A DNA stretch of 64,000 nt from Gluconobacter thailandicus F149-1 = NBRC 100600. GTDB taxonomy: Bacteria; Pseudomonadota; Alphaproteobacteria; Acetobacterales; Acetobacteraceae. This document shows, piece after piece, positions 1-64,000 of the stretch. The stretch's first letter is position 1. Every line of letters starts with the position of its first letter. Made by a program: the position numbers and the translations under genes. Where the stretch lies: the NCBI RefSeq assembly GCF_000964465.1, contig NZ_BANH01000005.1:62001-126000 (forward strand), given 5' to 3'. The notes under the pieces are model-generated. The model did not search any database. It saw only the letters and a list, made by a program, of their open reading frames with translations, and was not told the origin of the DNA.

Positions 1-218
1 GCAAGATAACGGCGCTCCTCCATTGTGGTGCTGGCTATGAGTGGACAATCACCTTCAAGCAGCAGAACATAAACGCGGTGTTCATCCGCCCAGCAGGACA
101 GAAGCGACAATGTCGCCCCCGGCGCTGCCAGCATGGCTTCCCACTGTTCCGCGTCCAGAGAATAATGAGACAGCGCGACGCGCTCACCACCCCGGATAAT
201 CCTTCCCATCTCGCTCAT
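1..218 (-). CDS. HyfG-like hydrogenase-4 large subunit, N-terminal part (partial)
   Basis: The gene starts with ATG at 218 and runs off the left edge, so only about 72 residues are visible. They resemble the NuoC-like N-terminal domain of HyfG/HycE large subunits: a short start, then a W-x-x-M-L-x-x-P-G-A stretch and a strand with a WAD motif followed by hydrophobic residues. Its start overlaps the stop of the preceding HyfF-like gene as ATGA, as expected for translational coupling in one operon. The family call leans on this gene order (B, C, E, F, G). The metal-binding half that would show whether it is a true hydrogenase lies outside the window. Confidence 0.5.
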   Translation of the reverse strand, partial: MSEMGRIIRGGERVALSHYSLDAEQWEAMLAAPGATLSLLSCWADEHRVYVLLLEGDCPLIASTTMEERRYL

Positions 219-1306
219 GGATGCCACCCCGGTGTTGGATGCCAGGCCAGCAGCAGAGGCCCGCACAGCCCGACCACGAGAAGAGCAGCCTCAACCACCG
301 GGACCATACCGGCTTTCAATGCCAGACCAGACGGCATCAACCCCGCAAAACGAACGTGCCTTAATCCCGGCAACAGGCACACAATCATCAGCGCAAGAAG
401 GAGCGGCTCGAGAGAGCGTCCAATCGCGAGAAGCGCACAGAAAACCGGCCAAGGCGCCATCCCATCGGCGACACTCCGGTAATGGTCAGCATTTCCTTCC
501 CGTTCCAGCACAGCCAGACCAAGCGACGTAATGAGCAGAAGGACAATTGCACTGCCTTCCCCAACCGCTGCGGCAATCGCTCCAAGAGCCGCCAGAACTG
601 GCAGGAACTGCCCTCGCCCTTTCGACTGCACTGCCATCTTCATGATGAGCGTCCCGAAGCCCGCAACCAGAACCAGCAAATGCACAAGCGCATGATTATC
701 AAGCCGCAGCATCAGAAGGATCGCGGCAAAGCGCAGACCCGTATCCAGCAGAGCAGCCTCCGGCTCCGGAACGGGCGACGGGCCCAGTCCAGCCATCATG
801 CAAAGTCCAACTGTCAGCAGAACAGGCCCAAGCGGAGACTGCTCCATGGAAAGCAACGACGCCCCCAGAACACCCAGAATTACCCCCCCAAGCCGGGACC
901 TGGCCATGTCCCAGACAATCGCCGCTTTCTGTGCCCCGCGGCCTTCCCGCCACGCCAGCAGAACAGTCCCCGCCCCACACAGTACCGTCACGGCGAAAGC
1001 AGAATGGACATTCAGCGCCATGAGCGCACAGCCTGTCACCAGAAAGGGCAGGATGCGGCCAGTTCTATCCCTTGCGGGAGGCAGCAGCAGCGGCATGACG
1101 GCTACGGCACAGGAGCAGGCAGCTGCCAGCGCATCGGCCCCTGGCATCAACCAGACAGCAATCGGCGTCATGATCGCCCCTGCAATGGCAAATGTCAGGC
1201 TACTGGCTGGCTGACGGTTTGCGGGCGTGAGCATGAGGAGGAAGGCCGCCAGAAGCGGCCAGACCGTGACGGCAAACAATGTCCCGACCGGAGCAAGCGG
1301 ATGCAT
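215..1306 (-). CDS. HyfF-like polytopic membrane protein
   Basis: The product is about 363 residues and almost entirely hydrophobic, with roughly 10-12 predicted membrane segments. Position and size suggest the antiporter-like F subunit (NuoN/MrpD superfamily) of a hydrogenase-4-type membrane arm. It is shorter than the usual 480-530 residues. I do not see the family signature in which a lysine and histidines precede the W-L-P-x-A-H motif, so proton pumping cannot be assumed. The start was set at 1306 because that ATG overlaps the upstream stop as ATGA; the open frame continues further upstream, but only inside the HyfE-like gene. It ends in an ATGA overlap with the HyfG-like gene. Confidence 0.5.
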   Translation of the reverse strand: MHPLAPVGTLFAVTVWPLLAAFLLMLTPANRQPASSLTFAIAGAIMTPIAVWLMPGADALAAACSCAVAVMPLLLPPARDRTGRILPFLVTGCALMALNVHSAFAVTVLCGAGTVLLAWREGRGAQKAAIVWDMARSRLGGVILGVLGASLLSMEQSPLGPVLLTVGLCMMAGLGPSPVPEPEAALLDTGLRFAAILLMLRLDNHALVHLLVLVAGFGTLIMKMAVQSKGRGQFLPVLAALGAIAAAVGEGSAIVLLLITSLGLAVLEREGNADHYRSVADGMAPWPVFCALLAIGRSLEPLLLALMIVCLLPGLRHVRFAGLMPSGLALKAGMVPVVEAALLVVGLCGPLLLAWHPTPGWHP

Positions 1307-1827
1307 CAGTTTTCCTCCACGCGGCGCCAGGCCAGACGCGGCAGTAACGTCACGCCCAGCGCACCCAGCACGCCCCAAAGCGCAACAGCCGCTGCAAACA
1401 ACGGCCAGGATTGCAGGATACACGCCATGACGATCAGACCGTCAGCCGCCACCAGAAGGCCCGTAAACTGCACAAGAGACGGCCCGAACGCCGCGCCACA
1501 AAGCCCGATCAGAACAACACCGGCCCCGAGAACGGGCGCGAGCCCCAGACTTGCGCCGGACAGGCCCAGCGCCAGCAACAGCAGAAGAGCACCAACCACA
1601 GGCAATACAGCGCCCCGATCTGGCGCATGGGGCGCAAAACGTCGCAGCCAGATCCAGGCACCGATATTCAGCCCGACCAACGTAACCGACGTCAGCAACG
1701 CCAGCAGGCCACCACACACAGTCGCTCCGGCAAACGCACAGACCAAACCATAAAACGGTAATCCCCGCCCATCCCGGCCCAGACCCGCCAGTGCCAGAAG
1801 GAGCAGAACGCCAAACCCGACAATCAT
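1306..1827 (-). CDS. HyfE-like small membrane protein
   Basis: This is a 173-residue protein of about six membrane helices. The C-terminal part fits the HyfE pattern (Q-x-x-G-L-L-x-x-x-x-G-L). Where HyfE/NuoK proteins carry a glutamate before the N-G or D-G pair, here there is alanine (V-A-A-D-G). Canonical HyfE is about 216 residues. The start at 1827 is chosen from its ATGA overlap with the HyfC-like stop. It sits between the HyfC-like and HyfF-like genes with overlaps on both sides, so the set should be made from one message. The family assignment is from context plus weak pattern similarity. Confidence 0.45.
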   Translation of the reverse strand: MIVGFGVLLLLALAGLGRDGRGLPFYGLVCAFAGATVCGGLLALLTSVTLVGLNIGAWIWLRRFAPHAPDRGAVLPVVGALLLLLALGLSGASLGLAPVLGAGVVLIGLCGAAFGPSLVQFTGLLVAADGLIVMACILQSWPLFAAAVALWGVLGALGVTLLPRLAWRRVEEN

Positions 1828-2684
1828 GTCGCGAACCTCCCGGCCAGCGCCAGAAGAAGCGCCACGCCCGCAAACAGTGCCGTCAGCCGTTCGCTGCGCT
1901 CCTGTGCGGTCAGTCTCAATGTCACAAGCACCATCACCACGAGCAGGATACGCGCCAGAAGCGCCGCCAGCCCCACGAACCATCCGGAAAGGCCCGCCTC
2001 CGGCAACCCGACGGAGATGGGCAAAGCCAGATCAGCCAGCAGGAAAATCCAGACAAAATTCAGAACCTGAGCGACCTGCCGCGCCATATCCCGAGCCGCC
2101 CGATCTTTCATGCCTTCCAGACGCTGAAGCGTATCGCCTTCACGAAGTGGCGGGCACGAAATGGCCAAAGCCAGAACGCAGGCCCCCAAGGCGCCTTCCA
2201 GTCCCGGTACCGGCTCAATGTGCAACATTGCACAAAGCCCTCCCAGACCATCCGCGCCCGGAGCGGCCAGAGCAATCAGGGCTTCCGTCAGACACAGCAC
2301 CAGAACCGCGGGAAGAACACGCCGCCCTTCATCCCGTAAGGAGGGACGCCCCAGCATCAGCCTGCCCACGAGAAGCAGTATGCCAACAAGCAGCGGATTG
2401 GCCAGCGAGATCAGGGCGCCTCCCGTTGTTACAGCAGGCAGAACAGCAAGGCTCAACAGGGAAACAGCCAGAACAAGAGCCATCCCAGGAGCCAAAGGCT
2501 GGCGGAACGCAGCGCGCCAGAAAAGTCCTGCACTCCGCACATGACGGACAGGCCCAGACACAGCTTCACCGTTGATCCAGCGCGGCAGGTCTTCCAGAAG
2601 CCACGCGACCACAGGCGTCAAAAGCAGTAGCAGAACACACTGGAAAAGCGTCTGGGCGACAGCAAGGAGGACAGCCATCATCAT
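1824..2684 (-). CDS. HyfC-like membrane protein (NuoH family, diverged)
   Basis: The protein is about 286 residues with seven to eight membrane segments. The N-terminus follows the HyfC/HycD layout: a first helix with an A-Q pair, then L-L-T-P, a charged cytosolic loop, and a second helix. A charged loop near residues 185-210 (R-L-E-G-M-K-D-R) matches the position of the conserved acidic loop of NuoH/HyfC, although the usual E-x-E-L motif is not preserved. HyfC is normally about 315 residues. Its ATG at 2684 overlaps the HyfB-like stop. In hydrogenase-4 this subunit anchors the soluble hydrogenase arm to the antiporter subunits. Confidence 0.5.
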   Translation of the reverse strand: MMMAVLLAVAQTLFQCVLLLLLTPVVAWLLEDLPRWINGEAVSGPVRHVRSAGLFWRAAFRQPLAPGMALVLAVSLLSLAVLPAVTTGGALISLANPLLVGILLLVGRLMLGRPSLRDEGRRVLPAVLVLCLTEALIALAAPGADGLGGLCAMLHIEPVPGLEGALGACVLALAISCPPLREGDTLQRLEGMKDRAARDMARQVAQVLNFVWIFLLADLALPISVGLPEAGLSGWFVGLAALLARILLVVMVLVTLRLTAQERSERLTALFAGVALLLALAGRFAT

Positions 2685-3937
2685 GATGTCAGCCCCAGAA
2701 CGGCCAGTACCAGAGCCAGCAGCACAAGCCACAGGCCAACGGCCATCCGCCGTGTATCCGGCATTTTCCCGACTTTCAGGGACATCATGGCACGAGCACG
2801 TCCCCGTCCACCAACGATCAGACGGCGGAGAACCCAGGGCAAAGCGGCTGGCTCTTCAAACAGGCCAGTTTCGCCCTGCGCAGTCTGAATCCGCCCGGAA
2901 AACAGATCTGCAAAGGCTTTTTCCAACCCACGCTCCACCCGCCATGATTTGACCAGCCACAGCCAGATCGCTCCGAGAAGCAGCACAATGGCCGGCAATC
3001 TGAGATGCGCGCCATCTCCGCCACCCAGAGACCAGAAGGGCCAGACCCATTCTCCCCCCACATGATGAAGAACCGGGCTGAACACCCCGAACACGATCAG
3101 AGGCAGCAGTATGGTCGCCAGAGCAATGGCACCAACTGCTCCAGCAGGTCCAGCAGGTCCAACAGGCAACACACCCGCTTCGGGTCTGCGCCCAACGGTC
3201 AGAACATCCACAAGCGAAATCAGGCCGATCAGAAGTGCAACAAACACCCCGATCACGCTCCAGCCCTGCACACCCGCAGCCAAACCAAGCGCGGCATGAA
3301 TTCCAAGCCACAGCACGATAAATCCCGGCAACGGCGGAAAAGGCAGCCTGAGAATAGCGAGCGCTGGAAGAAGACGAAGTGCTGGGACGTACAGAACCAG
3401 AAGGGTGAGATCCAGCAACAACGCTTCCAGAGCAATCCGGGCGCCCGTCGTCAGACCTTCATCCTGTGCTGCAATCATGAGCGTTGCCAGAATGGCGGGA
3501 CGAAGCAGCCCAAGATCTCCCGGCTTCTCTCCCCACAATGCACAACGTCCCAAAACAAGAAGGATCATCGCACCGAGGCCAGCCATGCAGAAAATTGGGT
3601 TGATGGCCCCTGCATGCCAGAGAACAGCAACGGCAAGAAGGGATGAAAGAGCCGGAAAGAGTGCCCCATCGCGCGAACTGAGCGCAGGCCAGTAAAGAAC
3701 CGGAAAAAGCGCCAGAAGGGCCACGGTACTGTCAGGGATCAGCACGGAGCAGAGAAGCGCCGGTAACGCCCACCAGAGCGGACAGGCCCTGCGTTCCTGC
3801 GTCATCCAGACACCAAGTGCTACGGCAATAGCTGGAGCCGACGTCGCGAGGATCGCAACGAGCGCCGCCGGAAGAACAATCCGGCCCTGCCCGGTCACAC
3901 TGTCCCGATCCGCTTTCAGAACGGCAGGAACAGTCAA
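2681..3937 (-). CDS. HyfB-like membrane protein, 5' end uncertain or truncated
   Basis: About 418 residues from a TTG at 3937, with around 12 hydrophobic segments and a soluble stretch of roughly 60 residues near the C-terminus before a last helix, as in HyfB. HyfB is normally about 670 residues. The reading frame stays open and protein-like upstream of the TTG, with residues such as N-F-S-T-L-F-H-T-D-P-V-S, to a stop at 4049-4051. That extra stretch holds no ATG, GTG or TTG, only CTG. The gene therefore either starts at an unusual codon or lost its 5' end next to the aldo-keto reductase gene. The short GPAG repeat near 3140 is coding. Confidence 0.45.
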   Translation of the reverse strand: MTVPAVLKADRDSVTGQGRIVLPAALVAILATSAPAIAVALGVWMTQERRACPLWWALPALLCSVLIPDSTVALLALFPVLYWPALSSRDGALFPALSSLLAVAVLWHAGAINPIFCMAGLGAMILLVLGRCALWGEKPGDLGLLRPAILATLMIAAQDEGLTTGARIALEALLLDLTLLVLYVPALRLLPALAILRLPFPPLPGFIVLWLGIHAALGLAAGVQGWSVIGVFVALLIGLISLVDVLTVGRRPEAGVLPVGPAGPAGAVGAIALATILLPLIVFGVFSPVLHHVGGEWVWPFWSLGGGDGAHLRLPAIVLLLGAIWLWLVKSWRVERGLEKAFADLFSGRIQTAQGETGLFEEPAALPWVLRRLIVGGRGRARAMMSLKVGKMPDTRRMAVGLWLVLLALVLAVLGLTS

Positions 3938-4043
3938 TACTGCGAGGCACAGAGAGACCGGATCGGTATGAAAAAGGGTCGAAAAATTGAACAGGGTACG
4001 GTCCGCTTCGGCAGTGGAAACGGGCCGTATCAGATCATGCCCG

Positions 4044-4889
4044 TCAGATCATGGCGAGAGATACCTTGCGTTGCGGCGGAGGAAAAGCATGATCCAGAAC
4101 TTTCAGATCCTCTTCCGTCAAAGCAATCTCCAGACTGGCAACATTCGACAGCAGATGTTTCGAAGATCCTGCTTTCGGAATAGCCATGACATTCTCCCGC
4201 CGCATCACCCAGGCCAGCGCAATCTGCGCCGGGTCGGCCGGCCCGGCGGAGGTCTCGTGCCGCCCGGCAACTTCCTTTAGTGCAGGATGCTGAAGCAGTT
4301 CCCCACCCTGCCCCAGTGGCGAATACGCCATCGTGACCACGCCTGCGTTCAGATCATGATCCAGCAGATCGAACTCGGTGCCCCGATGCTCCAGACTGTA
4401 GAGGATCTGGTTAATCTGGCAGGAGCCTGAAAGGGCTTCGATTTCTTCCATGTCATCGACATCGAAATTCGAAACACCCCAACCCCGGATCAGTCCGTCC
4501 GCCTGAAGGTCTTCAAACGCCCGGATGGTCTCTTCCAGCGGCGTACCACCGCGCCAGTGCAGCAGATACATGTCCAGCCAGTCCGTCTCCAGATGCTCAA
4601 GCGATCGGCGACAGGCCCTGCGCACACCGTCATATGACGCATTGGACGGCAGAACCTTGCTGACGAGATACACGTCATCACGCACATCCGCGATGGCCTC
4701 GCCGACCAGCTTTTCAGACCGGCCATTGCCGTACATTTCCGCGGTATCAATGACGCGCAGACCGGCTTCCAGTCCCTTGCGCAGGCTTTCGATTTCCGAA
4801 GAGCGACGATCTGCACTGTCTCCGACATTCCATGTCCCCATTCCGAGTGCAGGAACAGTGGTGCCGTTGCGGAGCGTAACGGTTTTCAT
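4044..4889 (-). CDS. Aldo-keto reductase
   Basis: This 281-residue protein is an NAD(P)H-dependent aldehyde or ketone reductase of the aldo-keto reductase superfamily. The (beta/alpha)8 pattern and the catalytic tetrad are visible: Asp48 and Tyr53 in D-T-A-E-M-Y-G, Lys78 in V-S-K-V-L, and His111 in L-L-H-W. G-V-S-N-F and A-Y-S-P-L-G motifs follow, and an I-P-K-A-G-S motif near the C-terminus binds the cofactor phosphate. It resembles the YeaE group, but the substrate cannot be told from sequence. Its stop lies just before the open frame of the HyfB-like gene on the same strand, so the two may be co-transcribed. Confidence 0.9.
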   Translation of the reverse strand: MKTVTLRNGTTVPALGMGTWNVGDSADRRSSEIESLRKGLEAGLRVIDTAEMYGNGRSEKLVGEAIADVRDDVYLVSKVLPSNASYDGVRRACRRSLEHLETDWLDMYLLHWRGGTPLEETIRAFEDLQADGLIRGWGVSNFDVDDMEEIEALSGSCQINQILYSLEHRGTEFDLLDHDLNAGVVTMAYSPLGQGGELLQHPALKEVAGRHETSAGPADPAQIALAWVMRRENVMAIPKAGSSKHLLSNVASLEIALTEEDLKVLDHAFPPPQRKVSLAMI

Positions 4890-4955
4890 AAGGCGTCTCC
4901 CGGGAAGAACTCAGTCACACAACGACATGAACGCAGGAGATGTTCCGCCAAAAGG

Positions 4956-5432
4956 TCAGCCGGATTTCTTCCAGCCCCGTTCCTGCTGCTGCCAGTACAC
5001 AAGCGTATGCCCCGCAGCCTTCAGGGCGACCCACCGCTGACGCGCCCGCTGGACACTGGCAGAATCACGACCGTCAAACAGATCAAAAACTCTTGTGAAG
5101 GGCGAGAAGTCATCCTCTCCCGCCCCATCAACACGGAACAGAAATTTCGCACCATTCGGCACATCATTCCCTTCCGCCAGCCAGATCGGCTGCCGGGCAG
5201 CATGCCCCATCTTTGCCGTTCCATGAGGCAACCAGACCGGATCACGCGAAGCCCAGAGCGCGGTATCCAGCGCAGTGACAGACGCCGCATCGGGACAACG
5301 AACAAGCGCCCGCTCTCCCACATCCAGCGTCTTGCCCAGAAGCGCAGGCAACGCCTCTTCAAGAGGCGTCCGCGTCAGATGGTAAAATCCGACATCCACT
5401 CTCAGGCCCCCGTTCTCAGGCACGAACCTCAT
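4956..5432 (-). CDS. holC: DNA polymerase III chi subunit
   Basis: HolC links the clamp-loader to single-stranded DNA-binding protein. The N-terminal V-G-F-Y-H-L-T-R-T-P-L-E pattern and the central region with P-I-W-L are typical, and the length of about 150 residues is usual. The ATG at 5432 overlaps the end of pepA by 17 bases. A GTG at 5399 gives a protein beginning V-D-V-G-F-Y-H-L, closer to the usual family start, and may be the real one. Location directly after pepA is common in proteobacteria. Confidence 0.88.
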   Translation of the reverse strand: MRFVPENGGLRVDVGFYHLTRTPLEEALPALLGKTLDVGERALVRCPDAASVTALDTALWASRDPVWLPHGTAKMGHAARQPIWLAEGNDVPNGAKFLFRVDGAGEDDFSPFTRVFDLFDGRDSASVQRARQRWVALKAAGHTLVYWQQQERGWKKSG

Positions 5433-6897
5433 GGGACTGCACGAACTGGTTCAGAAGACGCACGCCAAAACCCGTGGCACCCTTCGGAGCCGTCGGGGAC
5501 GCCGTCGTCTTCCAGGTCGTGCCTGCAATATCCAGATGCGCCCATGTGGCATCACCCACAAAGCGCTTCAGGAACTCAGCCGCCAGAATGGCACTGCCCG
5601 GACGGCCACCAATGTTCTTCATGTCGGCAATATCAGAGTCGATCTGACGGTTGTAGGCCTCGCCCATCGGCATCCGCCACAGACCTTCGCCAACCTGCTT
5701 TCCAGCCTCGAACAGACCAGACGCCAGTGCGTCGTCATTGCTGAACAGGCCCGCATTTTCCGTGCCAAGACTCACCACGATCGCACCGGTCAGCGTAGCC
5801 AGATCCACCATCAGCTTCGGCTTGAAACGGTCCTTCGTGTAGGCCAGCACGTCTGCCAGAACCAGACGGCCCTCGGCATCCGTGTTCAGAACTTCAATGG
5901 TCTGGCCACTATAGCTCGTCACAATATCGCCCGGACGCTGCGCCCGGCCGGACACCATGTTCTCGACCAGCCCGACAACACCAATGACATTGACCAGCGC
6001 CTTACGGCGCGCCAGCGCGCTCATCAGGCCGATGACGGTGGCCGCACCACCCATATCGGTCTTCATTTCATCCATACCAGCGGCTGGCTTGATGGAAATA
6101 CCACCGCTGTCGAACGTCACGCCCTTGCCGATGAATGCCAGCGGCGCGTCTTCCCCGCCACCGTTATGGCGAACAATGACTGTGCGTGGTGCATTGGCGC
6201 TGCCCTGCGCCACACCGAGCAGCGCACCGAACCCGAGCTCCTGCATGGCCGCCTGATCCAGCACTTCAACCTCAAGACCGATCTCACGCAGTGCCTCGAT
6301 ACGCGCGGTGAACGTCTCAGGATAAAGAATGTTGGCCGGCTCGCTGATCAGATCACGCGTCAGGAACACGCCACGAGACACGGCATCCAGAGCCACCCAG
6401 CGGCTTTCCGCGGCAGGCACATCGGAGGTTGCCACCGTCAGGGCTTTCAGAGACGCATGATCAGAAGACTTCTTCGTACGGTAAAGATCGAAATCATAGC
6501 GGACGAGACGTGCCCCCGAAGCGGCTTCTGCGGCAAATCCGGCAACATCTGACGTCAGAGCCAGAACGGCATTTTCCACACCATCCAGAGTCCTGGCCGC
6601 CGTACCGCCAGCGTTTTCAACAGCAACGGCAGTCGCAGCCGAACCATCCTTGGCCGCGCAGCCAACGAGCACGACCTGAGACAGCGATGCAGCAGGAGCC
6701 GTCAGAACAAGCGTCTGGCCTGCGTCGCCTTTGAATCCCTTGAACGCCACGGCCCGACCCAATGCACCGGCCGTCGCTTCATCAAGCGCCTTGAACGTCG
6801 CGTCTTCGGACGTTCCCTTGCCATGACAGATCAGCGCAACAGCCTGTGGCGCACCATCATTCAGCGCAGGGAACGAACCGAAAGAAATATCGAGCAT
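5416..6897 (-). CDS. pepA: Leucyl aminopeptidase (cytosol aminopeptidase)
   Basis: The 493-residue product is an M17 family two-metal aminopeptidase that removes N-terminal amino acids from peptides in the cytosol. The family signature N-T-D-A-E-G-R-L is near residue 338, with the metal-binding K-G-V-T-F-D-S-G-G motif before it. The ATG at 6897 was chosen because it follows an AAAAGG-type ribosome site. The frame remains open upstream, but that part is unlike PepA. The gene is divergent from the exported protein at 6980 and is followed by holC. Confidence 0.95.
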   Translation of the reverse strand: MLDISFGSFPALNDGAPQAVALICHGKGTSEDATFKALDEATAGALGRAVAFKGFKGDAGQTLVLTAPAASLSQVVLVGCAAKDGSAATAVAVENAGGTAARTLDGVENAVLALTSDVAGFAAEAASGARLVRYDFDLYRTKKSSDHASLKALTVATSDVPAAESRWVALDAVSRGVFLTRDLISEPANILYPETFTARIEALREIGLEVEVLDQAAMQELGFGALLGVAQGSANAPRTVIVRHNGGGEDAPLAFIGKGVTFDSGGISIKPAAGMDEMKTDMGGAATVIGLMSALARRKALVNVIGVVGLVENMVSGRAQRPGDIVTSYSGQTIEVLNTDAEGRLVLADVLAYTKDRFKPKLMVDLATLTGAIVVSLGTENAGLFSNDDALASGLFEAGKQVGEGLWRMPMGEAYNRQIDSDIADMKNIGGRPGSAILAAEFLKRFVGDATWAHLDIAGTTWKTTASPTAPKGATGFGVRLLNQFVQSHEVRA

Positions 6898-6979
6898 ATG
6901 ACACCTTTTGCATGGCAGAACCATTTCAGTTCCTTCGTTATCGGGAACAGCGTGGCTCCACACAAGAGGGTCCAGAGCA

Positions 6980-7495
6980 ATGATCAACCGGATGCGTTAC
7001 ATCGCCGCCTGTTCACTCCCACTTTTCCTGATAAGTGCTTTCACAGTTTGCGCACCGGCTTCGGCCAGTAGCGTACAGGCTGCCGCCCCGAAACTGGAGC
7101 AACTGACGCCCCTGCCGCTGCATGACGGCATGAACAGTTTCAACGGACCAGACGGACCATTTTCCGTGTTCCAGACATGGCGCGACAATGGAAATGCGTG
7201 GGGCTACCACCTGTATCTTCTGACCAACACTGTCGAAGGAAAAACAAGCGCCATCAGCGTTGAAGCCAGACCCCGAAGTTCCGACACATCGTTACGGGAC
7301 CATCTGAGCGATGCGCCGCATACCGGCGAAGATGCCTTGTCGACCATTCAGTTCGCCAGGGGGTTACTGGATGGGAAACCGTCAGTCCTGCTCTTCGAAG
7401 CCATCCGTGATCCCGGAGAGCACCCGGTCCCATCGCCTGGCCCGACCGTCGTCTATGTCTACAACCTGACTACATCGGACGGAACGCCCGGCTGA
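6980..7495 (+). CDS. Small exported protein of unknown function
   Basis: A 171-residue protein with an N-terminal signal peptide: positive start, hydrophobic core near residues 7-22, then A-P-A-S-A-S. The ATG at 6980 has an AGAGGG site upstream; an ATG at 6992 is also possible. The mature part contains D-G-M-N-S-F followed by R-D-N-G-N-A-W-G-Y-H. That reminds me of the carbapenem self-resistance CarG/CpmG family, which is often annotated in acetic acid bacteria, but the likeness is weak. It stands alone between pepA and cysQ. I do not assign a function. Confidence 0.65.
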   Translation: MINRMRYIAACSLPLFLISAFTVCAPASASSVQAAAPKLEQLTPLPLHDGMNSFNGPDGPFSVFQTWRDNGNAWGYHLYLLTNTVEGKTSAISVEARPRSSDTSLRDHLSDAPHTGEDALSTIQFARGLLDGKPSVLLFEAIRDPGEHPVPSPGPTVVYVYNLTTSDGTPG

Positions 7496-7704
7496 ACGCC
7501 TTCCTACTTTCACTTTGTCAAAAAAATTCCTGTGCCGGGAACATTCTGCAGTTCCGATACGGCCTTGAAGGTAGCCACTGGCCTTCCCCTCTCGGCAGAC
7601 GCAGACCCTCCACCGTCCGCAAATGGCTGCCTGCATTAGACGATGCGTCTCCGGGCACGCATCAACACATGACGAAACGCCTTTCATGAAGTAGCCTTGC
7701 AGGC

Positions 7705-8502
7705 ATGACCTCAGCTCCTCTTCAAACGGTCTCCCCTGATGATGACCGCGCCCTGCTGTCCCTGGCTTTTCGCCTTGCGTCCGAAGCCGCCGACATCATC
7801 AACGAGATCCGCGCCCGCGGCTTTCGCACGGAAGTCAAAAAAGACGCCTCCGTCGTCACGGAAGCCGACCGGGCATCCGAGGAGCACATCCTGCGCGGCT
7901 TACGGGCCGCCTGCCCCTCTCTGGCGGCCATTGGGGAAGAGGAAATGTCCTCTGGCATCGAAGTCGAAGCCGGAAAAGCCTACTGGCTGGTCGATCCGCT
8001 GGACGGCACACGCGGCTTCTCGTCAGGCGGCAGGGACTTCACCGTCAATATCGGCCTTGTTCGTGGAGACCGTCCCGTTCTGGGCGTCGTCGCTCTTCCG
8101 GGCTACGGCCTGATCTATAGCGGCGGCCAACGCCTCGGCGCCCATCGCTTCGATGGCACAACCAGCACACCTATCCATACAGCCACTCCGTCCGAAAACG
8201 GCCTGCGCGTTCTGGCATCCAGCCATCATGGCAACACGGAACTGCTGGAACGCTGGCTTGCCGGGCGAAAAATCGCGTCCATCGACAAGCTGGCCTCATC
8301 GGTCAAGTTCATGCGCGTCGCGGAAGGGGCTGCGGACTTCTATCCCCGCTTTGGTCCGACGATGGAATGGGATACCGCCGCTCCGCAAGCCATTCTGGAG
8401 GCCGCAGGGGGAAGCCTGCTGGATGAACACGGTAAGCCTCTTCTCTATGGCAAACCAGGCCGCCTGAACTCATCCTTTTACTGCACGGGAGGCGCGTCAT
8501 GA
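7705..8502 (+). CDS. cysQ: 3'(2'),5'-bisphosphate nucleotidase, inositol monophosphatase family
   Basis: CysQ removes the 3' phosphate from PAP, a by-product of sulfate assimilation, and needs Mg2+. The 265-residue protein carries the family's metal sites: Glu79-Glu80 in G-E-E-E, then Asp97, Asp100 and Thr102 in D-P-L-D-G-T, and the C-terminal M-E-W-D-T-A-A motif around residue 218. Family members range over inositol, NADP and PAP phosphatases; CysQ fits best by length and the G-x-x-E-F/D-T-V-N region. Its stop overlaps the tsaC start as ATGA. Confidence 0.88.
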   Translation: MTSAPLQTVSPDDDRALLSLAFRLASEAADIINEIRARGFRTEVKKDASVVTEADRASEEHILRGLRAACPSLAAIGEEEMSSGIEVEAGKAYWLVDPLDGTRGFSSGGRDFTVNIGLVRGDRPVLGVVALPGYGLIYSGGQRLGAHRFDGTTSTPIHTATPSENGLRVLASSHHGNTELLERWLAGRKIASIDKLASSVKFMRVAEGAADFYPRFGPTMEWDTAAPQAILEAAGGSLLDEHGKPLLYGKPGRLNSSFYCTGGAS

Positions 8503-9512
8503 GCGAGACCCTTCATACGGAACGTCTGGCCGCTGACCCGGCAGGTATCCGCCGCGCTGCTGAACTTCTGAAAGCGGGCAAACTCGTCGCCTTCGGAACC
8601 GAGACCGTCTATGGCCTCGGCGCTCTTGCTTCATCCGACACGGCCGTCGCCCGTATTTTTGCAGCCAAGGGGCGACCACGCTTTAATCCGCTGATCAGCC
8701 ACCTGGCGGATGCCGAAAGTGCCTTTGCACAGGCAGACCTCCAGGGACGCATCAAGGACATCGCCTACGCTCTGGCGGAAAAGTTCTGGCCTGGCCCGCT
8801 GACAATGGTTCTGCCTCGCTCCCCGAACGCCACAGTTTCGGACCTCGCTGCGGCCGGGCTAGACACGCTGGCTCTGCGTGTTCCGCGCGGCAAGACCGCG
8901 CTGGCATTACTTCGGGAAGTCGGTGCCCCGATTGCCGCCCCGTCCGCCAACATCTCGGGAACCGTCAGCCCTTCAGATGCTTCGCACGTCCTGCGCTCTC
9001 TCGATGGTCGCATTGACGCCATTCTGGATTCCGGTCCCTGCTCGGTCGGCGTCGAAAGTACCGTTCTGGATCTCACACGCGACACGCCCCTCCTGCTGCG
9101 TCCGGGTGGTGTCACACTCGAAGACCTGAGAGCCCTGTGTGGCCCCATCCACCATCCTGATGATTTTACAGAGGCTCTTCCCGCCTCTCCCGGACGTCTG
9201 GCATCCCATTACGCGCCATCGCTGCCGGTCCGGCTGGATGCCTATGAGGTAGAGCCGGATGAGGCCCTGCTGGCCTTCGGGCCATCATTGCCGGGGGCGG
9301 GACTGACCTGGAACCTAAGTGAAACGGGCGATCTGGAAGAAGCGGCAGCACGTCTTTTCGCCGGACTGCGCTTTCTTGATGCCGAAGGCACAAAACAGGG
9401 AGTGACACGTATCGCAGCCCAGCCGATCCCTCGTCAGGGACTTGGGCTGGCCATCCGGGACAGACTGCGGCGTGCGGCTGAACCCCGACCGTCTTCAGCC
9501 CTTCCCGGCTGA
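8499..9512 (+). CDS. tsaC: L-threonylcarbamoyladenylate synthase (Sua5/YrdC/YciO)
   Basis: This enzyme makes threonylcarbamoyl-AMP from threonine, bicarbonate and ATP, the first step of the t6A37 tRNA modification. The N-terminal YrdC domain (about residues 15-200) has the T-E-T-V-Y-G-L-G and K-G-R-P-x-x-N-P-L motifs and an S-A-N-x-S-G motif. A Sua5-type C-terminal domain (about residues 220-330), with S-P-G-x-L-A-S-H-Y-A-P at the linker, makes it the long Sua5 form. It overlaps cysQ by ATGA. Confidence 0.93.
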   Translation: MSETLHTERLAADPAGIRRAAELLKAGKLVAFGTETVYGLGALASSDTAVARIFAAKGRPRFNPLISHLADAESAFAQADLQGRIKDIAYALAEKFWPGPLTMVLPRSPNATVSDLAAAGLDTLALRVPRGKTALALLREVGAPIAAPSANISGTVSPSDASHVLRSLDGRIDAILDSGPCSVGVESTVLDLTRDTPLLLRPGGVTLEDLRALCGPIHHPDDFTEALPASPGRLASHYAPSLPVRLDAYEVEPDEALLAFGPSLPGAGLTWNLSETGDLEEAAARLFAGLRFLDAEGTKQGVTRIAAQPIPRQGLGLAIRDRLRRAAEPRPSSALPG

Positions 9513-9515
9513 GAC

Positions 9516-9995
9516 ATGACCGACACTTTCGACCCGAAAGACATCAAGGTTCTGTCCGATATTCTGGCGCTTGTTCTGGAGGAGTCTCCCGGCTCCGCAC
9601 AGAATGCATTGGACGCCCTGCGGACGCGCGCCCGGCGCAACAATCTGACAGGGGGCGCCCTCAAGAACCTGTTCACCAGTCTCGCCACAGACCCCATGCG
9701 GACGGGAACAAGTGCCCGTGAAGCGCAACTTCGGCAGGCCATTGCGCGACTTGAAGGCGAAATCAGAACACAGCAGGGCAGAATACGCTCTCTTCAGGCG
9801 ACCCTGAGCCGGACACAGATGGACGCCTACAGCCTTCAGGCGGAAATCGTAACCAATAAAGCCCAGCAACCATGGCGTTACATAGCGATTGCCTTCGGCG
9901 TAAGCGCAGGGTTATTGCTTGGGATCGCGGCCACCCAGCTTTACCACAGCCTGACAGATCCTCCTCCGATCGATCGTTCGGTTTACTTCCGTTAA
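9516..9995 (+). CDS. Coiled-coil protein with one C-terminal membrane segment
   Basis: A 159-residue protein that I do not recognise. Residues 1-70 look helical and soluble, residues 74-118 form a probable coiled coil (repeats of L/I with E, R and Q), and residues about 125-148 form one membrane helix followed by a short tail rich in proline. It lies three bases after tsaC and just ahead of lptF on the same strand, so it is probably co-transcribed with one or both. Codon use looks like its neighbours. Confidence 0.7.
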   Translation: MTDTFDPKDIKVLSDILALVLEESPGSAQNALDALRTRARRNNLTGGALKNLFTSLATDPMRTGTSAREAQLRQAIARLEGEIRTQQGRIRSLQATLSRTQMDAYSLQAEIVTNKAQQPWRYIAIAFGVSAGLLLGIAATQLYHSLTDPPPIDRSVYFR

Positions 9996-10047
9996 ACACC
10001 GCTTTTTTGCCTTTCTCCCGTCACAGGCTAAGGATACACGAAGGGCC

Positions 10048-11196
10048 ATGGCCTCTTCCCCCGGCACTTCAGGGCGACATCTGCTGCCCCTTATTGATCG
10101 CTACGTCCTTCGACAGCTTCTGGTCGCACTGCTTGCCCTTACTGGCGGCGCAGTTGCTCTCATCTGGCTGACGCAATCGTTGCACTTCGTCTCGATGATC
10201 GTCCAGCATGGTCTGTCACTGCGCGTTTTCCTGCAGTTGACGTCACTGATGCTGCCATCGTTCGTGGCGGTTATCCTGCCAATCACCACTTTCCTTGTGG
10301 TGCTGTTCACGTATCAGCGCATGTCAGGAGATCGTGAACTGACCGTCATGCGCGCTGCCGGACTTTCGCCGCTTGAACTGGCGCGCCCCGGCATGATCTG
10401 CGGCGCGGCTTCTGTCGTGCTGTGCTATGTACTGACACTCTGGCTGGCCCCCGTGTCGTACCATGCGTTTCATCGGTACGAGTTCCAGATCCGTAACCAG
10501 ATGGCAGCGTTCCTTTTACAAGACGGCGTCTTCACCAAGGTGTCGGGGGATATGACCGTCTATGTGCGTTCAAGAGATGCCAACGGGCTGCTCCATGGTG
10601 TGTTGGTGGAAGATGATCGCGATCCGGATGCCCATACGACCATTCTGGCAGAACGGGGCACCATCGTGACCGTAAACGACAAGCCCCGCGTCGTGCTCTA
10701 CAACGGATCCCGCGAAGAAATCGATCGCCACACAGGACGCCTGAACGTGCTGACGTTTGGCCGGAATACCATCGATCTCGCATCCTCCCGTCAGAACAAT
10801 CATGAAGAGCGGGACGCGGCAGAGATGCCCCTTCACGAGCTTTTTCATCCCAACCCTACCGAAGTCTCAGAGCGCGACCGCGGCAAGTTCGCGGTTGAAG
10901 GCTGGCATCGCCTGACCGCGCCGCTGACCGTGTTGTCCTTTGCCATGATCGGGCTTGTCGCAGTTTTGCGTGGTGCGTTTTCCCGTCATGGAAATATCAC
11001 CAGACCGATGACTGCCATTCTGACAGTGGTGGGCCTTCAGGCGCTGACCCTCATGCTTCAGAACCTTGCAGGCCGAAACCTTGCACTGGTTCCCCTCATC
11101 TGGGCCGTCGCTATTCTCCCCAGTCTCATCTGTGCGGCCCTGCTGTTTGCCGAACAATGGACTGGCACATCACAGCAGGCGAAACAGTCTTCATGA
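10048..11196 (+). CDS. lptF: LPS export ABC transporter permease LptF
   Basis: LptF is one of the two inner-membrane permeases of the LptB2FG complex that extracts LPS for transport to the outer membrane. The 382-residue protein has the YjgP/YjgQ plan: an N-terminal D-R-Y-V-L-R-Q-L and three helices, a periplasmic jellyroll region (about residues 130-270), and three C-terminal helices. The A-A-G-L-S-P-L-E-L motif after helix three is typical. A GAAGGG site precedes the ATG. The stop overlaps the lptG start as ATGA. Confidence 0.94.
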   Translation: MASSPGTSGRHLLPLIDRYVLRQLLVALLALTGGAVALIWLTQSLHFVSMIVQHGLSLRVFLQLTSLMLPSFVAVILPITTFLVVLFTYQRMSGDRELTVMRAAGLSPLELARPGMICGAASVVLCYVLTLWLAPVSYHAFHRYEFQIRNQMAAFLLQDGVFTKVSGDMTVYVRSRDANGLLHGVLVEDDRDPDAHTTILAERGTIVTVNDKPRVVLYNGSREEIDRHTGRLNVLTFGRNTIDLASSRQNNHEERDAAEMPLHELFHPNPTEVSERDRGKFAVEGWHRLTAPLTVLSFAMIGLVAVLRGAFSRHGNITRPMTAILTVVGLQALTLMLQNLAGRNLALVPLIWAVAILPSLICAALLFAEQWTGTSQQAKQSS

Positions 11197-12380
11197 AGCG
11201 CATGTTCTATAGTCGGCGCGGCTGGTTCTCCACCCTGCTCCACACCCTCCGCCCGCAGGAAAGCGAAGTCGGCTTTTCCACGACGCTGGCGATCTACATT
11301 GCCCGTCACTTTACACTGAATACGCTCGCCATGGTCCTGGCCCTGACCGGGCTTGTGTCCCTGTTCGATTTCATTGACCTGCTTCGCCGCGCCGCAACCA
11401 GACCGGATGTTCCAACAAGCCTTATTCTGGAAATCGCAGGTCTGCACATTCCGTATTACGTCATCTACGTGCTGCCCTTCGGCATCCTGCTCGGCGGTAT
11501 TGTCTGCTTCTCACGCCTGACCCGGTCTTCGGAACTGATCGTTGCCCGCGCCGCCGGCATTTCCGCCTGGCAGTTCCTTGCAAGTCCTCTGGCCTGCGCC
11601 CTGCTGATCGGTCTTTTCACAACCACGGGCATGTCCGCACTGTCTTCCACCATGTACCGGCAGGCGGAATTCCTGGACCAGTCCTATCTGCGAACTGGCG
11701 GTGGCCCCCTGACGATGCAGGGTGGCGAACTCTGGCTCCGGCAGGCGGATGAAGGTCTCATTCCACACGGTGTTGCCATTCTGCATGCCCAGAATGTCCG
11801 CCTTAACAAAAACACTCTGGAAGTTTCAGGCGTAACCGTGTTTCGTCTGGACGAACGTGATCGCCTGATCGTTCGTGTTGAATCGCCGCTGGGTGTGCTG
11901 GCCAATCAAGAATGGCACCTCGCTGATTCGGCACTTCTGGAACCCGACCATATGCCCCAGAAAATCGGTGCGCTGACCCTGCCGTCCGATCTGACTGTCA
12001 GCCGAGTTCAGGAGAGTTTTGCGTCTCCCGATACGCTCTCGGTCTTTGCTTTGCCTGGATTTATCCAGTTGCTGGAGCACTCTGGTTTCCCGTCGATCCG
12101 TCACAGGTTACATTTCCAATCGCTTCTGGCTCTTCCCATCCTTGCTGGTACAATGGCATTGGTATCGGCAGGCTTTTCGATGCGTCCGGCACGGCGCGGC
12201 GGGGTGGCCCGGATGCTGGGATCGGGAATTGCTGCAGGTTTTGCACTTTTCACCATCTCGAAAGTGGCTGAACAGTTTGGTGAATCCGGCGCATTGCCGC
12301 CGGTTCTTGCAGCATGGGCACCTACGGGCGCAGGGCTTTGTCTTGCGGTCGCGCTTCTGCTGCACATGGAGGATGGTTGA
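11193..12380 (+). CDS. lptG: LPS export ABC transporter permease LptG
   Basis: Partner permease of LptF in the LPS export complex; 395 residues with the same three-plus-three helix plan and a periplasmic jellyroll domain. R-A-A-G-I-S-A-W-Q-F follows the third helix. The ATG at 11193 is chosen because it overlaps the lptF stop as ATGA; an in-frame ATG 36 bases earlier lies within lptF. Its stop overlaps the lptD start as TGATG, so LptF, LptG and LptD should be made together. Confidence 0.93.
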   Translation: MKRMFYSRRGWFSTLLHTLRPQESEVGFSTTLAIYIARHFTLNTLAMVLALTGLVSLFDFIDLLRRAATRPDVPTSLILEIAGLHIPYYVIYVLPFGILLGGIVCFSRLTRSSELIVARAAGISAWQFLASPLACALLIGLFTTTGMSALSSTMYRQAEFLDQSYLRTGGGPLTMQGGELWLRQADEGLIPHGVAILHAQNVRLNKNTLEVSGVTVFRLDERDRLIVRVESPLGVLANQEWHLADSALLEPDHMPQKIGALTLPSDLTVSRVQESFASPDTLSVFALPGFIQLLEHSGFPSIRHRLHFQSLLALPILAGTMALVSAGFSMRPARRGGVARMLGSGIAAGFALFTISKVAEQFGESGALPPVLAAWAPTGAGLCLAVALLLHMEDG

Positions 12381-14698
12381 TGTCGGTGCCCCGGTGGCTC
12401 CCTAAACGCGCACGCAGGTATGTTTCCCTTGCAAGCGCCGCCCTGACGGGAACAGCGCTCGTGGCGCCGCAGGACATGTTTGCCAATACGATGCAACGCG
12501 ACAACACGCACATCATCGTCATTGGGAAACCTACGTCCGAGCGTGATCCCCTGACCTACCTCGCCGATAGCGAAAGCTACGCCAAGAACGGCCTTGTCAC
12601 GTGGGAAGGGAACGTCCGGATCTGGCAGGGCGAGCATGCCCTGCGCGCTGACAAGATTACTTATGACCGCAATACCGGCGTTCTCGCGGCAACAGGCCAC
12701 GTGGCCATCATGGAGCCGGATGGCAGCACGACCTATGCCACGTACATGGAATTCAGCCATGGCATGCATGATGGGATCGGCACGTCCATCTATATGAAGA
12801 TGGAGGACAATGCGAAGCTGGCCGGTAACGGTATGCGGCGTACGAACGGCCTCATCAACGATCTGTCACATGCCGTTTATACAGCCTGCGAAATCTGTGC
12901 GAAGCGTCCGGACGCGCCGCCATTCTGGCAGTTCCAGGCCTATGGCGCGACGCAGGACACCGAGCACAAGCGGATCGAATTTGATCACGCATGGCTGAAA
13001 ATGCTGGGACTTCCGGTATTCTACTTCCCGTTCTTCTCCATGAGCGATCCGTCCGTAAAGCGTCAGAGCGGCTTTCTGATGCCTGGCATCAGCCCGCACG
13101 ACAGATATCTCGGTACGTATTTCACGCTCCCCTACTTCTGGGCGATCGACGAACATCAGGATCTGACCGTCCGCGGTCTGGCTTCGACCAAGACAGGACC
13201 GGAAATCACGGCGCAGTATCGGAACCGCTTTAACTTCGGCATGCTGGACATCACGGCAGGCGGTGCTTTCGATACCAACCGGGAAAGCCGTTACGTCAAC
13301 ACCTTCGGCAACAACGTCAATTCCTCCGGCGAATACGGCCTTCAGGGATATATTTTCGGGCAGGGCAATTTCTCGCTCAGCCAGAACTGGCTGGTCGGTG
13401 CGAACATCAATCTCGCAACATCCGCCAACTACATGCGTGACTACCGCGTCCCAGGCTACGGTGCGGAAACTCTGAATTCAAATCTCTTTCTTGAAGGTTA
13501 TGGCACCGGGTCTTACGCCCGCATTGATGCGCAGGCTTATCAGGGCCTGAACCAGGGCGTCATTCAGAACTCAGACCTTCCATGGGTTCTCCCGCGCTTC
13601 ACCTATGCCTTTCAGGGACAGCCAGACGCACTCGGCGGCCGTTTCAGCCTGAATACGACGGATTTTGACGTATATCGTGTCAATGGCGTGTCCGATCAGC
13701 GCGGGCAGCTTCAGATGCAATGGGATCGACCATTCCATAACAGTCTTGGCCAGCAGTGGCTTGTGACGGCCCGACTGGACTCAAACATCTACCGTGCCAC
13801 CCGTTCGTACCAGCAGCCCCTGTATTACACGGCCATGGGTACGAAATTTACGGGTCAGGTTCTGCCGACTATCGCCGTGAAAATGAACTGGCCGTTCCTG
13901 CGATCCTTTGCTCATGGGCATGGTTCACAGATCTTCGAGCCCATCGTGCAGGCGATCGCCGCCCCGAATACAGGCAATTCGGCCAACAGCTACATGCCGA
14001 ACGAAGACAGTCTGTCCTATGAATTCACGGATACGACGCTCTTCTCGCTGAACCGATACACAGGCACGGACCGTCTTGATGGCGGCCTGCGCGCCAATAT
14101 TGGCGTGCACCAGAGCTGGATGTGGAACGGACATACGATCGACATGCTCGTGGGCGAGAGCGTTCAGGAGCATATCACCCATAATCGCATCCCCTATTCG
14201 GGTCTGGACCATCACCTGTCCGATCCCGTTGGGCGACTGCGGGTTTCTCCGAACCAGTATGTCGATGTCACGGCACGTGGGCGCTATAACCCCTGGACCC
14301 ACCAGGTTGATTATGGCGAAGGCCTCCTTAGCGCGGGCATCCCTGCCCTTCGGTTCACCGCTGGCTACATTTACGCCCCCATGACACCTTATTATTATTA
14401 CGCCACGAATTATCGTACGAGTGGCGTGAACGCGCCTTACGTCGTGAAAACCAACGAAATCACCGGCGGCGTATCGACGCATTGGCGTCAGTATCACGCC
14501 TCCGGCTTCTTCCGTCGCAGCCTCTCCCGGAAACAGTTCGTCGCAAATGGCGGAGATATTGGCTATTCCAACGACTGCTTCGGGCTGGATATCATGTATA
14601 TCAAGCAATACACACGGATCGGCGGCGAGCAGCGGAACACCACAGTGATGTTCAACTTTACGTTCAAAACGATCGGCACTTTCGGAATTAACGGCTGA
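12380..14698 (+). CDS. lptD: LPS assembly outer-membrane protein LptD
   Basis: LptD forms the outer-membrane translocon that inserts LPS at the cell surface. The 772-residue product has an N-terminal signal region ending near residue 35, an OstA-type beta-jellyroll (about residues 60-200; W-E-G-N-V-R-I and repeated A-T-G-H-V motifs), and then a long beta-barrel with many aromatic-rich strands ending in aromatic residues. Four cysteines are not obvious; I see a C-E-I-C pair near residue 173 and one C-F near the end. The start at 12380 is chosen because of the TGATG junction with lptG. Confidence 0.92.
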   Translation: MSVPRWLPKRARRYVSLASAALTGTALVAPQDMFANTMQRDNTHIIVIGKPTSERDPLTYLADSESYAKNGLVTWEGNVRIWQGEHALRADKITYDRNTGVLAATGHVAIMEPDGSTTYATYMEFSHGMHDGIGTSIYMKMEDNAKLAGNGMRRTNGLINDLSHAVYTACEICAKRPDAPPFWQFQAYGATQDTEHKRIEFDHAWLKMLGLPVFYFPFFSMSDPSVKRQSGFLMPGISPHDRYLGTYFTLPYFWAIDEHQDLTVRGLASTKTGPEITAQYRNRFNFGMLDITAGGAFDTNRESRYVNTFGNNVNSSGEYGLQGYIFGQGNFSLSQNWLVGANINLATSANYMRDYRVPGYGAETLNSNLFLEGYGTGSYARIDAQAYQGLNQGVIQNSDLPWVLPRFTYAFQGQPDALGGRFSLNTTDFDVYRVNGVSDQRGQLQMQWDRPFHNSLGQQWLVTARLDSNIYRATRSYQQPLYYTAMGTKFTGQVLPTIAVKMNWPFLRSFAHGHGSQIFEPIVQAIAAPNTGNSANSYMPNEDSLSYEFTDTTLFSLNRYTGTDRLDGGLRANIGVHQSWMWNGHTIDMLVGESVQEHITHNRIPYSGLDHHLSDPVGRLRVSPNQYVDVTARGRYNPWTHQVDYGEGLLSAGIPALRFTAGYIYAPMTPYYYYATNYRTSGVNAPYVVKTNEITGGVSTHWRQYHASGFFRRSLSRKQFVANGGDIGYSNDCFGLDIMYIKQYTRIGGEQRNTTVMFNFTFKTIGTFGING

Positions 14699-14700
14699 GC

Positions 14701-16059
14701 ATGTCCAAGACCCAACGCACCGCATCTACGGCCCTGGCTGCCCTGCTGGCCCTCTCTGTCGCAGCGCCTGCTGCTGTGGCTCGTACCGCCCCCGCACACA
14801 AGAGCGCCCCCCAGAAGGCCGAGGCTCCCGCCAAACCGCCTCCGGAAGACCAGATCCTTGCCGTCATCAACGGTCAGGTCCTGACCCAACGTGATGTGGA
14901 CAACCGTGCAAAGCTGTTCGTGCTCTCCACCGGCCTGCCTGTCAGCCCGGATGTCATGAACCGTATGCGCGGGCAGATCATTCATCAGTTGATCGATGAG
15001 CGTCTGAAAACGCAGGAAATGCTCAAACGACATATCAACGTCGAACCTGAGCAGATTGCCGCAGCCATCAGCAATATCGAACAACGCAACGGCATGCCCA
15101 AGGATGCCCTGCGTAACCGTCTGGCTTCCGATGGCGTCTCTCTGACGACCCTGATCGATCAGATCCGTGTTCAGATCGGCTGGATGCAGGTTCTGCGTGA
15201 ACAGCTCGGTGAAGGCGGCCGTATCACAGCAACGCAGATTGCCCAGCGTGAACAGGCTCTTCAGGCGGAGCAGGGTCGCGCGCAGTACATGATGAGCGAA
15301 ATTTTCGTTCCTGTCGCGGATCCCCGCCACGACGAAAATGAACTGGCCTTTACGCGCACCATCATTTCCCAGCTTCGCGAGGGCGCACCTTTCCCGATTG
15401 TCGCCGCACAGTTCTCGCAGGCACAGTCCGCCCTTGATGGCGGATCCATGGGCTGGGTTCAGGAAGACAGCCTCGATCCGGAAGTGGTCAATGTCGTGCG
15501 CCAGATGCCCATCGGGGCCATTTCCAATCCTATCCAGGTCGCGGGTGGTTTCGTCATTGCCACCGTTCAGGCCAAGCGTGTTGTCGGCAAGCAGATGGGA
15601 ACACTTGTTTCCCTCCGTCAGGCCTTCTTCCCGTTTGATGCTCCTCTGAACCCTCAAAACCCAACACCACAACAGCAGGTTTCTCTCCAGAAGGCGACCC
15701 ACGCCATCGAGACCATCCATAGCTGCGATGCACTGGAAGCACTCAACAAGTCTCTGGGTGAAAAGCGCCCCAGCAACCCGGGAACGCAGGTTCTGGAACG
15801 TCTTGCGCCGCAGATGCGGTCCGTTATCGAGCCATTGCCTGTCAACAAGGTCAGCCGACCACTCGTCTCGATGGATGGCATTGCCCTGCTCATGGTCTGC
15901 GACCGCCAGCAGAAAAACCTGGCCCAGCAGACTCCCGGCGAAATCGCAGATCAGCTCATGAACGAACGTGTGGAACAGGCGTCCCGCCAGCTTCAGCGCG
16001 ATCTGCAACGCCGCTCCATCATTGATATCCGCCCTGCTGCGAAGCCGGCCCTGAACTGA
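14701..16059 (+). CDS. surA: Periplasmic chaperone / peptidyl-prolyl isomerase SurA
   Basis: SurA escorts outer-membrane proteins, including LptD, through the periplasm. The 452-residue protein has a signal peptide ending after about residue 27, a linker rich in lysine and proline, the SurA N-domain (about residues 50-170, starting I-L-A-V-I-N-G-Q-V-L-T), and one clear parvulin domain (about residues 195-300, with G-G-S-M-G-W and G-A-I-S-N-P-I). The second parvulin region is poorly preserved. It starts three bases after the lptD stop. Confidence 0.92.
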   Translation: MSKTQRTASTALAALLALSVAAPAAVARTAPAHKSAPQKAEAPAKPPPEDQILAVINGQVLTQRDVDNRAKLFVLSTGLPVSPDVMNRMRGQIIHQLIDERLKTQEMLKRHINVEPEQIAAAISNIEQRNGMPKDALRNRLASDGVSLTTLIDQIRVQIGWMQVLREQLGEGGRITATQIAQREQALQAEQGRAQYMMSEIFVPVADPRHDENELAFTRTIISQLREGAPFPIVAAQFSQAQSALDGGSMGWVQEDSLDPEVVNVVRQMPIGAISNPIQVAGGFVIATVQAKRVVGKQMGTLVSLRQAFFPFDAPLNPQNPTPQQQVSLQKATHAIETIHSCDALEALNKSLGEKRPSNPGTQVLERLAPQMRSVIEPLPVNKVSRPLVSMDGIALLMVCDRQQKNLAQQTPGEIADQLMNERVEQASRQLQRDLQRRSIIDIRPAAKPALN

Positions 16060-16060
16060 C

Positions 16061-16885
16061 GTGAGTCTTCCTTCTCTTAAAGACACCATTCAGGTCCATG
16101 GTCTGGATGCCAAGAAGTCTCTCGGTCAGCACTTCCTTCTCGATCCGGGTATCTGTGCCCGGATCGTGTCCCTCGGCGGGGACCTGACCGGCCGCAGCGT
16201 TGTGGAAATCGGTCCTGGTCCCGGTGGCCTGACCCGCGCCCTGCTGGACAGCCCGGCAGCCCGGGTCGATGCTGTTGAAATTGACGAGCGCGCATGGCCC
16301 CTGCTGGACGAACTGGCAGAGCATTATCCAGATCGCCTGCATATCGTCCGTCAGGATGCTCTGAAACTGGACGCCGCGAGCCTTGCTCCTGCCCCTCGCC
16401 AGATCATCGCGAACCTGCCCTATAACGTGGCAACGCCTCTGCTTGTGGGCTGGCTAAAACAGGCAGCGTCCTGGGAACGCCTGTCTCTGATGTTCCAGCT
16501 GGAAGTAGCAGAACGTATCTGCGCTGATCCTGACACTTCGGCTTATGGGCGACTGGCCGTTCTGGCCCAGTGGTGTGCGTCCTGCTCTGTGGCGTTGCGC
16601 ATTCCACCAGGCGCCTTCTCACCACCGCCAAAAGTACATTCCGCAGTTGCGGTTCTGATTCCACATGCGGAACAACCAGAGCCAAATCTCTTCCGCGCCA
16701 TGGAACGGGTTACTGCGGCCGCTTTTGGGCAGCGTCGCAAGATGCTTCGGTCTTCGCTGAAGTCCATCGGTGGCGAGGCTCTCCTTGAAGAAGCCGGAAT
16801 CGAGCCGACCCGACGCGCCGAAACGCTTACAGTCGCAGAGTTCGCCCGCCTCGCAGAACTACATCTTGCCCGTTCCCGCTCCTGA
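16061..16885 (+). CDS. rsmA: 16S rRNA dimethyladenosine methyltransferase RsmA (KsgA)
   Basis: RsmA dimethylates two adjacent adenines in helix 45 of 16S rRNA late in 30S assembly. The 274-residue protein shows the start K-K-S-L-G-Q-H-F-L-L-D, the SAM motif E-I-G-P-G-P-G-G-L-T and the catalytic N-L-P-Y motif. It starts with GTG one base after the surA stop. The gene pdxA, which commonly sits between surA and rsmA, is absent. Confidence 0.95.
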   Translation: MSLPSLKDTIQVHGLDAKKSLGQHFLLDPGICARIVSLGGDLTGRSVVEIGPGPGGLTRALLDSPAARVDAVEIDERAWPLLDELAEHYPDRLHIVRQDALKLDAASLAPAPRQIIANLPYNVATPLLVGWLKQAASWERLSLMFQLEVAERICADPDTSAYGRLAVLAQWCASCSVALRIPPGAFSPPPKVHSAVAVLIPHAEQPEPNLFRAMERVTAAAFGQRRKMLRSSLKSIGGEALLEEAGIEPTRRAETLTVAEFARLAELHLARSRS

Positions 16886-17444
16886 AACAGATCACCCACG
16901 CTGCCGCTGGGCCAGGACAGACCCCCTTCTTCGTCAATACCATGACGAGGAATGGGGCGTTCCTGTCCGGGACAGCCGCCTTTTGTGGGAAACGCTTGTT
17001 CTTGAAAGCTTTCAGGCCGGCCTGTCCTGGTTGATCGTCTTACGACGTCGGGAAGGCTTCCGACGTGCTTTTACTGGTTTCGATCCTGAAAAAGTCGCGC
17101 GCTTTACAGATGAAGATGTCGAAAGACTGATGCAGGACGAGGGAATCATTCGGGCCCGTGCCAAAATTGTCGCGACCATAGGGAACGCCCGCGCCTACCT
17201 CGCCATGCGGGATAACGGCGAAGATTTTGCAGATTTCATGTCAAAACTCGTTCCTGACGCGCCAATTCACAATCCCAGCGGAACAGTCCTGAGCCAGTCT
17301 CCTTTATCCGTAAAAATTTCAAAAGAACTGAAGTCTCGTGGCTTTCGTTTCGTCGGGCCCGTTATTGTCTATGCATGGATGCAGGCCGTGGGTCTGGTGC
17401 ACGACCATGACCCAGGCTGCTTTCGCTATACGCCAGAACCGTGA
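16866..17444 (+). CDS. tag: DNA-3-methyladenine glycosylase I
   Basis: Tag excises 3-methyladenine from alkylated DNA. The protein shows R-C-x-W, the Y-H-D-E-E-W-G motif with its catalytic glutamate, the L-E-S-F-Q-A-G-L-S-W helix and the C-terminal H-D-H-D-P-G-C-F. An ATG at 16770 would overlap rsmA by 116 bases and add a tail unlike Tag. A TTG at 16866 gives 192 residues, the usual size, with a 20-base overlap, so I chose that start. The start remains uncertain. Confidence 0.85.
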   Translation: MPVPAPETDHPRCRWARTDPLLRQYHDEEWGVPVRDSRLLWETLVLESFQAGLSWLIVLRRREGFRRAFTGFDPEKVARFTDEDVERLMQDEGIIRARAKIVATIGNARAYLAMRDNGEDFADFMSKLVPDAPIHNPSGTVLSQSPLSVKISKELKSRGFRFVGPVIVYAWMQAVGLVHDHDPGCFRYTPEP

Positions 17445-17453
17445 CACAGAGGC

Positions 17454-18674
17454 TCAGGTCTCTGAGCCCGTATGCTCCGTCTCGTACATGTAATCCCGTG
17501 TGAGCGGTAAAGCGTCCACGGATCGCGTCAACTGAATCTGAAAATTCATGTGTCCCTGCACCCGGAACGCCAGTTCACTTCCAATCAGATAGAGTTCGAA
17601 CATCCGGACAAATCGCTCATCATAAAGCTTGATAATCTTCTCACGGTTGGCATCAAACCGTTTGCGCCATTCGGCAATGGTTTTGGCATAATGCAGGCGC
17701 AGGATCTCGCAATCCGTCACCCACAATCCTGACCGCTCCACCGCTGCCAATGTCTCGCTCAGGGCAGGAGAATACCCGCCGGGGAAAATATATTTCTGAA
17801 GCCAGGCATTGGTCGTTCCTGGGCCGTCTGTTCGACCAATCGAGTGAATTAGCGCCACCCCATCGGGCTTCAGACAGTCTTTGATTCCTTGGAAATACCG
17901 CTCGAACTGCGGCTTACCCACATGCTCGAACATGCCGACTGACACTACGCGATCAAACTCATGATGGACATTCCGATAGTCCATAAGCTCGAAGCGAACC
18001 TGCCTTTCAAGTCCCTCTTCCCTGATGCGCCGTCGCGCCTCCTCAAGCTGCTCTCTCGAAAGGGTAATGCCAACAACCGTCGCGCCATAATCCTTTGCAA
18101 GCGTCAGGGCCAGACCGCCCCATCCGCATCCAATATCCAGAACCTCAAGTCCTGGTCGATCAAGTTTGAGCTTGGAGGCAATATGCCTTTTCTTTGCAAC
18201 CTGCGCCTCTTCAAGAGTCATATCGTCGCGGGCAAAATAGGCACAGGAATACTGGCGGTCCTTATCCAGAAAAAGATCGTAAAGACGGCCATTCAAATCA
18301 TAATGGTGGGCAACATTGCGACGTGATGTCTTGAGAGAATTCAATCCTTTGAAAGGATGAATCAGACACCGAAGCCGATCTTCGATTTCTTCAAAAACAT
18401 GGCCGCCTTCCATGATGTTGGCCATCAGAACCTGCATCAGCGTTTCAAGAGTACATCCTTCGGGGCACAACTCGCCCGCCATGTATTCTTCACCAAACGC
18501 CAGACCGGAATTGATGACCAAAGACCGCTCGGCCTGCTTTGTTTTTAGATGAAGGCCCGCTTCAAGGCCGGGTTTAGTGCCTCTGTAGGTATGGTTCGTA
18601 CCGTCACTGAATGTGACATGAAGTACCCCAACCTGAATAAATTTTTTCAGAACGAAATCGAGAATGGGCTTCAC
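17454..18674 (-). CDS. cfa: Cyclopropane-fatty-acyl-phospholipid synthase
   Basis: Cfa adds a methylene group from SAM across double bonds of membrane phospholipid acyl chains, usually in stationary phase or acid stress. The protein of about 406 residues has the SAM motif L-D-I-G-C-G-W-G-G-L, then G-I-T-L-S and the M-F-E-H-V-G motif of the family. I chose the GTG at 18674 because a strong GGGGGGAGG site lies just upstream. The frame is open back to an ATG at 18767, but that part overlaps the rplI terminator hairpin at 18754-18786. Confidence 0.92.
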   Translation of the reverse strand: MKPILDFVLKKFIQVGVLHVTFSDGTNHTYRGTKPGLEAGLHLKTKQAERSLVINSGLAFGEEYMAGELCPEGCTLETLMQVLMANIMEGGHVFEEIEDRLRCLIHPFKGLNSLKTSRRNVAHHYDLNGRLYDLFLDKDRQYSCAYFARDDMTLEEAQVAKKRHIASKLKLDRPGLEVLDIGCGWGGLALTLAKDYGATVVGITLSREQLEEARRRIREEGLERQVRFELMDYRNVHHEFDRVVSVGMFEHVGKPQFERYFQGIKDCLKPDGVALIHSIGRTDGPGTTNAWLQKYIFPGGYSPALSETLAAVERSGLWVTDCEILRLHYAKTIAEWRKRFDANREKIIKLYDERFVRMFELYLIGSELAFRVQGHMNFQIQLTRSVDALPLTRDYMYETEHTGSET

Positions 18675-18753
18675 ACCTGCCTCCCCCCTGTTCACGCGCT
18701 TCACGACAAAGCGTGACACACTTGCCAGTTTCCTGACCAGAAGAGCAGATATC

Positions 18754-18786
18754 AAAAAACCCGGCACGGGAATCCCCGGCCGGGTT
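18754..18786 (-). terminator. Rho-independent terminator of the rpsF-rpsR-rplI operon
   Basis: On the minus strand, AACCCGGC pairs with GCCGGGTT (18779-18786 with 18758-18765) and is followed by a run of six T. It lies 26 bases after the rplI stop and in front of the chosen cfa start. Confidence 0.8.
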
Positions 18787-18811
18787 CTCTGTTTTGGCTA
18801 TGCCAACGAAA

Positions 18812-19405
18812 TCAGCCTTCGGCTTCTTCCGTGACTGCAGCTTCGGCAGCAGCTTCTTCAGCTGCATTCTCTGCCTGCAGTTCGCCGAGGATGTTCTCAT
18901 CCTCTTCTTCCACGCCAACGGCTTCGCCGCGGGCCTGGCGCTCAGCTTCTTCAGCGGAACGTGCAACGTTGACTGTCAGCGGAATGGAAACTTCCGGGTG
19001 CAGGACGATGCGGGCTTCCGTCAGGCCAAGGACCTTGATCGGGTGAGCCAGAACAACCTGCTGACGAGCGATCGTCAGGCCGGCATCCGTAGCAGCAACG
19101 GCGATGTCACGCGTGCTGACGGAACCGTACAGGCTGCCGCTGTCGCTGGCCTGGCGGATGATGACAACCGAGAGGCTGTCCATACGCTCGGCAAGACGCT
19201 CGGCTTCTTCGCGCTTCTTGATGTTCAGGGCTTCAAGCTGCGCACGTTCCGTGTCGAAACGCTTGCGGTTTGCAGCCGTGGCACGCATGGCCTTGCCCTG
19301 CGGAAGCAGGAAGTTACGTGCGTAACCCGGCTTCACTTGGACAAGATCACCCATCTGGCCGAGATGCTCGACCCGCTGGAGCAGGATCAGTGCGGTCTGG
19401 GACAT
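18812..19405 (-). CDS. rplI: 50S ribosomal protein L9
   Basis: L9 binds 23S rRNA at the base of the L1 stalk. The N-terminal domain ([14 protein letters not shown], then [12 protein letters not shown]), the long connecting helix and the C-terminal domain are all present. After about residue 150 the protein carries an acidic, alanine-rich tail of about 45 residues, longer than in E. coli L9 (149 residues). It is the last gene of the rpsF-rpsR-rplI operon and is followed by a clear terminator. Confidence 0.96.
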
Positions 19406-19415
19406 GGTGCTCTCC

Positions 19416-19697
19416 TCAGCTCACGACGTAGGGGAGCAGGGCAAGGAAGCGGGCACGCTTGATAGCCTGCGCCAGCTCACGCTGCTTCTTGGCCGAAACG
19501 GCCGTGATGCGGCTCGGCACGATCTTGCCGCGCTCGGAAAGGAAGCGGCTCAGCAGACGCACGTCCTTGTAGTCGATCTTCGGCGCATTCGGGCCGGAGA
19601 ACGGGCAGGACTTGCGACGACGGTAGAACGGGCGACGTGCACCAACTGCGGTACGACGGGTAGCCGGGTTCACTTCGGGGGTGGTTGTCTCGGACAT
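19416..19697 (-). CDS. rpsR: 30S ribosomal protein S18
   Basis: S18 pairs with S6 on the 30S platform. The 93-residue protein has the conserved C-P-F segment, then I-D-Y-K-D and [18 protein letters not shown]. The N-terminal extension of about 20 residues is acidic then basic. It sits 5 bases after rpsF and 10 before rplI. Confidence 0.97.
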
Positions 19698-19702
19698 GTT
19701 TC

Positions 19703-20185
19703 TTACTCCGCTCCAGCCGCCTCACGAGCATCTTCATGCTCGCCGCGTGCACGATACTCTTCGCGGTCTTCACCACCACGACGCGGGCCGCCACGGCCGC
19801 TCTCGAAACGGCCAGCCGGCTTGGAGCCGCCACGGAAACCGCCACGCTCGCCACGGTCGTCGTTCTTGCGAGCCAGAACCGGGGACGGGTTCTCGTCGAT
19901 CTCGTCAACGCGGAGCGTCAGAACGCGCAGCACGTCTTCGTTCAGACCAAGCTGACGCTCAAGTTCACGCAGCGTGTCAGGGGTGCAGTCGAGACCGAGC
20001 AGGACGTAGTGGCCCTTACGGTTCTTCTTGATGCGATATGCGAGCGAACGGAGGCCCCAGAATTCGCGCTTCTGGATGGAACCACCATGCTCGGTCAGCA
20101 GGGCTTCAATGGTCTCGACCAGGCTCTCGACCTGTGCCTGGGACACATCGTTACGTGCAATGAGCACGCTTTCGTACAGTGGCAT
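19703..20185 (-). CDS. rpsF: 30S ribosomal protein S6
   Basis: S6 of the 30S platform. The ferredoxin-like core is in residues 1-100 ([11 protein letters not shown], then [18 protein letters not shown]). After residue 105 it has a tail of about 55 residues rich in R, G and E (R-G-G and G-R-G-G repeats). It is the first gene of the S6-S18-L9 operon. In many bacteria the S6:S18 pair binds its own leader, and a GC-rich leader is present here, but I could not confirm the motif. Confidence 0.96.
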
Positions 20186-20304
20186 GAAAACTCCCTTCGG
20201 ATGAGGTCAACCCAACTGGTCCAGCCCGTGCCGGAGACAGTGCAATCTTGAGGAAAGCGTGGGTATAGCCGGCGCGACGCCACATCGCCCGGCAGGGAAA
20301 GGCT

Positions 20305-20334
20305 GCATTAATCACGCAGACCTTCGAAAATCAA
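20305..20334 (-). promoter_or_regulatory. Possible promoter of rpsF-rpsR-rplI
   Basis: On the minus strand a TTGATT box (20329-20334) and a TAATGC box (20305-20310) are 18 bases apart, about 120 bases ahead of rpsF. The match to the sigma-70 consensus is moderate. Confidence 0.35.
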
Positions 20335-20342
20335 GGATAAAC

Positions 20343-20915
20343 TCAGAGTCGACGCAGTCTAGGTGGCAGATATTCATCCGGAACATTCCACACTTCCTGC
20401 ACGACGTGCCGGATCACAAAGCCGCCCTTCTGATAATTGCTCAGCGCGCGCGGGTGATCGAGGGTGCAGGTATTCACCCGGAGCCGCCAGCTTCCCGCGT
20501 CAAAAGCCTGAGAAACCGCACACTCCAGAAGAACATGCCCTAGCCGCCGCCCGATAGCGGCAGGCACCAGACCGAAATAAGCCAGATTGGCGTCCCCATG
20601 GTCCCTCAGGTCCAGCTCATAAAACCCCAGAGCTACACCGGCACCATCCCGGAGCACCATGAAATAGACCAATGGATCATGCAGGATTTCCGCGAGCTGC
20701 CCATCCGGCATCGGACGGCGCATCCACCAGCAATAGTCTTCTCCGACATCACGGTAGAGCTGGCGATAAAGCGTGAGAGCCGGTGGCAGAACCCGTTCAA
20801 GGGCCAAACCTTCCGGAAGCACTGGAGACGCACACGAGGTGCGCGTCTCCAGGAAAGTGACATCCACCTCAAGCCGGGTGGATGCCCCCTTTGGACTGAG
20901 CCAGTCCGGCAACAT
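20343..20915 (-). CDS. GNAT family N-acetyltransferase
   Basis: A 190-residue acetyl-CoA-dependent acetyltransferase of the GNAT fold. The core shows a central strand with G-F-Y-E-L-D-L, then Y-F-G-L-V, the acetyl-CoA loop G-R-R-L-G-H-V-L-L (Q/R-x-x-G-x-G/A-like), and the C-terminal N-x-x-x-L-x-x-Y-Q-K-x-G-F-V motif. The substrate is unknown. It follows rpoD by 11 bases on the same strand, so it may be read through from rpoD. Confidence 0.85.
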   Translation of the reverse strand: MLPDWLSPKGASTRLEVDVTFLETRTSCASPVLPEGLALERVLPPALTLYRQLYRDVGEDYCWWMRRPMPDGQLAEILHDPLVYFMVLRDGAGVALGFYELDLRDHGDANLAYFGLVPAAIGRRLGHVLLECAVSQAFDAGSWRLRVNTCTLDHPRALSNYQKGGFVIRHVVQEVWNVPDEYLPPRLRRL

Positions 20916-20926
20916 AACCCCGACGA

Positions 20927-22879
<1,953 letters not shown>

Positions 22880-23013
22880 GCGTCTCTCCCTCAACTCCAC
22901 CGAAAGCAAGCAATTCGGCAGCGTGCAGGTGGTCGATCCTGAGCTGTAAGTCAAGGTTCAGACGAAAAAGAATGCAACTTCAAGGCAAGAAAAAACGTTA
23001 GCGCCGCCCTTTT

Positions 23014-24852
23014 TCAGCCTTCGTCTTCCATATTCTCCCCCCGTCGAAGCGCCTCCAGAACCCTCATGCGCGCAAGCAGACTTTCCGGGAAAGACGCATC
23101 TCCGTCGCCCCCGCCTGAATAGACCTGCATGATGGTTGCCTGAATGTCATTGGCCACTTCGCGCTCAAAATTGCGAAAATTTACAAGCCCGTAAAAGTGC
23201 CACCAGCTCTCTACAATATCGACTTTGAGAACATCGTCCCTGTCTTTTCCAAGCCCCACCTCCCGCGGCATCGGGCTTTCCGTGACGGCTGCGGCGATAT
23301 CGGTCAGACCGTGATCCTCGATCCAGCGCTGACAGTGCTCCTCCGTCAGATCTTCGTCCTGGCAGGCCCAGTCCAGAAGAGCCGAGCGAATCCGATCCAG
23401 TTCTCCGGGAAGCGCCAGACTGCTATAGGCCTGCTCCACTTCGGGAAGGATATCGGGATACCGCAGAAGCATCGCCGTGAGGATATTGAGACGCTCCACA
23501 CTTCCCTGCTCGATGTGACGCATTTCGCCCGGAGCCTGCGTCGACAGAGGAAGCGGCGCACCCTTCTTCTGAAACGGTTTTTTCCCACCTCCGCCACGCC
23601 TGAACCGCGCAAAGAACATATCCAGGAACGTGCTGCGATATTCGGACGAGAGGGCGCGATCCGGGATCAGCTTGGAAAGCGCCACCAGCTTTTCACGGAG
23701 CGCCGCACGTTGATCGGGGCCGGGGTCCGACATATTCCCCGTCATCAGACCAAACAGCTCTGTAGCCAGAGAGGTCGCGCCTGAAAGGGCTTCCCCCATC
23801 GCGCCAGCCCCCCGAGAACGGATCAGGCTATCTGGGTCATCCTTCGGATCAAGGCGGCAGAACCGAAGCGTCCGTTCCGGAGACAGCAACGGCAGGGCCA
23901 CTTCACAGACACGCAGCGCCGCACGCGCGCCCGCGGCATCACCATCCAGACACAGAATGGGAGATGAAGACATCCGCCACAGAAGATCAAGCTGCTCTTC
24001 CCCCAAGGCCGTCCCCAGAGGAGCAACCGCCCCTCCGAACCCGGCCTGGTCCAGGGCAATGACGTCCATGTACCCTTCGACCACAACCAGCTCAGCGCCT
24101 TTGTGGACAGCCTCACGAGCCAGATCGAGATTGTAGAGGGTACGTCGTTTGGAAAAGAGTGCCGTTTCCGGACCGTTCAGATATTTCGGCTGACCATCCC
24201 CCAGAGTCCGCGCCCCAAAGGAAATGATCTTCCCGCGACGGTCCCGGATCGGGAATGTTACCCGATTGAAGAACAGTTCCCCTTTGGGTTGCCCCCGATC
24301 ATCCACGCGCAGAATACCGGCCTGTACCAGCATGTCAGGGGTCACATCATGGGCACGCAGCTCTTCAACCAGCTGCCGCCCATCGCCGGACCATCCGAGC
24401 CCGAACCGCTCGATGGTCGCTTCGCTCAGCCCACGTCCACGGAGGTACGCCAGCCCCTCCCGTCCTTCCGGAAGGTATAGCCGACGCCGGTAGCTGGCCT
24501 GAACCAGAGACAGAACATCCCCGAGAGATTTGACCTCCCGCGCACGCGCTTCACTCCGCGGGTCCTGTTTCGGAACTTCAAGCCCCGCTTCAGCCGCCAG
24601 TTGCTCCACGGCTTCCGGAAAACTCCGGCCATCGCTCTGCATGACAAAAGAAATTGCATCGCCATGGGCGCCACAGCCGAAGCAATGAAAATGGTCGTCA
24701 TAAACGTAGAAAGACGGCGTCTTTTCTCCATGGAAAGGACAGCATGTTTTCCAGTTACGACCGGAACGAACCAGCTTGTTACGCCGTCCGATCAGGGAGG
24801 CCAGCGGCGTTCGATTGCGGAGTTCGTCCAGAAAGGCGGCGTCAAATGCCAT
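23014..24852 (-). CDS. dnaG: DNA primase
   Basis: DnaG makes RNA primers at the replication fork. The 612-residue protein has the zinc-binding domain (Cys38, His41, Cys57, Cys60), the TOPRIM core (V-V-E-G-Y-M-D-V and L-C-L-D-G-D-x-A-G) and a C-terminal helicase-binding region. The frame allows an ATG at 24873, but M-A-F-D at 24852 gives the usual DnaG start, so I used it. It is upstream of rpoD on the same strand. Confidence 0.95.
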   Translation of the reverse strand: MAFDAAFLDELRNRTPLASLIGRRNKLVRSGRNWKTCCPFHGEKTPSFYVYDDHFHCFGCGAHGDAISFVMQSDGRSFPEAVEQLAAEAGLEVPKQDPRSEARAREVKSLGDVLSLVQASYRRRLYLPEGREGLAYLRGRGLSEATIERFGLGWSGDGRQLVEELRAHDVTPDMLVQAGILRVDDRGQPKGELFFNRVTFPIRDRRGKIISFGARTLGDGQPKYLNGPETALFSKRRTLYNLDLAREAVHKGAELVVVEGYMDVIALDQAGFGGAVAPLGTALGEEQLDLLWRMSSSPILCLDGDAAGARAALRVCEVALPLLSPERTLRFCRLDPKDDPDSLIRSRGAGAMGEALSGATSLATELFGLMTGNMSDPGPDQRAALREKLVALSKLIPDRALSSEYRSTFLDMFFARFRRGGGGKKPFQKKGAPLPLSTQAPGEMRHIEQGSVERLNILTAMLLRYPDILPEVEQAYSSLALPGELDRIRSALLDWACQDEDLTEEHCQRWIEDHGLTDIAAAVTESPMPREVGLGKDRDDVLKVDIVESWWHFYGLVNFRNFEREVANDIQATIMQVYSGGGDGDASFPESLLARMRVLEALRRGENMEDEG

Positions 24853-25186
24853 CGGGCAGCAGGAGCCTTTCAATCAGTTCCGTCAGGAGACAAGGCTCTT
24901 ACAATCCTGAGGCAGGAAAATCCACTCCTCCCCCACACGACCGCTCATTAAAGAAAAACCAAAAGGCCAGTGCCTATTTCTGAAACAGTCATAGCCATTT
25001 TCCTGATCTGGAAACGATAACAATATGACAGACAGAAGAAATTTTTTTCTTTTGACACCCATCAAGGGAAGAGGCGCAAATATAGCGTCAATATGGCAGT
25101 CGAACGAGGCGCAGGGTCCTGCATCCCTTTAGCGGGGTGGATGAGTCGCGCCTTCACAAAAGTTTAAAGACGCAGGATCTCAACCT
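24853..25186 (+). promoter_or_regulatory. Intergenic region between dnaG and pntAA with a structured leader
   Basis: 334 bases without a gene, between two divergent operons. A TTGACA box is at 25052-25057, and a TATAGC-like box at 25081-25086 is 23 bases away, which is too wide for a good promoter. Just ahead of pntAA, AGGCGC (25107-25112) pairs perfectly with GCGCCT (25148-25153). Inside that, CATCC (25122-25126) pairs with GGATG (25139-25143). This two-level hairpin may be a leader RNA that controls the pnt operon. No tRNA or small gene was found here. Confidence 0.4.
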
Positions 25187-26407
25187 ATGACCGTAAAAAT
25201 CACGGTACTAAAAGAACAGGATGAAGGCGGTGAACGCCGCGTCGCCCTGATCCCGCAGGTTGTCGAGCGCCTCAGCAGCCTCGGCGTCTCTTTCGCGATG
25301 GAAAACGGGGCCGGTGTCGCCTCTTCCTACCCGGATGAAACCTATAAAGACGTCACCCTTTCAACGGACCGGAAGGCCCTGTTGAGCGACGCGGACATTG
25401 TCCTCGCCGTTCAGCCTCCTACCATTGAAACCGTTCAGGCCATGAAGCCTGGCGCCATTCTGGTGTCCTTCATCTACGGCCGGAACCACCCTGATCTGGT
25501 CAAGGCCCTGCGGGACCAGAAAGTGACCTGCTTCGCCATGGAGCTGGTGCCCCGCATTTCCCGTGCCCAGGCCATGGACGCCCTGTCCAGTCAGGCCACC
25601 CTCGCCGGCTATTACGCCGTCCTGCTGGGGTCCGTGCACATGACCAAGATCCTTCCCATGATGACCACAGCCGTTGGCTCCCTGCGGGCTGCACAGGTTC
25701 TTGTCATGGGTCTTGGCGTCGCTGGCCTACAGGCCCTCGCCACGGCCAAACGCCTTGGCGCGGTGACGGAAGGCTATGACGTCCGCCCCGAAACACGCGA
25801 GGAAGCACAGTCTCTCGGTGCCAAATTCGTCGATACCGGCGTGGATGCCACCGGCAAGGGTGGTTATGCCCGCGAACTGACGGATGAAGAAAAGCAGACG
25901 GTCCGCAAGGCCATCAGCGATCACATCGCCCGCGCCGACCTGATCGTCACCACGGCAGCCGTCCCCGGCAAGAAGGCTCCGCGCCTGATTGATGCCGAGC
26001 AGATCAAGGCCATGAAACCCGGCTCCGTCATCATTGACCTCGGTGCGGAAGGTGGCGGCAACTGTGAAGGCACACAGGCAGGCCAGATCGTACAGGTTGG
26101 CCCGACCACGATCGTGGGCCCGATCAATGTTCCGTCCATGCTCGCCCTTCAGGCCAGTGAACTTTATTCCAAGAACATCATGCATCTGCTCCAGCAGATC
26201 CTGACCAAGGATGGTCAGATCCAGCTGGACTTCACGGACGAAGTCATTTCCGGCACCGCCCTCACTCATGATGGCTACATCACGAACGAAGGCATCCGCA
26301 CAGCCGTCGATCCGAATTCCCCGGCGCCACCAGCACCACAACCCCCTGCCCCGGCTGCCGCCCCTGCCGCACCGGCACAGGCTTCAGGACAGGAGGCCGC
26401 ACGATGA
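25187..26407 (+). CDS. pntAA: NAD(P) transhydrogenase subunit alpha, part 1
   Basis: The NAD(H)-binding domain I of the proton-translocating transhydrogenase, on the cytosolic side. The 406-residue protein opens with E-G-E-R-R-V-A-L-I-P, and carries the Rossmann motif G-L-G-V-A-G-L-Q-A and the K-x-P-G-S-V-I-I-D-L-A/G motif. It ends in an A/P-rich linker of about 30 residues. In E. coli this domain is fused to the next one; the three-gene split (AA, AB, B) is usual in alphaproteobacteria. Its stop overlaps pntAB as ATGA. Confidence 0.95.
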   Translation: MTVKITVLKEQDEGGERRVALIPQVVERLSSLGVSFAMENGAGVASSYPDETYKDVTLSTDRKALLSDADIVLAVQPPTIETVQAMKPGAILVSFIYGRNHPDLVKALRDQKVTCFAMELVPRISRAQAMDALSSQATLAGYYAVLLGSVHMTKILPMMTTAVGSLRAAQVLVMGLGVAGLQALATAKRLGAVTEGYDVRPETREEAQSLGAKFVDTGVDATGKGGYARELTDEEKQTVRKAISDHIARADLIVTTAAVPGKKAPRLIDAEQIKAMKPGSVIIDLGAEGGGNCEGTQAGQIVQVGPTTIVGPINVPSMLALQASELYSKNIMHLLQQILTKDGQIQLDFTDEVISGTALTHDGYITNEGIRTAVDPNSPAPPAPQPPAPAAAPAAPAQASGQEAAR

Positions 26408-26724
26408 TCACCGCAATGACCTTCATCATCGCGCTCTACATCTTCATGCTCGCCGCCTTCACAGGCTACGAGGTCATCAGCCGCGTGCCCTCCATCCTGC
26501 ACACACCGCTGATGTCCGGCTCGAACTTCGTGCACGGCATCGTGGTCGTCGGCGCACTGACAGCCCTGTTCAACGCCTCCTCCGTGCTCGAACAGGTTGT
26601 CGGCTTCCTCGGCGTCATGATGGGGGCTGGTAACGTTGTCGGCGGTTACGTCGTGACAGACCGTATGCTGGCCATGTTCAAGCCCAGTGACAAAGCTGCT
26701 CCGCAGAAGGGAGCACAGAAATGA
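26404..26724 (+). CDS. pntAB: NAD(P) transhydrogenase subunit alpha, part 2
   Basis: A 106-residue membrane protein of three to four helices, equal to the C-terminal membrane part of E. coli PntA. It contains G-Y-E-V-I-S-R-V-P-x-x-L-H-T-P-L-M-S-G, the signature of this subunit, and F-L-G-V-M-M-G-A-x-N-V-V-G-G. Overlaps with pntAA and pntB (ATGA both) support a single coupled operon. Confidence 0.95.
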   Translation: MITAMTFIIALYIFMLAAFTGYEVISRVPSILHTPLMSGSNFVHGIVVVGALTALFNASSVLEQVVGFLGVMMGAGNVVGGYVVTDRMLAMFKPSDKAAPQKGAQK

Positions 26725-28142
26725 TCCTCCTCGAATATATCGTTGCCATCAGCGCCCTTATCGCCTCCGGCCTGCTGGTCTATGGCCTCAAGCGCATGTC
26801 CTCTCCCGTTACGGCCGTTTCCGGCATTGTGACGGCAGGCTGGGGTATGCTGTTCGTCACGGCAGCCAGCTTCCTCGGCATTTTCAGTGTTTCTGAAGCC
26901 GCAAAACCGCATCTGGTCGTCAACGTCATTCTGGCCATCCTCGGCCTTGTCATTGGTGGTGGCTGGGCTGGATGGAAAGGCCGCAGTGTGGCCATGACGG
27001 CCATGCCGCAGATGGTCGCCCTCTTCAACGGCATGGGTGGCGGTGCAGCCGCGGCTGTGTCCGTCATCGCGCTGACCGGTCCGAAAGAAACAGGCATCGT
27101 TCCGCTTCTCGTCACCGTCGCAGGTGGCCTGATCGGCAGCATGTCCCTGTCGGGGTCCATCATTGCCTGGGCCAAGCTCGATGGCCGGATGAACAAGCCG
27201 ATCCGCTTCGGTGGGCAGCGTATCATTAATGCTGCCGTCTTTATGCTGACCGTCCTGCTCGGCATCATGGCAGCCTTCCTGTACCATCAGGATGGCGGCG
27301 GTATCGCCACGCTGCTGTTCTTCATCGGCGCCCTGCTGGCTGGCATCTGCATGACGGTCCCCATCGGCGGTGCAGACATGCCGGTCGTGATCTCGCTATA
27401 CAACGCCTTCACGGGTCTGGCCGTGGGTCTCGAAGGCTATGTCATGGCCGACCCGGCTCTGATGATCGCCGGTATGGTCGTAGGTTCTGCCGGTACGCTG
27501 CTGACGGTCATGATGGCCAAAGGCATGAACCGCTCCATTTCCAACGTGCTGTTCAGCAACTTCGGTGAAGCCTCTGCCTCTACGGCCACAGGTCCCCAGA
27601 AAGAAGCCAAGTCCGTTGCTGCGGGCGATGCTGCCACGACAATGCGTTACGCATCGTCCGTCATCATCGTTCCGGGTTACGGTCTGGCCGTCGCTCAGGC
27701 TCAGGGCAAGCTGTACGACTTCGTCAAGCAGCTTCAGGCCGCAGGCGTGGACGTCAAGTTCGCCATCCACCCGGTCGCCGGCCGTATGCCAGGCCACATG
27801 AACGTGCTGCTCGCCGAAGCCGGCGTCCCGTACGACATGATCTATGACATGGAAGACATCAACGACAGCTTCGCTGACACGGATGTCGCCCTCATCATTG
27901 GCGCCAATGACGTGGTAAACCCGTCTGCCCGGACAGATAAGTCCTCCCCGATCTATGGCATGCCAATCCTCAATGCCGATCAGGCCCGTCAGGTCTTCGT
28001 CATCAAGCGTGGTATGGGCATGGGTTACTCCGCTGTTCAGAACCCACTCTTCTTCCAGGACAACTGCGCCATGGTCTTCGGCGATGCGCAGGCCGTCCTC
28101 AGCAAGATGGTCGAAGCCGTCAAGGCTCTCGGCACATCGTAA
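26721..28142 (+). CDS. pntB: NAD(P) transhydrogenase subunit beta
   Basis: The 473-residue beta subunit joins the membrane domain (about residues 1-260, nine or so helices) with the NADP(H)-binding domain III (about residues 295-473; V-I-I-V-P-G-Y-G-x-A-V-A-Q-A-Q and G-A-N-D-V-V-N-P). Together the complex uses the proton gradient to make NADPH from NADH, or the reverse. It is followed 24 bases later by adhA, with an AAGGAG site between them. Confidence 0.96.
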   Translation: MILLEYIVAISALIASGLLVYGLKRMSSPVTAVSGIVTAGWGMLFVTAASFLGIFSVSEAAKPHLVVNVILAILGLVIGGGWAGWKGRSVAMTAMPQMVALFNGMGGGAAAAVSVIALTGPKETGIVPLLVTVAGGLIGSMSLSGSIIAWAKLDGRMNKPIRFGGQRIINAAVFMLTVLLGIMAAFLYHQDGGGIATLLFFIGALLAGICMTVPIGGADMPVVISLYNAFTGLAVGLEGYVMADPALMIAGMVVGSAGTLLTVMMAKGMNRSISNVLFSNFGEASASTATGPQKEAKSVAAGDAATTMRYASSVIIVPGYGLAVAQAQGKLYDFVKQLQAAGVDVKFAIHPVAGRMPGHMNVLLAEAGVPYDMIYDMEDINDSFADTDVALIIGANDVVNPSARTDKSSPIYGMPILNADQARQVFVIKRGMGMGYSAVQNPLFFQDNCAMVFGDAQAVLSKMVEAVKALGTS

Positions 28143-28166
28143 ACCAGTTCTCAAGGAGACACTCTC

Positions 28167-29195
28167 ATGGCTGATACAATGCTGGCCGCCGTCGTCCGCG
28201 AGTTCGGGAAGCCTCTCTCCGTTGAGAGGCTTCCCATCCCCGAGATCCGGCCTAACCAGATCCTCGTGAAAGTGGATACCTGCGGCGTCTGCCATACCGA
28301 CCTGCACGCCGCAGAAGGGGATTGGCCTGCAAAGCCGAACCCGCCGTTCATCCCGGGCCATGAAGGCATCGGTCACATCGTGGCCGTTGGCAGTCAGGTC
28401 AATCACGTCAAGGTTGGCGACGTAGTTGGCGTGCCCTGGCTCTACTCGGCCTGCGGGCACTGCGAACACTGCCTCGGTGGCTGGGAGACGCTGTGCAAGG
28501 ATCAGGACGACACCGGCTACACGGTCAATGGCTGCTTCGCTGAATATGTTGTCGCAGACCCGAACTATGTCGCGCATCTGCCCAGCAACATTGATCCTCT
28601 TCAGGCTGCCCCAGTCCTTTGCGCTGGCCTGACCGTCTACAAGGGCCTGAAAATGACCGAGGCACGCCCTGGTCAGTGGATGGCTATTTCAGGCGTTGGC
28701 GGTCTGGGTCAGATGGCTGTGCAATACGCCGTCGCCATGGGCATGAATGTCGTGGCTGTGGATATTGACGACGACAAGCTTGCCACAGCAAAAAAGCTTG
28801 GCGCCGCCCTGACCGTCAATGCCAAGGACAAGGACCCGGCAGCCTTCATCCAGCAGGAAGTCGGCGGCGCTCATGGTGCTCTTGTTACGGCCGTGGGCCG
28901 CACCGCATTCTCGCAGGCCATGGGCTATGCCCGCCGGGGCGGCACAATCGTTCTGAACGGCCTGCCACCAGGGGACTTCCCGGTTTCGATCTTCGACATG
29001 GTCATGAACGGCACAACCATTCGTGGCTCCATCGTCGGCACACGGCTGGACATGATCGAAGCCATGGATTTCTTCGCCCGTGGCAAAGTGAAATCCGTCG
29101 TCACCGCAGACAAGATCGAGAACATCAACACGATCTTCGACAACCTCAAAAACGGGCGCCTTCAGGGCCGTACGGTTCTGGATTTCCGGTCCTGA
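28167..29195 (+). CDS. adhA: Zinc-dependent alcohol dehydrogenase AdhA
   Basis: A 342-residue class I/propanol-preferring medium-chain alcohol dehydrogenase. Catalytic zinc ligands Cys39 (C-G-V-C-H-T-D) and His64 (G-H-E-G), structural zinc cysteines 96, 99, 102 and 110, and the NAD-binding G-V-G-G-L-G motif (near residue 173) are all visible. It would oxidise small primary alcohols or reduce aldehydes in the cytosol with NAD(H). Its place right after pntB suggests that its nicotinamide pool is balanced by the transhydrogenase. In Gluconobacter oxydans the same pnt-adh order is known to me. Confidence 0.93.
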   Translation: MADTMLAAVVREFGKPLSVERLPIPEIRPNQILVKVDTCGVCHTDLHAAEGDWPAKPNPPFIPGHEGIGHIVAVGSQVNHVKVGDVVGVPWLYSACGHCEHCLGGWETLCKDQDDTGYTVNGCFAEYVVADPNYVAHLPSNIDPLQAAPVLCAGLTVYKGLKMTEARPGQWMAISGVGGLGQMAVQYAVAMGMNVVAVDIDDDKLATAKKLGAALTVNAKDKDPAAFIQQEVGGAHGALVTAVGRTAFSQAMGYARRGGTIVLNGLPPGDFPVSIFDMVMNGTTIRGSIVGTRLDMIEAMDFFARGKVKSVVTADKIENINTIFDNLKNGRLQGRTVLDFRS

Positions 29196-29215
29196 GACTT
29201 TAGAAAGCACATACC

Positions 29216-30199
29216 ATGTTTGCCATGCAGCTCCGCCAACACCACCAGCCTCTGGAATGGGTGGAGCTGCCAGACCCCGAACCCGGACCGGACGAAATCC
29301 GTATCCGCATCGGGGCCTGCGGCGTCTGCCGCACAGACCTCCATGTCGTGGATGGCGAACTCGCCAACCCCACTCTTCCCATCATTCCCGGACATGAAAT
29401 CGTCGGGCGAATTGATAAACTCGGAAGCAACGTTACGAGCCTGAATGTTGGGGAACGGGTCGGTATCCCATGGCTCGGCCATACGTGTGAGCATTGCTAT
29501 TACTGCACGCATGGGATGGAAAATCTCTGCGACCATCCCCTTTTCACCGGCTTCACCCGCAATGGCGGCTACGCGACAATGACCGTCGCTGATGCACGAT
29601 ATGCCTTTCCCATGGGCGACAAAGGGGAAGACAAGGATCTTGCTCCCCTGCTTTGCGCTGGCCTGATCGGCTGGCGCTGTCTCAGCAAAGCCGGCGACGG
29701 CAAAAAAATCGGTCTGTACGGCTTCGGAGCTGCTGCCCACATCATCATTCAGGTACTGCGCTGGCAGGGACGAGACGTTTACGCTTTCACATCCCCCGGA
29801 GACACCGAGAAACAGGCATTTGCCCGTTCCCTTGGCGCAGTCTGGGCAGGTGGTTCAGACGAGCTCCCACCTGAACAACTGGATGCTGTAATCCTGTTTG
29901 CCCCTGTCGGCACACTGGTTCCCACCGGACTGAAAGCCGTCCGTAAAGGCGGGAAAGTTGTTTGCGGCGGTATCCATATGAGCCCGATCCCGTCCTTCTC
30001 CTACGACACTCTCTGGGAAGAACGCGAAATCGTCTCCGTCGCCAATCTGACCCGGCAGGACGGGCTGGATTTCCTGAAACTGGCTCCGGAAATTGGCATC
30101 AGGGTGACGAATACGCCTTACGCCCTCAGGGACGCCAATCAGGCTCTGGACGATTTACGCCATGGCCGCTTTGAAGGCGCAGCGGTCCTGATCCCCTGA
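29216..30199 (+). CDS. Zinc-dependent alcohol dehydrogenase (second, diverged)
   Basis: A 327-residue medium-chain dehydrogenase with Cys35 (C-G-V-C-R-T-D), His60-Glu61 and structural cysteines 91, 94, 97 and 105. The nucleotide-binding loop reads G-F-G-A-A-A-H (near residue 174) in place of the usual G-x-G-G-L-G, so cofactor binding or specificity may differ from AdhA. It follows adhA by 20 bases and is probably the last gene of the pnt operon. Its TGA and the TGA of the convergent CDF gene abut in a TGATCA palindrome. Confidence 0.9.
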   Translation: MFAMQLRQHHQPLEWVELPDPEPGPDEIRIRIGACGVCRTDLHVVDGELANPTLPIIPGHEIVGRIDKLGSNVTSLNVGERVGIPWLGHTCEHCYYCTHGMENLCDHPLFTGFTRNGGYATMTVADARYAFPMGDKGEDKDLAPLLCAGLIGWRCLSKAGDGKKIGLYGFGAAAHIIIQVLRWQGRDVYAFTSPGDTEKQAFARSLGAVWAGGSDELPPEQLDAVILFAPVGTLVPTGLKAVRKGGKVVCGGIHMSPIPSFSYDTLWEEREIVSVANLTRQDGLDFLKLAPEIGIRVTNTPYALRDANQALDDLRHGRFEGAAVLIP

Positions 30200-31156
30200 T
30201 CAGTTCAGAGGCGCCGGAACCCCGTCCCGTCGGTCCTGCGCCTCGACATACATACGTAATACAGACGGATAACGTGCGCGCGTCGTCTTTTCGAGTAAGG
30301 ACACCCCACGTTCCACATCCCCGGCAGGGGTTGCGTCGTTCCAGTCCAGGGACACCAGCACAATAGTGCTTTCCGGACCGCGGGTTTCCGTCACAACTTC
30401 ATTGACCCCAACCACACCCGGCAGTTTGGTCGCTTCCGCCCGCACAAAAGCATCAATATCGGGATTGCTTTCACCAACCAGCAAAGAACGCGTCTCATTG
30501 GTCAGAAGACCGGCGACAACAACCAGCACCACACCGATCAGCAGAGATGCCACGCCGTCCAGAACATGCAGCCCTGTCACCACGGAAAGCAGAGTGAAGA
30601 CGAGCGCGATAACAAGACTGGCCAGCGCCGCTCCATCCTCGAACAGAATAACGAACAGGCCCGGGTCCACACTCCGGCGAATGATGTTCCAGAGGGAAAC
30701 GCCCTCTTTACGCGGCAGGGCTTTCACGGCTGCAATAAAGCCGTATCCCTCCATACTTCCCGAAATTGCCAGAATAGCGACGTTCATCCACCAGCCCGGA
30801 AACACATAGCCCAGGATTTGGACGGGCTGCATTTCCGAAGGATGCATGACTTTTTCCCACCCCTCATAAAGAGAAGCGACGCCGCCACCTACAAACAGGG
30901 CCCCTGCAACCACCATCGTCCAGAAATACAGCTCCCGGTGATGACCGAGCGGATGCTGTTTCGTGGCAGGTGCAGTCGCCCGCTTCATACCGACAAGCAG
31001 AAGGATCTGGTTTCCACAGTCCACAAAGGAGTGAACCGTCTCCGCCAGCATGGCTGCGGAGCCCGTCAGCAATGCTGCGGCCCCCTTCACACAGGCAATC
31101 CCGAAATTGACCCCCAGCGCGATGAAAACAACTTTTACGGAACTGCCTGCGGACAT
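30200..31156 (-). CDS. Cation diffusion facilitator family transporter
   Basis: A 318-residue inner-membrane divalent cation/proton antiporter. Five to six helices are visible; the metal site residues His42 and Asp46 (V-H-S-F-V-D) lie in helix two and the E-D pair (F-E-D-G-A-A-L) in helix five. A cytosolic C-terminal domain of about 80 residues follows. The metal (Zn, Fe, Mn or Co) cannot be told from this. The ATG at 31156 follows a GAGG site; a TTG ten codons earlier is possible. No metal-responsive regulator is next to it. Confidence 0.87.
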   Translation of the reverse strand: MSAGSSVKVVFIALGVNFGIACVKGAAALLTGSAAMLAETVHSFVDCGNQILLLVGMKRATAPATKQHPLGHHRELYFWTMVVAGALFVGGGVASLYEGWEKVMHPSEMQPVQILGYVFPGWWMNVAILAISGSMEGYGFIAAVKALPRKEGVSLWNIIRRSVDPGLFVILFEDGAALASLVIALVFTLLSVVTGLHVLDGVASLLIGVVLVVVAGLLTNETRSLLVGESNPDIDAFVRAEATKLPGVVGVNEVVTETRGPESTIVLVSLDWNDATPAGDVERGVSLLEKTTRARYPSVLRMYVEAQDRRDGVPAPLN

Positions 31157-31233
31157 TCTGGCCTCATGATGCGAAACAGTTCTCAACTTGGAGAGGTTCA
31201 GCCCTCTCTGTCAAACGCCCCCGTGACCGTTTT

Positions 31234-32619
31234 TCAGATAATCGCCTTGACGGTGTTACGGAAGGTAAACTGTCTGACCTCTTTTGCCAGATCAGACGCT
31301 TCCTGACGCAGATTACGACAGGCGGCCGTCACCTGCTCCACCATGGCCGCATTATGCTGAGTCATCTGGTCCATTTCCCGAATGGCCGTGTTGATCGTCT
31401 CAAGAGTTGCCGCTTCATCCGCAGTTGAATAGGAAATGTCCTGCAGAACGGAAGTAATGCCGTCAATATGACCGTTGATGAGATGCATGGCCTTGTCGGC
31501 TTCTCCCACCAGATGAACCCCCTCTTCCACCTGCTTGACGGACGTTCCGATGATACTCTGAATTTCCCGGGCGGACTGAGCGGATCTCTGGGCAAGCGCC
31601 CGGATTTCCATAGCAACAACATTGAAACCACGTCCCGCTTCACCTGCCCGGGCAGCTTCAATTCCGGCATTTAGAGACAGCAGGTTGGTCTGGAATGCCA
31701 TTTCCTCAATCAGACCGATAATGGACTCAATCCGGCGTGAAGACGTGCGGAGGGCTCCCATCGCTGCGTTGGCCGAACGCATGACATCCGACACTGACAA
31801 CGCCTGCTCTCGCGTTCCCATGGCTGTTTCGCGCGCCTTCTGGGACGCTATGGCCGTCTCACGAACTGTCAGGGTGATATTGTTAATGGAAGACGCCGCC
31901 TCCGCCAGCCTGTTTGCCTGCCGCTCTGTTCGGCTGGCAAGATCACCAGATGCGGTGGAAATTTCTCTTGTTCCGCTCGCGATTACGGATGTGCCATCCG
32001 AAATTTTCTCCAGAGCCGCCCGATAGGCACGGATCATGGTATTGAAATTCTGGCGAAAATCTTCGAAGCGATCCTGAAAAGGCTTGGCAAAAATGAATGT
32101 CAGATCTCCGGACTTCACCACGTCCATGCCCACGCAGATGGCTTCGATGGTTTGATCCTGAAGCTGTCGAATACGCTCACTTTCTTTCGAAAATCGACGT
32201 TCAGCTTCCGCCGCCTGCTGCGCTTCCACGGCGGCAAGTTCCTGATACGCAATGCGCTCTTCACTGTTTTTCAAAAAGGCCTGGAGAGAACGCGCCAGCC
32301 GACCAATGCAGTCTTTGTGATCCAGGAAAGGAATCGTAACCTCTGTTGCACCGCCTGCAACCTTTTCCGTCAGCGCTGTAATTTTCTCGAACGGAACAGC
32401 AACCACCTTGATGGTAAAGCGACCAATCAGCAGCGTCAGCCCAATCTGGAGAAGCACACCCGCAACCTGCGCGATGACCTGTACATTCTCCAGGTGATTC
32501 AGATAGCGCAGACAAATCCAGTCAACGGCAACCTGGACCACCGACAGGACCAATAACGCACCTATGATGACACGCAGCTTCTGCCGAACATAGGCAGTCT
32601 GTTCAATCCACTGCAGCAT
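31234..32619 (-). CDS. Methyl-accepting chemotaxis protein without a periplasmic sensor domain
   Basis: A 461-residue chemoreceptor. Two membrane helices (about residues 17-36 and 48-67) are joined by a loop of only about 11 residues, so there is no ligand-binding domain outside. HAMP-like segments follow (about 68-120 and 150-205), then the helical signalling domain with the tip at 306-334 (F-Q-T-N-L-L-S-L-N-A-G-I-E-A-A-R). No che genes are nearby. It may sense the membrane, redox or an internal signal; that is inference. Confidence 0.9.
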   Translation of the reverse strand: MLQWIEQTAYVRQKLRVIIGALLVLSVVQVAVDWICLRYLNHLENVQVIAQVAGVLLQIGLTLLIGRFTIKVVAVPFEKITALTEKVAGGATEVTIPFLDHKDCIGRLARSLQAFLKNSEERIAYQELAAVEAQQAAEAERRFSKESERIRQLQDQTIEAICVGMDVVKSGDLTFIFAKPFQDRFEDFRQNFNTMIRAYRAALEKISDGTSVIASGTREISTASGDLASRTERQANRLAEAASSINNITLTVRETAIASQKARETAMGTREQALSVSDVMRSANAAMGALRTSSRRIESIIGLIEEMAFQTNLLSLNAGIEAARAGEAGRGFNVVAMEIRALAQRSAQSAREIQSIIGTSVKQVEEGVHLVGEADKAMHLINGHIDGITSVLQDISYSTADEAATLETINTAIREMDQMTQHNAAMVEQVTAACRNLRQEASDLAKEVRQFTFRNTVKAII

Positions 32620-32687
32620 CTCGCCTCTCGATCACATCCCATGGCCAGGTTCAGGAACCGGCATCTGACAAGGTAGAAGGACGAGAG

Positions 32688-32715
32688 TTATCAAATGATC
32701 TTTAATGATACGTTA
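32688..32715 (-). promoter_or_regulatory. Weak sigma-28-like promoter ahead of the chemoreceptor
   Basis: On the minus strand TAACGTAT (32708-32715) and TTTGATAA (32688-32695) are 12 bases apart, loosely like the flagellar sigma-28 boxes TAAAGTTT and GCCGATAA (usual gap 11). Placed about 70 bases ahead of the chemoreceptor start. Only a partial match. Confidence 0.2.
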
Positions 32716-32764
32716 ATTAAACAAGAACATTTTATGACCAACGCGTCCAAAGACATGAGCATAA

Positions 32765-32790
32765 AAAAACCGCCCAAAGAGGGCGGTTTT
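32765..32790 (-). terminator. Terminator after yqeY
   Basis: AAAACCGCCC (32766-32775) and GGGCGGTTTT (32781-32790) are perfect complements around a 5-base loop, with an A run on the left that gives a T run on the minus strand. It lies 19 bases past the yqeY stop. The shape is nearly symmetrical and could work in both directions. Confidence 0.85.
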
Positions 32791-32808
32791 CAGTTCTGTT
32801 CTTATATT

Positions 32809-33264
32809 TCAGGCTGAAAGACGAGCCTTCACCAGCCCGCTGGCCCTGGCCGGATCAAGATCGGAACCGAAACGCTCTTTCAGAGCCGCCATGACCTTGC
32901 CCATATCCTTCATGCCTTCTGCACCGACAGCCGTTACAGCCTCATTGATCGCAGCTTTCAGCGTGCCCTCATCCAGCTCAGGCGGCAGATAGGACTGGAT
33001 CGTAGCAATCTCGCCCTCTTCCTTCTCAGCAAGCTCCGGACGACCACCCTGACGGTACATGGTGGCAGACTCTGTGCGAGACTTGATCATGGAACGCAGG
33101 GCGGAAATCATTTCCGCTTCCGTCACTTCTCCACTCTTGGCGCGAGCCGCAACCTCGAGATCCTTGAGCTTTGCGGTGATGCCGCGGATCTGCGCTACCT
33201 TCTCGGACTGGCCGGCCTTCATTGCAGCCTTGAGATCGTCCATGATCTGTGCACGAAGTGACAT
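32809..33264 (-). CDS. yqeY: GatB/YqeY domain-containing protein
   Basis: A 151-residue YqeY protein, an all-helical fold related to the tRNA-binding tail domain of GatB. The pattern M-x-L-R-x-x-I-x-x-D-L-K-x-A-M-K, then I-K-S-R-x-E-S, E-I-x-x-I-x-x-Y-L-P and the C-terminal G-K-V-M-A-A-L-K-x-R-F fit the family. The exact role is not established. In alphaproteobacteria it commonly lies between carA and dnaG; here carA is divergent from it, but dnaG is 8 kb away. Confidence 0.93.
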   Translation of the reverse strand: MSLRAQIMDDLKAAMKAGQSEKVAQIRGITAKLKDLEVAARAKSGEVTEAEMISALRSMIKSRTESATMYRQGGRPELAEKEEGEIATIQSYLPPELDEGTLKAAINEAVTAVGAEGMKDMGKVMAALKERFGSDLDPARASGLVKARLSA

Positions 33265-33364
33265 GCGCCTTCTCCCATCTGTTCAGAGGCCCGGAAGCCT
33301 CAGTGTCAATTCATGGCCGCAAAATCGCACAAAAGCAGGCTTCCAACAATGGAAGGCGCGAGAC

Positions 33365-33423
33365 GGGAAGTTTTTTCCCACCCTTTCTTTTTCCATCAAG
33401 AATCATGTGGGAAAAAACTTCCC
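33365..33423. promoter_or_regulatory. Perfect 17-bp inverted repeat upstream of carA
   Basis: The arm at 33365-33381 and the arm at 33407-33423 are exact reverse complements, 25 bases apart. Each arm also contains its own palindrome, GGGAA-N5-TTCCC, with centres 44 bp apart. It lies between the divergent yqeY and carA genes, about 60 bases ahead of the carA start. Two matching dyad sites on one face of the helix suggest a pair of operators; a long hairpin in the leader is the other option. Confidence 0.6.
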
Positions 33424-33483
33424 ATCCGTGCGCCAATCGCTTATCAGACCTGAAAGTGAACGCGGAGCCAGGAACGGGCGACC

Positions 33484-34857
33484 ATGGACATCGACAGAAT
33501 CATCGAAAAAGCCGGAGGCGCGGACGAGATCGCCGCTCTTGCCGGCGTCGGCCTTGAGGCCGTCCGCAAATGGCGTCAGTCGCGAACCGTGCCGACCAAG
33601 CACTGGCCCGCCCTGCTGCGCGTTCCCGGAATCGAACTCCAGGATCTGACTTCCGCTGAAACCCCGCAACAAAGAGAGACGGACGTGTCCAATTCCTGCC
33701 CTGTCGGCGCCAATGCCGCCCTTGTCCTTGCAGATGGCACGGTCCTGTGGGGCCGAGGCTTCGGCGCCCATACCGATGGCGCCGTTGGTGAACTCTGCTT
33801 CTCCACCGGCATGACCGGCTATCAGGAAACCCTGACAGACCCGTCTTTCGCCGGTCAGATTGTCACCTTCACCTTCCCGCATATCGGCAATGTCGGCACG
33901 AACACGGACGACAATGAAGCGCCCAAAATGGCTGCTCTTGGCGCCATCGTGAAGGAAGACGTGACCGCTCCGGCAAGCTGGCGCTCCATGGAATCCCTCG
34001 ACGGCTGGCTAAAGCAGCACGGCCGCGCAGGCATCAGCGGCGTCGACACCCGCGCTGTCACCCGCTCCCTGCGTGACAATGGTCCGCAGACTGCCATCCT
34101 TGCCTTCCCGGCGAACGGTCGGATCGATACCGACAGCCTGCTGAACCGCGCCCGTCAGTGGCCCGGCCTCGAAGGCATGGATCTTGCAAAAGAGGTCACG
34201 CAGCCAAAGCGTGTCTGGACGGAAGGCGTGTGGGAAAGCACCCGCCCCGCCCGTACCGAGAACCGCCGCCGCGTGGTCGCCATGGACTACGGCGCCAAGG
34301 ACAACATCCTGCGCTGCCTCGTGACCGCCGGTTGTGACGTCACCGTTCTGCCCGCGACAGCAACGGCCGAGGAAATTCTGGAACTGAAGCCCGAAGGCGT
34401 CTTCCTGTCCAATGGTCCGGGCGACCCGGCAGCGACCGGCACCTATGCCGTCCCGGCCATCAAAAGCGTTCTGGATGCCAACGTGCCTGTCTTCGGCATC
34501 TGCCTTGGTCATCAGCTTCTGGCGCAGGCCCTCGGCGGCAAGACCTACAAGCTGGATCGTGGCCATCGCGGCGCCAACCAGCCGGTCAAGGACATCGAGA
34601 GCGGCCGCGTGGAGATCACCAGCCAGAACCATGGCTTCGCCGTGGATGAGAAGTCCCTGCCGGCTGATGTGAAGGTGACGCATGTGAGCCTGTTCGATGG
34701 CTCCAACGAAGGCATTGCCTCCACCACGAAGGACGCCTTCTCCGTTCAGTATCATCCCGAGGCCAGCCCTGGCCCGTCTGACAGTTTCTATCTTTTCGAG
34801 CGTTTCGTCGCGGTCATGGACCGTCGCGCCGCCAACAGCACGAACGCAGGAGCCTGA
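33484..34857 (+). CDS. carA: Carbamoyl-phosphate synthase small subunit with N-terminal HTH domain
   Basis: CarA hydrolyses glutamine and passes ammonia to CarB for carbamoyl phosphate, the precursor of pyrimidines and arginine. The amidotransferase site is complete: Cys340 (G-I-C-L-G-H-Q), His424 and Glu426 (H-P-E-A). The unusual part is residues 1-67: a Cro/YdaS-type helix-turn-helix (about residues 4-45; G-G-A-D-E-I-A-A-L-A-G-V, then V-R-K-W-R-Q, then V-P-T-K-H-W-P-A-L) joined in frame, with no stop. A GTG at 33685 with a purine-rich site upstream would give the usual 390-residue CarA. Either the long protein, or the two forms, are made. carB follows by 3 bases. Confidence 0.93.
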   Translation: MDIDRIIEKAGGADEIAALAGVGLEAVRKWRQSRTVPTKHWPALLRVPGIELQDLTSAETPQQRETDVSNSCPVGANAALVLADGTVLWGRGFGAHTDGAVGELCFSTGMTGYQETLTDPSFAGQIVTFTFPHIGNVGTNTDDNEAPKMAALGAIVKEDVTAPASWRSMESLDGWLKQHGRAGISGVDTRAVTRSLRDNGPQTAILAFPANGRIDTDSLLNRARQWPGLEGMDLAKEVTQPKRVWTEGVWESTRPARTENRRRVVAMDYGAKDNILRCLVTAGCDVTVLPATATAEEILELKPEGVFLSNGPGDPAATGTYAVPAIKSVLDANVPVFGICLGHQLLAQALGGKTYKLDRGHRGANQPVKDIESGRVEITSQNHGFAVDEKSLPADVKVTHVSLFDGSNEGIASTTKDAFSVQYHPEASPGPSDSFYLFERFVAVMDRRAANSTNAGA

Positions 34858-34860
34858 GCC

Positions 34861-37800
34861 ATGCCAAAACGGACAGACATCACGTCCATCCTGATCATCG
34901 GCGCAGGCCCGATCGTTATCGGACAGGCCTGCGAGTTCGATTACTCTGGCGCACAGGCCTGTAAAGCCCTGCGTGAGGAAGGCTATCGCGTCATCCTCAT
35001 CAACTCCAACCCAGCCACGATCATGACCGATCCGGGCCTGGCGGACGCGACCTATATCGAGCCAATCACGCCGGAATTCGTCGAGCGCATCATTCTCAAG
35101 GAAAAGCCCGACGCCGTTCTACCGACCATGGGTGGCCAGACAGCCCTGAACGCCGCCATGGCGCTCGACAAGTCCGGCTTCCTCAAGAAGCACAACGTGG
35201 AACTGATCGGCGCAGACGCAGAGGTCATTGACCGCGCAGAAGATCGCCAGAAGTTCCGCGAGGCCATGGACGAGATCGGGATCGAAAGCCCCCGCAGCAC
35301 CATCGCCCATACGCTGGCAGAAGCGCGCGCGGCTCTGGCTGACGTCGGCCTGCCCGCCATCATCCGCCCGTCTTTCACCATGGGCGGCGCTGGCGGCGGG
35401 ATCGCATATAACCGCGAAGAGTTCGACCAGATCGTCACAGGCGGCCTTGATGCCTCCCCGACGACGGAAGTGCTGATTGAAGAGTCCGTTCTGGGCTGGA
35501 AAGAGTACGAGATGGAAGTGGTCCGCGACACGGCGGATAACTGCATCATCATCTGCTCCATCGAGAACATCGACCCGATGGGTGTTCACACAGGTGACTC
35601 CATTACCGTTGCCCCGGCCCTGACGCTGACCGACAAGGAATACCAGCGCATGCGGGACGCCTCACTGGCGTGCCTGCGCAAGATCGGTGTCGAGACGGGC
35701 GGCTCCAACGTGCAGTTCGGCGTCAATCCGGCTGATGGCCGCATGGTCGTCATCGAAATGAACCCGCGCGTGTCCCGGTCGTCTGCACTCGCCTCCAAGG
35801 CCACTGGCTTCCCGATCGCCAAAATCGCCGCCAAGCTGGCCGTTGGCTACACGCTGGACGAACTCAAGAACGACATCACGAAGACGACCCCGGCCTCCTT
35901 CGAGCCGACGATCGACTATGTTGTCGCCAAGATCCCCCGCTTCACGTTCGAGAAGTTCCCCGGCTCCCCGGCCTTGCTTTCGACGTCCATGAAGTCGGTC
36001 GGGGAAGCCATGTCTGTTGGTCGCTCCTTTGCCGAGGCGATCCAGAAGGGTTTCCGCTCCATGGAGACGGGCCTGACAGGTCTGGACCCGGTTGAGGCGC
36101 CCGGCGACGGTTCAAAGGACGCCTATCTGGCCGCCCTCGCCGAGCCACGCCCGGAACGCATCCTGATGGCCGCACAGGCACTCCGCGCTGGCCTGACGGT
36201 TGAAGAGGTTCAGCAGGCCTGCAAATTCGAACCATGGTTCCTGCGCCAGCTGGAAGACATTATCGCCTCAGAGCGTGACGTTGAGAAGAATGGCCTTCCA
36301 AAGGATGCCTACGGCTTCCGTCGCCTCAAGGCCCAGGGCTTCTCTGACGCCCAACTCGCTCGCCTCTCCGGTCAGAGCGCCCCGGATGTTGCGGCACAAC
36401 GTGAGGCTCTCAACGTCGTGCCGGTTTATCGCCGCATCGACACCTGCGCAGCCGAGTTCGCCTCCGACACGCCGTACCTGTACTCCACCTATGAAGGCGG
36501 GTTCGGCACACCGGAATGCGAAAGCAAGCCAACCAGCCGCGACAAGATCATCATTCTGGGCGGCGGCCCGAACCGGATTGGTCAGGGCATCGAGTTCGAT
36601 TACTGCTGCGTTCATGCGGCTTACGCCCTGCGCGAAGCTGGCTTTGAAACAGTCATGGTCAACTGCAACCCGGAAACGGTCTCGACGGACTACGACACGT
36701 CCGACCGTCTGTATTTCGAGCCGCTTACGGCCGAAGACGTCATCGCCCTCATTCGCACGGAAGCCCGTGGCGGCAAGATCCTGGGCTGCATTGTGCAATA
36801 CGGCGGCCAGACGCCTCTGAAGCTCTCCCGCGCACTGGAAGAGGCAGGCATTCCGCTCCTTGGTACCCCTGCCGATGCGATTGACCGCGCCGAAGACCGC
36901 GAGCGTTTCCAGACCATGCTGCGCAAGCTCGGCCTACGCCAGCCACGCAACGGGATTGCCCGCACGCCCGCAGACGCCGAGAAGGTTGCAGAGGAAGTCG
37001 GTTATCCTGTTGTTGCCCGCCCATCCTACGTTCTGGGCGGGCGCGCAATGGAAATCGTGTACGACAACGCTGGCCTGAAGCATTACCTCAACACGGTTCT
37101 TCGTGCGGCTGGCCCGGAAGTCTCGACTGGCCCGATCCTGCTCGACCACTACCTGAACGACGCGATCGAAGCCGACGTGGACTGCATCGCCGATGGCGAG
37201 ACGGTCTATGTCGCCGGCGTCATGGAACACATCGAGGAAGCTGGCATCCACTCCGGTGACTCCGCCTGCTCCCTGCCGCCCTACACGCTCTCCCCGGCAC
37301 TGGTGACTGAACTCCGCTCCCAGACGGAAGCCATGGCTCGCGAGCTTGGCATCCGTGGCCTGATGAACGTTCAGTACGCCATCAAGGATCAGGAAGTCTT
37401 CGTCCTTGAAGTGAACCCACGCGCTTCCCGTACCGTGCCGTTCGTCGCCAAGGCGACAGGCGTTCCGGTTGCAAAGATCGGTGCCCGCGTCATGGCTGGC
37501 GCGCGCCTCTCCGAGTTCCGTCTGGATGGCGGCGCGGTCTCTCCGCATGTGGCCGTCAAGGAAGCCGTCTTCCCGTTCCATCGCTTTGCGAACGCTGACA
37601 CGATCCTTGGTCCGGAAATGCGCTCCACCGGTGAAGTCATGGGGCTGGATTCCAGCTTCGAGCGTGCGTTCGCCAAGTCCCAGCTCGCTGCCGGCGTAAA
37701 GCTGCCACTGTCCGGAACGGTCTTCCTGTCCGTCCGTGACAGCGACAAGGGACATGTTCAGCCTCTGGCCCGCAAGCTTGTGGAAATGGGCTTCACCATC

Positions 37801-38115
37801 CTTGCCACCAGCGGTACGGCATCACGCCTTGAAGCGGCCAACATTCCCGTGAAGCGCGTCAACAAGGTGATGCAGGGACGCCCGAACTGCGTGGATGCCA
37901 TCCGTTCCGGCGACGTGCAGATGGTCATCAACACATCTCAGGGCGGTCAGGCCGCCCGCGACAGTTACGACATCCGTCGCGGCGCACTGACCATGGGCGT
38001 CCCACACTACACCACGATTGCGGGCGCACGTGCGGCGACATACGCCATCGCCGTCCTCAAGGAAGGCGATCTGGGTGTCGCGCCGCTCCAGTCTTACTTC
38101 AAGGGTGAGTTCTGA
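34861..38115 (+). CDS. carB: Carbamoyl-phosphate synthase large subunit
   Basis: The 1084-residue synthetase subunit with the usual duplicated ATP-grasp layout. The N-half makes carboxyphosphate and carbamate (starting [14 protein letters not shown]), an oligomerisation domain lies between, and the C-half (starting [18 protein letters not shown]) makes carbamoyl phosphate. A C-terminal MGS-type allosteric domain of about 140 residues follows (F-T-I-L-A-T-S-G-T). It is co-transcribed with carA and followed by a strong terminator. Confidence 0.98.
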
Positions 38116-38127
38116 ACTCGCTTCATG

Positions 38128-38162
38128 AAAAAGCCCGTCAGAGCAATCTGGCGGGCTTTTTT
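38128..38162 (+). terminator. Rho-independent terminator after carB
   Basis: GCCCGTCAGA (38133-38142) pairs with TCTGGCGGGC (38147-38156), with a GCAA loop, one G-T pair and a run of six T. It begins 13 bases past the carB stop. The A run on the left could also help stop the convergent XRE transcript. Confidence 0.9.
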
Positions 38163-38167
38163 CGTTC

Positions 38168-38374
38168 TTATTCGCCTGAATACCGAAGAATATCGCCCGG
38201 CTGACAGTCGAGAACCCGACAAAGAGCCTCGAGCGTAGAAAACCGGATCGCTTTTGCTTTCCCTGTCTTGAGAATGGAGAGATTGGCAAGCGTCAGATTC
38301 ACCTTCTCTGACAGTTCCGTCAGAGACATGCCTCGCTCTTTCAGAAGTTCATCCAGACTGACGTGAACAGGCAT
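38168..38374 (-). CDS. XRE-family helix-turn-helix regulator (YozG-like)
   Basis: A 68-residue DNA-binding protein made of little more than one XRE helix-turn-helix: M-S-L-T-E-L-S-E-K-V at about residues 16-25, then L-A-N-L-S-I-L-K-T-G-K, and the closing L-E-A-L-C-R-V-L-D-C-Q-P-G-D-I-L. It directly follows the DUF2975 gene (stop and start share one base region at 38374), the common partner pair. Probably represses or activates the pair through the palindromes at 38936-38999. Confidence 0.88.
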   Translation of the reverse strand: MPVHVSLDELLKERGMSLTELSEKVNLTLANLSILKTGKAKAIRFSTLEALCRVLDCQPGDILRYSGE

Positions 38375-38916
38375 CAGATGACCTCATCCATTTCGGATTG
38401 AATCTGAGCTCCGAGATCGAAAAGCCAGACAGCAGTATAGAGAACGCCAATCTGAAGAGCGATACTCTGAAGTTCGAAAAATATTCCTCCCCAACTAATA
38501 TTCAAATAATTAACCGGACCATCAATAGGCAGAAAGTTTCCGAAAAAAGTAATAATAATATAAATTACTCCCAAAACAAGAATATTATAGGACCTTTTCC
38601 TATTATCCTCTCTAAACAATCTCTCGTTTTTTATAGATATTATTATTTTTGTAAAAATCTTTACTGAAATAAGAAGCAGAACATACCGTGAAAAATCAGA
38701 AAAAATCGCTATGAACCCCGAAATTAAATCCTTATGGGAATAGCCCGCAAAATTGGGTTTTGGCAGATGAAAAACGAATACAGCCAAAAACAAAATGAAC
38801 GAAAACATGCCGTACAAAATTGTTGTTATCCATAACAGACAGCGAAAAATGCGCAGCAAACTTAAGGCGTAATCAATGCGCTTCCCTGCTTTTCGCTGAC
38901 GATCAGGCAATATCAT
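38374..38916 (-). CDS. DUF2975 family membrane protein
   Basis: About 180 residues with four membrane helices (about residues 25-52, 70-95, 108-130, 145-170), as in the DUF2975 family that pairs with small XRE regulators. The function of the family is unknown. The DNA is strikingly AT-rich compared with its neighbours (runs of AAT and ATT, rare codons such as ATA), which points to recent transfer. The ATG at 38916 was chosen; a GTG at 38955 is possible, but it would place the first palindrome inside the gene. Confidence 0.75.
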   Translation of the reverse strand: MILPDRQRKAGKRIDYALSLLRIFRCLLWITTILYGMFSFILFLAVFVFHLPKPNFAGYSHKDLISGFIAIFSDFSRYVLLLISVKIFTKIIISIKNERLFREDNRKRSYNILVLGVIYIIITFFGNFLPIDGPVNYLNISWGGIFFELQSIALQIGVLYTAVWLFDLGAQIQSEMDEVI

Positions 38917-38935
38917 TTCAAAAACCCCAATAAAT

Positions 38936-38952
38936 TTATCGAATATCGATAA
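38936..38952. promoter_or_regulatory. Palindromic operator candidate 1 (TTATCG-N5-CGATAA)
   Basis: Perfect 6-base arms around 5 bases, 20 bases ahead of the DUF2975 ATG. On the minus strand it covers a TATCGA box that has a TTGCCT box about 18 bases upstream, so a bound regulator would block that promoter. The same motif recurs 46 bp away. Confidence 0.5.
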
Positions 38953-38980
38953 CACACTCCTTCCTCGACAAGGCAAGTAA

Positions 38981-38999
38981 TTTATCGCTTTTCGATAAA
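38981..38999. promoter_or_regulatory. Palindromic operator candidate 2 (TTTATCG-N5-CGATAAA)
   Basis: Perfect 7-base arms around 5 bases, the same motif as at 38936-38952. It lies between the DUF2975 promoter and the greA promoter (39015-39043), so it could affect both directions. Confidence 0.5.
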
Positions 39000-39014
39000 C
39001 AAAAACACCGCACC

Positions 39015-39043
39015 TTGCAAGAAACCCCCTTAAATCCTATATT
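39015..39043 (+). promoter_or_regulatory. Sigma-70 promoter of greA
   Basis: TTGCAA (39015-39020) and TATATT (39038-39043) are exactly 17 bases apart, close to the consensus. The greA GTG start is about 48 bases downstream. Confidence 0.7.
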
Positions 39044-39091
39044 GTCTGGCTATTCATTCAATTTCAGCTACGCTTTTCCGAGGATTTCAGA

Positions 39092-39565
39092 GTGCAGAAA
39101 ATTCCCATGACCGCGCAGGGGCTGCAGCGTCTTGAAGACGAACTGCGTACCCTCAAGAGCGTTGATCGCCCTGCAGTCATCCGGGCCATTGCTGAAGCAC
39201 GCGAGCATGGCGACCTTTCTGAAAACGCAGAGTACCATGCCGCTCGTGACCGCCAGTCCTTCATCGAAGGACGTGTACTTGAGCTTGAAAGTATTGTTTC
39301 TTCAGCCGACGTGATCGATCCATCCACGTTCACCGGCACCAAGGTGCGCTTTGGTGCTCATATCGAAGTCGTGGATGAAGAGACAGACAAGGAAAATGCC
39401 TACCAGATCGTCGGCGTTCACGAAGCCGATATCAAGCAGGGTCTGATCTCCATCTCTTCCCCGCTGGCCAAGGCCCTGATCGGCAAGGACGTGGGCGATA
39501 CCATCTCCGTTCCCGCTCCCGGCGGCGATCGTACCTACGAGATCCTGAAAGTCACATACCGCTGA
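39092..39565 (+). CDS. greA: Transcription elongation factor GreA
   Basis: GreA rescues backtracked RNA polymerase by promoting transcript cleavage. The 157-residue protein has the N-terminal coiled coil with the acidic tip (G-D-L-S-E-N-A-E-Y-H-A-A) and the C-terminal FKBP-like domain (I-S-S-P-L-A-K-A-L-I-G-K). It starts with GTG at 39092 after a GAGG site; this gives the usual x-K-I-P-M-T start. Its stop overlaps the ilvA start as TGATG. Confidence 0.96.
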   Translation: MQKIPMTAQGLQRLEDELRTLKSVDRPAVIRAIAEAREHGDLSENAEYHAARDRQSFIEGRVLELESIVSSADVIDPSTFTGTKVRFGAHIEVVDEETDKENAYQIVGVHEADIKQGLISISSPLAKALIGKDVGDTISVPAPGGDRTYEILKVTYR

Positions 39566-40791
39566 TGTCTGACGTCCTGACGTCCCCTGTCCCTGTCGTT
39601 ACCATCCAGGACATCGAGAGCGCCCATGAGCGCATCGCGTCCACAGTGGTGCGCACGCCGACGATTACCTGCCCCGCCCTGTCCCGTCTGACAGGCGCGG
39701 AAATTACGCTCAAGCTCGAGAACCTTCAGGCCATTGGCTCCTTCAAGGAGCGGGGTGCCGCCAACAAAATGGCACTCCTGACGGCTCAAGAACGGGCACG
39801 CGGTGTGATCACCGTTTCGGCAGGAAATCACGCGCAAGGTGTGGCCCGTCAGGCCAGTCTTCTCGGCATTGATGCGACAATCGTCATGCCGCGCTTCACG
39901 CCTGCCTCCAAGGTTGCGGCAACGCAGGCCTGGGGAGCGAATGTCGTTCTGGCTGGCGACGATTTTGCACAGGCCTGCGTCACAGCAGAAGAACTTCAGA
40001 AAACAGAAGGACGCGTTCTCGTCCATCCGTTCAATGATCCTGCTGTCATTGCCGGACAGGGCACGGCGGCTCTGGAACTGCTTCAGGACGCCCCTCAGAT
40101 CGACACGGTGGTTGTCCCGGTGGGTGGTGGTGGCCTGATCGGTGGTTTTGCAACCGTGATGGCGGCCCTACGGCCGGACGTGGAAGTCATTGGCGTGCAG
40201 GTCGAAGCCTATGCGTCTCTGGCCGCCTTCCCTCAGGAAGGAGGCCCGACGCTCGGCGGTTCCACGATCGCAGAAGGCATTGCCGTCACCACGATGGGCG
40301 AGCATTGCCTGAACGCGTTCCGCAACCGGATTTCCAGAATTCTGGTGGTCAATGAGCTTCAGGTCGAAAGCGCCATCACTACGCTCGCTGAAAAAGCCAA
40401 ACAGGTTTGCGAAGGTGCAGGTGCCACAGGGCTGGCCGCCGTCATCGCCAATCCGGAACTGTTCAAGGGCCGCAAAGTCGCCCTTCCCCTCTCTGGTGGC
40501 AACATCAACGCCCGCATTCTGGCAAACACGATCCTGCGGTCTCTTCTACGGGACGGACGGATCCTGCGTCTGATTTTCCAGATCCCTGACCGGCCTGGCA
40601 TGCTGGCCGATATTTCGGCCCGGATCGGCAACTATGGCGGGAACATCATAGAAGTGTCCCATCATCGCCTGTTCGCCTCCCCCTCCGTGCAAACGGCAGA
40701 ACTGGTCGTGATGATTGAAGCCCGCGATACGGAACATGCCAAACAGATCGAGACCGATCTGTCCCGGCATTACATCGTACGCAGGGACTGA
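39565..40791 (+). CDS. ilvA: Threonine ammonia-lyase with ACT domain
   Basis: PLP enzyme that deaminates threonine to 2-oxobutanoate, the first step to isoleucine. The 408-residue protein has the PLP lysine in G-S-F-K-E-R-G-A, the S-A-G-N-H-A-Q-G loop and the P-V-G-G-G-G-L glycine loop. One C-terminal ACT domain (about residues 335-408, I-P-D-R-P-G-M-L-A) suggests allosteric control. This single-ACT form is shorter than E. coli IlvA (514) and longer than TdcB (329). It is coupled to greA by TGATG. Confidence 0.92.
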   Translation: MSDVLTSPVPVVTIQDIESAHERIASTVVRTPTITCPALSRLTGAEITLKLENLQAIGSFKERGAANKMALLTAQERARGVITVSAGNHAQGVARQASLLGIDATIVMPRFTPASKVAATQAWGANVVLAGDDFAQACVTAEELQKTEGRVLVHPFNDPAVIAGQGTAALELLQDAPQIDTVVVPVGGGGLIGGFATVMAALRPDVEVIGVQVEAYASLAAFPQEGGPTLGGSTIAEGIAVTTMGEHCLNAFRNRISRILVVNELQVESAITTLAEKAKQVCEGAGATGLAAVIANPELFKGRKVALPLSGGNINARILANTILRSLLRDGRILRLIFQIPDRPGMLADISARIGNYGGNIIEVSHHRLFASPSVQTAELVVMIEARDTEHAKQIETDLSRHYIVRRD

Positions 40792-40797
40792 AAACTC

Positions 40798-41162
40798 ATG
40801 TATTCTTTCATACTGGTGGTCGCCACAGGCCTGATGCTGGCTGAACACCCCAGTCTTCCGGCAAATTCAAAGCTTCAGCACACGGACGCCAGAGTATCCT
40901 AATTGATGCCTTTGAACGGAGCGAAACCGCCAAGACTGAAGTCTCCTGCGACATCAGCAAAGCGGACGCTCCCTCAAACTGTCACATCGTGAAGTCGAAC
41001 AACCCTCACTTTAACGCATCGGCGATCGAATTTGTGCAACGCATGCACTACGTCCCTGCCCGCAGAAACGGCAAAATATTGCCGTCCCCAATCACGTCGA
41101 ACACGTTGATTCCACACTTTAAAGCAACAGCTCAGACGCCCTCTACAATAACAACGTTGTAA
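40798..41162 (+). pseudogene. Frameshifted TonB-like small exported protein
   Basis: An ATG at 40798, seven bases past ilvA, opens a signal-like peptide that stops at 40900-40902 after 34 codons. In another frame the coding continues as I-D-A-F-E-R-S, then C-D-I-S and N-C-H-I-V, then F-V-Q-R-M-H-Y-V-P-A-R-R-N-G-K, up to TAA at 41160-41162. The second part has the look of a TonB C-terminal domain (two cysteines, then Y-V-P-A-x-R-N-G). One base gained or lost near 40895 would restore a protein of about 120 residues. The end overlaps the convergent DUF1330 gene. A sequencing error is possible. Confidence 0.55.
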
Positions 41163-41419
41163 GACGCAGCTTTCCAGCGATGTTTCGCAGCAGCCTGATA
41201 TTCGGGGCTGTCATACCAGACACGGGCAGATGTGATGTCCGGAAATTCGATAATGACCACGCCATCTGGCTCGATGCCTTCAAGCTTCTCCTGCTTTCCA
41301 TAAGCAGCAAGAATTTTGGCGGGATGACCTTTGAAGGTTTCCCCAACAGTCTCTGAATAGACCTGAAACTCGGCGGGGTCTGTCAGTTTATCGCGAATAA
41401 AAACAGCGTAGGCGGTCAT
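41132..41419 (-). CDS. DUF1330 family protein
   Basis: A 95-residue protein of the dimeric alpha/beta-barrel type DUF1330. The typical patterns are A-Y-x-V-F-x-R-D, then Y-x-x-x-V, a G-x-E-P-D-x-V-V-I-I-E-F-P core, and A-R-x-W-Y-x-S-P-E-Y-Q. No function is known. Stands alone, between the TonB-like remnant and upp. Confidence 0.85.
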   Translation of the reverse strand: MTAYAVFIRDKLTDPAEFQVYSETVGETFKGHPAKILAAYGKQEKLEGIEPDGVVIIEFPDITSARVWYDSPEYQAAAKHRWKAASYNVVIVEGV

Positions 41420-41515
41420 GGATTAAACTCCCAAGAAAGGAATGATGATCCATAACCGGCCATAAAACGGCATGGTATTCAGCACACAAACGCGTGTGCC
41501 GAATATTTGCAGCTA

Positions 41516-42154
41516 TTAGCGGGTCCCGAACAGACGGTCGCCAGCATCGCCCAGACCCGGGACAATATAGCCGTGCTCATCAAGCTTCTGATCCACACAA
41601 CACGTCACGACCTGCACATCCGGATGCAGTTCCGTCATGTGAGCAATTCCTTCCGGAGCCGCCAGAAGGCAGGCAAAAACAGGCGCAATCGCTCCCGCTT
41701 CCTTGACGCGCGTTACAGCAGCGGCAGCCGAGTGCCCGGTGGCCAGCATCGGGTCCAGAACGATGCAGGTCCGGCCCGGAACATCGCTCGGCATATTGAA
41801 ATAGTATTCGCTGACTTCCAGCGTCTCATGGTCGCGCCGCAGCCCGATATGCCCCACACGCGCAGACGGCACGAGATCCAGCATTCCGTCCAGAAGGCCG
41901 TTACCGGCACGCAGAATGGAGACGAAGCAAAGCTTCTTGCCGTCCAGTTCCTCACCTTCCATCAACCCGCTTGGCGCCTCGATCTGACGTGGCACGAGAG
42001 ACAGGTTACGCGTGGCTTCATAAGCCAGAAGCAGACTGAGCTCACGGGTCAGGCGACGAAAGCCCGCTGTGGATGTGTTCTTATCACGCAGACGGGTCAG
42101 CTTGTGGCGCACCAGCGGATGGGTGAGAACGATAGGCGGCAGCGCCTGACTCAT
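41516..42154 (-). CDS. upp: Uracil phosphoribosyltransferase
   Basis: Upp salvages uracil to UMP with PRPP. The 212-residue protein has the R-x-x-x-T-S/T start region (H-P-L-V-R-H-K-L-T-x-L-R-D), the PRPP loop [10 protein letters not shown], and the C-terminal uracil-binding [12 protein letters not shown]. The ATG at 42154 overlaps the msrB stop; the frame is open upstream, but only inside msrB. A GC-rich dyad (41476-41500) lies beyond the stop but lacks a T run. Confidence 0.95.
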
Positions 42155-42570
42155 GCTTTTTCTCCTGCGGCCGGGCGAAAATCGAGCGCCAGACCGTTCA
42201 TGCAATAACGTAATCCCGTGGGCGGCGGCCCATCGGGAAAGACATGCCCCAGATGCCCCTGGCAGTTCGCACAATGCACTTCCGTGCGAACCATCCCGTG
42301 GCTTCCATCCTGTGTCGTCTCCACGGCGCCTTCCAGCGGCTGGAAAAACGATGGCCAGCCACTTCCGCTTTCGTATTTCGTGGTGGACGAAAACAGATCA
42401 CGACCGCACCCGGCACAAGCGTAGATCCCGGCACGCTTTTCATCATTCAGCGGGCTGGAACCGGGATATTCGGTACCATGCTCCAGCAGAATACGGCGCT
42501 GTTCCGGGGTAAGGCCAACACCACATCCGCCACCATTGGCGCCCTTAACGGGACCGCAGCCTTGGGTCAT
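42151..42570 (-). CDS. msrB: Peptide-methionine (R)-S-oxide reductase
   Basis: MsrB repairs oxidised methionine (R form). The 139-residue protein has two zinc-binding C-x-x-C pairs (C-A-G-C and C-A-N-C), the W-P-S-F substrate motif, and the catalytic cysteine in R-Y-C-M-N. An N-terminal G-C-G-rich tail of about 17 residues is unusual. Its stop overlaps the upp start as ATGA. Confidence 0.94.
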
Positions 42571-42657
42571 GGTCAGTCTCCAGAAAATCTGAGGTTTTCA
42601 GTTTCCGATATATGGAAGCCAGACACCCTTTTGTCACGCATATCTGAAGGAAAGCGC

Positions 42658-42682
42658 GAAACTTCTTGCCGTCCGCCCCGTT
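42658..42682 (+). promoter_or_regulatory. EcfG-like general-stress promoter ahead of csbD
   Basis: GAAAC (42658-42662) and CGTT (42679-42682) are 16 bases apart, similar to the alphaproteobacterial EcfG pattern GGAAC-N16/17-CGTT, about 36 bases ahead of the csbD start. One mismatch in the upstream box. CsbD genes often belong to this regulon. Confidence 0.3.
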
Positions 42683-42718
42683 GAAATCCTGCAACTCTTT
42701 ATTCAGGAGGAGATCATC

Positions 42719-42910
42719 ATGAGCTCCATCGAAGACAAACTCAAAGGTGCCACCAACAAGGTCGTCGGCAAGATCAAGGAAGAAGTCGGTCGCGCCACGA
42801 ATGACGAACAGCTTGAAGGCGAAGGCGTTGTCCAGAACCTCAAGGGTCAGGCCCAGACAGCAAAAGGCGACGTCAAGGACGCCGTCAAGAAGGGTGTCGA
42901 CAAGATCTGA
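42719..42910 (+). CDS. CsbD family stress protein
   Basis: A 63-residue hydrophilic helical protein with the family pattern: D-K-L-K-G-A, then N-K-V-V-G-K-I-K-E-x-V-G, then E-G-E-G-x-x-Q-N-L-K-G-Q-A-Q. CsbD proteins are made in general stress; their activity is not known. An AGGAGG site precedes the ATG, and a GC hairpin follows the stop. Confidence 0.92.
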   Translation: MSSIEDKLKGATNKVVGKIKEEVGRATNDEQLEGEGVVQNLKGQAQTAKGDVKDAVKKGVDKI

Positions 42911-42936
42911 CGCTCACATCACTGTCATAATACAGC

Positions 42937-42962
42937 AACGCCCGCCCCTTCCGGCGGGCGTT
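42937..42962 (+). terminator. Hairpin after csbD
   Basis: AACGCCCGCC (42937-42946) and GGCGGGCGTT (42953-42962) are perfect complements around a 6-base loop, 26 bases after the csbD stop. The T run is only two bases, followed by CGCATTTG, so termination may be weak. Confidence 0.6.
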
Positions 42963-43030
42963 CGCATTTGTGGGGAAAGGTGGCATAATGACGCTTATTC
43001 TTTCCTCCTTCTGCAAGACAGGAAACAGCC

Positions 43031-44569
43031 ATGTCCTCTACCGCTTCGTCCTCACGCCGCCCTGTCATGCTCGTCATTCTGGACGGGTTCGGCTGGCGCG
43101 AGGAAAACTCTGACAACGCGGTAAGACTGGCCAACACCCCGACTTTCGATACCCTGTGGGCCAATTCCCCACACGCATTTCTTAAAACCTGCGGTGAGGA
43201 TGTCGGCCTGCCAGAAGGCCAGATGGGCAATTCCGAGGTTGGTCACCTCAACATCGGTGCTGGCCGCGTCGTGATGCAGGAATTGCCGCGCATCTCACGC
43301 AGCGCCCGAGATGGCTCGCTTGCCGAGAATACGACCCTGAACGAATTCATCCATGCGCTGAGAGTCTCCGGTGGCACCTGCCATCTTATGGGCCTCATTT
43401 CCCCTGGCGGCGTTCATGCCCATCAGGATCATGTTCTCGCACTCGCCAAAATCGTCAGCGCTGCCGGCGTTCCTGTAGCCCTGCATATTTTCAGTGATGG
43501 TCGCGATACGCCGCCTCAGTCCGGGCAGGAGTATATTCCTGCCCTTCTCAAGGACCTCCCCGAAAGCGTGCAGGTCGCCACGATCAGCGGACGCTATTAC
43601 GCCATGGACCGTGACCGCCGGTGGGAGCGTGTCAAACTGGCTGTCGATGCGATCCGGGATGGCAAGGGCCCACATGCAGACGATGCCCTTTCCGTGCTCA
43701 AAGCCAGCTACGCAGACGACAAGGGAGATGAATTCGTCATCCCAATAGTCCTTGGCGATTATGAAGGCATGAAAGACGGCGACGGCATTCTGTCCTGCAA
43801 CTTCCGCGCAGATCGTATCCGCCAGCTTCTGGATGTTCTGGTCGTGCCAGATTTCGACGGTTACGAGAGTGGTCGACGCATCAATTTCGCAGCCGTCAGC
43901 GGCATGACGCGCTACTCCGACCATCTTGCTCCGTACATGACCGTCCTGTTCCCAAAGCTCCCCCTCGACGACCTTCTGGGAGACGTCGTGGCCAAGGCTG
44001 GCAAAGCGCAGCTTCGTATGGCCGAGACGGAAAAGTTCCCGCACGTCACATACTTCCTGAATGGTGGCCGTGAGGTTCAGCTTCCGGGCGAAGAGCGTAT
44101 CCTCGTTCCGTCTCCCAAGGTTGCCACCTACGATCTGCAACCGGAAATGTCGGCTCCCGAACTGACGGACCGTGCCGTGGATGCTATCGACTCAGGCCAG
44201 TTCGACATGATCATCCTGAACTTCGCCAACCCGGACATGGTCGGCCATACAGGCTCCCTGCCGGCAGCGATCAAAGCCTGTGAAACGGTGGATCAGGGTC
44301 TGGGCCGTATCAACGACGCCCTTACCCGTGCTGGGGGTACGCTGATCGTCACCGCAGATCATGGCAACTGCGAAACCATGCGTGATCCCGAGACCGGCGG
44401 CGCTCATACAGCACATACGCTCAACGTGGTTCCGGTTATTCTGGCCCATGCCGAGGGCAAAACCATTCATGATGGTCGCCTGGCCGATCTGGCCCCCACA
44501 ATGCTAGCGCTCCTCGGCCTGCCACAGCCTGCAGCCATGACCGGCGTTTCCCTGCTTGAAAACGCCTGA
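43031..44569 (+). CDS. gpmI: 2,3-bisphosphoglycerate-independent phosphoglycerate mutase
   Basis: GpmI interconverts 3- and 2-phosphoglycerate using two Mn2+ ions. The 512-residue protein has the alkaline-phosphatase-like metal sites (V-I-L-D-G-F-G near residue 17; the phosphorylated Ser68 in G-N-S-E-V-G-H; A-D-H-G-N-C-E near the end) and an inserted transferase domain. It heads a run of genes ordered as in other alphaproteobacteria (gpmI, envC, ctpA, yibQ, rppH). Confidence 0.96.
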   Translation: MSSTASSSRRPVMLVILDGFGWREENSDNAVRLANTPTFDTLWANSPHAFLKTCGEDVGLPEGQMGNSEVGHLNIGAGRVVMQELPRISRSARDGSLAENTTLNEFIHALRVSGGTCHLMGLISPGGVHAHQDHVLALAKIVSAAGVPVALHIFSDGRDTPPQSGQEYIPALLKDLPESVQVATISGRYYAMDRDRRWERVKLAVDAIRDGKGPHADDALSVLKASYADDKGDEFVIPIVLGDYEGMKDGDGILSCNFRADRIRQLLDVLVVPDFDGYESGRRINFAAVSGMTRYSDHLAPYMTVLFPKLPLDDLLGDVVAKAGKAQLRMAETEKFPHVTYFLNGGREVQLPGEERILVPSPKVATYDLQPEMSAPELTDRAVDAIDSGQFDMIILNFANPDMVGHTGSLPAAIKACETVDQGLGRINDALTRAGGTLIVTADHGNCETMRDPETGGAHTAHTLNVVPVILAHAEGKTIHDGRLADLAPTMLALLGLPQPAAMTGVSLLENA

Positions 44570-45845
44570 TCCGGCCAGACTGCTGCCATTGGCCCTGGCA
44601 TTCTCGCCATGGCTGATGGCTGCCTCCACGGCAGATCACGCTCATCACCGATCTGCCAAGTCTGCTCATCATTCGTCCACCCAAAGTACCGGACAACAGG
44701 CCCTTGCACAGGTACAGGCAGCCCGAAAAACTCTGGAAGCACAACAGGCGCAGGAAGCCGCAACTTTACGGGCCAGACAGCAGGCCGCCATTCAGGCCCA
44801 GCAGAAAGCTCTTCAGGACAACGCACGCAAGGTCGCTTTCGCCGCGCAGACACGCACGGCCCAGACGGCTGTTCAAACCACACGCTCCCGTATCGACACC
44901 CTGAATGCAGAAATTGATGACCTGACGCATAAGCAGGCCAGCATCAGGCAGGACATCGCCCACGAAAACGAGGCATTGCAGCCCCTGTTGCCGGTCGCTG
45001 CACGCCTGTCCATCGCGCCTGATGCCGCACTTCTGGCCTCCCCCTCTGCCGCGACAGACAGCGTAACAGCCCTGTCCATTCTCGGTGGCTTCTCACGCCT
45101 GACCCAGCAACGCGCCGCGCACCTCCAGACAAAACAGGAAGAACTCCAGACAGTCGGAGACGCGCTGGATAGCCGTCAGAAAGAACTGGATGGTCTCCTG
45201 AAGTCCCAGACGCATCAGCGTGATGTGGCGGCAGCCAGAACGAAGGTCGCCGCACGCCAGGAAACAGTATCGGATCAAGCCGCGAAACGCGCCAAATCAG
45301 CGGTCGCCGAAGCCATGAAAGCCTCCGCCGATCTTTCGGCCGAAATCGAGGCGATTGCCCGCCAGGAAGCGCAGGCAAAAGCCGAACTTGAAGCTGAGGC
45401 CCGTGCGCTGGCCAAACAGCATCAGATGGAACAGGCCCGAAGGACAAGAGCTCAGGTAAAGGCTCTCTCTGCCGGAAATGGCGTTTCTTCCGGCAACGGA
45501 CACGCGCCTGTGTCAGGACATATCGCCGTGAGATGGGGACAGGAGACCGAGGGCGGCCCCTCCACCGGCATCACGTATGCCGCAGCGTCCTCGGCTTCTG
45601 TACAGGCGCCCTGCAGCGGACGAATCGTATTCTCAGGCCCCTTCCGCTCATTCGGACAGATGCTGATCCTCGATTGCGGACAGAATTATCGTTTTGTTCT
45701 TTCCGGTCTTGGCTCTCTGGGTGTTTCGAGCGGGCAAAGCGTCAGAAAAGCCGCCACGCTTGGGCAAATGCCTGGCTCCGACGGGCTGCTCTTCGTCCAG
45801 TTACGCCATGGCGCACAGATCGTCAGCCCCGCTCCGTTTCTCTGA
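44556..45845 (+). CDS. EnvC-like murein hydrolase activator
   Basis: A 429-residue periplasmic protein with a signal peptide (about residues 1-22), a long coiled coil (about 45-310, rich in A, Q, E and K) and a C-terminal LytM/M23 domain (about 325-429). The LytM metal-binding H-x-x-x-D and H-x-H positions are lost (G-P-S-T-G-I-T and V-L-S-G-L), as in EnvC, which activates amidases rather than cutting peptidoglycan. It starts with TTG at 44556, overlapping gpmI by 14 bases. A CCCTGT/ACAGGG hairpin without T run lies just after the stop (45846-45863). Confidence 0.85.
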   Translation: MKTPDPARLLPLALAFSPWLMAASTADHAHHRSAKSAHHSSTQSTGQQALAQVQAARKTLEAQQAQEAATLRARQQAAIQAQQKALQDNARKVAFAAQTRTAQTAVQTTRSRIDTLNAEIDDLTHKQASIRQDIAHENEALQPLLPVAARLSIAPDAALLASPSAATDSVTALSILGGFSRLTQQRAAHLQTKQEELQTVGDALDSRQKELDGLLKSQTHQRDVAAARTKVAARQETVSDQAAKRAKSAVAEAMKASADLSAEIEAIARQEAQAKAELEAEARALAKQHQMEQARRTRAQVKALSAGNGVSSGNGHAPVSGHIAVRWGQETEGGPSTGITYAAASSASVQAPCSGRIVFSGPFRSFGQMLILDCGQNYRFVLSGLGSLGVSSGQSVRKAATLGQMPGSDGLLFVQLRHGAQIVSPAPFL

Positions 45846-45969
45846 CCCTGTTTTCTGACAGGGCAGGACACTGTAAGATCACGTCTTAACATTTCGGCAA
45901 CCCGTTTCGCGCTAGTCCTGCACAGCAAGAGACGCCGGAAGCACGCCCGTTCCCGAGGATGGAGATCAC

Positions 45970-47433
45970 ATGAAGTTCCGTACTGGCCTGTTGCTGGGCA
46001 CCGCCTTTCTGGCCGGACTGGCTGTCGGACCGGGCGCACTGCGTCTCGTCGGGTCCGCTGGCACTTTCCCTACTGCCGCCATCGCCCGCGACGTCTCCCA
46101 TGACAATAGCGCGGAAACCGTTCGTCTTCTGACCCTCCTGGGTACGGTCATGGACGTCGTGAAGGCCGAATACGTGCATCCGGTGTCGGACAAGGACCTC
46201 ATCAACAATGCCCTGGATGGCATGGTTGGCGAGCTTGACCCGCATTCGTCTTACATGACGGCCGCCCAGTTCAAGGACATGCAGACCGAGATTTCCGGAA
46301 AGTTCGGTGGTCTTGGCCTTCAGGTGCAGGCAGAATCCGGCCATGTCCGCGTGGTTTCGCCGATTGACGGCACACCTGCTGCGCGCGCTGGCATCCAGAC
46401 TGGTGATTTCATCACGATGGTTGACCACAAGAGCATTGATGGTCTGACGCTCGATCAGGCTGTTCGCAAGATGCGCGGCGATCCGGGAACATCCATCAGC
46501 CTGACCGTCGTGCGCCCCAAGACCGGCAAGACGCTGACTTTCGACATGAAGCGCGAAATCGTTCACGTCCAGATTGTCCGCTCTGCCCTGTATGGCAGCA
46601 CAGCTTACATCCGCCTGACCGAATTCGATGACGATCTTGAAAGTGCAATGCACACGGCTTTTGACAAGCTGAAAGCAGAAGCAGCCAAGAGCCCGGCCCA
46701 CAAGCTGACCGGCGTTATCCTGGATCTGCGGTCCAACCCCGGTGGCAAGCTGGATCAGGCTATCGCCGTGTCTGACGATTTCATCAAGGAAGGCGAAATC
46801 GTCTCCATCCGCGGCCGTCATCCGGAAAACAACCAGCGCTGGGATGCCCGCGGAACAGACATCACGAATGGTCTTCCGATTGTTGTCCTGACGAATGGCG
46901 GCTCGGCTTCAGCCAGCGAAATCGTTGCCGGAGCCCTGAAGGATCATCGCCGCGCAGTCATTCTGGGCGAAAAGACGTTCGGCAAGGGGTCCGTCCAGAC
47001 ACTGATCCCGATTGGCGATCAGGGCGCTGTGCGTCTGACAACGGCCCGTTACTATACGCCATCCGGACGTTCCATTCAGGGGCTGGGCATTACGCCTGAC
47101 ATTGCTGTTGCCGAAACCAAAGATGATGATGGCTACGGCTATCGTGAAGCCGATCTGTCCCATATCCTGACGAATGTGGGTGGAAATCGTACGGCTGAAA
47201 CGCCGCGCACGGATATTCCGGAGATTTCCAAATCCATCCCCAAGGCTCCCCCAGCGGACTGGCCAAAGTTCGATCTGACGAAGCCCGCAACGGACTTCCA
47301 GCTTCAGCAGGCCATCAAGGTCGTGAATGCGATGGCTGGGATTTCCAACCCTGCTCCGGCAGTTGAACAGGCAACAGAGGTCAAGGCTCCACCGTATGAC
47401 AAAAAGCCTGCACCGCCCGCACCAACTCATTAA
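45970..47433 (+). CDS. ctpA: C-terminal processing peptidase, S41 family
   Basis: A 487-residue periplasmic serine protease. After a signal or anchor segment (residues 1-22) come a helical N-domain with L-D-P-H-S-S-Y-M, a PDZ domain (about residues 95-175, with G-G-L-G-L and T-P-A-A-R-A-G-I-Q-T-G-D), and the protease core with serine motif G-S-A-S-A-S-E-I (residues 311-318) and lysine motif G-E-K-T-F-G-K-G. The last 90 residues are proline- and lysine-rich. Next to the envC-like gene it fits a role in envelope or division-site protein turnover. Confidence 0.95.
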   Translation: MKFRTGLLLGTAFLAGLAVGPGALRLVGSAGTFPTAAIARDVSHDNSAETVRLLTLLGTVMDVVKAEYVHPVSDKDLINNALDGMVGELDPHSSYMTAAQFKDMQTEISGKFGGLGLQVQAESGHVRVVSPIDGTPAARAGIQTGDFITMVDHKSIDGLTLDQAVRKMRGDPGTSISLTVVRPKTGKTLTFDMKREIVHVQIVRSALYGSTAYIRLTEFDDDLESAMHTAFDKLKAEAAKSPAHKLTGVILDLRSNPGGKLDQAIAVSDDFIKEGEIVSIRGRHPENNQRWDARGTDITNGLPIVVLTNGGSASASEIVAGALKDHRRAVILGEKTFGKGSVQTLIPIGDQGAVRLTTARYYTPSGRSIQGLGITPDIAVAETKDDDGYGYREADLSHILTNVGGNRTAETPRTDIPEISKSIPKAPPADWPKFDLTKPATDFQLQQAIKVVNAMAGISNPAPAVEQATEVKAPPYDKKPAPPAPTH

Positions 47434-47463
47434 ACACTCCCCACCAGAAGGACAGTCCAGATC

Positions 47464-48573
47464 GTGCAGAACCGTCCCGCTTCACCCCGCTCTTCCGGGC
47501 TCTGGAGCCGTCTTCCCGTTATCGGACGCCTTCTGGTCGCGTTCTGGGCTCTTGTTCTTGCAGGTGGTACGACAGCGGCTCTGATGCTCCGGCATCAGAC
47601 GCCACCGTCTACATCAGTACGGACCGCACAAAACAAACCTGCCGCCCCCGTTGCTCATCCGGATACGGTGGCCACCAATCATTCAACGCACCAGCCTGTG
47701 ACAGTCGTACAGCAGACGCAGGGTGCCCCGATCCCTAAATCTCTTCCTGTCACAGCACCGGTCCCTTTGACGCCCGAAGTCAAATCTCCACAGATGCCTC
47801 CACCGATTGCCCAGACGCCTGCAGTCGATCTGGATTCAATCACGGCATCAGGCAAGACGGCTCTCGCCATCGTCTTGCAGGGCTTCGGCTATTCAGACGC
47901 CATGACCTACGATGTGCTCTCGCGCATTCCAGCCCCGGTCGCGGTCGGCGTCTCGCCCTATATTGGCAATCTGCCGGATGTCCTGTCCCGCGCGCATGCA
48001 GCCCATCGAGAAATCTTTGTCACACTGCCGATGCAGAGTGCACATCCAGAAAACGTCGATGAAGGCCCACACGCCTTGGGCAATGGCAATTCCGAAGCCG
48101 AGGATCGCCGCGAACTGGACTGGTGCCTGTCCCGCGCCCAAGGTGCGACAGGCCTGACGGATGCTTCGGAGGCCGGCGACAGCCAGCCCGGCGGCGGATA
48201 TGCCACCACCCCGGGCTTTCATCCGATTGAAGACATCATCGCCAGCCATGGTCTGCTTTATCTCAGCGGGTCACCGCAGGAAGACCGCCATATCCGTGGC
48301 ATGACTGCGACCGCATGGGTCAATGGTGACACAGACGCCGCGACGCTCGATGCCAAGCTTGCCACACTGCTTCCCGAAGGCCCGAAGCCGACCCATATTC
48401 TGTTGATGGTTGGCCCGCTAACGCCCGTAGCAATCGATCGTCTTGCAACCTGGCTCAACGGCCCTGCTGCAGACCGCTTCATTCTCGTTCCGCCTTCCAC
48501 ACTGGCAGACAAAGGCGCAACCGGCGAGCAGGCCTCGGCTCAGCCCAAAGACATTCAGACGGCTCCCCTATGA
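47464..48573 (+). CDS. Divergent polysaccharide deacetylase family protein (YibQ-like)
   Basis: A 369-residue protein: N-terminal membrane helix (about residues 20-43), a proline- and threonine-rich linker to about residue 115, then a divergent polysaccharide deacetylase domain (A-I-V-L-Q-G-F-G-Y-S, then P-x-P-V-A-V-G-V-S-P-Y and L-P-M-Q). The usual D-D of this family's first motif is Q-G here, so activity is doubtful. Starts with GTG at 47464 and overlaps rppH as ATGA. It sits in the envC-ctpA-yibQ cluster. Confidence 0.85.
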   Translation: MQNRPASPRSSGLWSRLPVIGRLLVAFWALVLAGGTTAALMLRHQTPPSTSVRTAQNKPAAPVAHPDTVATNHSTHQPVTVVQQTQGAPIPKSLPVTAPVPLTPEVKSPQMPPPIAQTPAVDLDSITASGKTALAIVLQGFGYSDAMTYDVLSRIPAPVAVGVSPYIGNLPDVLSRAHAAHREIFVTLPMQSAHPENVDEGPHALGNGNSEAEDRRELDWCLSRAQGATGLTDASEAGDSQPGGGYATTPGFHPIEDIIASHGLLYLSGSPQEDRHIRGMTATAWVNGDTDAATLDAKLATLLPEGPKPTHILLMVGPLTPVAIDRLATWLNGPAADRFILVPPSTLADKGATGEQASAQPKDIQTAPL

Positions 48574-49082
48574 TCGATTTTTCCAATCTCCCTTATCGTC
48601 CCAATGTTGGGGTTGCCCTTTTTAACAGAGACGGAAAACTCTTTGTTGCTCGCCGTGCGGATTTGCCAGGCGACATCTGGCAGTGCCCACAAGGCGGTAT
48701 CGATGAGGGGGAAGATCCCCAGACTGCCGCCCTGCGTGAGCTTGAGGAAGAAACAGGCTGTACGCGTGCAACAGTTCTCGCCGAACGCTCAGACTGGCTG
48801 GCTTACGATCTACCAGCAGCATTAATCGGCCGGGCACTCGGAGGGAAATTCCGAGGCCAGACACAGAAATGGTTTGTTCTCGGTTTTGATGGAGCAGACA
48901 GCGACATCCGTCTGGATCTGCATGCCCCCGCAGAGTTCGATCTCTGGGAATGGATAGAACCAGAGGACCTGCTTCAGCGCAATCTGGGCTTCAAACAGGA
49001 ACTCTACGAAAAGCTCCTGCCAGAACTGAAGGCTTTGTTTCAGGCTGCTTCCAACGACTGGCTGCGAACCAGCCGGGCATAA
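48570..49082 (+). CDS. rppH: RNA 5'-pyrophosphohydrolase
   Basis: RppH removes pyrophosphate from mRNA 5' ends and starts decay. The 170-residue protein has the Nudix box G-G-I-D-E-G-E-x(5)-A-A-L-R-E-L-E-E-E-T-G and the N-terminal Y-R-P-N-V-G-V-x-L-F. It overlaps the yibQ-like gene by ATGA, and its 3' end overlaps the convergent ABC gene by 43 bases. Confidence 0.95.
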   Translation: MIDFSNLPYRPNVGVALFNRDGKLFVARRADLPGDIWQCPQGGIDEGEDPQTAALRELEEETGCTRATVLAERSDWLAYDLPAALIGRALGGKFRGQTQKWFVLGFDGADSDIRLDLHAPAEFDLWEWIEPEDLLQRNLGFKQELYEKLLPELKALFQAASNDWLRTSRA

Positions 49083-50794
49083 AGGCCGTCTTTCTTCAGC
49101 AACTCGGCGTGAGACCCTGCCTCTACAGCCCGTCCATCATCCATCACGACAATCACATCTGCGGACTGAACCGTCGAAAGACGATGCGCCACAATCACAG
49201 TGGTGCGTCCAGTCCGCAGGGTTGCGAGAGCACCCTGCACGCGAGACTCGCTTTCTGAATCCAGCGCACTTGTCGCTTCGTCGAGCAGCAGAATGCGAGG
49301 ATCACGCAGAAGGGCACGTGCCAACGCCACACGCTGTCTCTGACCGCCCGAAAGACGACGGCCGCCTGGTCCGACGCGTGTTTCCAGACCATGCGGAAGA
49401 TTGTCCGTAAAATCGACAGCCGCCATCCGACAAGCCGCCTCAACTTCGTCTCGGCTCGCATCCGGCCGGCCGATCCAGATATTCTCAATCAGCGAGAGAT
49501 CAAACAGAGTCGTATCCTGACTGACATATGCGATCGCATCGCGCAGGGAAGACACATGCACATCCCTGATATCCACGCCCTCAAGCAGGATACGCCCACC
49601 CGACACGTCATGCAGACGCGGAATCAATGACAAAGCCGTCGATTTCCCTGCCCCGCTCGGTCCGACGAGAGCCACAGTCTGACCAGGTTGCACGTCCAGC
49701 GTCAGACCAGCCAGCCCCACCCGACCGTCTTCGTACTGATAGGATGCCTGCTCAAAAACAAGATGCCCCTTGCCGCCGGGCAGAGACACGGCATCCTTTC
49801 GGTCAGTAACCGCCGGCGGTTCATCAATGACGGCAAAGACGCGCGCCAGTCCCGCAAGACCTTCCTGCATCGCCGTGTTGAGAGAACCAAGGGCGCGGAT
49901 TGGTCGGGCCGCTGTCAGGAGAGCGGTAATAAAGGCTGTGAAGTCTCCAAGGGTGGCCCCGCCCATGGCAGCACGCCAGCCCGCAAATCCCAGAACGACA
50001 GCGACAGCCGTTCCGCCCAGAACTTCCAGAACGGGATCAACACGCGCACGCCCCTTGGCAATCCGCAGAAAAGCCGTGTGCAGCAGGTCTAGAGACTGAT
50101 CAACACGAGTGCTTTCACGGTCTTCCATCCGGTAAATCCGAACCTGCCGTGCCAGCGCAAAACTTTCGTTCAGGAGGGCAGACGTCTCACCGATCTGCTC
50201 CTGCATTCCGCCAGACGCCCGACGCACTTTCTTGCCCAGCTTCTGGATCGGAACAGCCGCCACAGGGTACAGCACCAGCGCAATAAGACTCAGTTCCCAG
50301 TCCGCCCAGATCATGGCGGCCACCAGCCCGACAACTGTCACCGCATCACCCAGTGCGTTCACAACACGCACCATGGCCTCACGAATGGAAACGGCATCCG
50401 TTGTGAACCGCGCAGCCCACTGGGCGGGCGCCTCACGCTCGATGCGCGACACATCAGTTTGAAGGGAATGTCTGAACATGCGGGACTGCAACCCGCGGAT
50501 AACCGTCAGAACGAGCCCCTGCACAGCAATCGTCTGCCCATACTGGGAGGCCGCTTTCAGTGTGGTCACAATCACGACCAGCGCTGGAACCTGATACAGA
50601 ATCCGGGGGTCCTGCGCAGCAAACATGTCCACTGCACGCTTGATGACAACTGGATAAAGCGCAGTCAGGCTGGCCATCAGAACGGTCAGCACAATCACCG
50701 TCACGATCTGGCGAACGTGATGGCGCATTTCGTCACGCCAGATCCTGCGGATCAGAATCTGGCTATCAGTATCAAGGGCTGTCTTTCTGCTCAT
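49040..50794 (-). CDS. ABC exporter (MsbA/lipid-exporter type, fused permease-ATPase)
   Basis: A 584-residue half-transporter. Six membrane helices (residues about 30-310) are followed by an ATPase domain with Walker A (G-P-S-G-A-G-K-S-T), the signature L-S-G-G-Q-R-Q-R and Walker B (I-L-L-L-D-E-A-T-S-A-L-D). It resembles the MsbA/LipidA exporter group; the substrate (lipid A, peptide or drug) is not proven. It is on the opposite strand to rppH with a 43-base overlap at the 3' ends. Confidence 0.92.
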   Translation of the reverse strand: MSRKTALDTDSQILIRRIWRDEMRHHVRQIVTVIVLTVLMASLTALYPVVIKRAVDMFAAQDPRILYQVPALVVIVTTLKAASQYGQTIAVQGLVLTVIRGLQSRMFRHSLQTDVSRIEREAPAQWAARFTTDAVSIREAMVRVVNALGDAVTVVGLVAAMIWADWELSLIALVLYPVAAVPIQKLGKKVRRASGGMQEQIGETSALLNESFALARQVRIYRMEDRESTRVDQSLDLLHTAFLRIAKGRARVDPVLEVLGGTAVAVVLGFAGWRAAMGGATLGDFTAFITALLTAARPIRALGSLNTAMQEGLAGLARVFAVIDEPPAVTDRKDAVSLPGGKGHLVFEQASYQYEDGRVGLAGLTLDVQPGQTVALVGPSGAGKSTALSLIPRLHDVSGGRILLEGVDIRDVHVSSLRDAIAYVSQDTTLFDLSLIENIWIGRPDASRDEVEAACRMAAVDFTDNLPHGLETRVGPGGRRLSGGQRQRVALARALLRDPRILLLDEATSALDSESESRVQGALATLRTGRTTVIVAHRLSTVQSADVIVVMDDGRAVEAGSHAELLKKDGLYARLVRSQSLEAA

Positions 50795-50847
50795 GCGAGG
50801 GGGTTTAGCAGGCCTCTGCCGATCCGCGAAACCAGACAGACCAGATC

Positions 50848-52053
50848 CTAGGTTTCAGTCTTTTCAGAAACGCTCGACAAATAAGCCAGACAGGCCGCGC
50901 GATCCGGCAGACAACCCTGCTGCATCCACCAGGCCTGCCCGGCTTTGAGCCATTTTCCCATAGCCGGCCCAGGCACAAGCCCAGCATCCTTTGCATCGTT
51001 TCCCCCCAGCGGAAAAACGGGCTGTGACTCTCGCTCCAGACGCTGCCTCAGGACAGTCCACCCGTGATCCGGCTCACCGAGGACATGCGCCTGCCTTAAC
51101 CAGCTTCTCTCCAGAAGAACTGGAAGAGGCTGCTGAAATCGTGCCCGGCGAAGGTCATCATCTGTCATGTCGGGAAAAAGATCCGGCACGTTCTGACCAA
51201 ACAGACGCAGCCTGTCGCGGTCTGCATTCGAGAGTTTCAGGCGCTCTGCCAGATCGTCCCACTCGGCATGACAGAGCGCAAAAAGTCTCAGAATGGCATC
51301 GGCAGGTGCCTGACATGCCAGAAGGCGCTGCAAGGACAGCACGTTCGGCGCAGGCAGAAAGCGCGCAAGGAGGCCGACGTCTTTCATTGCAGTGACGGTT
51401 TGAACAACCCGAGGTCCGGTCAGGATGCGAAGAAACTCGGATGCCACCCGCTCTGCTGACAACGTATCAATCAGGGTCAGCCGCTGCGAAATTGCCTGAC
51501 AGGCCTCCGCATCAGGCGCGCCATCTCCATACCGTGCATCAAACCGGAAAAATCTAAGTGCTCTCAGCGCATCTTCTTCGATCCGCCGCCCTGCCTCTCC
51601 AACGAAACGGACACGATGCGCCGCGAGGTCCTCGACGCCATGGAAGTAATCATAAAGCACATCGTTGCGATCGAGCGACATGGCATTGATGGTGAAATCC
51701 CGGCGCGCGGCATCTTCTTCCCAGTTCTCCGTCCAGGCCACAACGGCATGGCGACCGTCTGTCTCTTCATCACGGCGGAGGGTGGTAATTTCGTACGGAG
51801 TACCGCGGATAACCGCTGTAACGGTTCCATGCGCCAATCCTGTTGGAATGACTTTTACGCCACCCGCACGCAGAATCTTCTGCACGTCTTCTGGATAGTC
51901 TGGCGTTGCCAGATCCAGATCATGGACAGGCACACCACGCATAAGATCCCGCACAGACCCACCGACCAGACGCGCCTCTGGCAGCAGACGCCACAGCTCA
52001 TCCAGACCGCTTCGGTCATTCAGGCGGGCTAGAAGTCCGGAAGGACGCGTCAT
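50848..52053 (-). CDS. cca: CCA tRNA nucleotidyltransferase / poly(A) polymerase family
   Basis: A class II nucleotidyltransferase that adds or repairs the CCA end of tRNA. The 401-residue protein has the G-G-S-V-R-D motif, the D-L-D metal-binding pair (H-D-L-D-L-A-T), R-R-D-F-T-I-N-A-M and the R-A-L-R-F-F-R-F helix. Poly(A) polymerase is the alternative; length and the short C-terminus fit CCA addition. Its start overlaps the DUF1285 stop. Confidence 0.93.
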   Translation of the reverse strand: MTRPSGLLARLNDRSGLDELWRLLPEARLVGGSVRDLMRGVPVHDLDLATPDYPEDVQKILRAGGVKVIPTGLAHGTVTAVIRGTPYEITTLRRDEETDGRHAVVAWTENWEEDAARRDFTINAMSLDRNDVLYDYFHGVEDLAAHRVRFVGEAGRRIEEDALRALRFFRFDARYGDGAPDAEACQAISQRLTLIDTLSAERVASEFLRILTGPRVVQTVTAMKDVGLLARFLPAPNVLSLQRLLACQAPADAILRLFALCHAEWDDLAERLKLSNADRDRLRLFGQNVPDLFPDMTDDDLRRARFQQPLPVLLERSWLRQAHVLGEPDHGWTVLRQRLERESQPVFPLGGNDAKDAGLVPGPAMGKWLKAGQAWWMQQGCLPDRAACLAYLSSVSEKTET

Positions 52054-52643
52054 GGTTGACGGGAAAGCGGAAAGAAACAGTCCTGACTCCAGACACCCAG
52101 GCAGGGTTTGCCCTCCACATGACCAGGAACAGCCAGAGCCGCGAGTTCGAAATGGACGGAGCGGCTGATTCGCGCCCGGACCGGGAAATCACCTTCACCG
52201 TTTCTCAGGTGTACATAAGGAATGGAGCCACATTCATCGATGGGCCGATCCCAGTCGCAGGAGATCGGATGGTCCGGCCCGACACAGACGAGTTCATCCA
52301 TATTCGTCCGGAAGCAGAGCGTCTGATGTCGGCCACAGCTTCCCCGGAAATCGAGCTCGACTGCGATGTAGGGAACATCCTCCACCTGAATGACGCCGCT
52401 TTCCATGGGCGTTTTCAACCAGTACGTGCCTTCCGCATCCCGCGTCAGCATGGACGAAAACATGCAAAGCATCGCTTTTCGGGTCACCGGAGAGCCGCGA
52501 TACAGCCAGGTTCCATCCCGGCGGATCAGGAAAGGAAGCTGGCGCACCCCGGTACCAGATGCCGTCGCGGTAATGGTTTCGGATGCCCCTGGTGCGGGGA
52601 AAACGTCGGATCGGGAGGCATCCCGACAATCATGCGCGCTCAA
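52050..52643 (-). CDS. DUF1285 family protein
   Basis: A 197-residue protein with the DUF1285 pattern: R-R-D-G-T-W-L-Y-R-G-S-P, then R-K-A-M-L-C-M-F-S-S, then E-G-T-Y-W-L-K-T-P, V-E-D-V-P-Y and F-R-T-N. Function unknown. It overlaps cca by ATGA and diverges from moxR; the gene group is conserved in related alphaproteobacteria. Confidence 0.9.
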   Translation of the reverse strand: MSAHDCRDASRSDVFPAPGASETITATASGTGVRQLPFLIRRDGTWLYRGSPVTRKAMLCMFSSMLTRDAEGTYWLKTPMESGVIQVEDVPYIAVELDFRGSCGRHQTLCFRTNMDELVCVGPDHPISCDWDRPIDECGSIPYVHLRNGEGDFPVRARISRSVHFELAALAVPGHVEGKPCLGVWSQDCFFPLSRQP

Positions 52644-52737
52644 TTTTCCCTCCGGTTAAAATGAAAACTTCTCTTCTCACACCAAGTTGGGTGCAATCGA
52701 GCCTTGATGAAACCCCCACACCTGTCAGACTGGTGAT

Positions 52738-53766
52738 ATGAGCGAGCAGCATTATTCTACCGGCGCCTCCGCCGGAACCCTCCGCGGCGAAGCAGATGTG
52801 GCCGAGGCCGACCGTCTGGCCCCTGTTCTCCGCGATGTCCATCAGGCTATTGGCGGAATTGTGCTGGGACAGGACCGTGTGATCGAGCAGGTGCTCGTCA
52901 CGATCCTTTCTGGCGGTCACGCGCTTCTGATGGGCGCGCCAGGTCTTGGCAAGACACTTCTCGTCAATACGGCGTCCCGCGTACTGGGCCTGGACGCGAC
53001 CCGCATCCAGTTCACACCAGATCTCATGCCATCCGACATTACCGGTGCGGAAATTCTGGATCAGGACGTCAGCGGACAGCGCGCTTTCCGATTCCTGCCC
53101 GGCCCGATCTTCGGACAACTTGTTCTGGCCGATGAAATCAACCGTGCCAGCCCACGCACCCAGTCTGCCCTCCTCCAGGCCATGGCGGAGCATCGCGTGA
53201 CGCAGGGGGGCAAGGACTACATCCTGCCATCACCTTTCCACGTTCTTGCGACCCAGAACCCGATTGAGCAGGAAGGCACCTATCCGCTGCCGGAAGCCCA
53301 GCTCGACCGTTTCATGCTCCGCATTCCGCTGGATTTCCCGAACCGGGATGCGGAACGCCAGATGCTTCTGCAAACGACAGGCGCCACAACAGCGCAGGCT
53401 CCGGCTTTAATGAATGCAACTGCCCTTCTGGCAGCCCAGAAGCTGGTTCGTCGCCTGCCGGTCGGCGACAAGATCGTCGACACCATTCTAACCCTGACAC
53501 GTGCCTTGCGTCCGGAAGATTCCTCTGCGCCCGCAGAAGTACGTGAAGCCGTTTCCTTCGGGCCGGGACCACGTGCGGCCCAGGCCCTCATGATCGCTAC
53601 CCGTGCCCGCGCCCTTCTGAACGGCCGTCTGGCACCAAGTCTCGATGACGTCGTGGCACTTGCTGAACCTGTCCTGTCCCATCGTATCGGACTTGGTTTT
53701 GGCGCTCGTGCCTCCGGGGTGACCGTTGAAGCCCTGATCCGCAAACAGGCCCAGACGATCCTCTGA
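52738..53766 (+). CDS. MoxR-family AAA+ ATPase
   Basis: A 342-residue AAA+ protein thought to act as a chaperone for VWA-domain proteins. Walker A G-A-P-G-L-G-K-T at residues 67-74, Walker B L-A-D-E-I-N-R at about 130, and a sensor A-T-Q-N-P-I-E-Q-E-G-T-Y-P-L-P-E-A-Q-L-D motif are complete. It heads an operon with DUF58, DUF4159 and a VWA-type gene, the usual partners. Confidence 0.93.
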   Translation: MSEQHYSTGASAGTLRGEADVAEADRLAPVLRDVHQAIGGIVLGQDRVIEQVLVTILSGGHALLMGAPGLGKTLLVNTASRVLGLDATRIQFTPDLMPSDITGAEILDQDVSGQRAFRFLPGPIFGQLVLADEINRASPRTQSALLQAMAEHRVTQGGKDYILPSPFHVLATQNPIEQEGTYPLPEAQLDRFMLRIPLDFPNRDAERQMLLQTTGATTAQAPALMNATALLAAQKLVRRLPVGDKIVDTILTLTRALRPEDSSAPAEVREAVSFGPGPRAAQALMIATRARALLNGRLAPSLDDVVALAEPVLSHRIGLGFGARASGVTVEALIRKQAQTIL

Positions 53767-53771
53767 GCAAC

Positions 53772-54698
53772 GTGAAAAGCCCAACCGAAAAACTCCGGGG
53801 CCTGTTTTCCCGCCGAAACAGGACCTCCCCAGATTCCATGACAGCCCCGGCAGAGCGTCTCGCCCTGCCGGCGCTTCTGCTGCATGCCGAAAAAATTGCT
53901 GCCAGCCTCCAGGTTGGCACGCATGGGCGCAGACGTGCTGGTAGCGGCGAAGATTTCTGGCAGTTCCGTCCGTATCATGCTGGTGAGCCCGCAACGTCCA
54001 TCGACTGGCGGCAGTCCGCACGATCCCCGATCGAAAACACCTTCTGGGTCCGGGAACGGGAGCGGGAAAACGCGCAGTCCCTGCTGATCTGGTGCGATCC
54101 CTCTCCCTCCATGGACTGGCGCTCCGCCGCCACGCTGCCCACCAAGCGCGAACGTGCCCAGCTTTGTACGCTGGCGTTGGCGGGGGCTGCGCTCCGGGGA
54201 GGAGAAAGAGCAGGGCTGCTGACTGGCCCAGAAGCCGGTCGGGCTTTCGCAGGCCGTCAAATTCTCGGGCGCCTGGGTGAAGCCCTTCTCCACTCTTCAC
54301 CAACCGAACCGGATCTTCCGCCTCTGGCTGGCCTCCCCCCGCAGACGGATCTTGTTCTCATCAGTGATTTTCTCTGGGAAGAGGAACGGATCGAAGCATT
54401 GCTCAAGCAATGTGCCAACCGCCCCGTCCGTACGCATCTGCTGTGCATTCTTGATCCCGGAGAACGCACTCTTAACCAGACAGGGCGCATCCGCTTCTCT
54501 GGCCTCGAAGGCGGCGTACTGACTCTTCCCGCTGTTGAAAGTCTGGGCGCTGCCTATGAACAGGCCATGTCAGCCCATCTGGACGCATTAAGAAAAAGCG
54601 CCACGCATCTGCACGTTGACTGCGTGATGCATGATACGTCACAGGATCCTCTTCCCGCCTTGCTGGCCCTTCATCTTGCCATGGGAGGCGGACGATGA
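53772..54698 (+). CDS. DUF58 domain-containing protein
   Basis: A 308-residue protein that starts with GTG five bases after moxR. The DUF58 core has G-x-G-x-D-F-W-Q-F-R-P-Y-x-x-G-E-P and D-W-R-Q-S-A-R-S, then L-I-W-C-D-P-S-P-S-M-D, a VWA-like metal-binding D-x-S-x-S-like site. Such proteins are usually paired with MoxR and act at the envelope; no precise role is known. Its stop overlaps the next gene by ATGA. Confidence 0.92.
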   Translation: MKSPTEKLRGLFSRRNRTSPDSMTAPAERLALPALLLHAEKIAASLQVGTHGRRRAGSGEDFWQFRPYHAGEPATSIDWRQSARSPIENTFWVRERERENAQSLLIWCDPSPSMDWRSAATLPTKRERAQLCTLALAGAALRGGERAGLLTGPEAGRAFAGRQILGRLGEALLHSSPTEPDLPPLAGLPPQTDLVLISDFLWEEERIEALLKQCANRPVRTHLLCILDPGERTLNQTGRIRFSGLEGGVLTLPAVESLGAAYEQAMSAHLDALRKSATHLHVDCVMHDTSQDPLPALLALHLAMGGGR

Positions 54699-57451
54699 TT
54701 CTCCTATCCCCATTGCTCCTTCTGGGGCTTCTGGCCCTGCCTGCCCTGTGGTGGCTGGTCCGTGCAACGCCGCCTGCCCCGCAGGAAAAGTCCTTTCCGT
54801 CCTTGCTCTTACTGAAGCGACTGACAGCCCGGCGCGAAGATGCCGCGCGCTCACCGTTGTGGCTGCTGATCCTGCGTATCGCAGCTGTTGCTCTCGTTAT
54901 TTTCGGACTCTCCAGGCCGGTCCTCGTTCCACACACGAATGACACGACAAATGGGCCGCTTCTGATCGTTCTCGACGACGGCTGGACGTCTATCCCACAC
55001 TGGAATGAGCGTGTCGCCGCGGCATTGTCTCTGGGACAGACTGCCCTTCGCAATGGCAATCCTGTTACGGTCGTTCATGCCGCCCGGTCTTCCGACGGCG
55101 CGATGCCTGAGCCATTCACAACGCAGGATGGGCACGCCCTGTCAGAACATCTGGAACATCTGCACGCACGCCCCTGGCCGGTTGATCGCTCCGGGCTTGC
55201 AGGCGTACTTCAGCGGATTGACCTCTCCGAAAAGCATGTCGTTGTTCTCTCTGACGGCCTCTCATCACCCGACGACGCAACCCTTCAGACAGCATTAGGG
55301 AAATCGCGCTCCAGACAGGATATGCGCTGGAACCCCTGCGATATCCTGCGTCTGGCAGCAGGCCCCGGTCCGGACGGCGCACTTCACGCAAAAGTTGAAG
55401 CGCTGAACTGTCCTTCCCGAGCCGTCACGATTCGAGCAGTGGCAGCCAATGGCGGCACGCTTGCCGCCTTTCCAGCACAGATTGGTGAAGACAAAATCCT
55501 CACGCTTCCGGCCCTGCTTCGGAACCAACTCGATCACTTCACGCTGGAAGGCATGGCAGGACCAGCCACCACCGTTCTGCTCGGCGACGCCGGTCATCGC
55601 CGTCCGGTTGGCCTGTTGCAGACACCGGGCGATACAACGCCTCTCATCGGCTCGGCATTTTTCCTGAACCATGCCCTCGACACACTGTCAGAGCGTCGCA
55701 ACGGCGATGCGAATGCACTGCTCGGGTCGTCTCTTTCCGTTCTGGTCGCAACGGATGGCGCACTTTCTGGAGATCAAACCCGCAAGCGTGTTCTGGAATG
55801 GGTACGACACGGCGGAATGCTCATCCGCTTTGCTGGTCCCGGCCTTGCCGCAGAACAATCTCCACAGCAGGACGACGCCTCAGCAGAAACGCAGGATGCG
55901 CTTCTGCCTGTAGCCCTGATGAACGGAATGCGCCAGTTGGGAGGCCCCATGTCCTGGGGCAAACCACAGACACTGGAGCCCTTTCCTGTCTCTTCGCCCT
56001 TTGCTGATCTGAGCATTCCTCCTGATGTGACGGTCTCCCGGCAGGTTCTCGCAAAGCCCGAGACCGGCCTTCAGGATCATGTCTGGGCAGCGTTGGCAGA
56101 CGGAACCCCTCTGGTCACCGCCCGGACGGAAGGAAATGGAGAGATCGTCCTGTTCCACGTCACGGCGTCTCCCGACTGGTCCAACCTGCCCATTTCCGGA
56201 CTGTTCCCACAGATGCTGGAACGGCTGATCGAACGTTCTGCCGGTGTGGCCGGAAGCGGACCAACAGATCTTGCTCCATGGCGCATGCTCGACAGCGATG
56301 GAGGCCTCGTCATGCCTCCCCAGGCAGCACGCTCCATTCGAGCTGCTGATCTTTCCAAGACGAACGTTAGCGTGACACATCCTGCAGGCCTTTACGGCCC
56401 AGCGCACGGCACTCGCGCACTCAATGTTTCCGATCACGCTCCCCCTCTGAAGGAAGAACCACTGCTTGGCACCCGTATCACTCCGGATGGCGCACACCCG
56501 GATCGCCCGATCGGACCGTGGCTTCTCGCAGCCGGACTTCTGGTGCTGCTGGTAGATTTTGTCCTGTCACTCCGACGCCGTGGACTACTTGGCCCAGTAG
56601 CCGCATTGCTTGTTCTGATCGCTATGCCGCAGGCACAGGCTCAACCAGCCACCAGCCACCCTCCAGCACTTCCGGCCTCTGCTCCACAAGCGGCACTTGA
56701 GACACGCCTCGCCTATGTTCTGACCGGCCACGATGAGGTGGATGAAGCCTCAAAGGAAGGTCTTCAAGGTCTGTCCGATTATACCAGTGCGCGCAGTTCG
56801 GCAGCTCTGGGCCACCCCGATGGCGTTACACCCGGCAAGGACGATCTTGCGTTCTATCCACTGCTCTACTGGCCCATTACCGCGGATGCACAACCAGATG
56901 CCGATCGGACCAAGGCTCTGAATGCCTTCATGGATCACGGCGGCATCCTGCTGATCGATCAGCAGGGCGCAGGCACAGACATGGATGCCGGGTCAGGGGG
57001 CGCTGTCCGGGCAGCACTAAAGCGCGTCACTGACGGCCTGATCATTCCTCCCCTTGCCAGACTGACGGACAAACACGTTCTGGGACACACCTTCTATCTT
57101 CTCCACAGCGGTTTTCCCGGCCGGATCAATGGCCAGCCCGTTTATGTCGCCCGCAACGGCGACGAGGCGAATGATGACGTCAGTCCGGTCATTATCGGCA
57201 ATGGAGACTGGGCGCATGCCTGGGCGGTCGATGCCTCCGGCAATCATCCTTATTCAGTCCTGCCCGGCGGAGATGACCAGCGCACACAGGCCTATCGCTT
57301 CGGGGTCAACATGGTGCTTTACGCCCTGACCGGAAACTACAAGAGCGATCAGGCGCATTACCCTGAAATGCTGCGCCGGCTGGGGCAGGACAATCCAGAC
57401 GGTCAGACCAATACTGGCAGCACAGACGAAGACGAGGAGGACGCACCATGA
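54695..57451 (+). CDS. DUF4159 domain membrane protein with BatA-like N-terminus
   Basis: A 918-residue protein. The N-terminus has two membrane helices (about residues 1-25 and 55-80) with the BatA N-terminal pattern, a VWA-like domain with L-I-V-L-D-D-G-W follows, and a helix at about 605-630 is followed by a second helix and signal-like A-Q-A-Q-P segment near 650. The last part (about 680-900) is DUF4159, with D-D-L-A-F-Y-P-L-L-Y-W-P. It reads like two proteins joined in one chain. Overlaps on both sides show operon coupling. Confidence 0.9.
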   Translation: MILLSPLLLLGLLALPALWWLVRATPPAPQEKSFPSLLLLKRLTARREDAARSPLWLLILRIAAVALVIFGLSRPVLVPHTNDTTNGPLLIVLDDGWTSIPHWNERVAAALSLGQTALRNGNPVTVVHAARSSDGAMPEPFTTQDGHALSEHLEHLHARPWPVDRSGLAGVLQRIDLSEKHVVVLSDGLSSPDDATLQTALGKSRSRQDMRWNPCDILRLAAGPGPDGALHAKVEALNCPSRAVTIRAVAANGGTLAAFPAQIGEDKILTLPALLRNQLDHFTLEGMAGPATTVLLGDAGHRRPVGLLQTPGDTTPLIGSAFFLNHALDTLSERRNGDANALLGSSLSVLVATDGALSGDQTRKRVLEWVRHGGMLIRFAGPGLAAEQSPQQDDASAETQDALLPVALMNGMRQLGGPMSWGKPQTLEPFPVSSPFADLSIPPDVTVSRQVLAKPETGLQDHVWAALADGTPLVTARTEGNGEIVLFHVTASPDWSNLPISGLFPQMLERLIERSAGVAGSGPTDLAPWRMLDSDGGLVMPPQAARSIRAADLSKTNVSVTHPAGLYGPAHGTRALNVSDHAPPLKEEPLLGTRITPDGAHPDRPIGPWLLAAGLLVLLVDFVLSLRRRGLLGPVAALLVLIAMPQAQAQPATSHPPALPASAPQAALETRLAYVLTGHDEVDEASKEGLQGLSDYTSARSSAALGHPDGVTPGKDDLAFYPLLYWPITADAQPDADRTKALNAFMDHGGILLIDQQGAGTDMDAGSGGAVRAALKRVTDGLIIPPLARLTDKHVLGHTFYLLHSGFPGRINGQPVYVARNGDEANDDVSPVIIGNGDWAHAWAVDASGNHPYSVLPGGDDQRTQAYRFGVNMVLYALTGNYKSDQAHYPEMLRRLGQDNPDGQTNTGSTDEDEEDAP

Positions 57452-59496
57452 CGTTCGATCTCGCCCCTCTCCTACCACTCTGGCTGCTCATCACGATCGC
57501 TGTCGTCATTACAGCAGGCGCAGTGTACGGCTTCATTCGCGGCGCGCGCGGGATGATCTGGCGCGCCCTCGCTGTTCTGGTGCTTCTGGGCTGGATGGCT
57601 GGACCACGGTCACTTCATCCGGTTTTCAAACCAGTTCCACAGGATGCCCTTCTGATCGTGGACCGCTCTCCGTCCATGCAGGTTGGTCAAAGAACTGCAC
57701 TGGCTGATCAGACAGCCAGCCAGATCATGCAGGATGCGGCCCATCTCCCTGGCCTGACCCTGCACCGGGTCGATGTTCCGGGAGGCAACGGTCACGGAAC
57801 ACGCCTGTTCGATGCGATGGACCATGCCGACCTGCCGCAGGGTCGCTTTGCTGGCGCCATTGTCGTCACAGACGGCATGGACCATGACGTTCCCACGCAT
57901 TTACCTGCGCGTTTCCACGGTCCGAATGAGCAGACGCTCCCGATGCATCTCCTTGTAACGGCCAAGGGAGAAGAAACAGACCGCAGGCTGCGCATCCTCA
58001 GCACGCCGCCCTATGCCATCGTAGGACAGAACGCGACCATTCGCCTTCAGATAGACGATCTCGGATCGCCCGGCGCAAAAGCGGCAACGCTGACTGTACG
58101 CGCGGGTGATGCCCCACCCGCAACACGTACGATCCAGACCGGCCAGCCGCAGGACATTACCGTCCCGGTTCAGCACCCCGGGGAAACACTGGTTGGCCTG
58201 TCCGTTTCCCCCCTTCCCGGTGAAGCTTCAACACTCAACAACTCTGACGTCATCCGTATCCGTGGCGTTCGGGACAGGCTTCGCGTCCTGCTGGTTTCGG
58301 GCGTTCCCAATCAGAGTGAACGTGTCTGGCGTCGCCTGCTGAAGGCAGATCCTTCTGTTGATCTGGTCCACTTCACCATCCTGCGTTCTCCCAACACGGA
58401 TGATGGCACACCGCTTTCCGACCTCGCGCTGATTCCGTTCCCGATCCGGGAGCTGTTTCAGGAGAAGATCCGCAGCTTTGATCTCATCATTCTGGATGGA
58501 TTCCGGAACAGCAACATCCTGCCCGAAGAATACCTCACCAACATTGCGGATTACGTGCGCCGGGGTGGCGGACTGCTTGTCACGGCCGGACCAGAATTCG
58601 TGCAGGACGGCTCCCTGCAGGACACGACACTGGCACAGGTTTTCCCGGCTCATGTACCAACAGACGGGATCGTCACCCAGCCCTTCCGGCCTGGCCTGAC
58701 TGATCTCGGCAAAGCGCATCCTGTCACTGCGGGTCTTGGAAACAGCAGCGACTGGGGCCCTTGGTACCGCTCGGCCAAAGTCGATCAGTCCCATGGGCAA
58801 AACCTGATGAGCGGCCCTGACGGCTCCCCACTTCTTCTGCTAGATCGTGTGGAACAAGGCCGTGTCGCCATGCTCCTGTCTGACCAGCTGTGGCTCTGGT
58901 CTCGCGACGAAGGCGGTGGTGGGCCACAGGCTGAACTGCTTCGCCGCCTGTCCCACTGGCTGATGAAAGAGCCAGACCTTGAGGAGAACCGCCTCACGGC
59001 GCGCATCGAAAACGGACAGCTCCTTGTAGAACGTCACGCCCTTGGCCAGGCAACCATCACGCCTCAGGCCATGGTGACATTCCCTGACGGCCGGACCCAC
59101 CCGCTCTCCATGATAGGAGGAAAAGGCCTTTGGACTGGCACCCTTCCCGTCAGTGGAAGCGGAATCTGGACTATCCGGCAGGACGGCCTAGTCGCCTTCG
59201 CAAGTCCCGTATCTCAGGATGCTCTGGAACGGCAGGATCTCCGCGCCACAGCGACAATCATGGGAGCCACCGCCAACGCCTCTGGGGGCAGCCAGAACTG
59301 GGCTGGGCTTTCAATCCCGCATCTTCGACAGGTTCAGGCTGGACAGGAACTTTCGGGGTCCGGCTGGATTGGCCTTCCTGTCAGCGAGGCTGCTGTCGCC
59401 GGAGAAACACGGACACAGGACCTTATCCCCGGCTGGCTGGCCCTTGTGATGGCCCTGACATTCCTGGGGCTCGGCTGGTGGCGGGAAGGACGCTGA
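57448..59496 (+). CDS. Large membrane protein with VWA-like and glutamine amidotransferase-like domains
   Basis: A 682-residue protein: two membrane helices at the N-terminus (about residues 12-30 and 36-52), a VWA-type region with D-R-S-P-S-M (near residue 70), a beta-sandwich, a glutamine-amidotransferase-like domain (about 270-480; I-I-L-D-G-F and Y-V-R-R-G-G-G-L-L-V-T-A-G) and a last helix at about 660-678. No catalytic cysteine stands out in that domain. Function unknown; it completes the MoxR/DUF58/DUF4159 set. Confidence 0.88.
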   Translation: MTFDLAPLLPLWLLITIAVVITAGAVYGFIRGARGMIWRALAVLVLLGWMAGPRSLHPVFKPVPQDALLIVDRSPSMQVGQRTALADQTASQIMQDAAHLPGLTLHRVDVPGGNGHGTRLFDAMDHADLPQGRFAGAIVVTDGMDHDVPTHLPARFHGPNEQTLPMHLLVTAKGEETDRRLRILSTPPYAIVGQNATIRLQIDDLGSPGAKAATLTVRAGDAPPATRTIQTGQPQDITVPVQHPGETLVGLSVSPLPGEASTLNNSDVIRIRGVRDRLRVLLVSGVPNQSERVWRRLLKADPSVDLVHFTILRSPNTDDGTPLSDLALIPFPIRELFQEKIRSFDLIILDGFRNSNILPEEYLTNIADYVRRGGGLLVTAGPEFVQDGSLQDTTLAQVFPAHVPTDGIVTQPFRPGLTDLGKAHPVTAGLGNSSDWGPWYRSAKVDQSHGQNLMSGPDGSPLLLLDRVEQGRVAMLLSDQLWLWSRDEGGGGPQAELLRRLSHWLMKEPDLEENRLTARIENGQLLVERHALGQATITPQAMVTFPDGRTHPLSMIGGKGLWTGTLPVSGSGIWTIRQDGLVAFASPVSQDALERQDLRATATIMGATANASGGSQNWAGLSIPHLRQVQAGQELSGSGWIGLPVSEAAVAGETRTQDLIPGWLALVMALTFLGLGWWREGR

Positions 59497-60185
59497 TGTT
59501 GCGACATGTGACAAGTTGGGGACGACGATTCTGGAGACTCGCACAGGAGCTCAGATCGCAGTATATTGACCCTATGCGACTGCCTCTGACCCTTCCCCGT
59601 CTTCTGCTGATTGCCGCACTGGCAGCCACACCGACAATTTTCGTGCCCTGGCACTCTGCCCATGCGCAGGATGCCGATGATGCAGAGGCCGAACAGGAAG
59701 CTGAGGAATCTGCCAAAAAAGCTGAAGCCCGCAAGGCCGCCAAACGTGCGGCCCCTCCTTCAGCCCTGCCCGGCGCAGACGCTTCTGACGATGACGCCGG
59801 ACATGCCCGTACAGATACGAACCCCACGACGGCTCTCTTTGATGCCATCAACCGCGGCTCGCTGAACGCAGCCAAGGAAGCTTTGAATCGCGGCGCGGAC
59901 ATGAATGCGCACAACATTCTCGATCAAACACCCCTCGACATGGCAATCGATCTGAACCGCAACGACATCATGTTCCTGCTGCTCTCAATGCGTACCTACA
60001 ATCCGGACGGTCGCCTTGAAACAAGCGTTCAGGATAGTGGCGTCCAGATGAAGGGCGGCAGCGGCCACCTGACAATCGGCGGAAGCGCGTCCACCACGAG
60101 CCGCAAAAATGTTGCCCCCCGTTTCGATGAGAAGGGCACCAGCACTGATCCGGCTTCCGGTTTCCTTGGCTTCGCCGGGCGCTAA
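59496..60185 (+). CDS. Exported ankyrin-repeat protein
   Basis: A protein of about 229 residues from ATG 59496 (TGATG overlap with the previous gene, GGAAGG site) or 203 from ATG 59574. From the second start it has a clear signal peptide (hydrophobic core, A-H-A-Q). Then come an acidic/alanine/lysine-rich helix, about two ankyrin repeats (T-A-L-F-D-A-I-N-R-G, then T-P-L-D-M-A-I-D), and a glycine- and serine-rich tail. Probably periplasmic and part of the operon above. A strong terminator follows. Confidence 0.85.
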   Translation: MLRHVTSWGRRFWRLAQELRSQYIDPMRLPLTLPRLLLIAALAATPTIFVPWHSAHAQDADDAEAEQEAEESAKKAEARKAAKRAAPPSALPGADASDDDAGHARTDTNPTTALFDAINRGSLNAAKEALNRGADMNAHNILDQTPLDMAIDLNRNDIMFLLLSMRTYNPDGRLETSVQDSGVQMKGGSGHLTIGGSASTTSRKNVAPRFDEKGTSTDPASGFLGFAGR

Positions 60186-60206
60186 ACACTTCCCCTTCAG
60201 AGACAG

Positions 60207-60246
60207 AAAAAAGCCGAAAGGAGAAAACTCCTTTTCGGCTTTTTTT
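60207..60246 (+). terminator. Rho-independent terminator at the end of the moxR operon
   Basis: AAAAAAGCCGAAA and TTTTCGGCTTTTTTT frame GGAG/CTCC with a 4-base AAAA loop, followed by seven T. The A run on the left makes it likely to stop the convergent hydrolase transcript too. Confidence 0.92.
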
Positions 60247-60267
60247 ATTCATCCGACCGATACGCCA

Positions 60268-61230
60268 TCAGTTCCGAAGAAACGGAATGACCTGACGCTC
60301 AATATCTTCGGGGCACTCTTCCGGGGCAAAGTGCCCACAGTCTTTCAAGATACCCGCACTCAGATGGCGCACCACTGGAGCCAGCATTTCCCGTGGGAAA
60401 TCTGCAACCCCATGATCGCCACCCAACACCAGAACTGGCATCATCAGTCTGTGTTGAGTCCGGCTTTGGTTTTCGGAGATCGTCTGCGGAAAGGCGCGAT
60501 AATACGCCATTTGCGCGCTGATACTGTCCGTCGTGCGATAGGTCTCGGCATAGACATCCAGAGCGATCCGCTCAGGATGCACAGCCCAGTGCTTGAAAAG
60601 ATAAGCCATGAACGGCCGCTCACGGTCTTTGATCAGCATTTCAGGTAAATCAGGCTGCTGGTTGAACATAAACTGCCAGAAAAATGCACTTTGAGCCTGC
60701 GGCATGAAAACTTCCGGCTCTTTCTTCAGCAGGCCTGGAATAATCGCTTCAACCAGTACCAGATGAGACACACTCCTGGGATGATCGGCGGCCATCGCAT
60801 ACCCGATCCACATCCCGATATCATGCCCCATAACGGTATAGGGTCCGGGGCTGATCTGCTGCATCAGGCCATCAAGTTCTGTCCCGACAGTGCCCGTATC
60901 GTAGCCATCCCATGGACGATCTGAAGACCCCATCCCGGGCGGATCAACGGCAATCACCCGATGCCCGTTCTGTGCCAGAACCGGCATGATTGTACGCCAT
61001 GCGTACCAGGTCTGTAGCCACCCCGGAATGAGAAGCACCGGCGCCCCTTCCCCACCTTCAACATAATGAAGTTTGAGACCATTGACCGTCCTCACCTCTT
61101 CATGAAAGCCCGCAGGCAAAGACTGAGCATACCCTGTCTTTCCAAAGACACTTGCAGAAATCATCACAAGTGCCACGCCATAACGTTGCAAGTTCCTCCT
61201 CAGAGAGAGGGGAAAAAGCCATCCATGCAT
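60268..61230 (-). CDS. Exported alpha/beta hydrolase, epoxide-hydrolase-like
   Basis: A 320-residue protein with a signal peptide (about residues 1-36, ending Y-A-Q). The alpha/beta-hydrolase core has the oxyanion motif (I-P-G-W), D-P-P-G-M-G-S-S-D and a nucleophile elbow G-H-D-I-G, so the nucleophile is aspartate, as in epoxide hydrolases and haloalkane dehalogenases. The catalytic histidine is in C-G-H-F-A-P-E-E. The ATG at 61230 is chosen because the signal peptide begins there. It is divergent from a TetR regulator 86 bases away, which probably controls it. Confidence 0.88.
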   Translation of the reverse strand: MHGWLFPLSLRRNLQRYGVALVMISASVFGKTGYAQSLPAGFHEEVRTVNGLKLHYVEGGEGAPVLLIPGWLQTWYAWRTIMPVLAQNGHRVIAVDPPGMGSSDRPWDGYDTGTVGTELDGLMQQISPGPYTVMGHDIGMWIGYAMAADHPRSVSHLVLVEAIIPGLLKKEPEVFMPQAQSAFFWQFMFNQQPDLPEMLIKDRERPFMAYLFKHWAVHPERIALDVYAETYRTTDSISAQMAYYRAFPQTISENQSRTQHRLMMPVLVLGGDHGVADFPREMLAPVVRHLSAGILKDCGHFAPEECPEDIERQVIPFLRN

Positions 61231-61252
61231 CACGCCTATCCTATTATTTGTT

Positions 61253-61318
61253 GATAGACAAAGAATTAGAAGCTTGATGTGGGAGGTCAAGCTCAATATT
61301 TACCAATCGACAAAGAAT
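61253..61318. promoter_or_regulatory. Operator region between the hydrolase and tetR genes
   Basis: A 23-bp palindrome with perfect 7-base arms, AGCTTGA (61271-61277) and TCAAGCT (61287-61293), lies in the middle of the divergent intergenic region. A second repeat, GACAAAGAAT, occurs at 61257-61266 and at 61309-61318, the latter running into the tetR start. Both are likely TetR binding sites. Confidence 0.5.
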
Positions 61319-61937
61319 GGTGAGCGCGATGGCTGGCAGACCCCGAGAATTCGACCGTATGAATGCCTTGAAAAAGGCCAGAGATCTTTTTTGGAGACAG
61401 GGATTTGAAAGCACCAGCATGTCAGAGCTGGTGACTATGCTGGGCCTGGCATCAGCCAGAATCTATGCAGCTTTCGGATCAAAGGAAGACCTCTTCCGGG
61501 AGGCTATCCTGGATTACGAAGCCCATGAAGGCTCTTTTGCCACGCATGCCCTAGAAGAAGAACGCTCTATTTTCGCTGCCATGGAACGCATATTGCAGCA
61601 GGCTATCACACTCTATACGCAGCCTGACGGACCCAAAGGATGTATGGTTGTTGCATCTGCAACCAATTGCTCGGCCGCAAACAGCTCCATATCCGAATGG
61701 CTTACCCAACATCGTAAGGCTCGGACAGCCTCATTGATCGAGCGGCTCAGGCGCGCTCAGCAAGAAGGAGAACTTGGTGCAGACTGTGATCCAGAGGCAC
61801 TTGGAGATTTCTTTGCAACATTCCTGCATGGCCTGTCTGTACAGGCCCGCGACGGCATCTCCACCCAACGATTGCAGGATGCCGCGCAATCCGCCTTGCA
61901 GCTTTTGAAGCAGCAAATGGCATCTGGAAAAAATTAG
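61317..61937 (+). CDS. TetR-family transcriptional regulator
   Basis: A 206-residue regulator. The N-terminal helix-turn-helix (about residues 10-55; [18 protein letters not shown], then [10 protein letters not shown]) is clear, and the C-terminal ligand domain is typical of the AcrR/TetR_C group with a C-M-V-V-A-S-A pocket region. An ATG at 61329 (M-A-G-R-P-R-E-F-D) is equally likely. Its last 4 bases overlap the convergent ccrM stop. It probably represses the divergent hydrolase. Confidence 0.9.
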
Positions 61938-63019
61938 CCTACGTTTCGGAGAGCTACGCTTTCCTGACGCAGGATATCAATCGGCACCATCTGCCCATCA
62001 CGCTCGAAGAACCAGAACGTCCATCCATTGCAAGACGGCGCATTCGTCAACATTGCACCCAGCTTGTGAATGGATCCACGCTGATTGCCAGACACGAGTG
62101 TTCCGTCAGGCGTAACTGTCGCCTTCAGGCGTTTCTGACGATCATAAAGAGCAGTCCCGGCTGGCAGAACACCTGTTTCAACGAAACTGCCAAACGGAAT
62201 ACGTGGCATTTCACGCTTGGCAGGCGTCACAGCAATCTGCTCGGACGTCAGGCGCTCTTCCCGCGCCACGCGTTCCTGTGCAGCTTTTACATAATCCGGA
62301 TGACGCTCGATGCCGACATAATGACGCCCCAGACGCTTCGCAACGGCTGGCGTTGTGCCACTTCCGCAGAACGGATCGAGCACGACATCTTCCACATTCG
62401 TGGACGCCACCAGTACACGATGGAGCAGGCTTTCCGGCTTCTGGGTCGGATGCAGCTTCAGGCCGTGCTCATTCTTCAGGCGCTCATTGCCTGTGCAAAG
62501 CGGGAGATACCAGTCAGACCGCATCTGAAGATCATCGTTCAGGGCCTTCATGGCCTGATAGTTAAAGCGATACCGGCTCTGCGGGCTTTTTGCCGCCCAG
62601 ATCATGGTCTCATGAGCATTCGTAAACCGACGCCCACGGAAGTTCGGCATCGGGTTAGACTTGCGCCAGATAATGTCGTTCAGGATCCAGAAGCCAAGAT
62701 CCTGAAGGATCGCGCCCAGACGGAACACATTGTGATAGGAGCCGATCACCCAGATCGTGCCGTCCTTGTCCAGAATGCGATGCGCTTCGGACAGCCATTC
62801 CCGCGTAAATTTGTCGTATGCGGAATAGTCGTCAAACTTGTCCCAGGCATCGTCAACGCCATCGACAACCGTCTCATCCGGACGACGGAGCTCGCCACGA
62901 AGCTGAAGATTATATGGCGGATCGGCGAAGATGCAGTCCACGCTGCCATCCGGCAGGGTCTTCATCGTTTCCACACATTCGCCACGCAGGATCTGGTCCA
63001 CGGGAAGTTCGCCGGTCAT
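61934..63019 (-). CDS. ccrM: Cell-cycle DNA adenine methyltransferase CcrM (GANTC)
   Basis: A 361-residue beta-class N6-adenine methyltransferase. The catalytic motif D-P-P-Y-N-L is near residue 33 and the SAM motif D-P-F-C-G-S-G-T-T near 218; the T-x-K-P (H-P-T-Q-K-P-E) segment and the C-terminal domain of about 90 residues ending in N-G-W-x-F-W are typical of CcrM/HinfI-type orthologues. It methylates GANTC in alphaproteobacteria and controls cell-cycle genes. It overlaps rnhB by ATGA, the same pairing as in Caulobacter. Confidence 0.95.
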
Positions 63020-63639
63020 GCTGCGTGCGCCTTTGCTTCAATCATGTTTCGGATCGGCGCAAATCCGCGCCTGTGATGGGGTGTAACGCCCCGAATTTTC
63101 AGACCGCTCATATGAACGGCGGTGCCATAGCCGGCATTACGCTCCCACCCATAGGCATTATGCCGTACGGCAAGACGGGCCATCAGGCGGTCACGTGTAA
63201 TTTTTGCGATAATGGATGCTGCCGCGATGGAGAGGCTGATGCCATCTCCGCCGATCACCATCTGAATGGGACACGGCAGCTTCGGAGCATGCTTGCCATC
63301 GACCAAAGCCAGATCAGGCATACGGCCAAGGCGGTTCAGGGCCCGGCGCATCGCAAGATGGCAGGCCTGGGCAATATTGATTTTTTCGATTTCGGTCACC
63401 GATGCAGCACCGATACCCGTCAGAATATCCGGCGCCTGCATCAGCAGGTCATAGGCAACCATGCGCCGCTTCGCCGTCAGTTTCTTGGAATCATCCAGCA
63501 AAGCCGAAAGCTTCTTATCAGGCTCAGACGTAAATGCGACGGCGGCGGCAACTACAGGCCCAGCCAGAGGACCACGCCCTACTTCGTCGATCCCGACGAC
63601 CAGCCCTCCATGGGCGGCTTCAAGGGCGTAATCTGGCAT
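63016..63639 (-). CDS. rnhB: Ribonuclease HII
   Basis: RNase HII cuts RNA in RNA-DNA hybrids and single ribonucleotides in DNA. The 207-residue protein has the metal-binding G-I-D-E-V-G-R-G (Asp18, Glu19), then K-L-S (S-K-K-L-T), D-G-x-x near 113, and [17 protein letters not shown]. First gene of the rnhB-ccrM pair. Confidence 0.96.
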
Positions 63640-63683
63640 TCCTGAACTTCTCCCCGACCGATCCGGTCAATAAACTGACTACC

Positions 63684-63773
63684 GAATCGGTTTTGAATCA
63701 TGGCGACTCGAAAGGGAAGCCCAAAAATGGGTTATTTTTCAGAATAAGCTGTCAAGTGTGTTCCGAAAGACTC
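63684..63773. promoter_or_regulatory. Cluster of four GANTC methylation sites upstream of rnhB-ccrM
   Basis: GANTC occurs at 63684-63688, 63695-63699, 63705-63709 and 63769-63773, the first three within 26 bases. A TTGACA box on the minus strand is at 63750-63755. In Caulobacter, GANTC sites in the ccrM leader adjust its expression; here the sites precede the operon's first gene. About one site per 256 bases would be expected by chance. Confidence 0.6.
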
Positions 63774-63785
63774 TTTCTGCCTTCT

Positions 63786-64000
63786 TTACAGGTTCTCCTG
63801 CTCGCTATCTCCATCCGTCGGGGCCGCTGACTGAACAGTGCCCGTTGAATGATGGGCATGTCTGGCCTGCTCCCGAATTTCAGGAAAACGGGCGATCGTG
63901 TCGCCTATGTTGAAAGCAAGCAGAACAAGACTGACCACCAGAAGGGACGTTCCTTTCCCCACAACCTGACGGCGACGCCAGAAGTACCCCGGCAGAAACA
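63786..64000 (-). CDS. Unidentified protein, C-terminal part (partial)
   Basis: An open frame enters from the right edge and ends with TAA at 63786-63788, about 71 codons. It has a basic stretch (W-R-R-R-Q), one membrane helix (T-S-L-L-V-V-S-L-V-L-L-A-F), and a polar tail with many histidine, alanine and glutamate residues. No Met is visible, though a GTG occurs near the edge. I do not recognise it, and the start may lie outside the window. Confidence 0.5.
   Translation of the reverse strand, partial: FLPGYFWRRRQVVGKGTSLLVVSLVLLAFNIGDTIARFPEIREQARHAHHSTGTVQSAAPTDGDSEQENL

Follow-up and report, generated by a model that had tools for sequence, protein, structure and literature searches.

A Cro-like domain on carbamoyl-phosphate synthase subunit CarA and paired palindromes upstream of carAB: a candidate self-repressing enzyme in Acetobacteraceae

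Carbamoyl phosphate supplies pyrimidine as well as arginine synthesis, and in Gluconobacter thailandicus F149-1 = NBRC 100600 the small subunit of carbamoyl-phosphate synthase (CPSase), CarA, is encoded as part of a longer protein. Within the stretch of DNA analyzed here (64,000 nucleotides; hereafter, the window), a single open frame of 457 amino acids on the forward strand (33484-34857) runs from an ATG at 33484 to the end of CarA without a stop, and a GTG at 33685 lies in the same frame, 67 codons past that ATG. The in-frame fusion is real, as the initial annotation had read it; that annotation also offered, as alternatives, a bifunctional enzyme-regulator and two products from one frame. 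The locus raises the question of what the additional N-terminal part (hereafter, the head) does, whether it acts on DNA, and if so, on which gene.

The head contains a Cro/YdaS-type helix-turn-helix (HTH) domain (residues 1-56, 33484..33651, + strand), assigned by family, profile, and predicted-fold matches. Residues 1-67 searched alone, the check proposed for the HTH reading, showed HTH-type similarity: they matched the NCBIfam family NF046037 'carph-isopro' with 64.5 bits (E 7.3e-18, cut-off 38), and in the whole protein the match covered residues 3-56 with 60.4 bits, again above the curated cut-off. Pfam YdaS_toxin scored slightly under its cut-off (27.2 bits against 30, E 3.4e-6), and the matches to P22_Cro (E 0.029) and to PHROGs regulators (best E 3e-4) were weak. 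A PDB search with a 37-row profile returned Cro-type chains as all four top matches, and for three of these E did not exceed 1.1e-3 (5w8y, 1.5e-4; 3bd1, 2.5e-4; 2hin, 1.1e-3). The full-length AlphaFold2 model based on 37 aligned rows (mean pLDDT 85.4, pTM 0.79) places helices at residues 3-9, 13-20, 24-33, and 38-44, disorder at 58-67, and CarA thereafter; the third helix (residues 24-33, window 33553-33582, + strand) is the predicted recognition helix, in which R28, K29, and W30 are invariant across the 37 rows. When a model of the head alone (pLDDT 84.1) was compared using Foldseek, ranks 1-6 were all Cro-type, with Xfaso 1 Cro (3bd1; TM 0.71/0.74) at rank 1, followed by XPH1, P22 Cro, and N15 Cro, the best E-value being only 0.042. 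The HTH reading of residues 1-67 is therefore confirmed by NF046037, by the Cro-type PDB profile matches, and by the Cro fold matches.

The head is joined by a linker (residues 57-67, 33652..33684, + strand), predicted to be flexible (in the full-length model, residues 58-67 have pLDDT <50), to the glutamine-hydrolysing CPSase small subunit (33685..34857, + strand; TIGR01368, PF00988, PF00117). TIGR01368 matches residues 78-446 over model positions 1-360 of 361 with 445.7 bits (cut-off 307), Pfam finds the CPSase_sm_chain (PF00988) and GATase (PF00117) domains, and C340, H424, and E426, which we take to be the catalytic Cys/His/Glu triad of CarA, are identical across 37 aligned rows. The large-subunit gene carB (34861..38115, + strand) begins 3 bp past the carA stop codon and encodes CPSase large-chain domains including the oligomerisation and MGS domains. 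Upstream, carA shares its intergenic region with a divergent yqeY-like gene (32809..33264, - strand; PF09424 YqeY, 137.5 bits). Directly past carB, on the opposite strand, lies a gene for a 68-aa Cro/C1-type HTH regulator (38168-38374, - strand; PF13443, 79.6 bits).

The proposed comparison of carA N-termini across Acetobacteraceae revealed that the head is family-wide and not a peculiarity of the window genome: the domain was found in 190 of 200 sampled family genomes (189 above the cut-off), which rules out chance for the fused head. Among the best 80 of 356 named relatives, the closest are Gluconobacter frateurii and G. japonicus, with 99% over the head, and within the window's own genome a search for further copies of the domain gave only sub-cut-off matches. 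For counts independent of the operator, 131 loci were read in order of E-value, comprising the strongest HTH matches and not a random sample; head and CarA motif share one frame in 129 of them, and these 129 were counted. The two loci dropped because the CarA motif was missing in frame were L172, in which CarA sequence lies 3' of the head but the frame breaks early, and L199, a different gene. Shortened HTH-CarA frames were seen in L048 (genome G033; 189 aa from stop to stop) and L172 (genome G088; 220 aa), with CarA sequence continuing beyond; either a frameshift or an assembly error would account for both.

Ten family genomes lacked the domain. One (G029) has a full CarA without a head, four (G026, G178, G146, G069) gave partial CarA matches, which in G026 and G178 begin at a contig edge, and in five (G019, G039, G110, G163, G167) CarA was not found at the threshold used. 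Genome G116 has a headless CarA and is counted among the 190 solely for a separate carph-isopro frame of 82 aa (L316, C1:2074574-2074711), which lies near the end of the main contig. In a class-wide sample, the domain occurred in 72 of 385 genomes. The fusion was sought outside the family by tblastn with the window CarA in 43 domain loci of other families, with flanks of about 1.5 kb, less in some, and none matched, whereas six of seven control loci did (the exception being L199); the class sample holds further domain matches. Five of the 43 loci were searched with Pfam, and four proved to encode mitofilin-like (Mic60) proteins, joined in frame by HemD in two cases. These four loci from other Alphaproteobacteria (L052, L053, L055, L078) carry a variant Cro-like domain, GGIRPMAxKLxVPVTTVQGWK, in one frame with the Mic60/mitofilin-like protein, HemD being present in L055 and L078.

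The region proposed as the DNA target of the head, 33365-33423, coincides exactly with a pair of palindromes of the form GGGAA-N5-TTCCC, which makes it a candidate site on sequence evidence and gives carA a palindromic operator-like element in its own promoter region. The distal putative operator, GGGAAGTTTTTTCCC, occupies 33365..33379 and has a matching distal site in many relatives; the proximal one, GGGAAAAAACTTCCC, occupies 33409..33423, 44 bp from the distal site start to start (no strand is assigned to either). The GGGAAAAAACTTCCCAT of the proximal site is identical in all 21 rows of a Gluconobacter alignment, with varying flanks. In the 64-kb window, GGGAAN5TTCCC occurs twice against 0.11 expected, and none of 100 shuffles contained two. 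A scan of the 300 nt upstream, with one mismatch or fewer, found exactly two sites in 100 of the 129 operator-blind loci, one in 21, and none in 8, so that the full pair is missing in 29, while 300 nt within carA, as a negative control, held a site in one of the 129. At most two mismatches being allowed, 118 loci have two sites, spaced 37-40 bp in 96 of them. Of the best 80 of 356 named relatives, 78 have the CarA motif, with two sites in 70 and one in 8. A larger set of 138 loci includes loci among 30 that were fetched for having the double site; the main counts were redone without these, and the column table, residue-32, and leaderless counts given below come from the 138-locus set, operator-selected loci included.

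At the scale of whole genomes, the strict double pattern occurred at one place each in 66 of 200 family genomes (backward control, 0) and was missing in 134. In 64 of the 66, read as loci, it lies 13-74 nt ahead of the HTH domain match, and in the remaining two (G159, G102) it precedes the HTH domain by coordinates; three of the 64 (L094, L095, L172) failed a simple CarA regular expression, but tblastn found that CarA follows in all three. The strict pair was found in none of 380 genomes of other families, the sole match among 385 being that of the window itself. The single palindrome occurs at nine places in the window's own genome, against three in the backward control. Each of the seven places away from carA lies within at least one open frame of at least 120 codons, and since the carA sites do likewise, this criterion does not sort them. 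A wider regulon was considered and set aside, as a second palindrome pair was not found in the genome. That there is one pair per genome suggests a role in keeping CPSase constant and not in controlling a regulon.

Two comparisons tie the palindromes to the head. In genus g30 (G029 = L114, G116 = L113), CarA has no head, and the palindrome was not found within 300 nt upstream of carA, even at two mismatches; here GGAG stands ahead of an ATG near the position of the relatives' internal start. Because the head is nearly universal in the family, the headless carA of g30 probably reflects loss, and because the joint absence is limited to one genus, it counts as at most one event. The second comparison concerns residue 32, which falls within the predicted recognition helix. 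Half-sites facing Gln32 have G as their outermost base in 438 of 488 cases, and those facing Ser32 or Ala32 have C in 10 of 12 and 3 of 4 (together 13/16); with Thr32 (C in 3/12) and His32 (1/4) the base is mixed, and locus L039 combines Gln32 with C as the outer base. On the tree, the five Ser32 rows cluster in one clade and the Ala32 row stands apart, so that the shift in specificity is based on about two events. The shift of the outer base with residue 32 is thus suggestive, not proof, of a tie between head and operator. With the paired promoter palindromes, their joint presence and absence with the HTH, and this partial shift, the idea of a bifunctional enzyme-regulator has gained strong comparative support.

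The same data bear on the possibility that an unlinked regulator binds the palindromes and that the head of CarA serves oligomerisation or protein contact. Comparative data reach the site and its neighbor, and the identity of the binder lies beyond them; moreover, related heads sit on mitofilin-like proteins of other families, where DNA binding is not obvious. An unlinked regulator would nevertheless have to explain why the strict pair, wherever it is found, stands at a single place in the genome and always before HTH-carA, with none in the 380 genomes of other families, why it is absent together with the head in g30, why its outer base shifts with a residue of the recognition helix, and why R28, K29, and W30 are invariant. 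We regard it as unlikely. The reading that we consider well supported and likely is that CarA acts as a trigger enzyme whose Cro-like heads would bind the paired palindromes and repress carAB.

How binding could repress is suggested by the position of the proximal site. In a column table of 127 loci aligned on it, T, T, and G prevail at -7 to -5 (81, 77, and 79%), and the palindrome with one flanking base per side spans 17 bp, after which T, A, and T follow (59, 72, and 45%). TTG, 17 bp, and TAT around the proximal site indicate that in relatives the operator occupies the spacer of the core promoter. In the operator-blind set, a TTG in -35 register precedes the proximal site in 78 of 118 loci, and none of the 118 distal sites has one in the equivalent position; TA in -10 register was seen in only 55 of 118. 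A study of G. oxydans promoters (PMC5756330) gives ttGnnn as the -35 element and nAtnnn as the -10 element, the latter becoming Tatnnn for transcripts in the top 5%.

The proximal site begins 27-30 nt ahead of the ATG in 80 of 118 relatives, a distance that would put the transcription start at or beside the ATG. A Shine-Dalgarno (SD)-like score of at least 4 at the main start was found in 20 of 94 loci with the site at that position and in 29 of the 44 others (n=138), and the low SD scores suggest a leaderless mRNA in much of the family. Gluconobacter falls among the 44 others, with sites beginning near -119 to -125 and near -75 to -81; those of the window start at -119 and -75, further upstream than in most relatives. 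The candidate -35 of the window, TTCCCA (33419..33424, + strand), overlaps the proximal site and lies 17 bp before the candidate -10, TATCAG (33442..33447, + strand), whose TAT is conserved across the 21 aligned Gluconobacter rows. A consensus scan of the carA upstream region did not find a sigma-70 promoter, so that the family-wide column table carries the promoter argument; with a poor -35, no promoter in the scan, and sites further upstream in the window, the register argument comes from the relatives.

This register also helps to judge whether the fused protein would activate carAB instead of repressing it. Sites upstream of the -35 element are the usual position for activators, and the distal site lies there, whereas the proximal site lies in register with the -35/-10 spacer, where a bound Cro-like dimer is expected to exclude RNA polymerase; activation is accordingly a rather improbable reading. 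Even less probable is that the inverted repeats work as RNA, as a terminator, attenuator, or riboswitch of the carA leader. The two sites do make a 20-nt inverted repeat, and two of three terminator-like scan matches fall at them, but in 80 of 118 relatives transcription would begin past the proximal site, and each site is itself palindromic, with conserved outer bases and a free center. An Rfam search of 33100-33750 gave nothing at the gathering score, its three weak matches to miRNA and plastid models lying far below, and an RNA element at the carA leader was rejected on that result.

The other part of the initial reading concerns the products made from the frame. The candidate internal start, GTG at 33685..33687 (+ strand), is the canonical CarA start and is preceded by a candidate SD sequence, AAAGAGAGA (33671..33679, + strand), a reading supported by codon conservation. 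In 21 carA genes from Gluconobacter, 75 of 345 testable codon columns are identical; codons 64-68 (AGA GAG ACG GAC GTG) form the longest run of these, and the GTG and its AAAGAGAG are invariant in all 21. For G. oxydans, passages of PMC5756330 report GTG as 9% of starts and an aGGAg ribosome site.

Across the family, internal starts with sequences resembling ribosome-binding sites occur more often than expected by chance. In 118 linkers (11 of the 129 loci, lacking an anchor, were omitted), 88 in-frame ATGs were found, spread over 82 of the 118 loci, and 78 of these ATGs reach an SD-like score of at least 4 of 6, compared with 54 ATGs in the +1 frame (11 with such a score) and none in the +2 frame. 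A second count, which begins nearer the head and so takes in some ATGs of the domain end, covered 135 loci (3 of 138 without anchor were left out): the linker stretch contains an ATG in 102, only GTG or TTG in 14, and none of the three in 19. In these 19, the long form must serve as the enzyme unless another start codon is used.

These counts bear on a further rival reading, namely that translation starts from GTG 33685 only and the HTH frame is an untranslated leftover. The invariance of the GTG with its AAAGAGAG in Gluconobacter would fit such a start, as would the headless genus, which begins carA in the matching N-terminal stretch with GGAG before the ATG. A leftover would, however, hardly be kept in 190 of 200 genomes with recognition-helix residues invariant in 37 rows, and the 19 of 135 relatives just described point to the long form as enzyme; we hold translation from the GTG alone to be extremely improbable. 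The two-product idea gains support from in-frame internal starts with SD-like sequences. Thus, the regulator and the second product that the initial annotation had set against each other both stand, but not as alternatives: the evidence favors both together in many species, probably including that of the window.

The preferred reading, repression of carAB by the Cro-like heads, can be set out as a mechanism. Heads of CarA subunits would dimerise on the two GGGAAN5TTCCC palindromes of the carA promoter, and the head-bound operator would exclude RNA polymerase, which would place the carAB operon under repression by a protein that it encodes. The heads may be kept together by CPSase assembly, one CPSase oligomer bridging both sites. 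We infer here DNA binding by the head, repression rather than activation, and bridging by a single oligomer. As a guess, the signal might be a ligand of pyrimidine or arginine-pathway origin, or else the level of CarA in proportion to CarB. From the internal start with its SD-like sequence, plain CarA without a head would be made in many species, and probably in the window species too. In a more far-reaching version, which we put forward tentatively and rate somewhat below even, one gene would encode the whole feedback circuit: the first ATG, on a leaderless mRNA in much of the family, would yield the repressor-enzyme and the internal SD start plain CarA, the two would be mixed with CarB in CPSase oligomers, and the number of Cro heads would let operator binding report CPSase level or ligand state.

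Enzymes that repress their own pathway genes are known: BirA and PutA each combine an enzyme and a DNA-binding part in one polypeptide. They differ from the present case in enzyme and in DNA-binding fold, and CarA acts together with CarB. Phage Cro operators are palindromic and lie near a promoter. Phage Cro (Xfaso 1 Cro 3bd1, N15 Cro 2hin/6on0, P22 Cro 1rzs) and YdaS are small HTH proteins and gave the best profile and fold matches, whereas here the domain sits at the N-terminus of a biosynthetic enzyme whose putative target is a single paired locus. In Escherichia coli, passages of a review describe many separate regulators of carAB, including the trigger enzymes PepA and PyrH (PMC6245113). 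Those enzymes regulate the same operon, while here the DNA-binding domain sits on CarA itself; the passages of that review do not report an HTH on CarA, and 'Acetobacter' and 'autoregul' do not occur in its main text.

The same domain, matched above the curated cut-off, is already known to NCBIfam curators as NF046037 carph-isopro, an entry whose consulted part names the domain alone. Judging by that name, which seems to stand for carbamoyl-phosphate synthase fusions, the curators probably know the CarA fusion as well. Literature searches on the name carph-isopro or on a CPS-HTH fusion gave no match, and a description of the operator or circuit was not found in the literature searched, in which subscription journals are thinly covered. 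Self-repressing enzymes as such being known, what would be new here is one of CarA type that combines an internal start with a paired operator placed in the spacer of the promoter.

Across one bacterial family, a regulator appears to have moved onto the enzyme itself, with one paired target in the genome. If this is true, the CarA fusion would offer a clean, minimal enzyme-repressor for studying how metabolic state reaches DNA, as well as a case for how a phage-type HTH joined an enzyme, in a family that includes the industrially used Gluconobacter.
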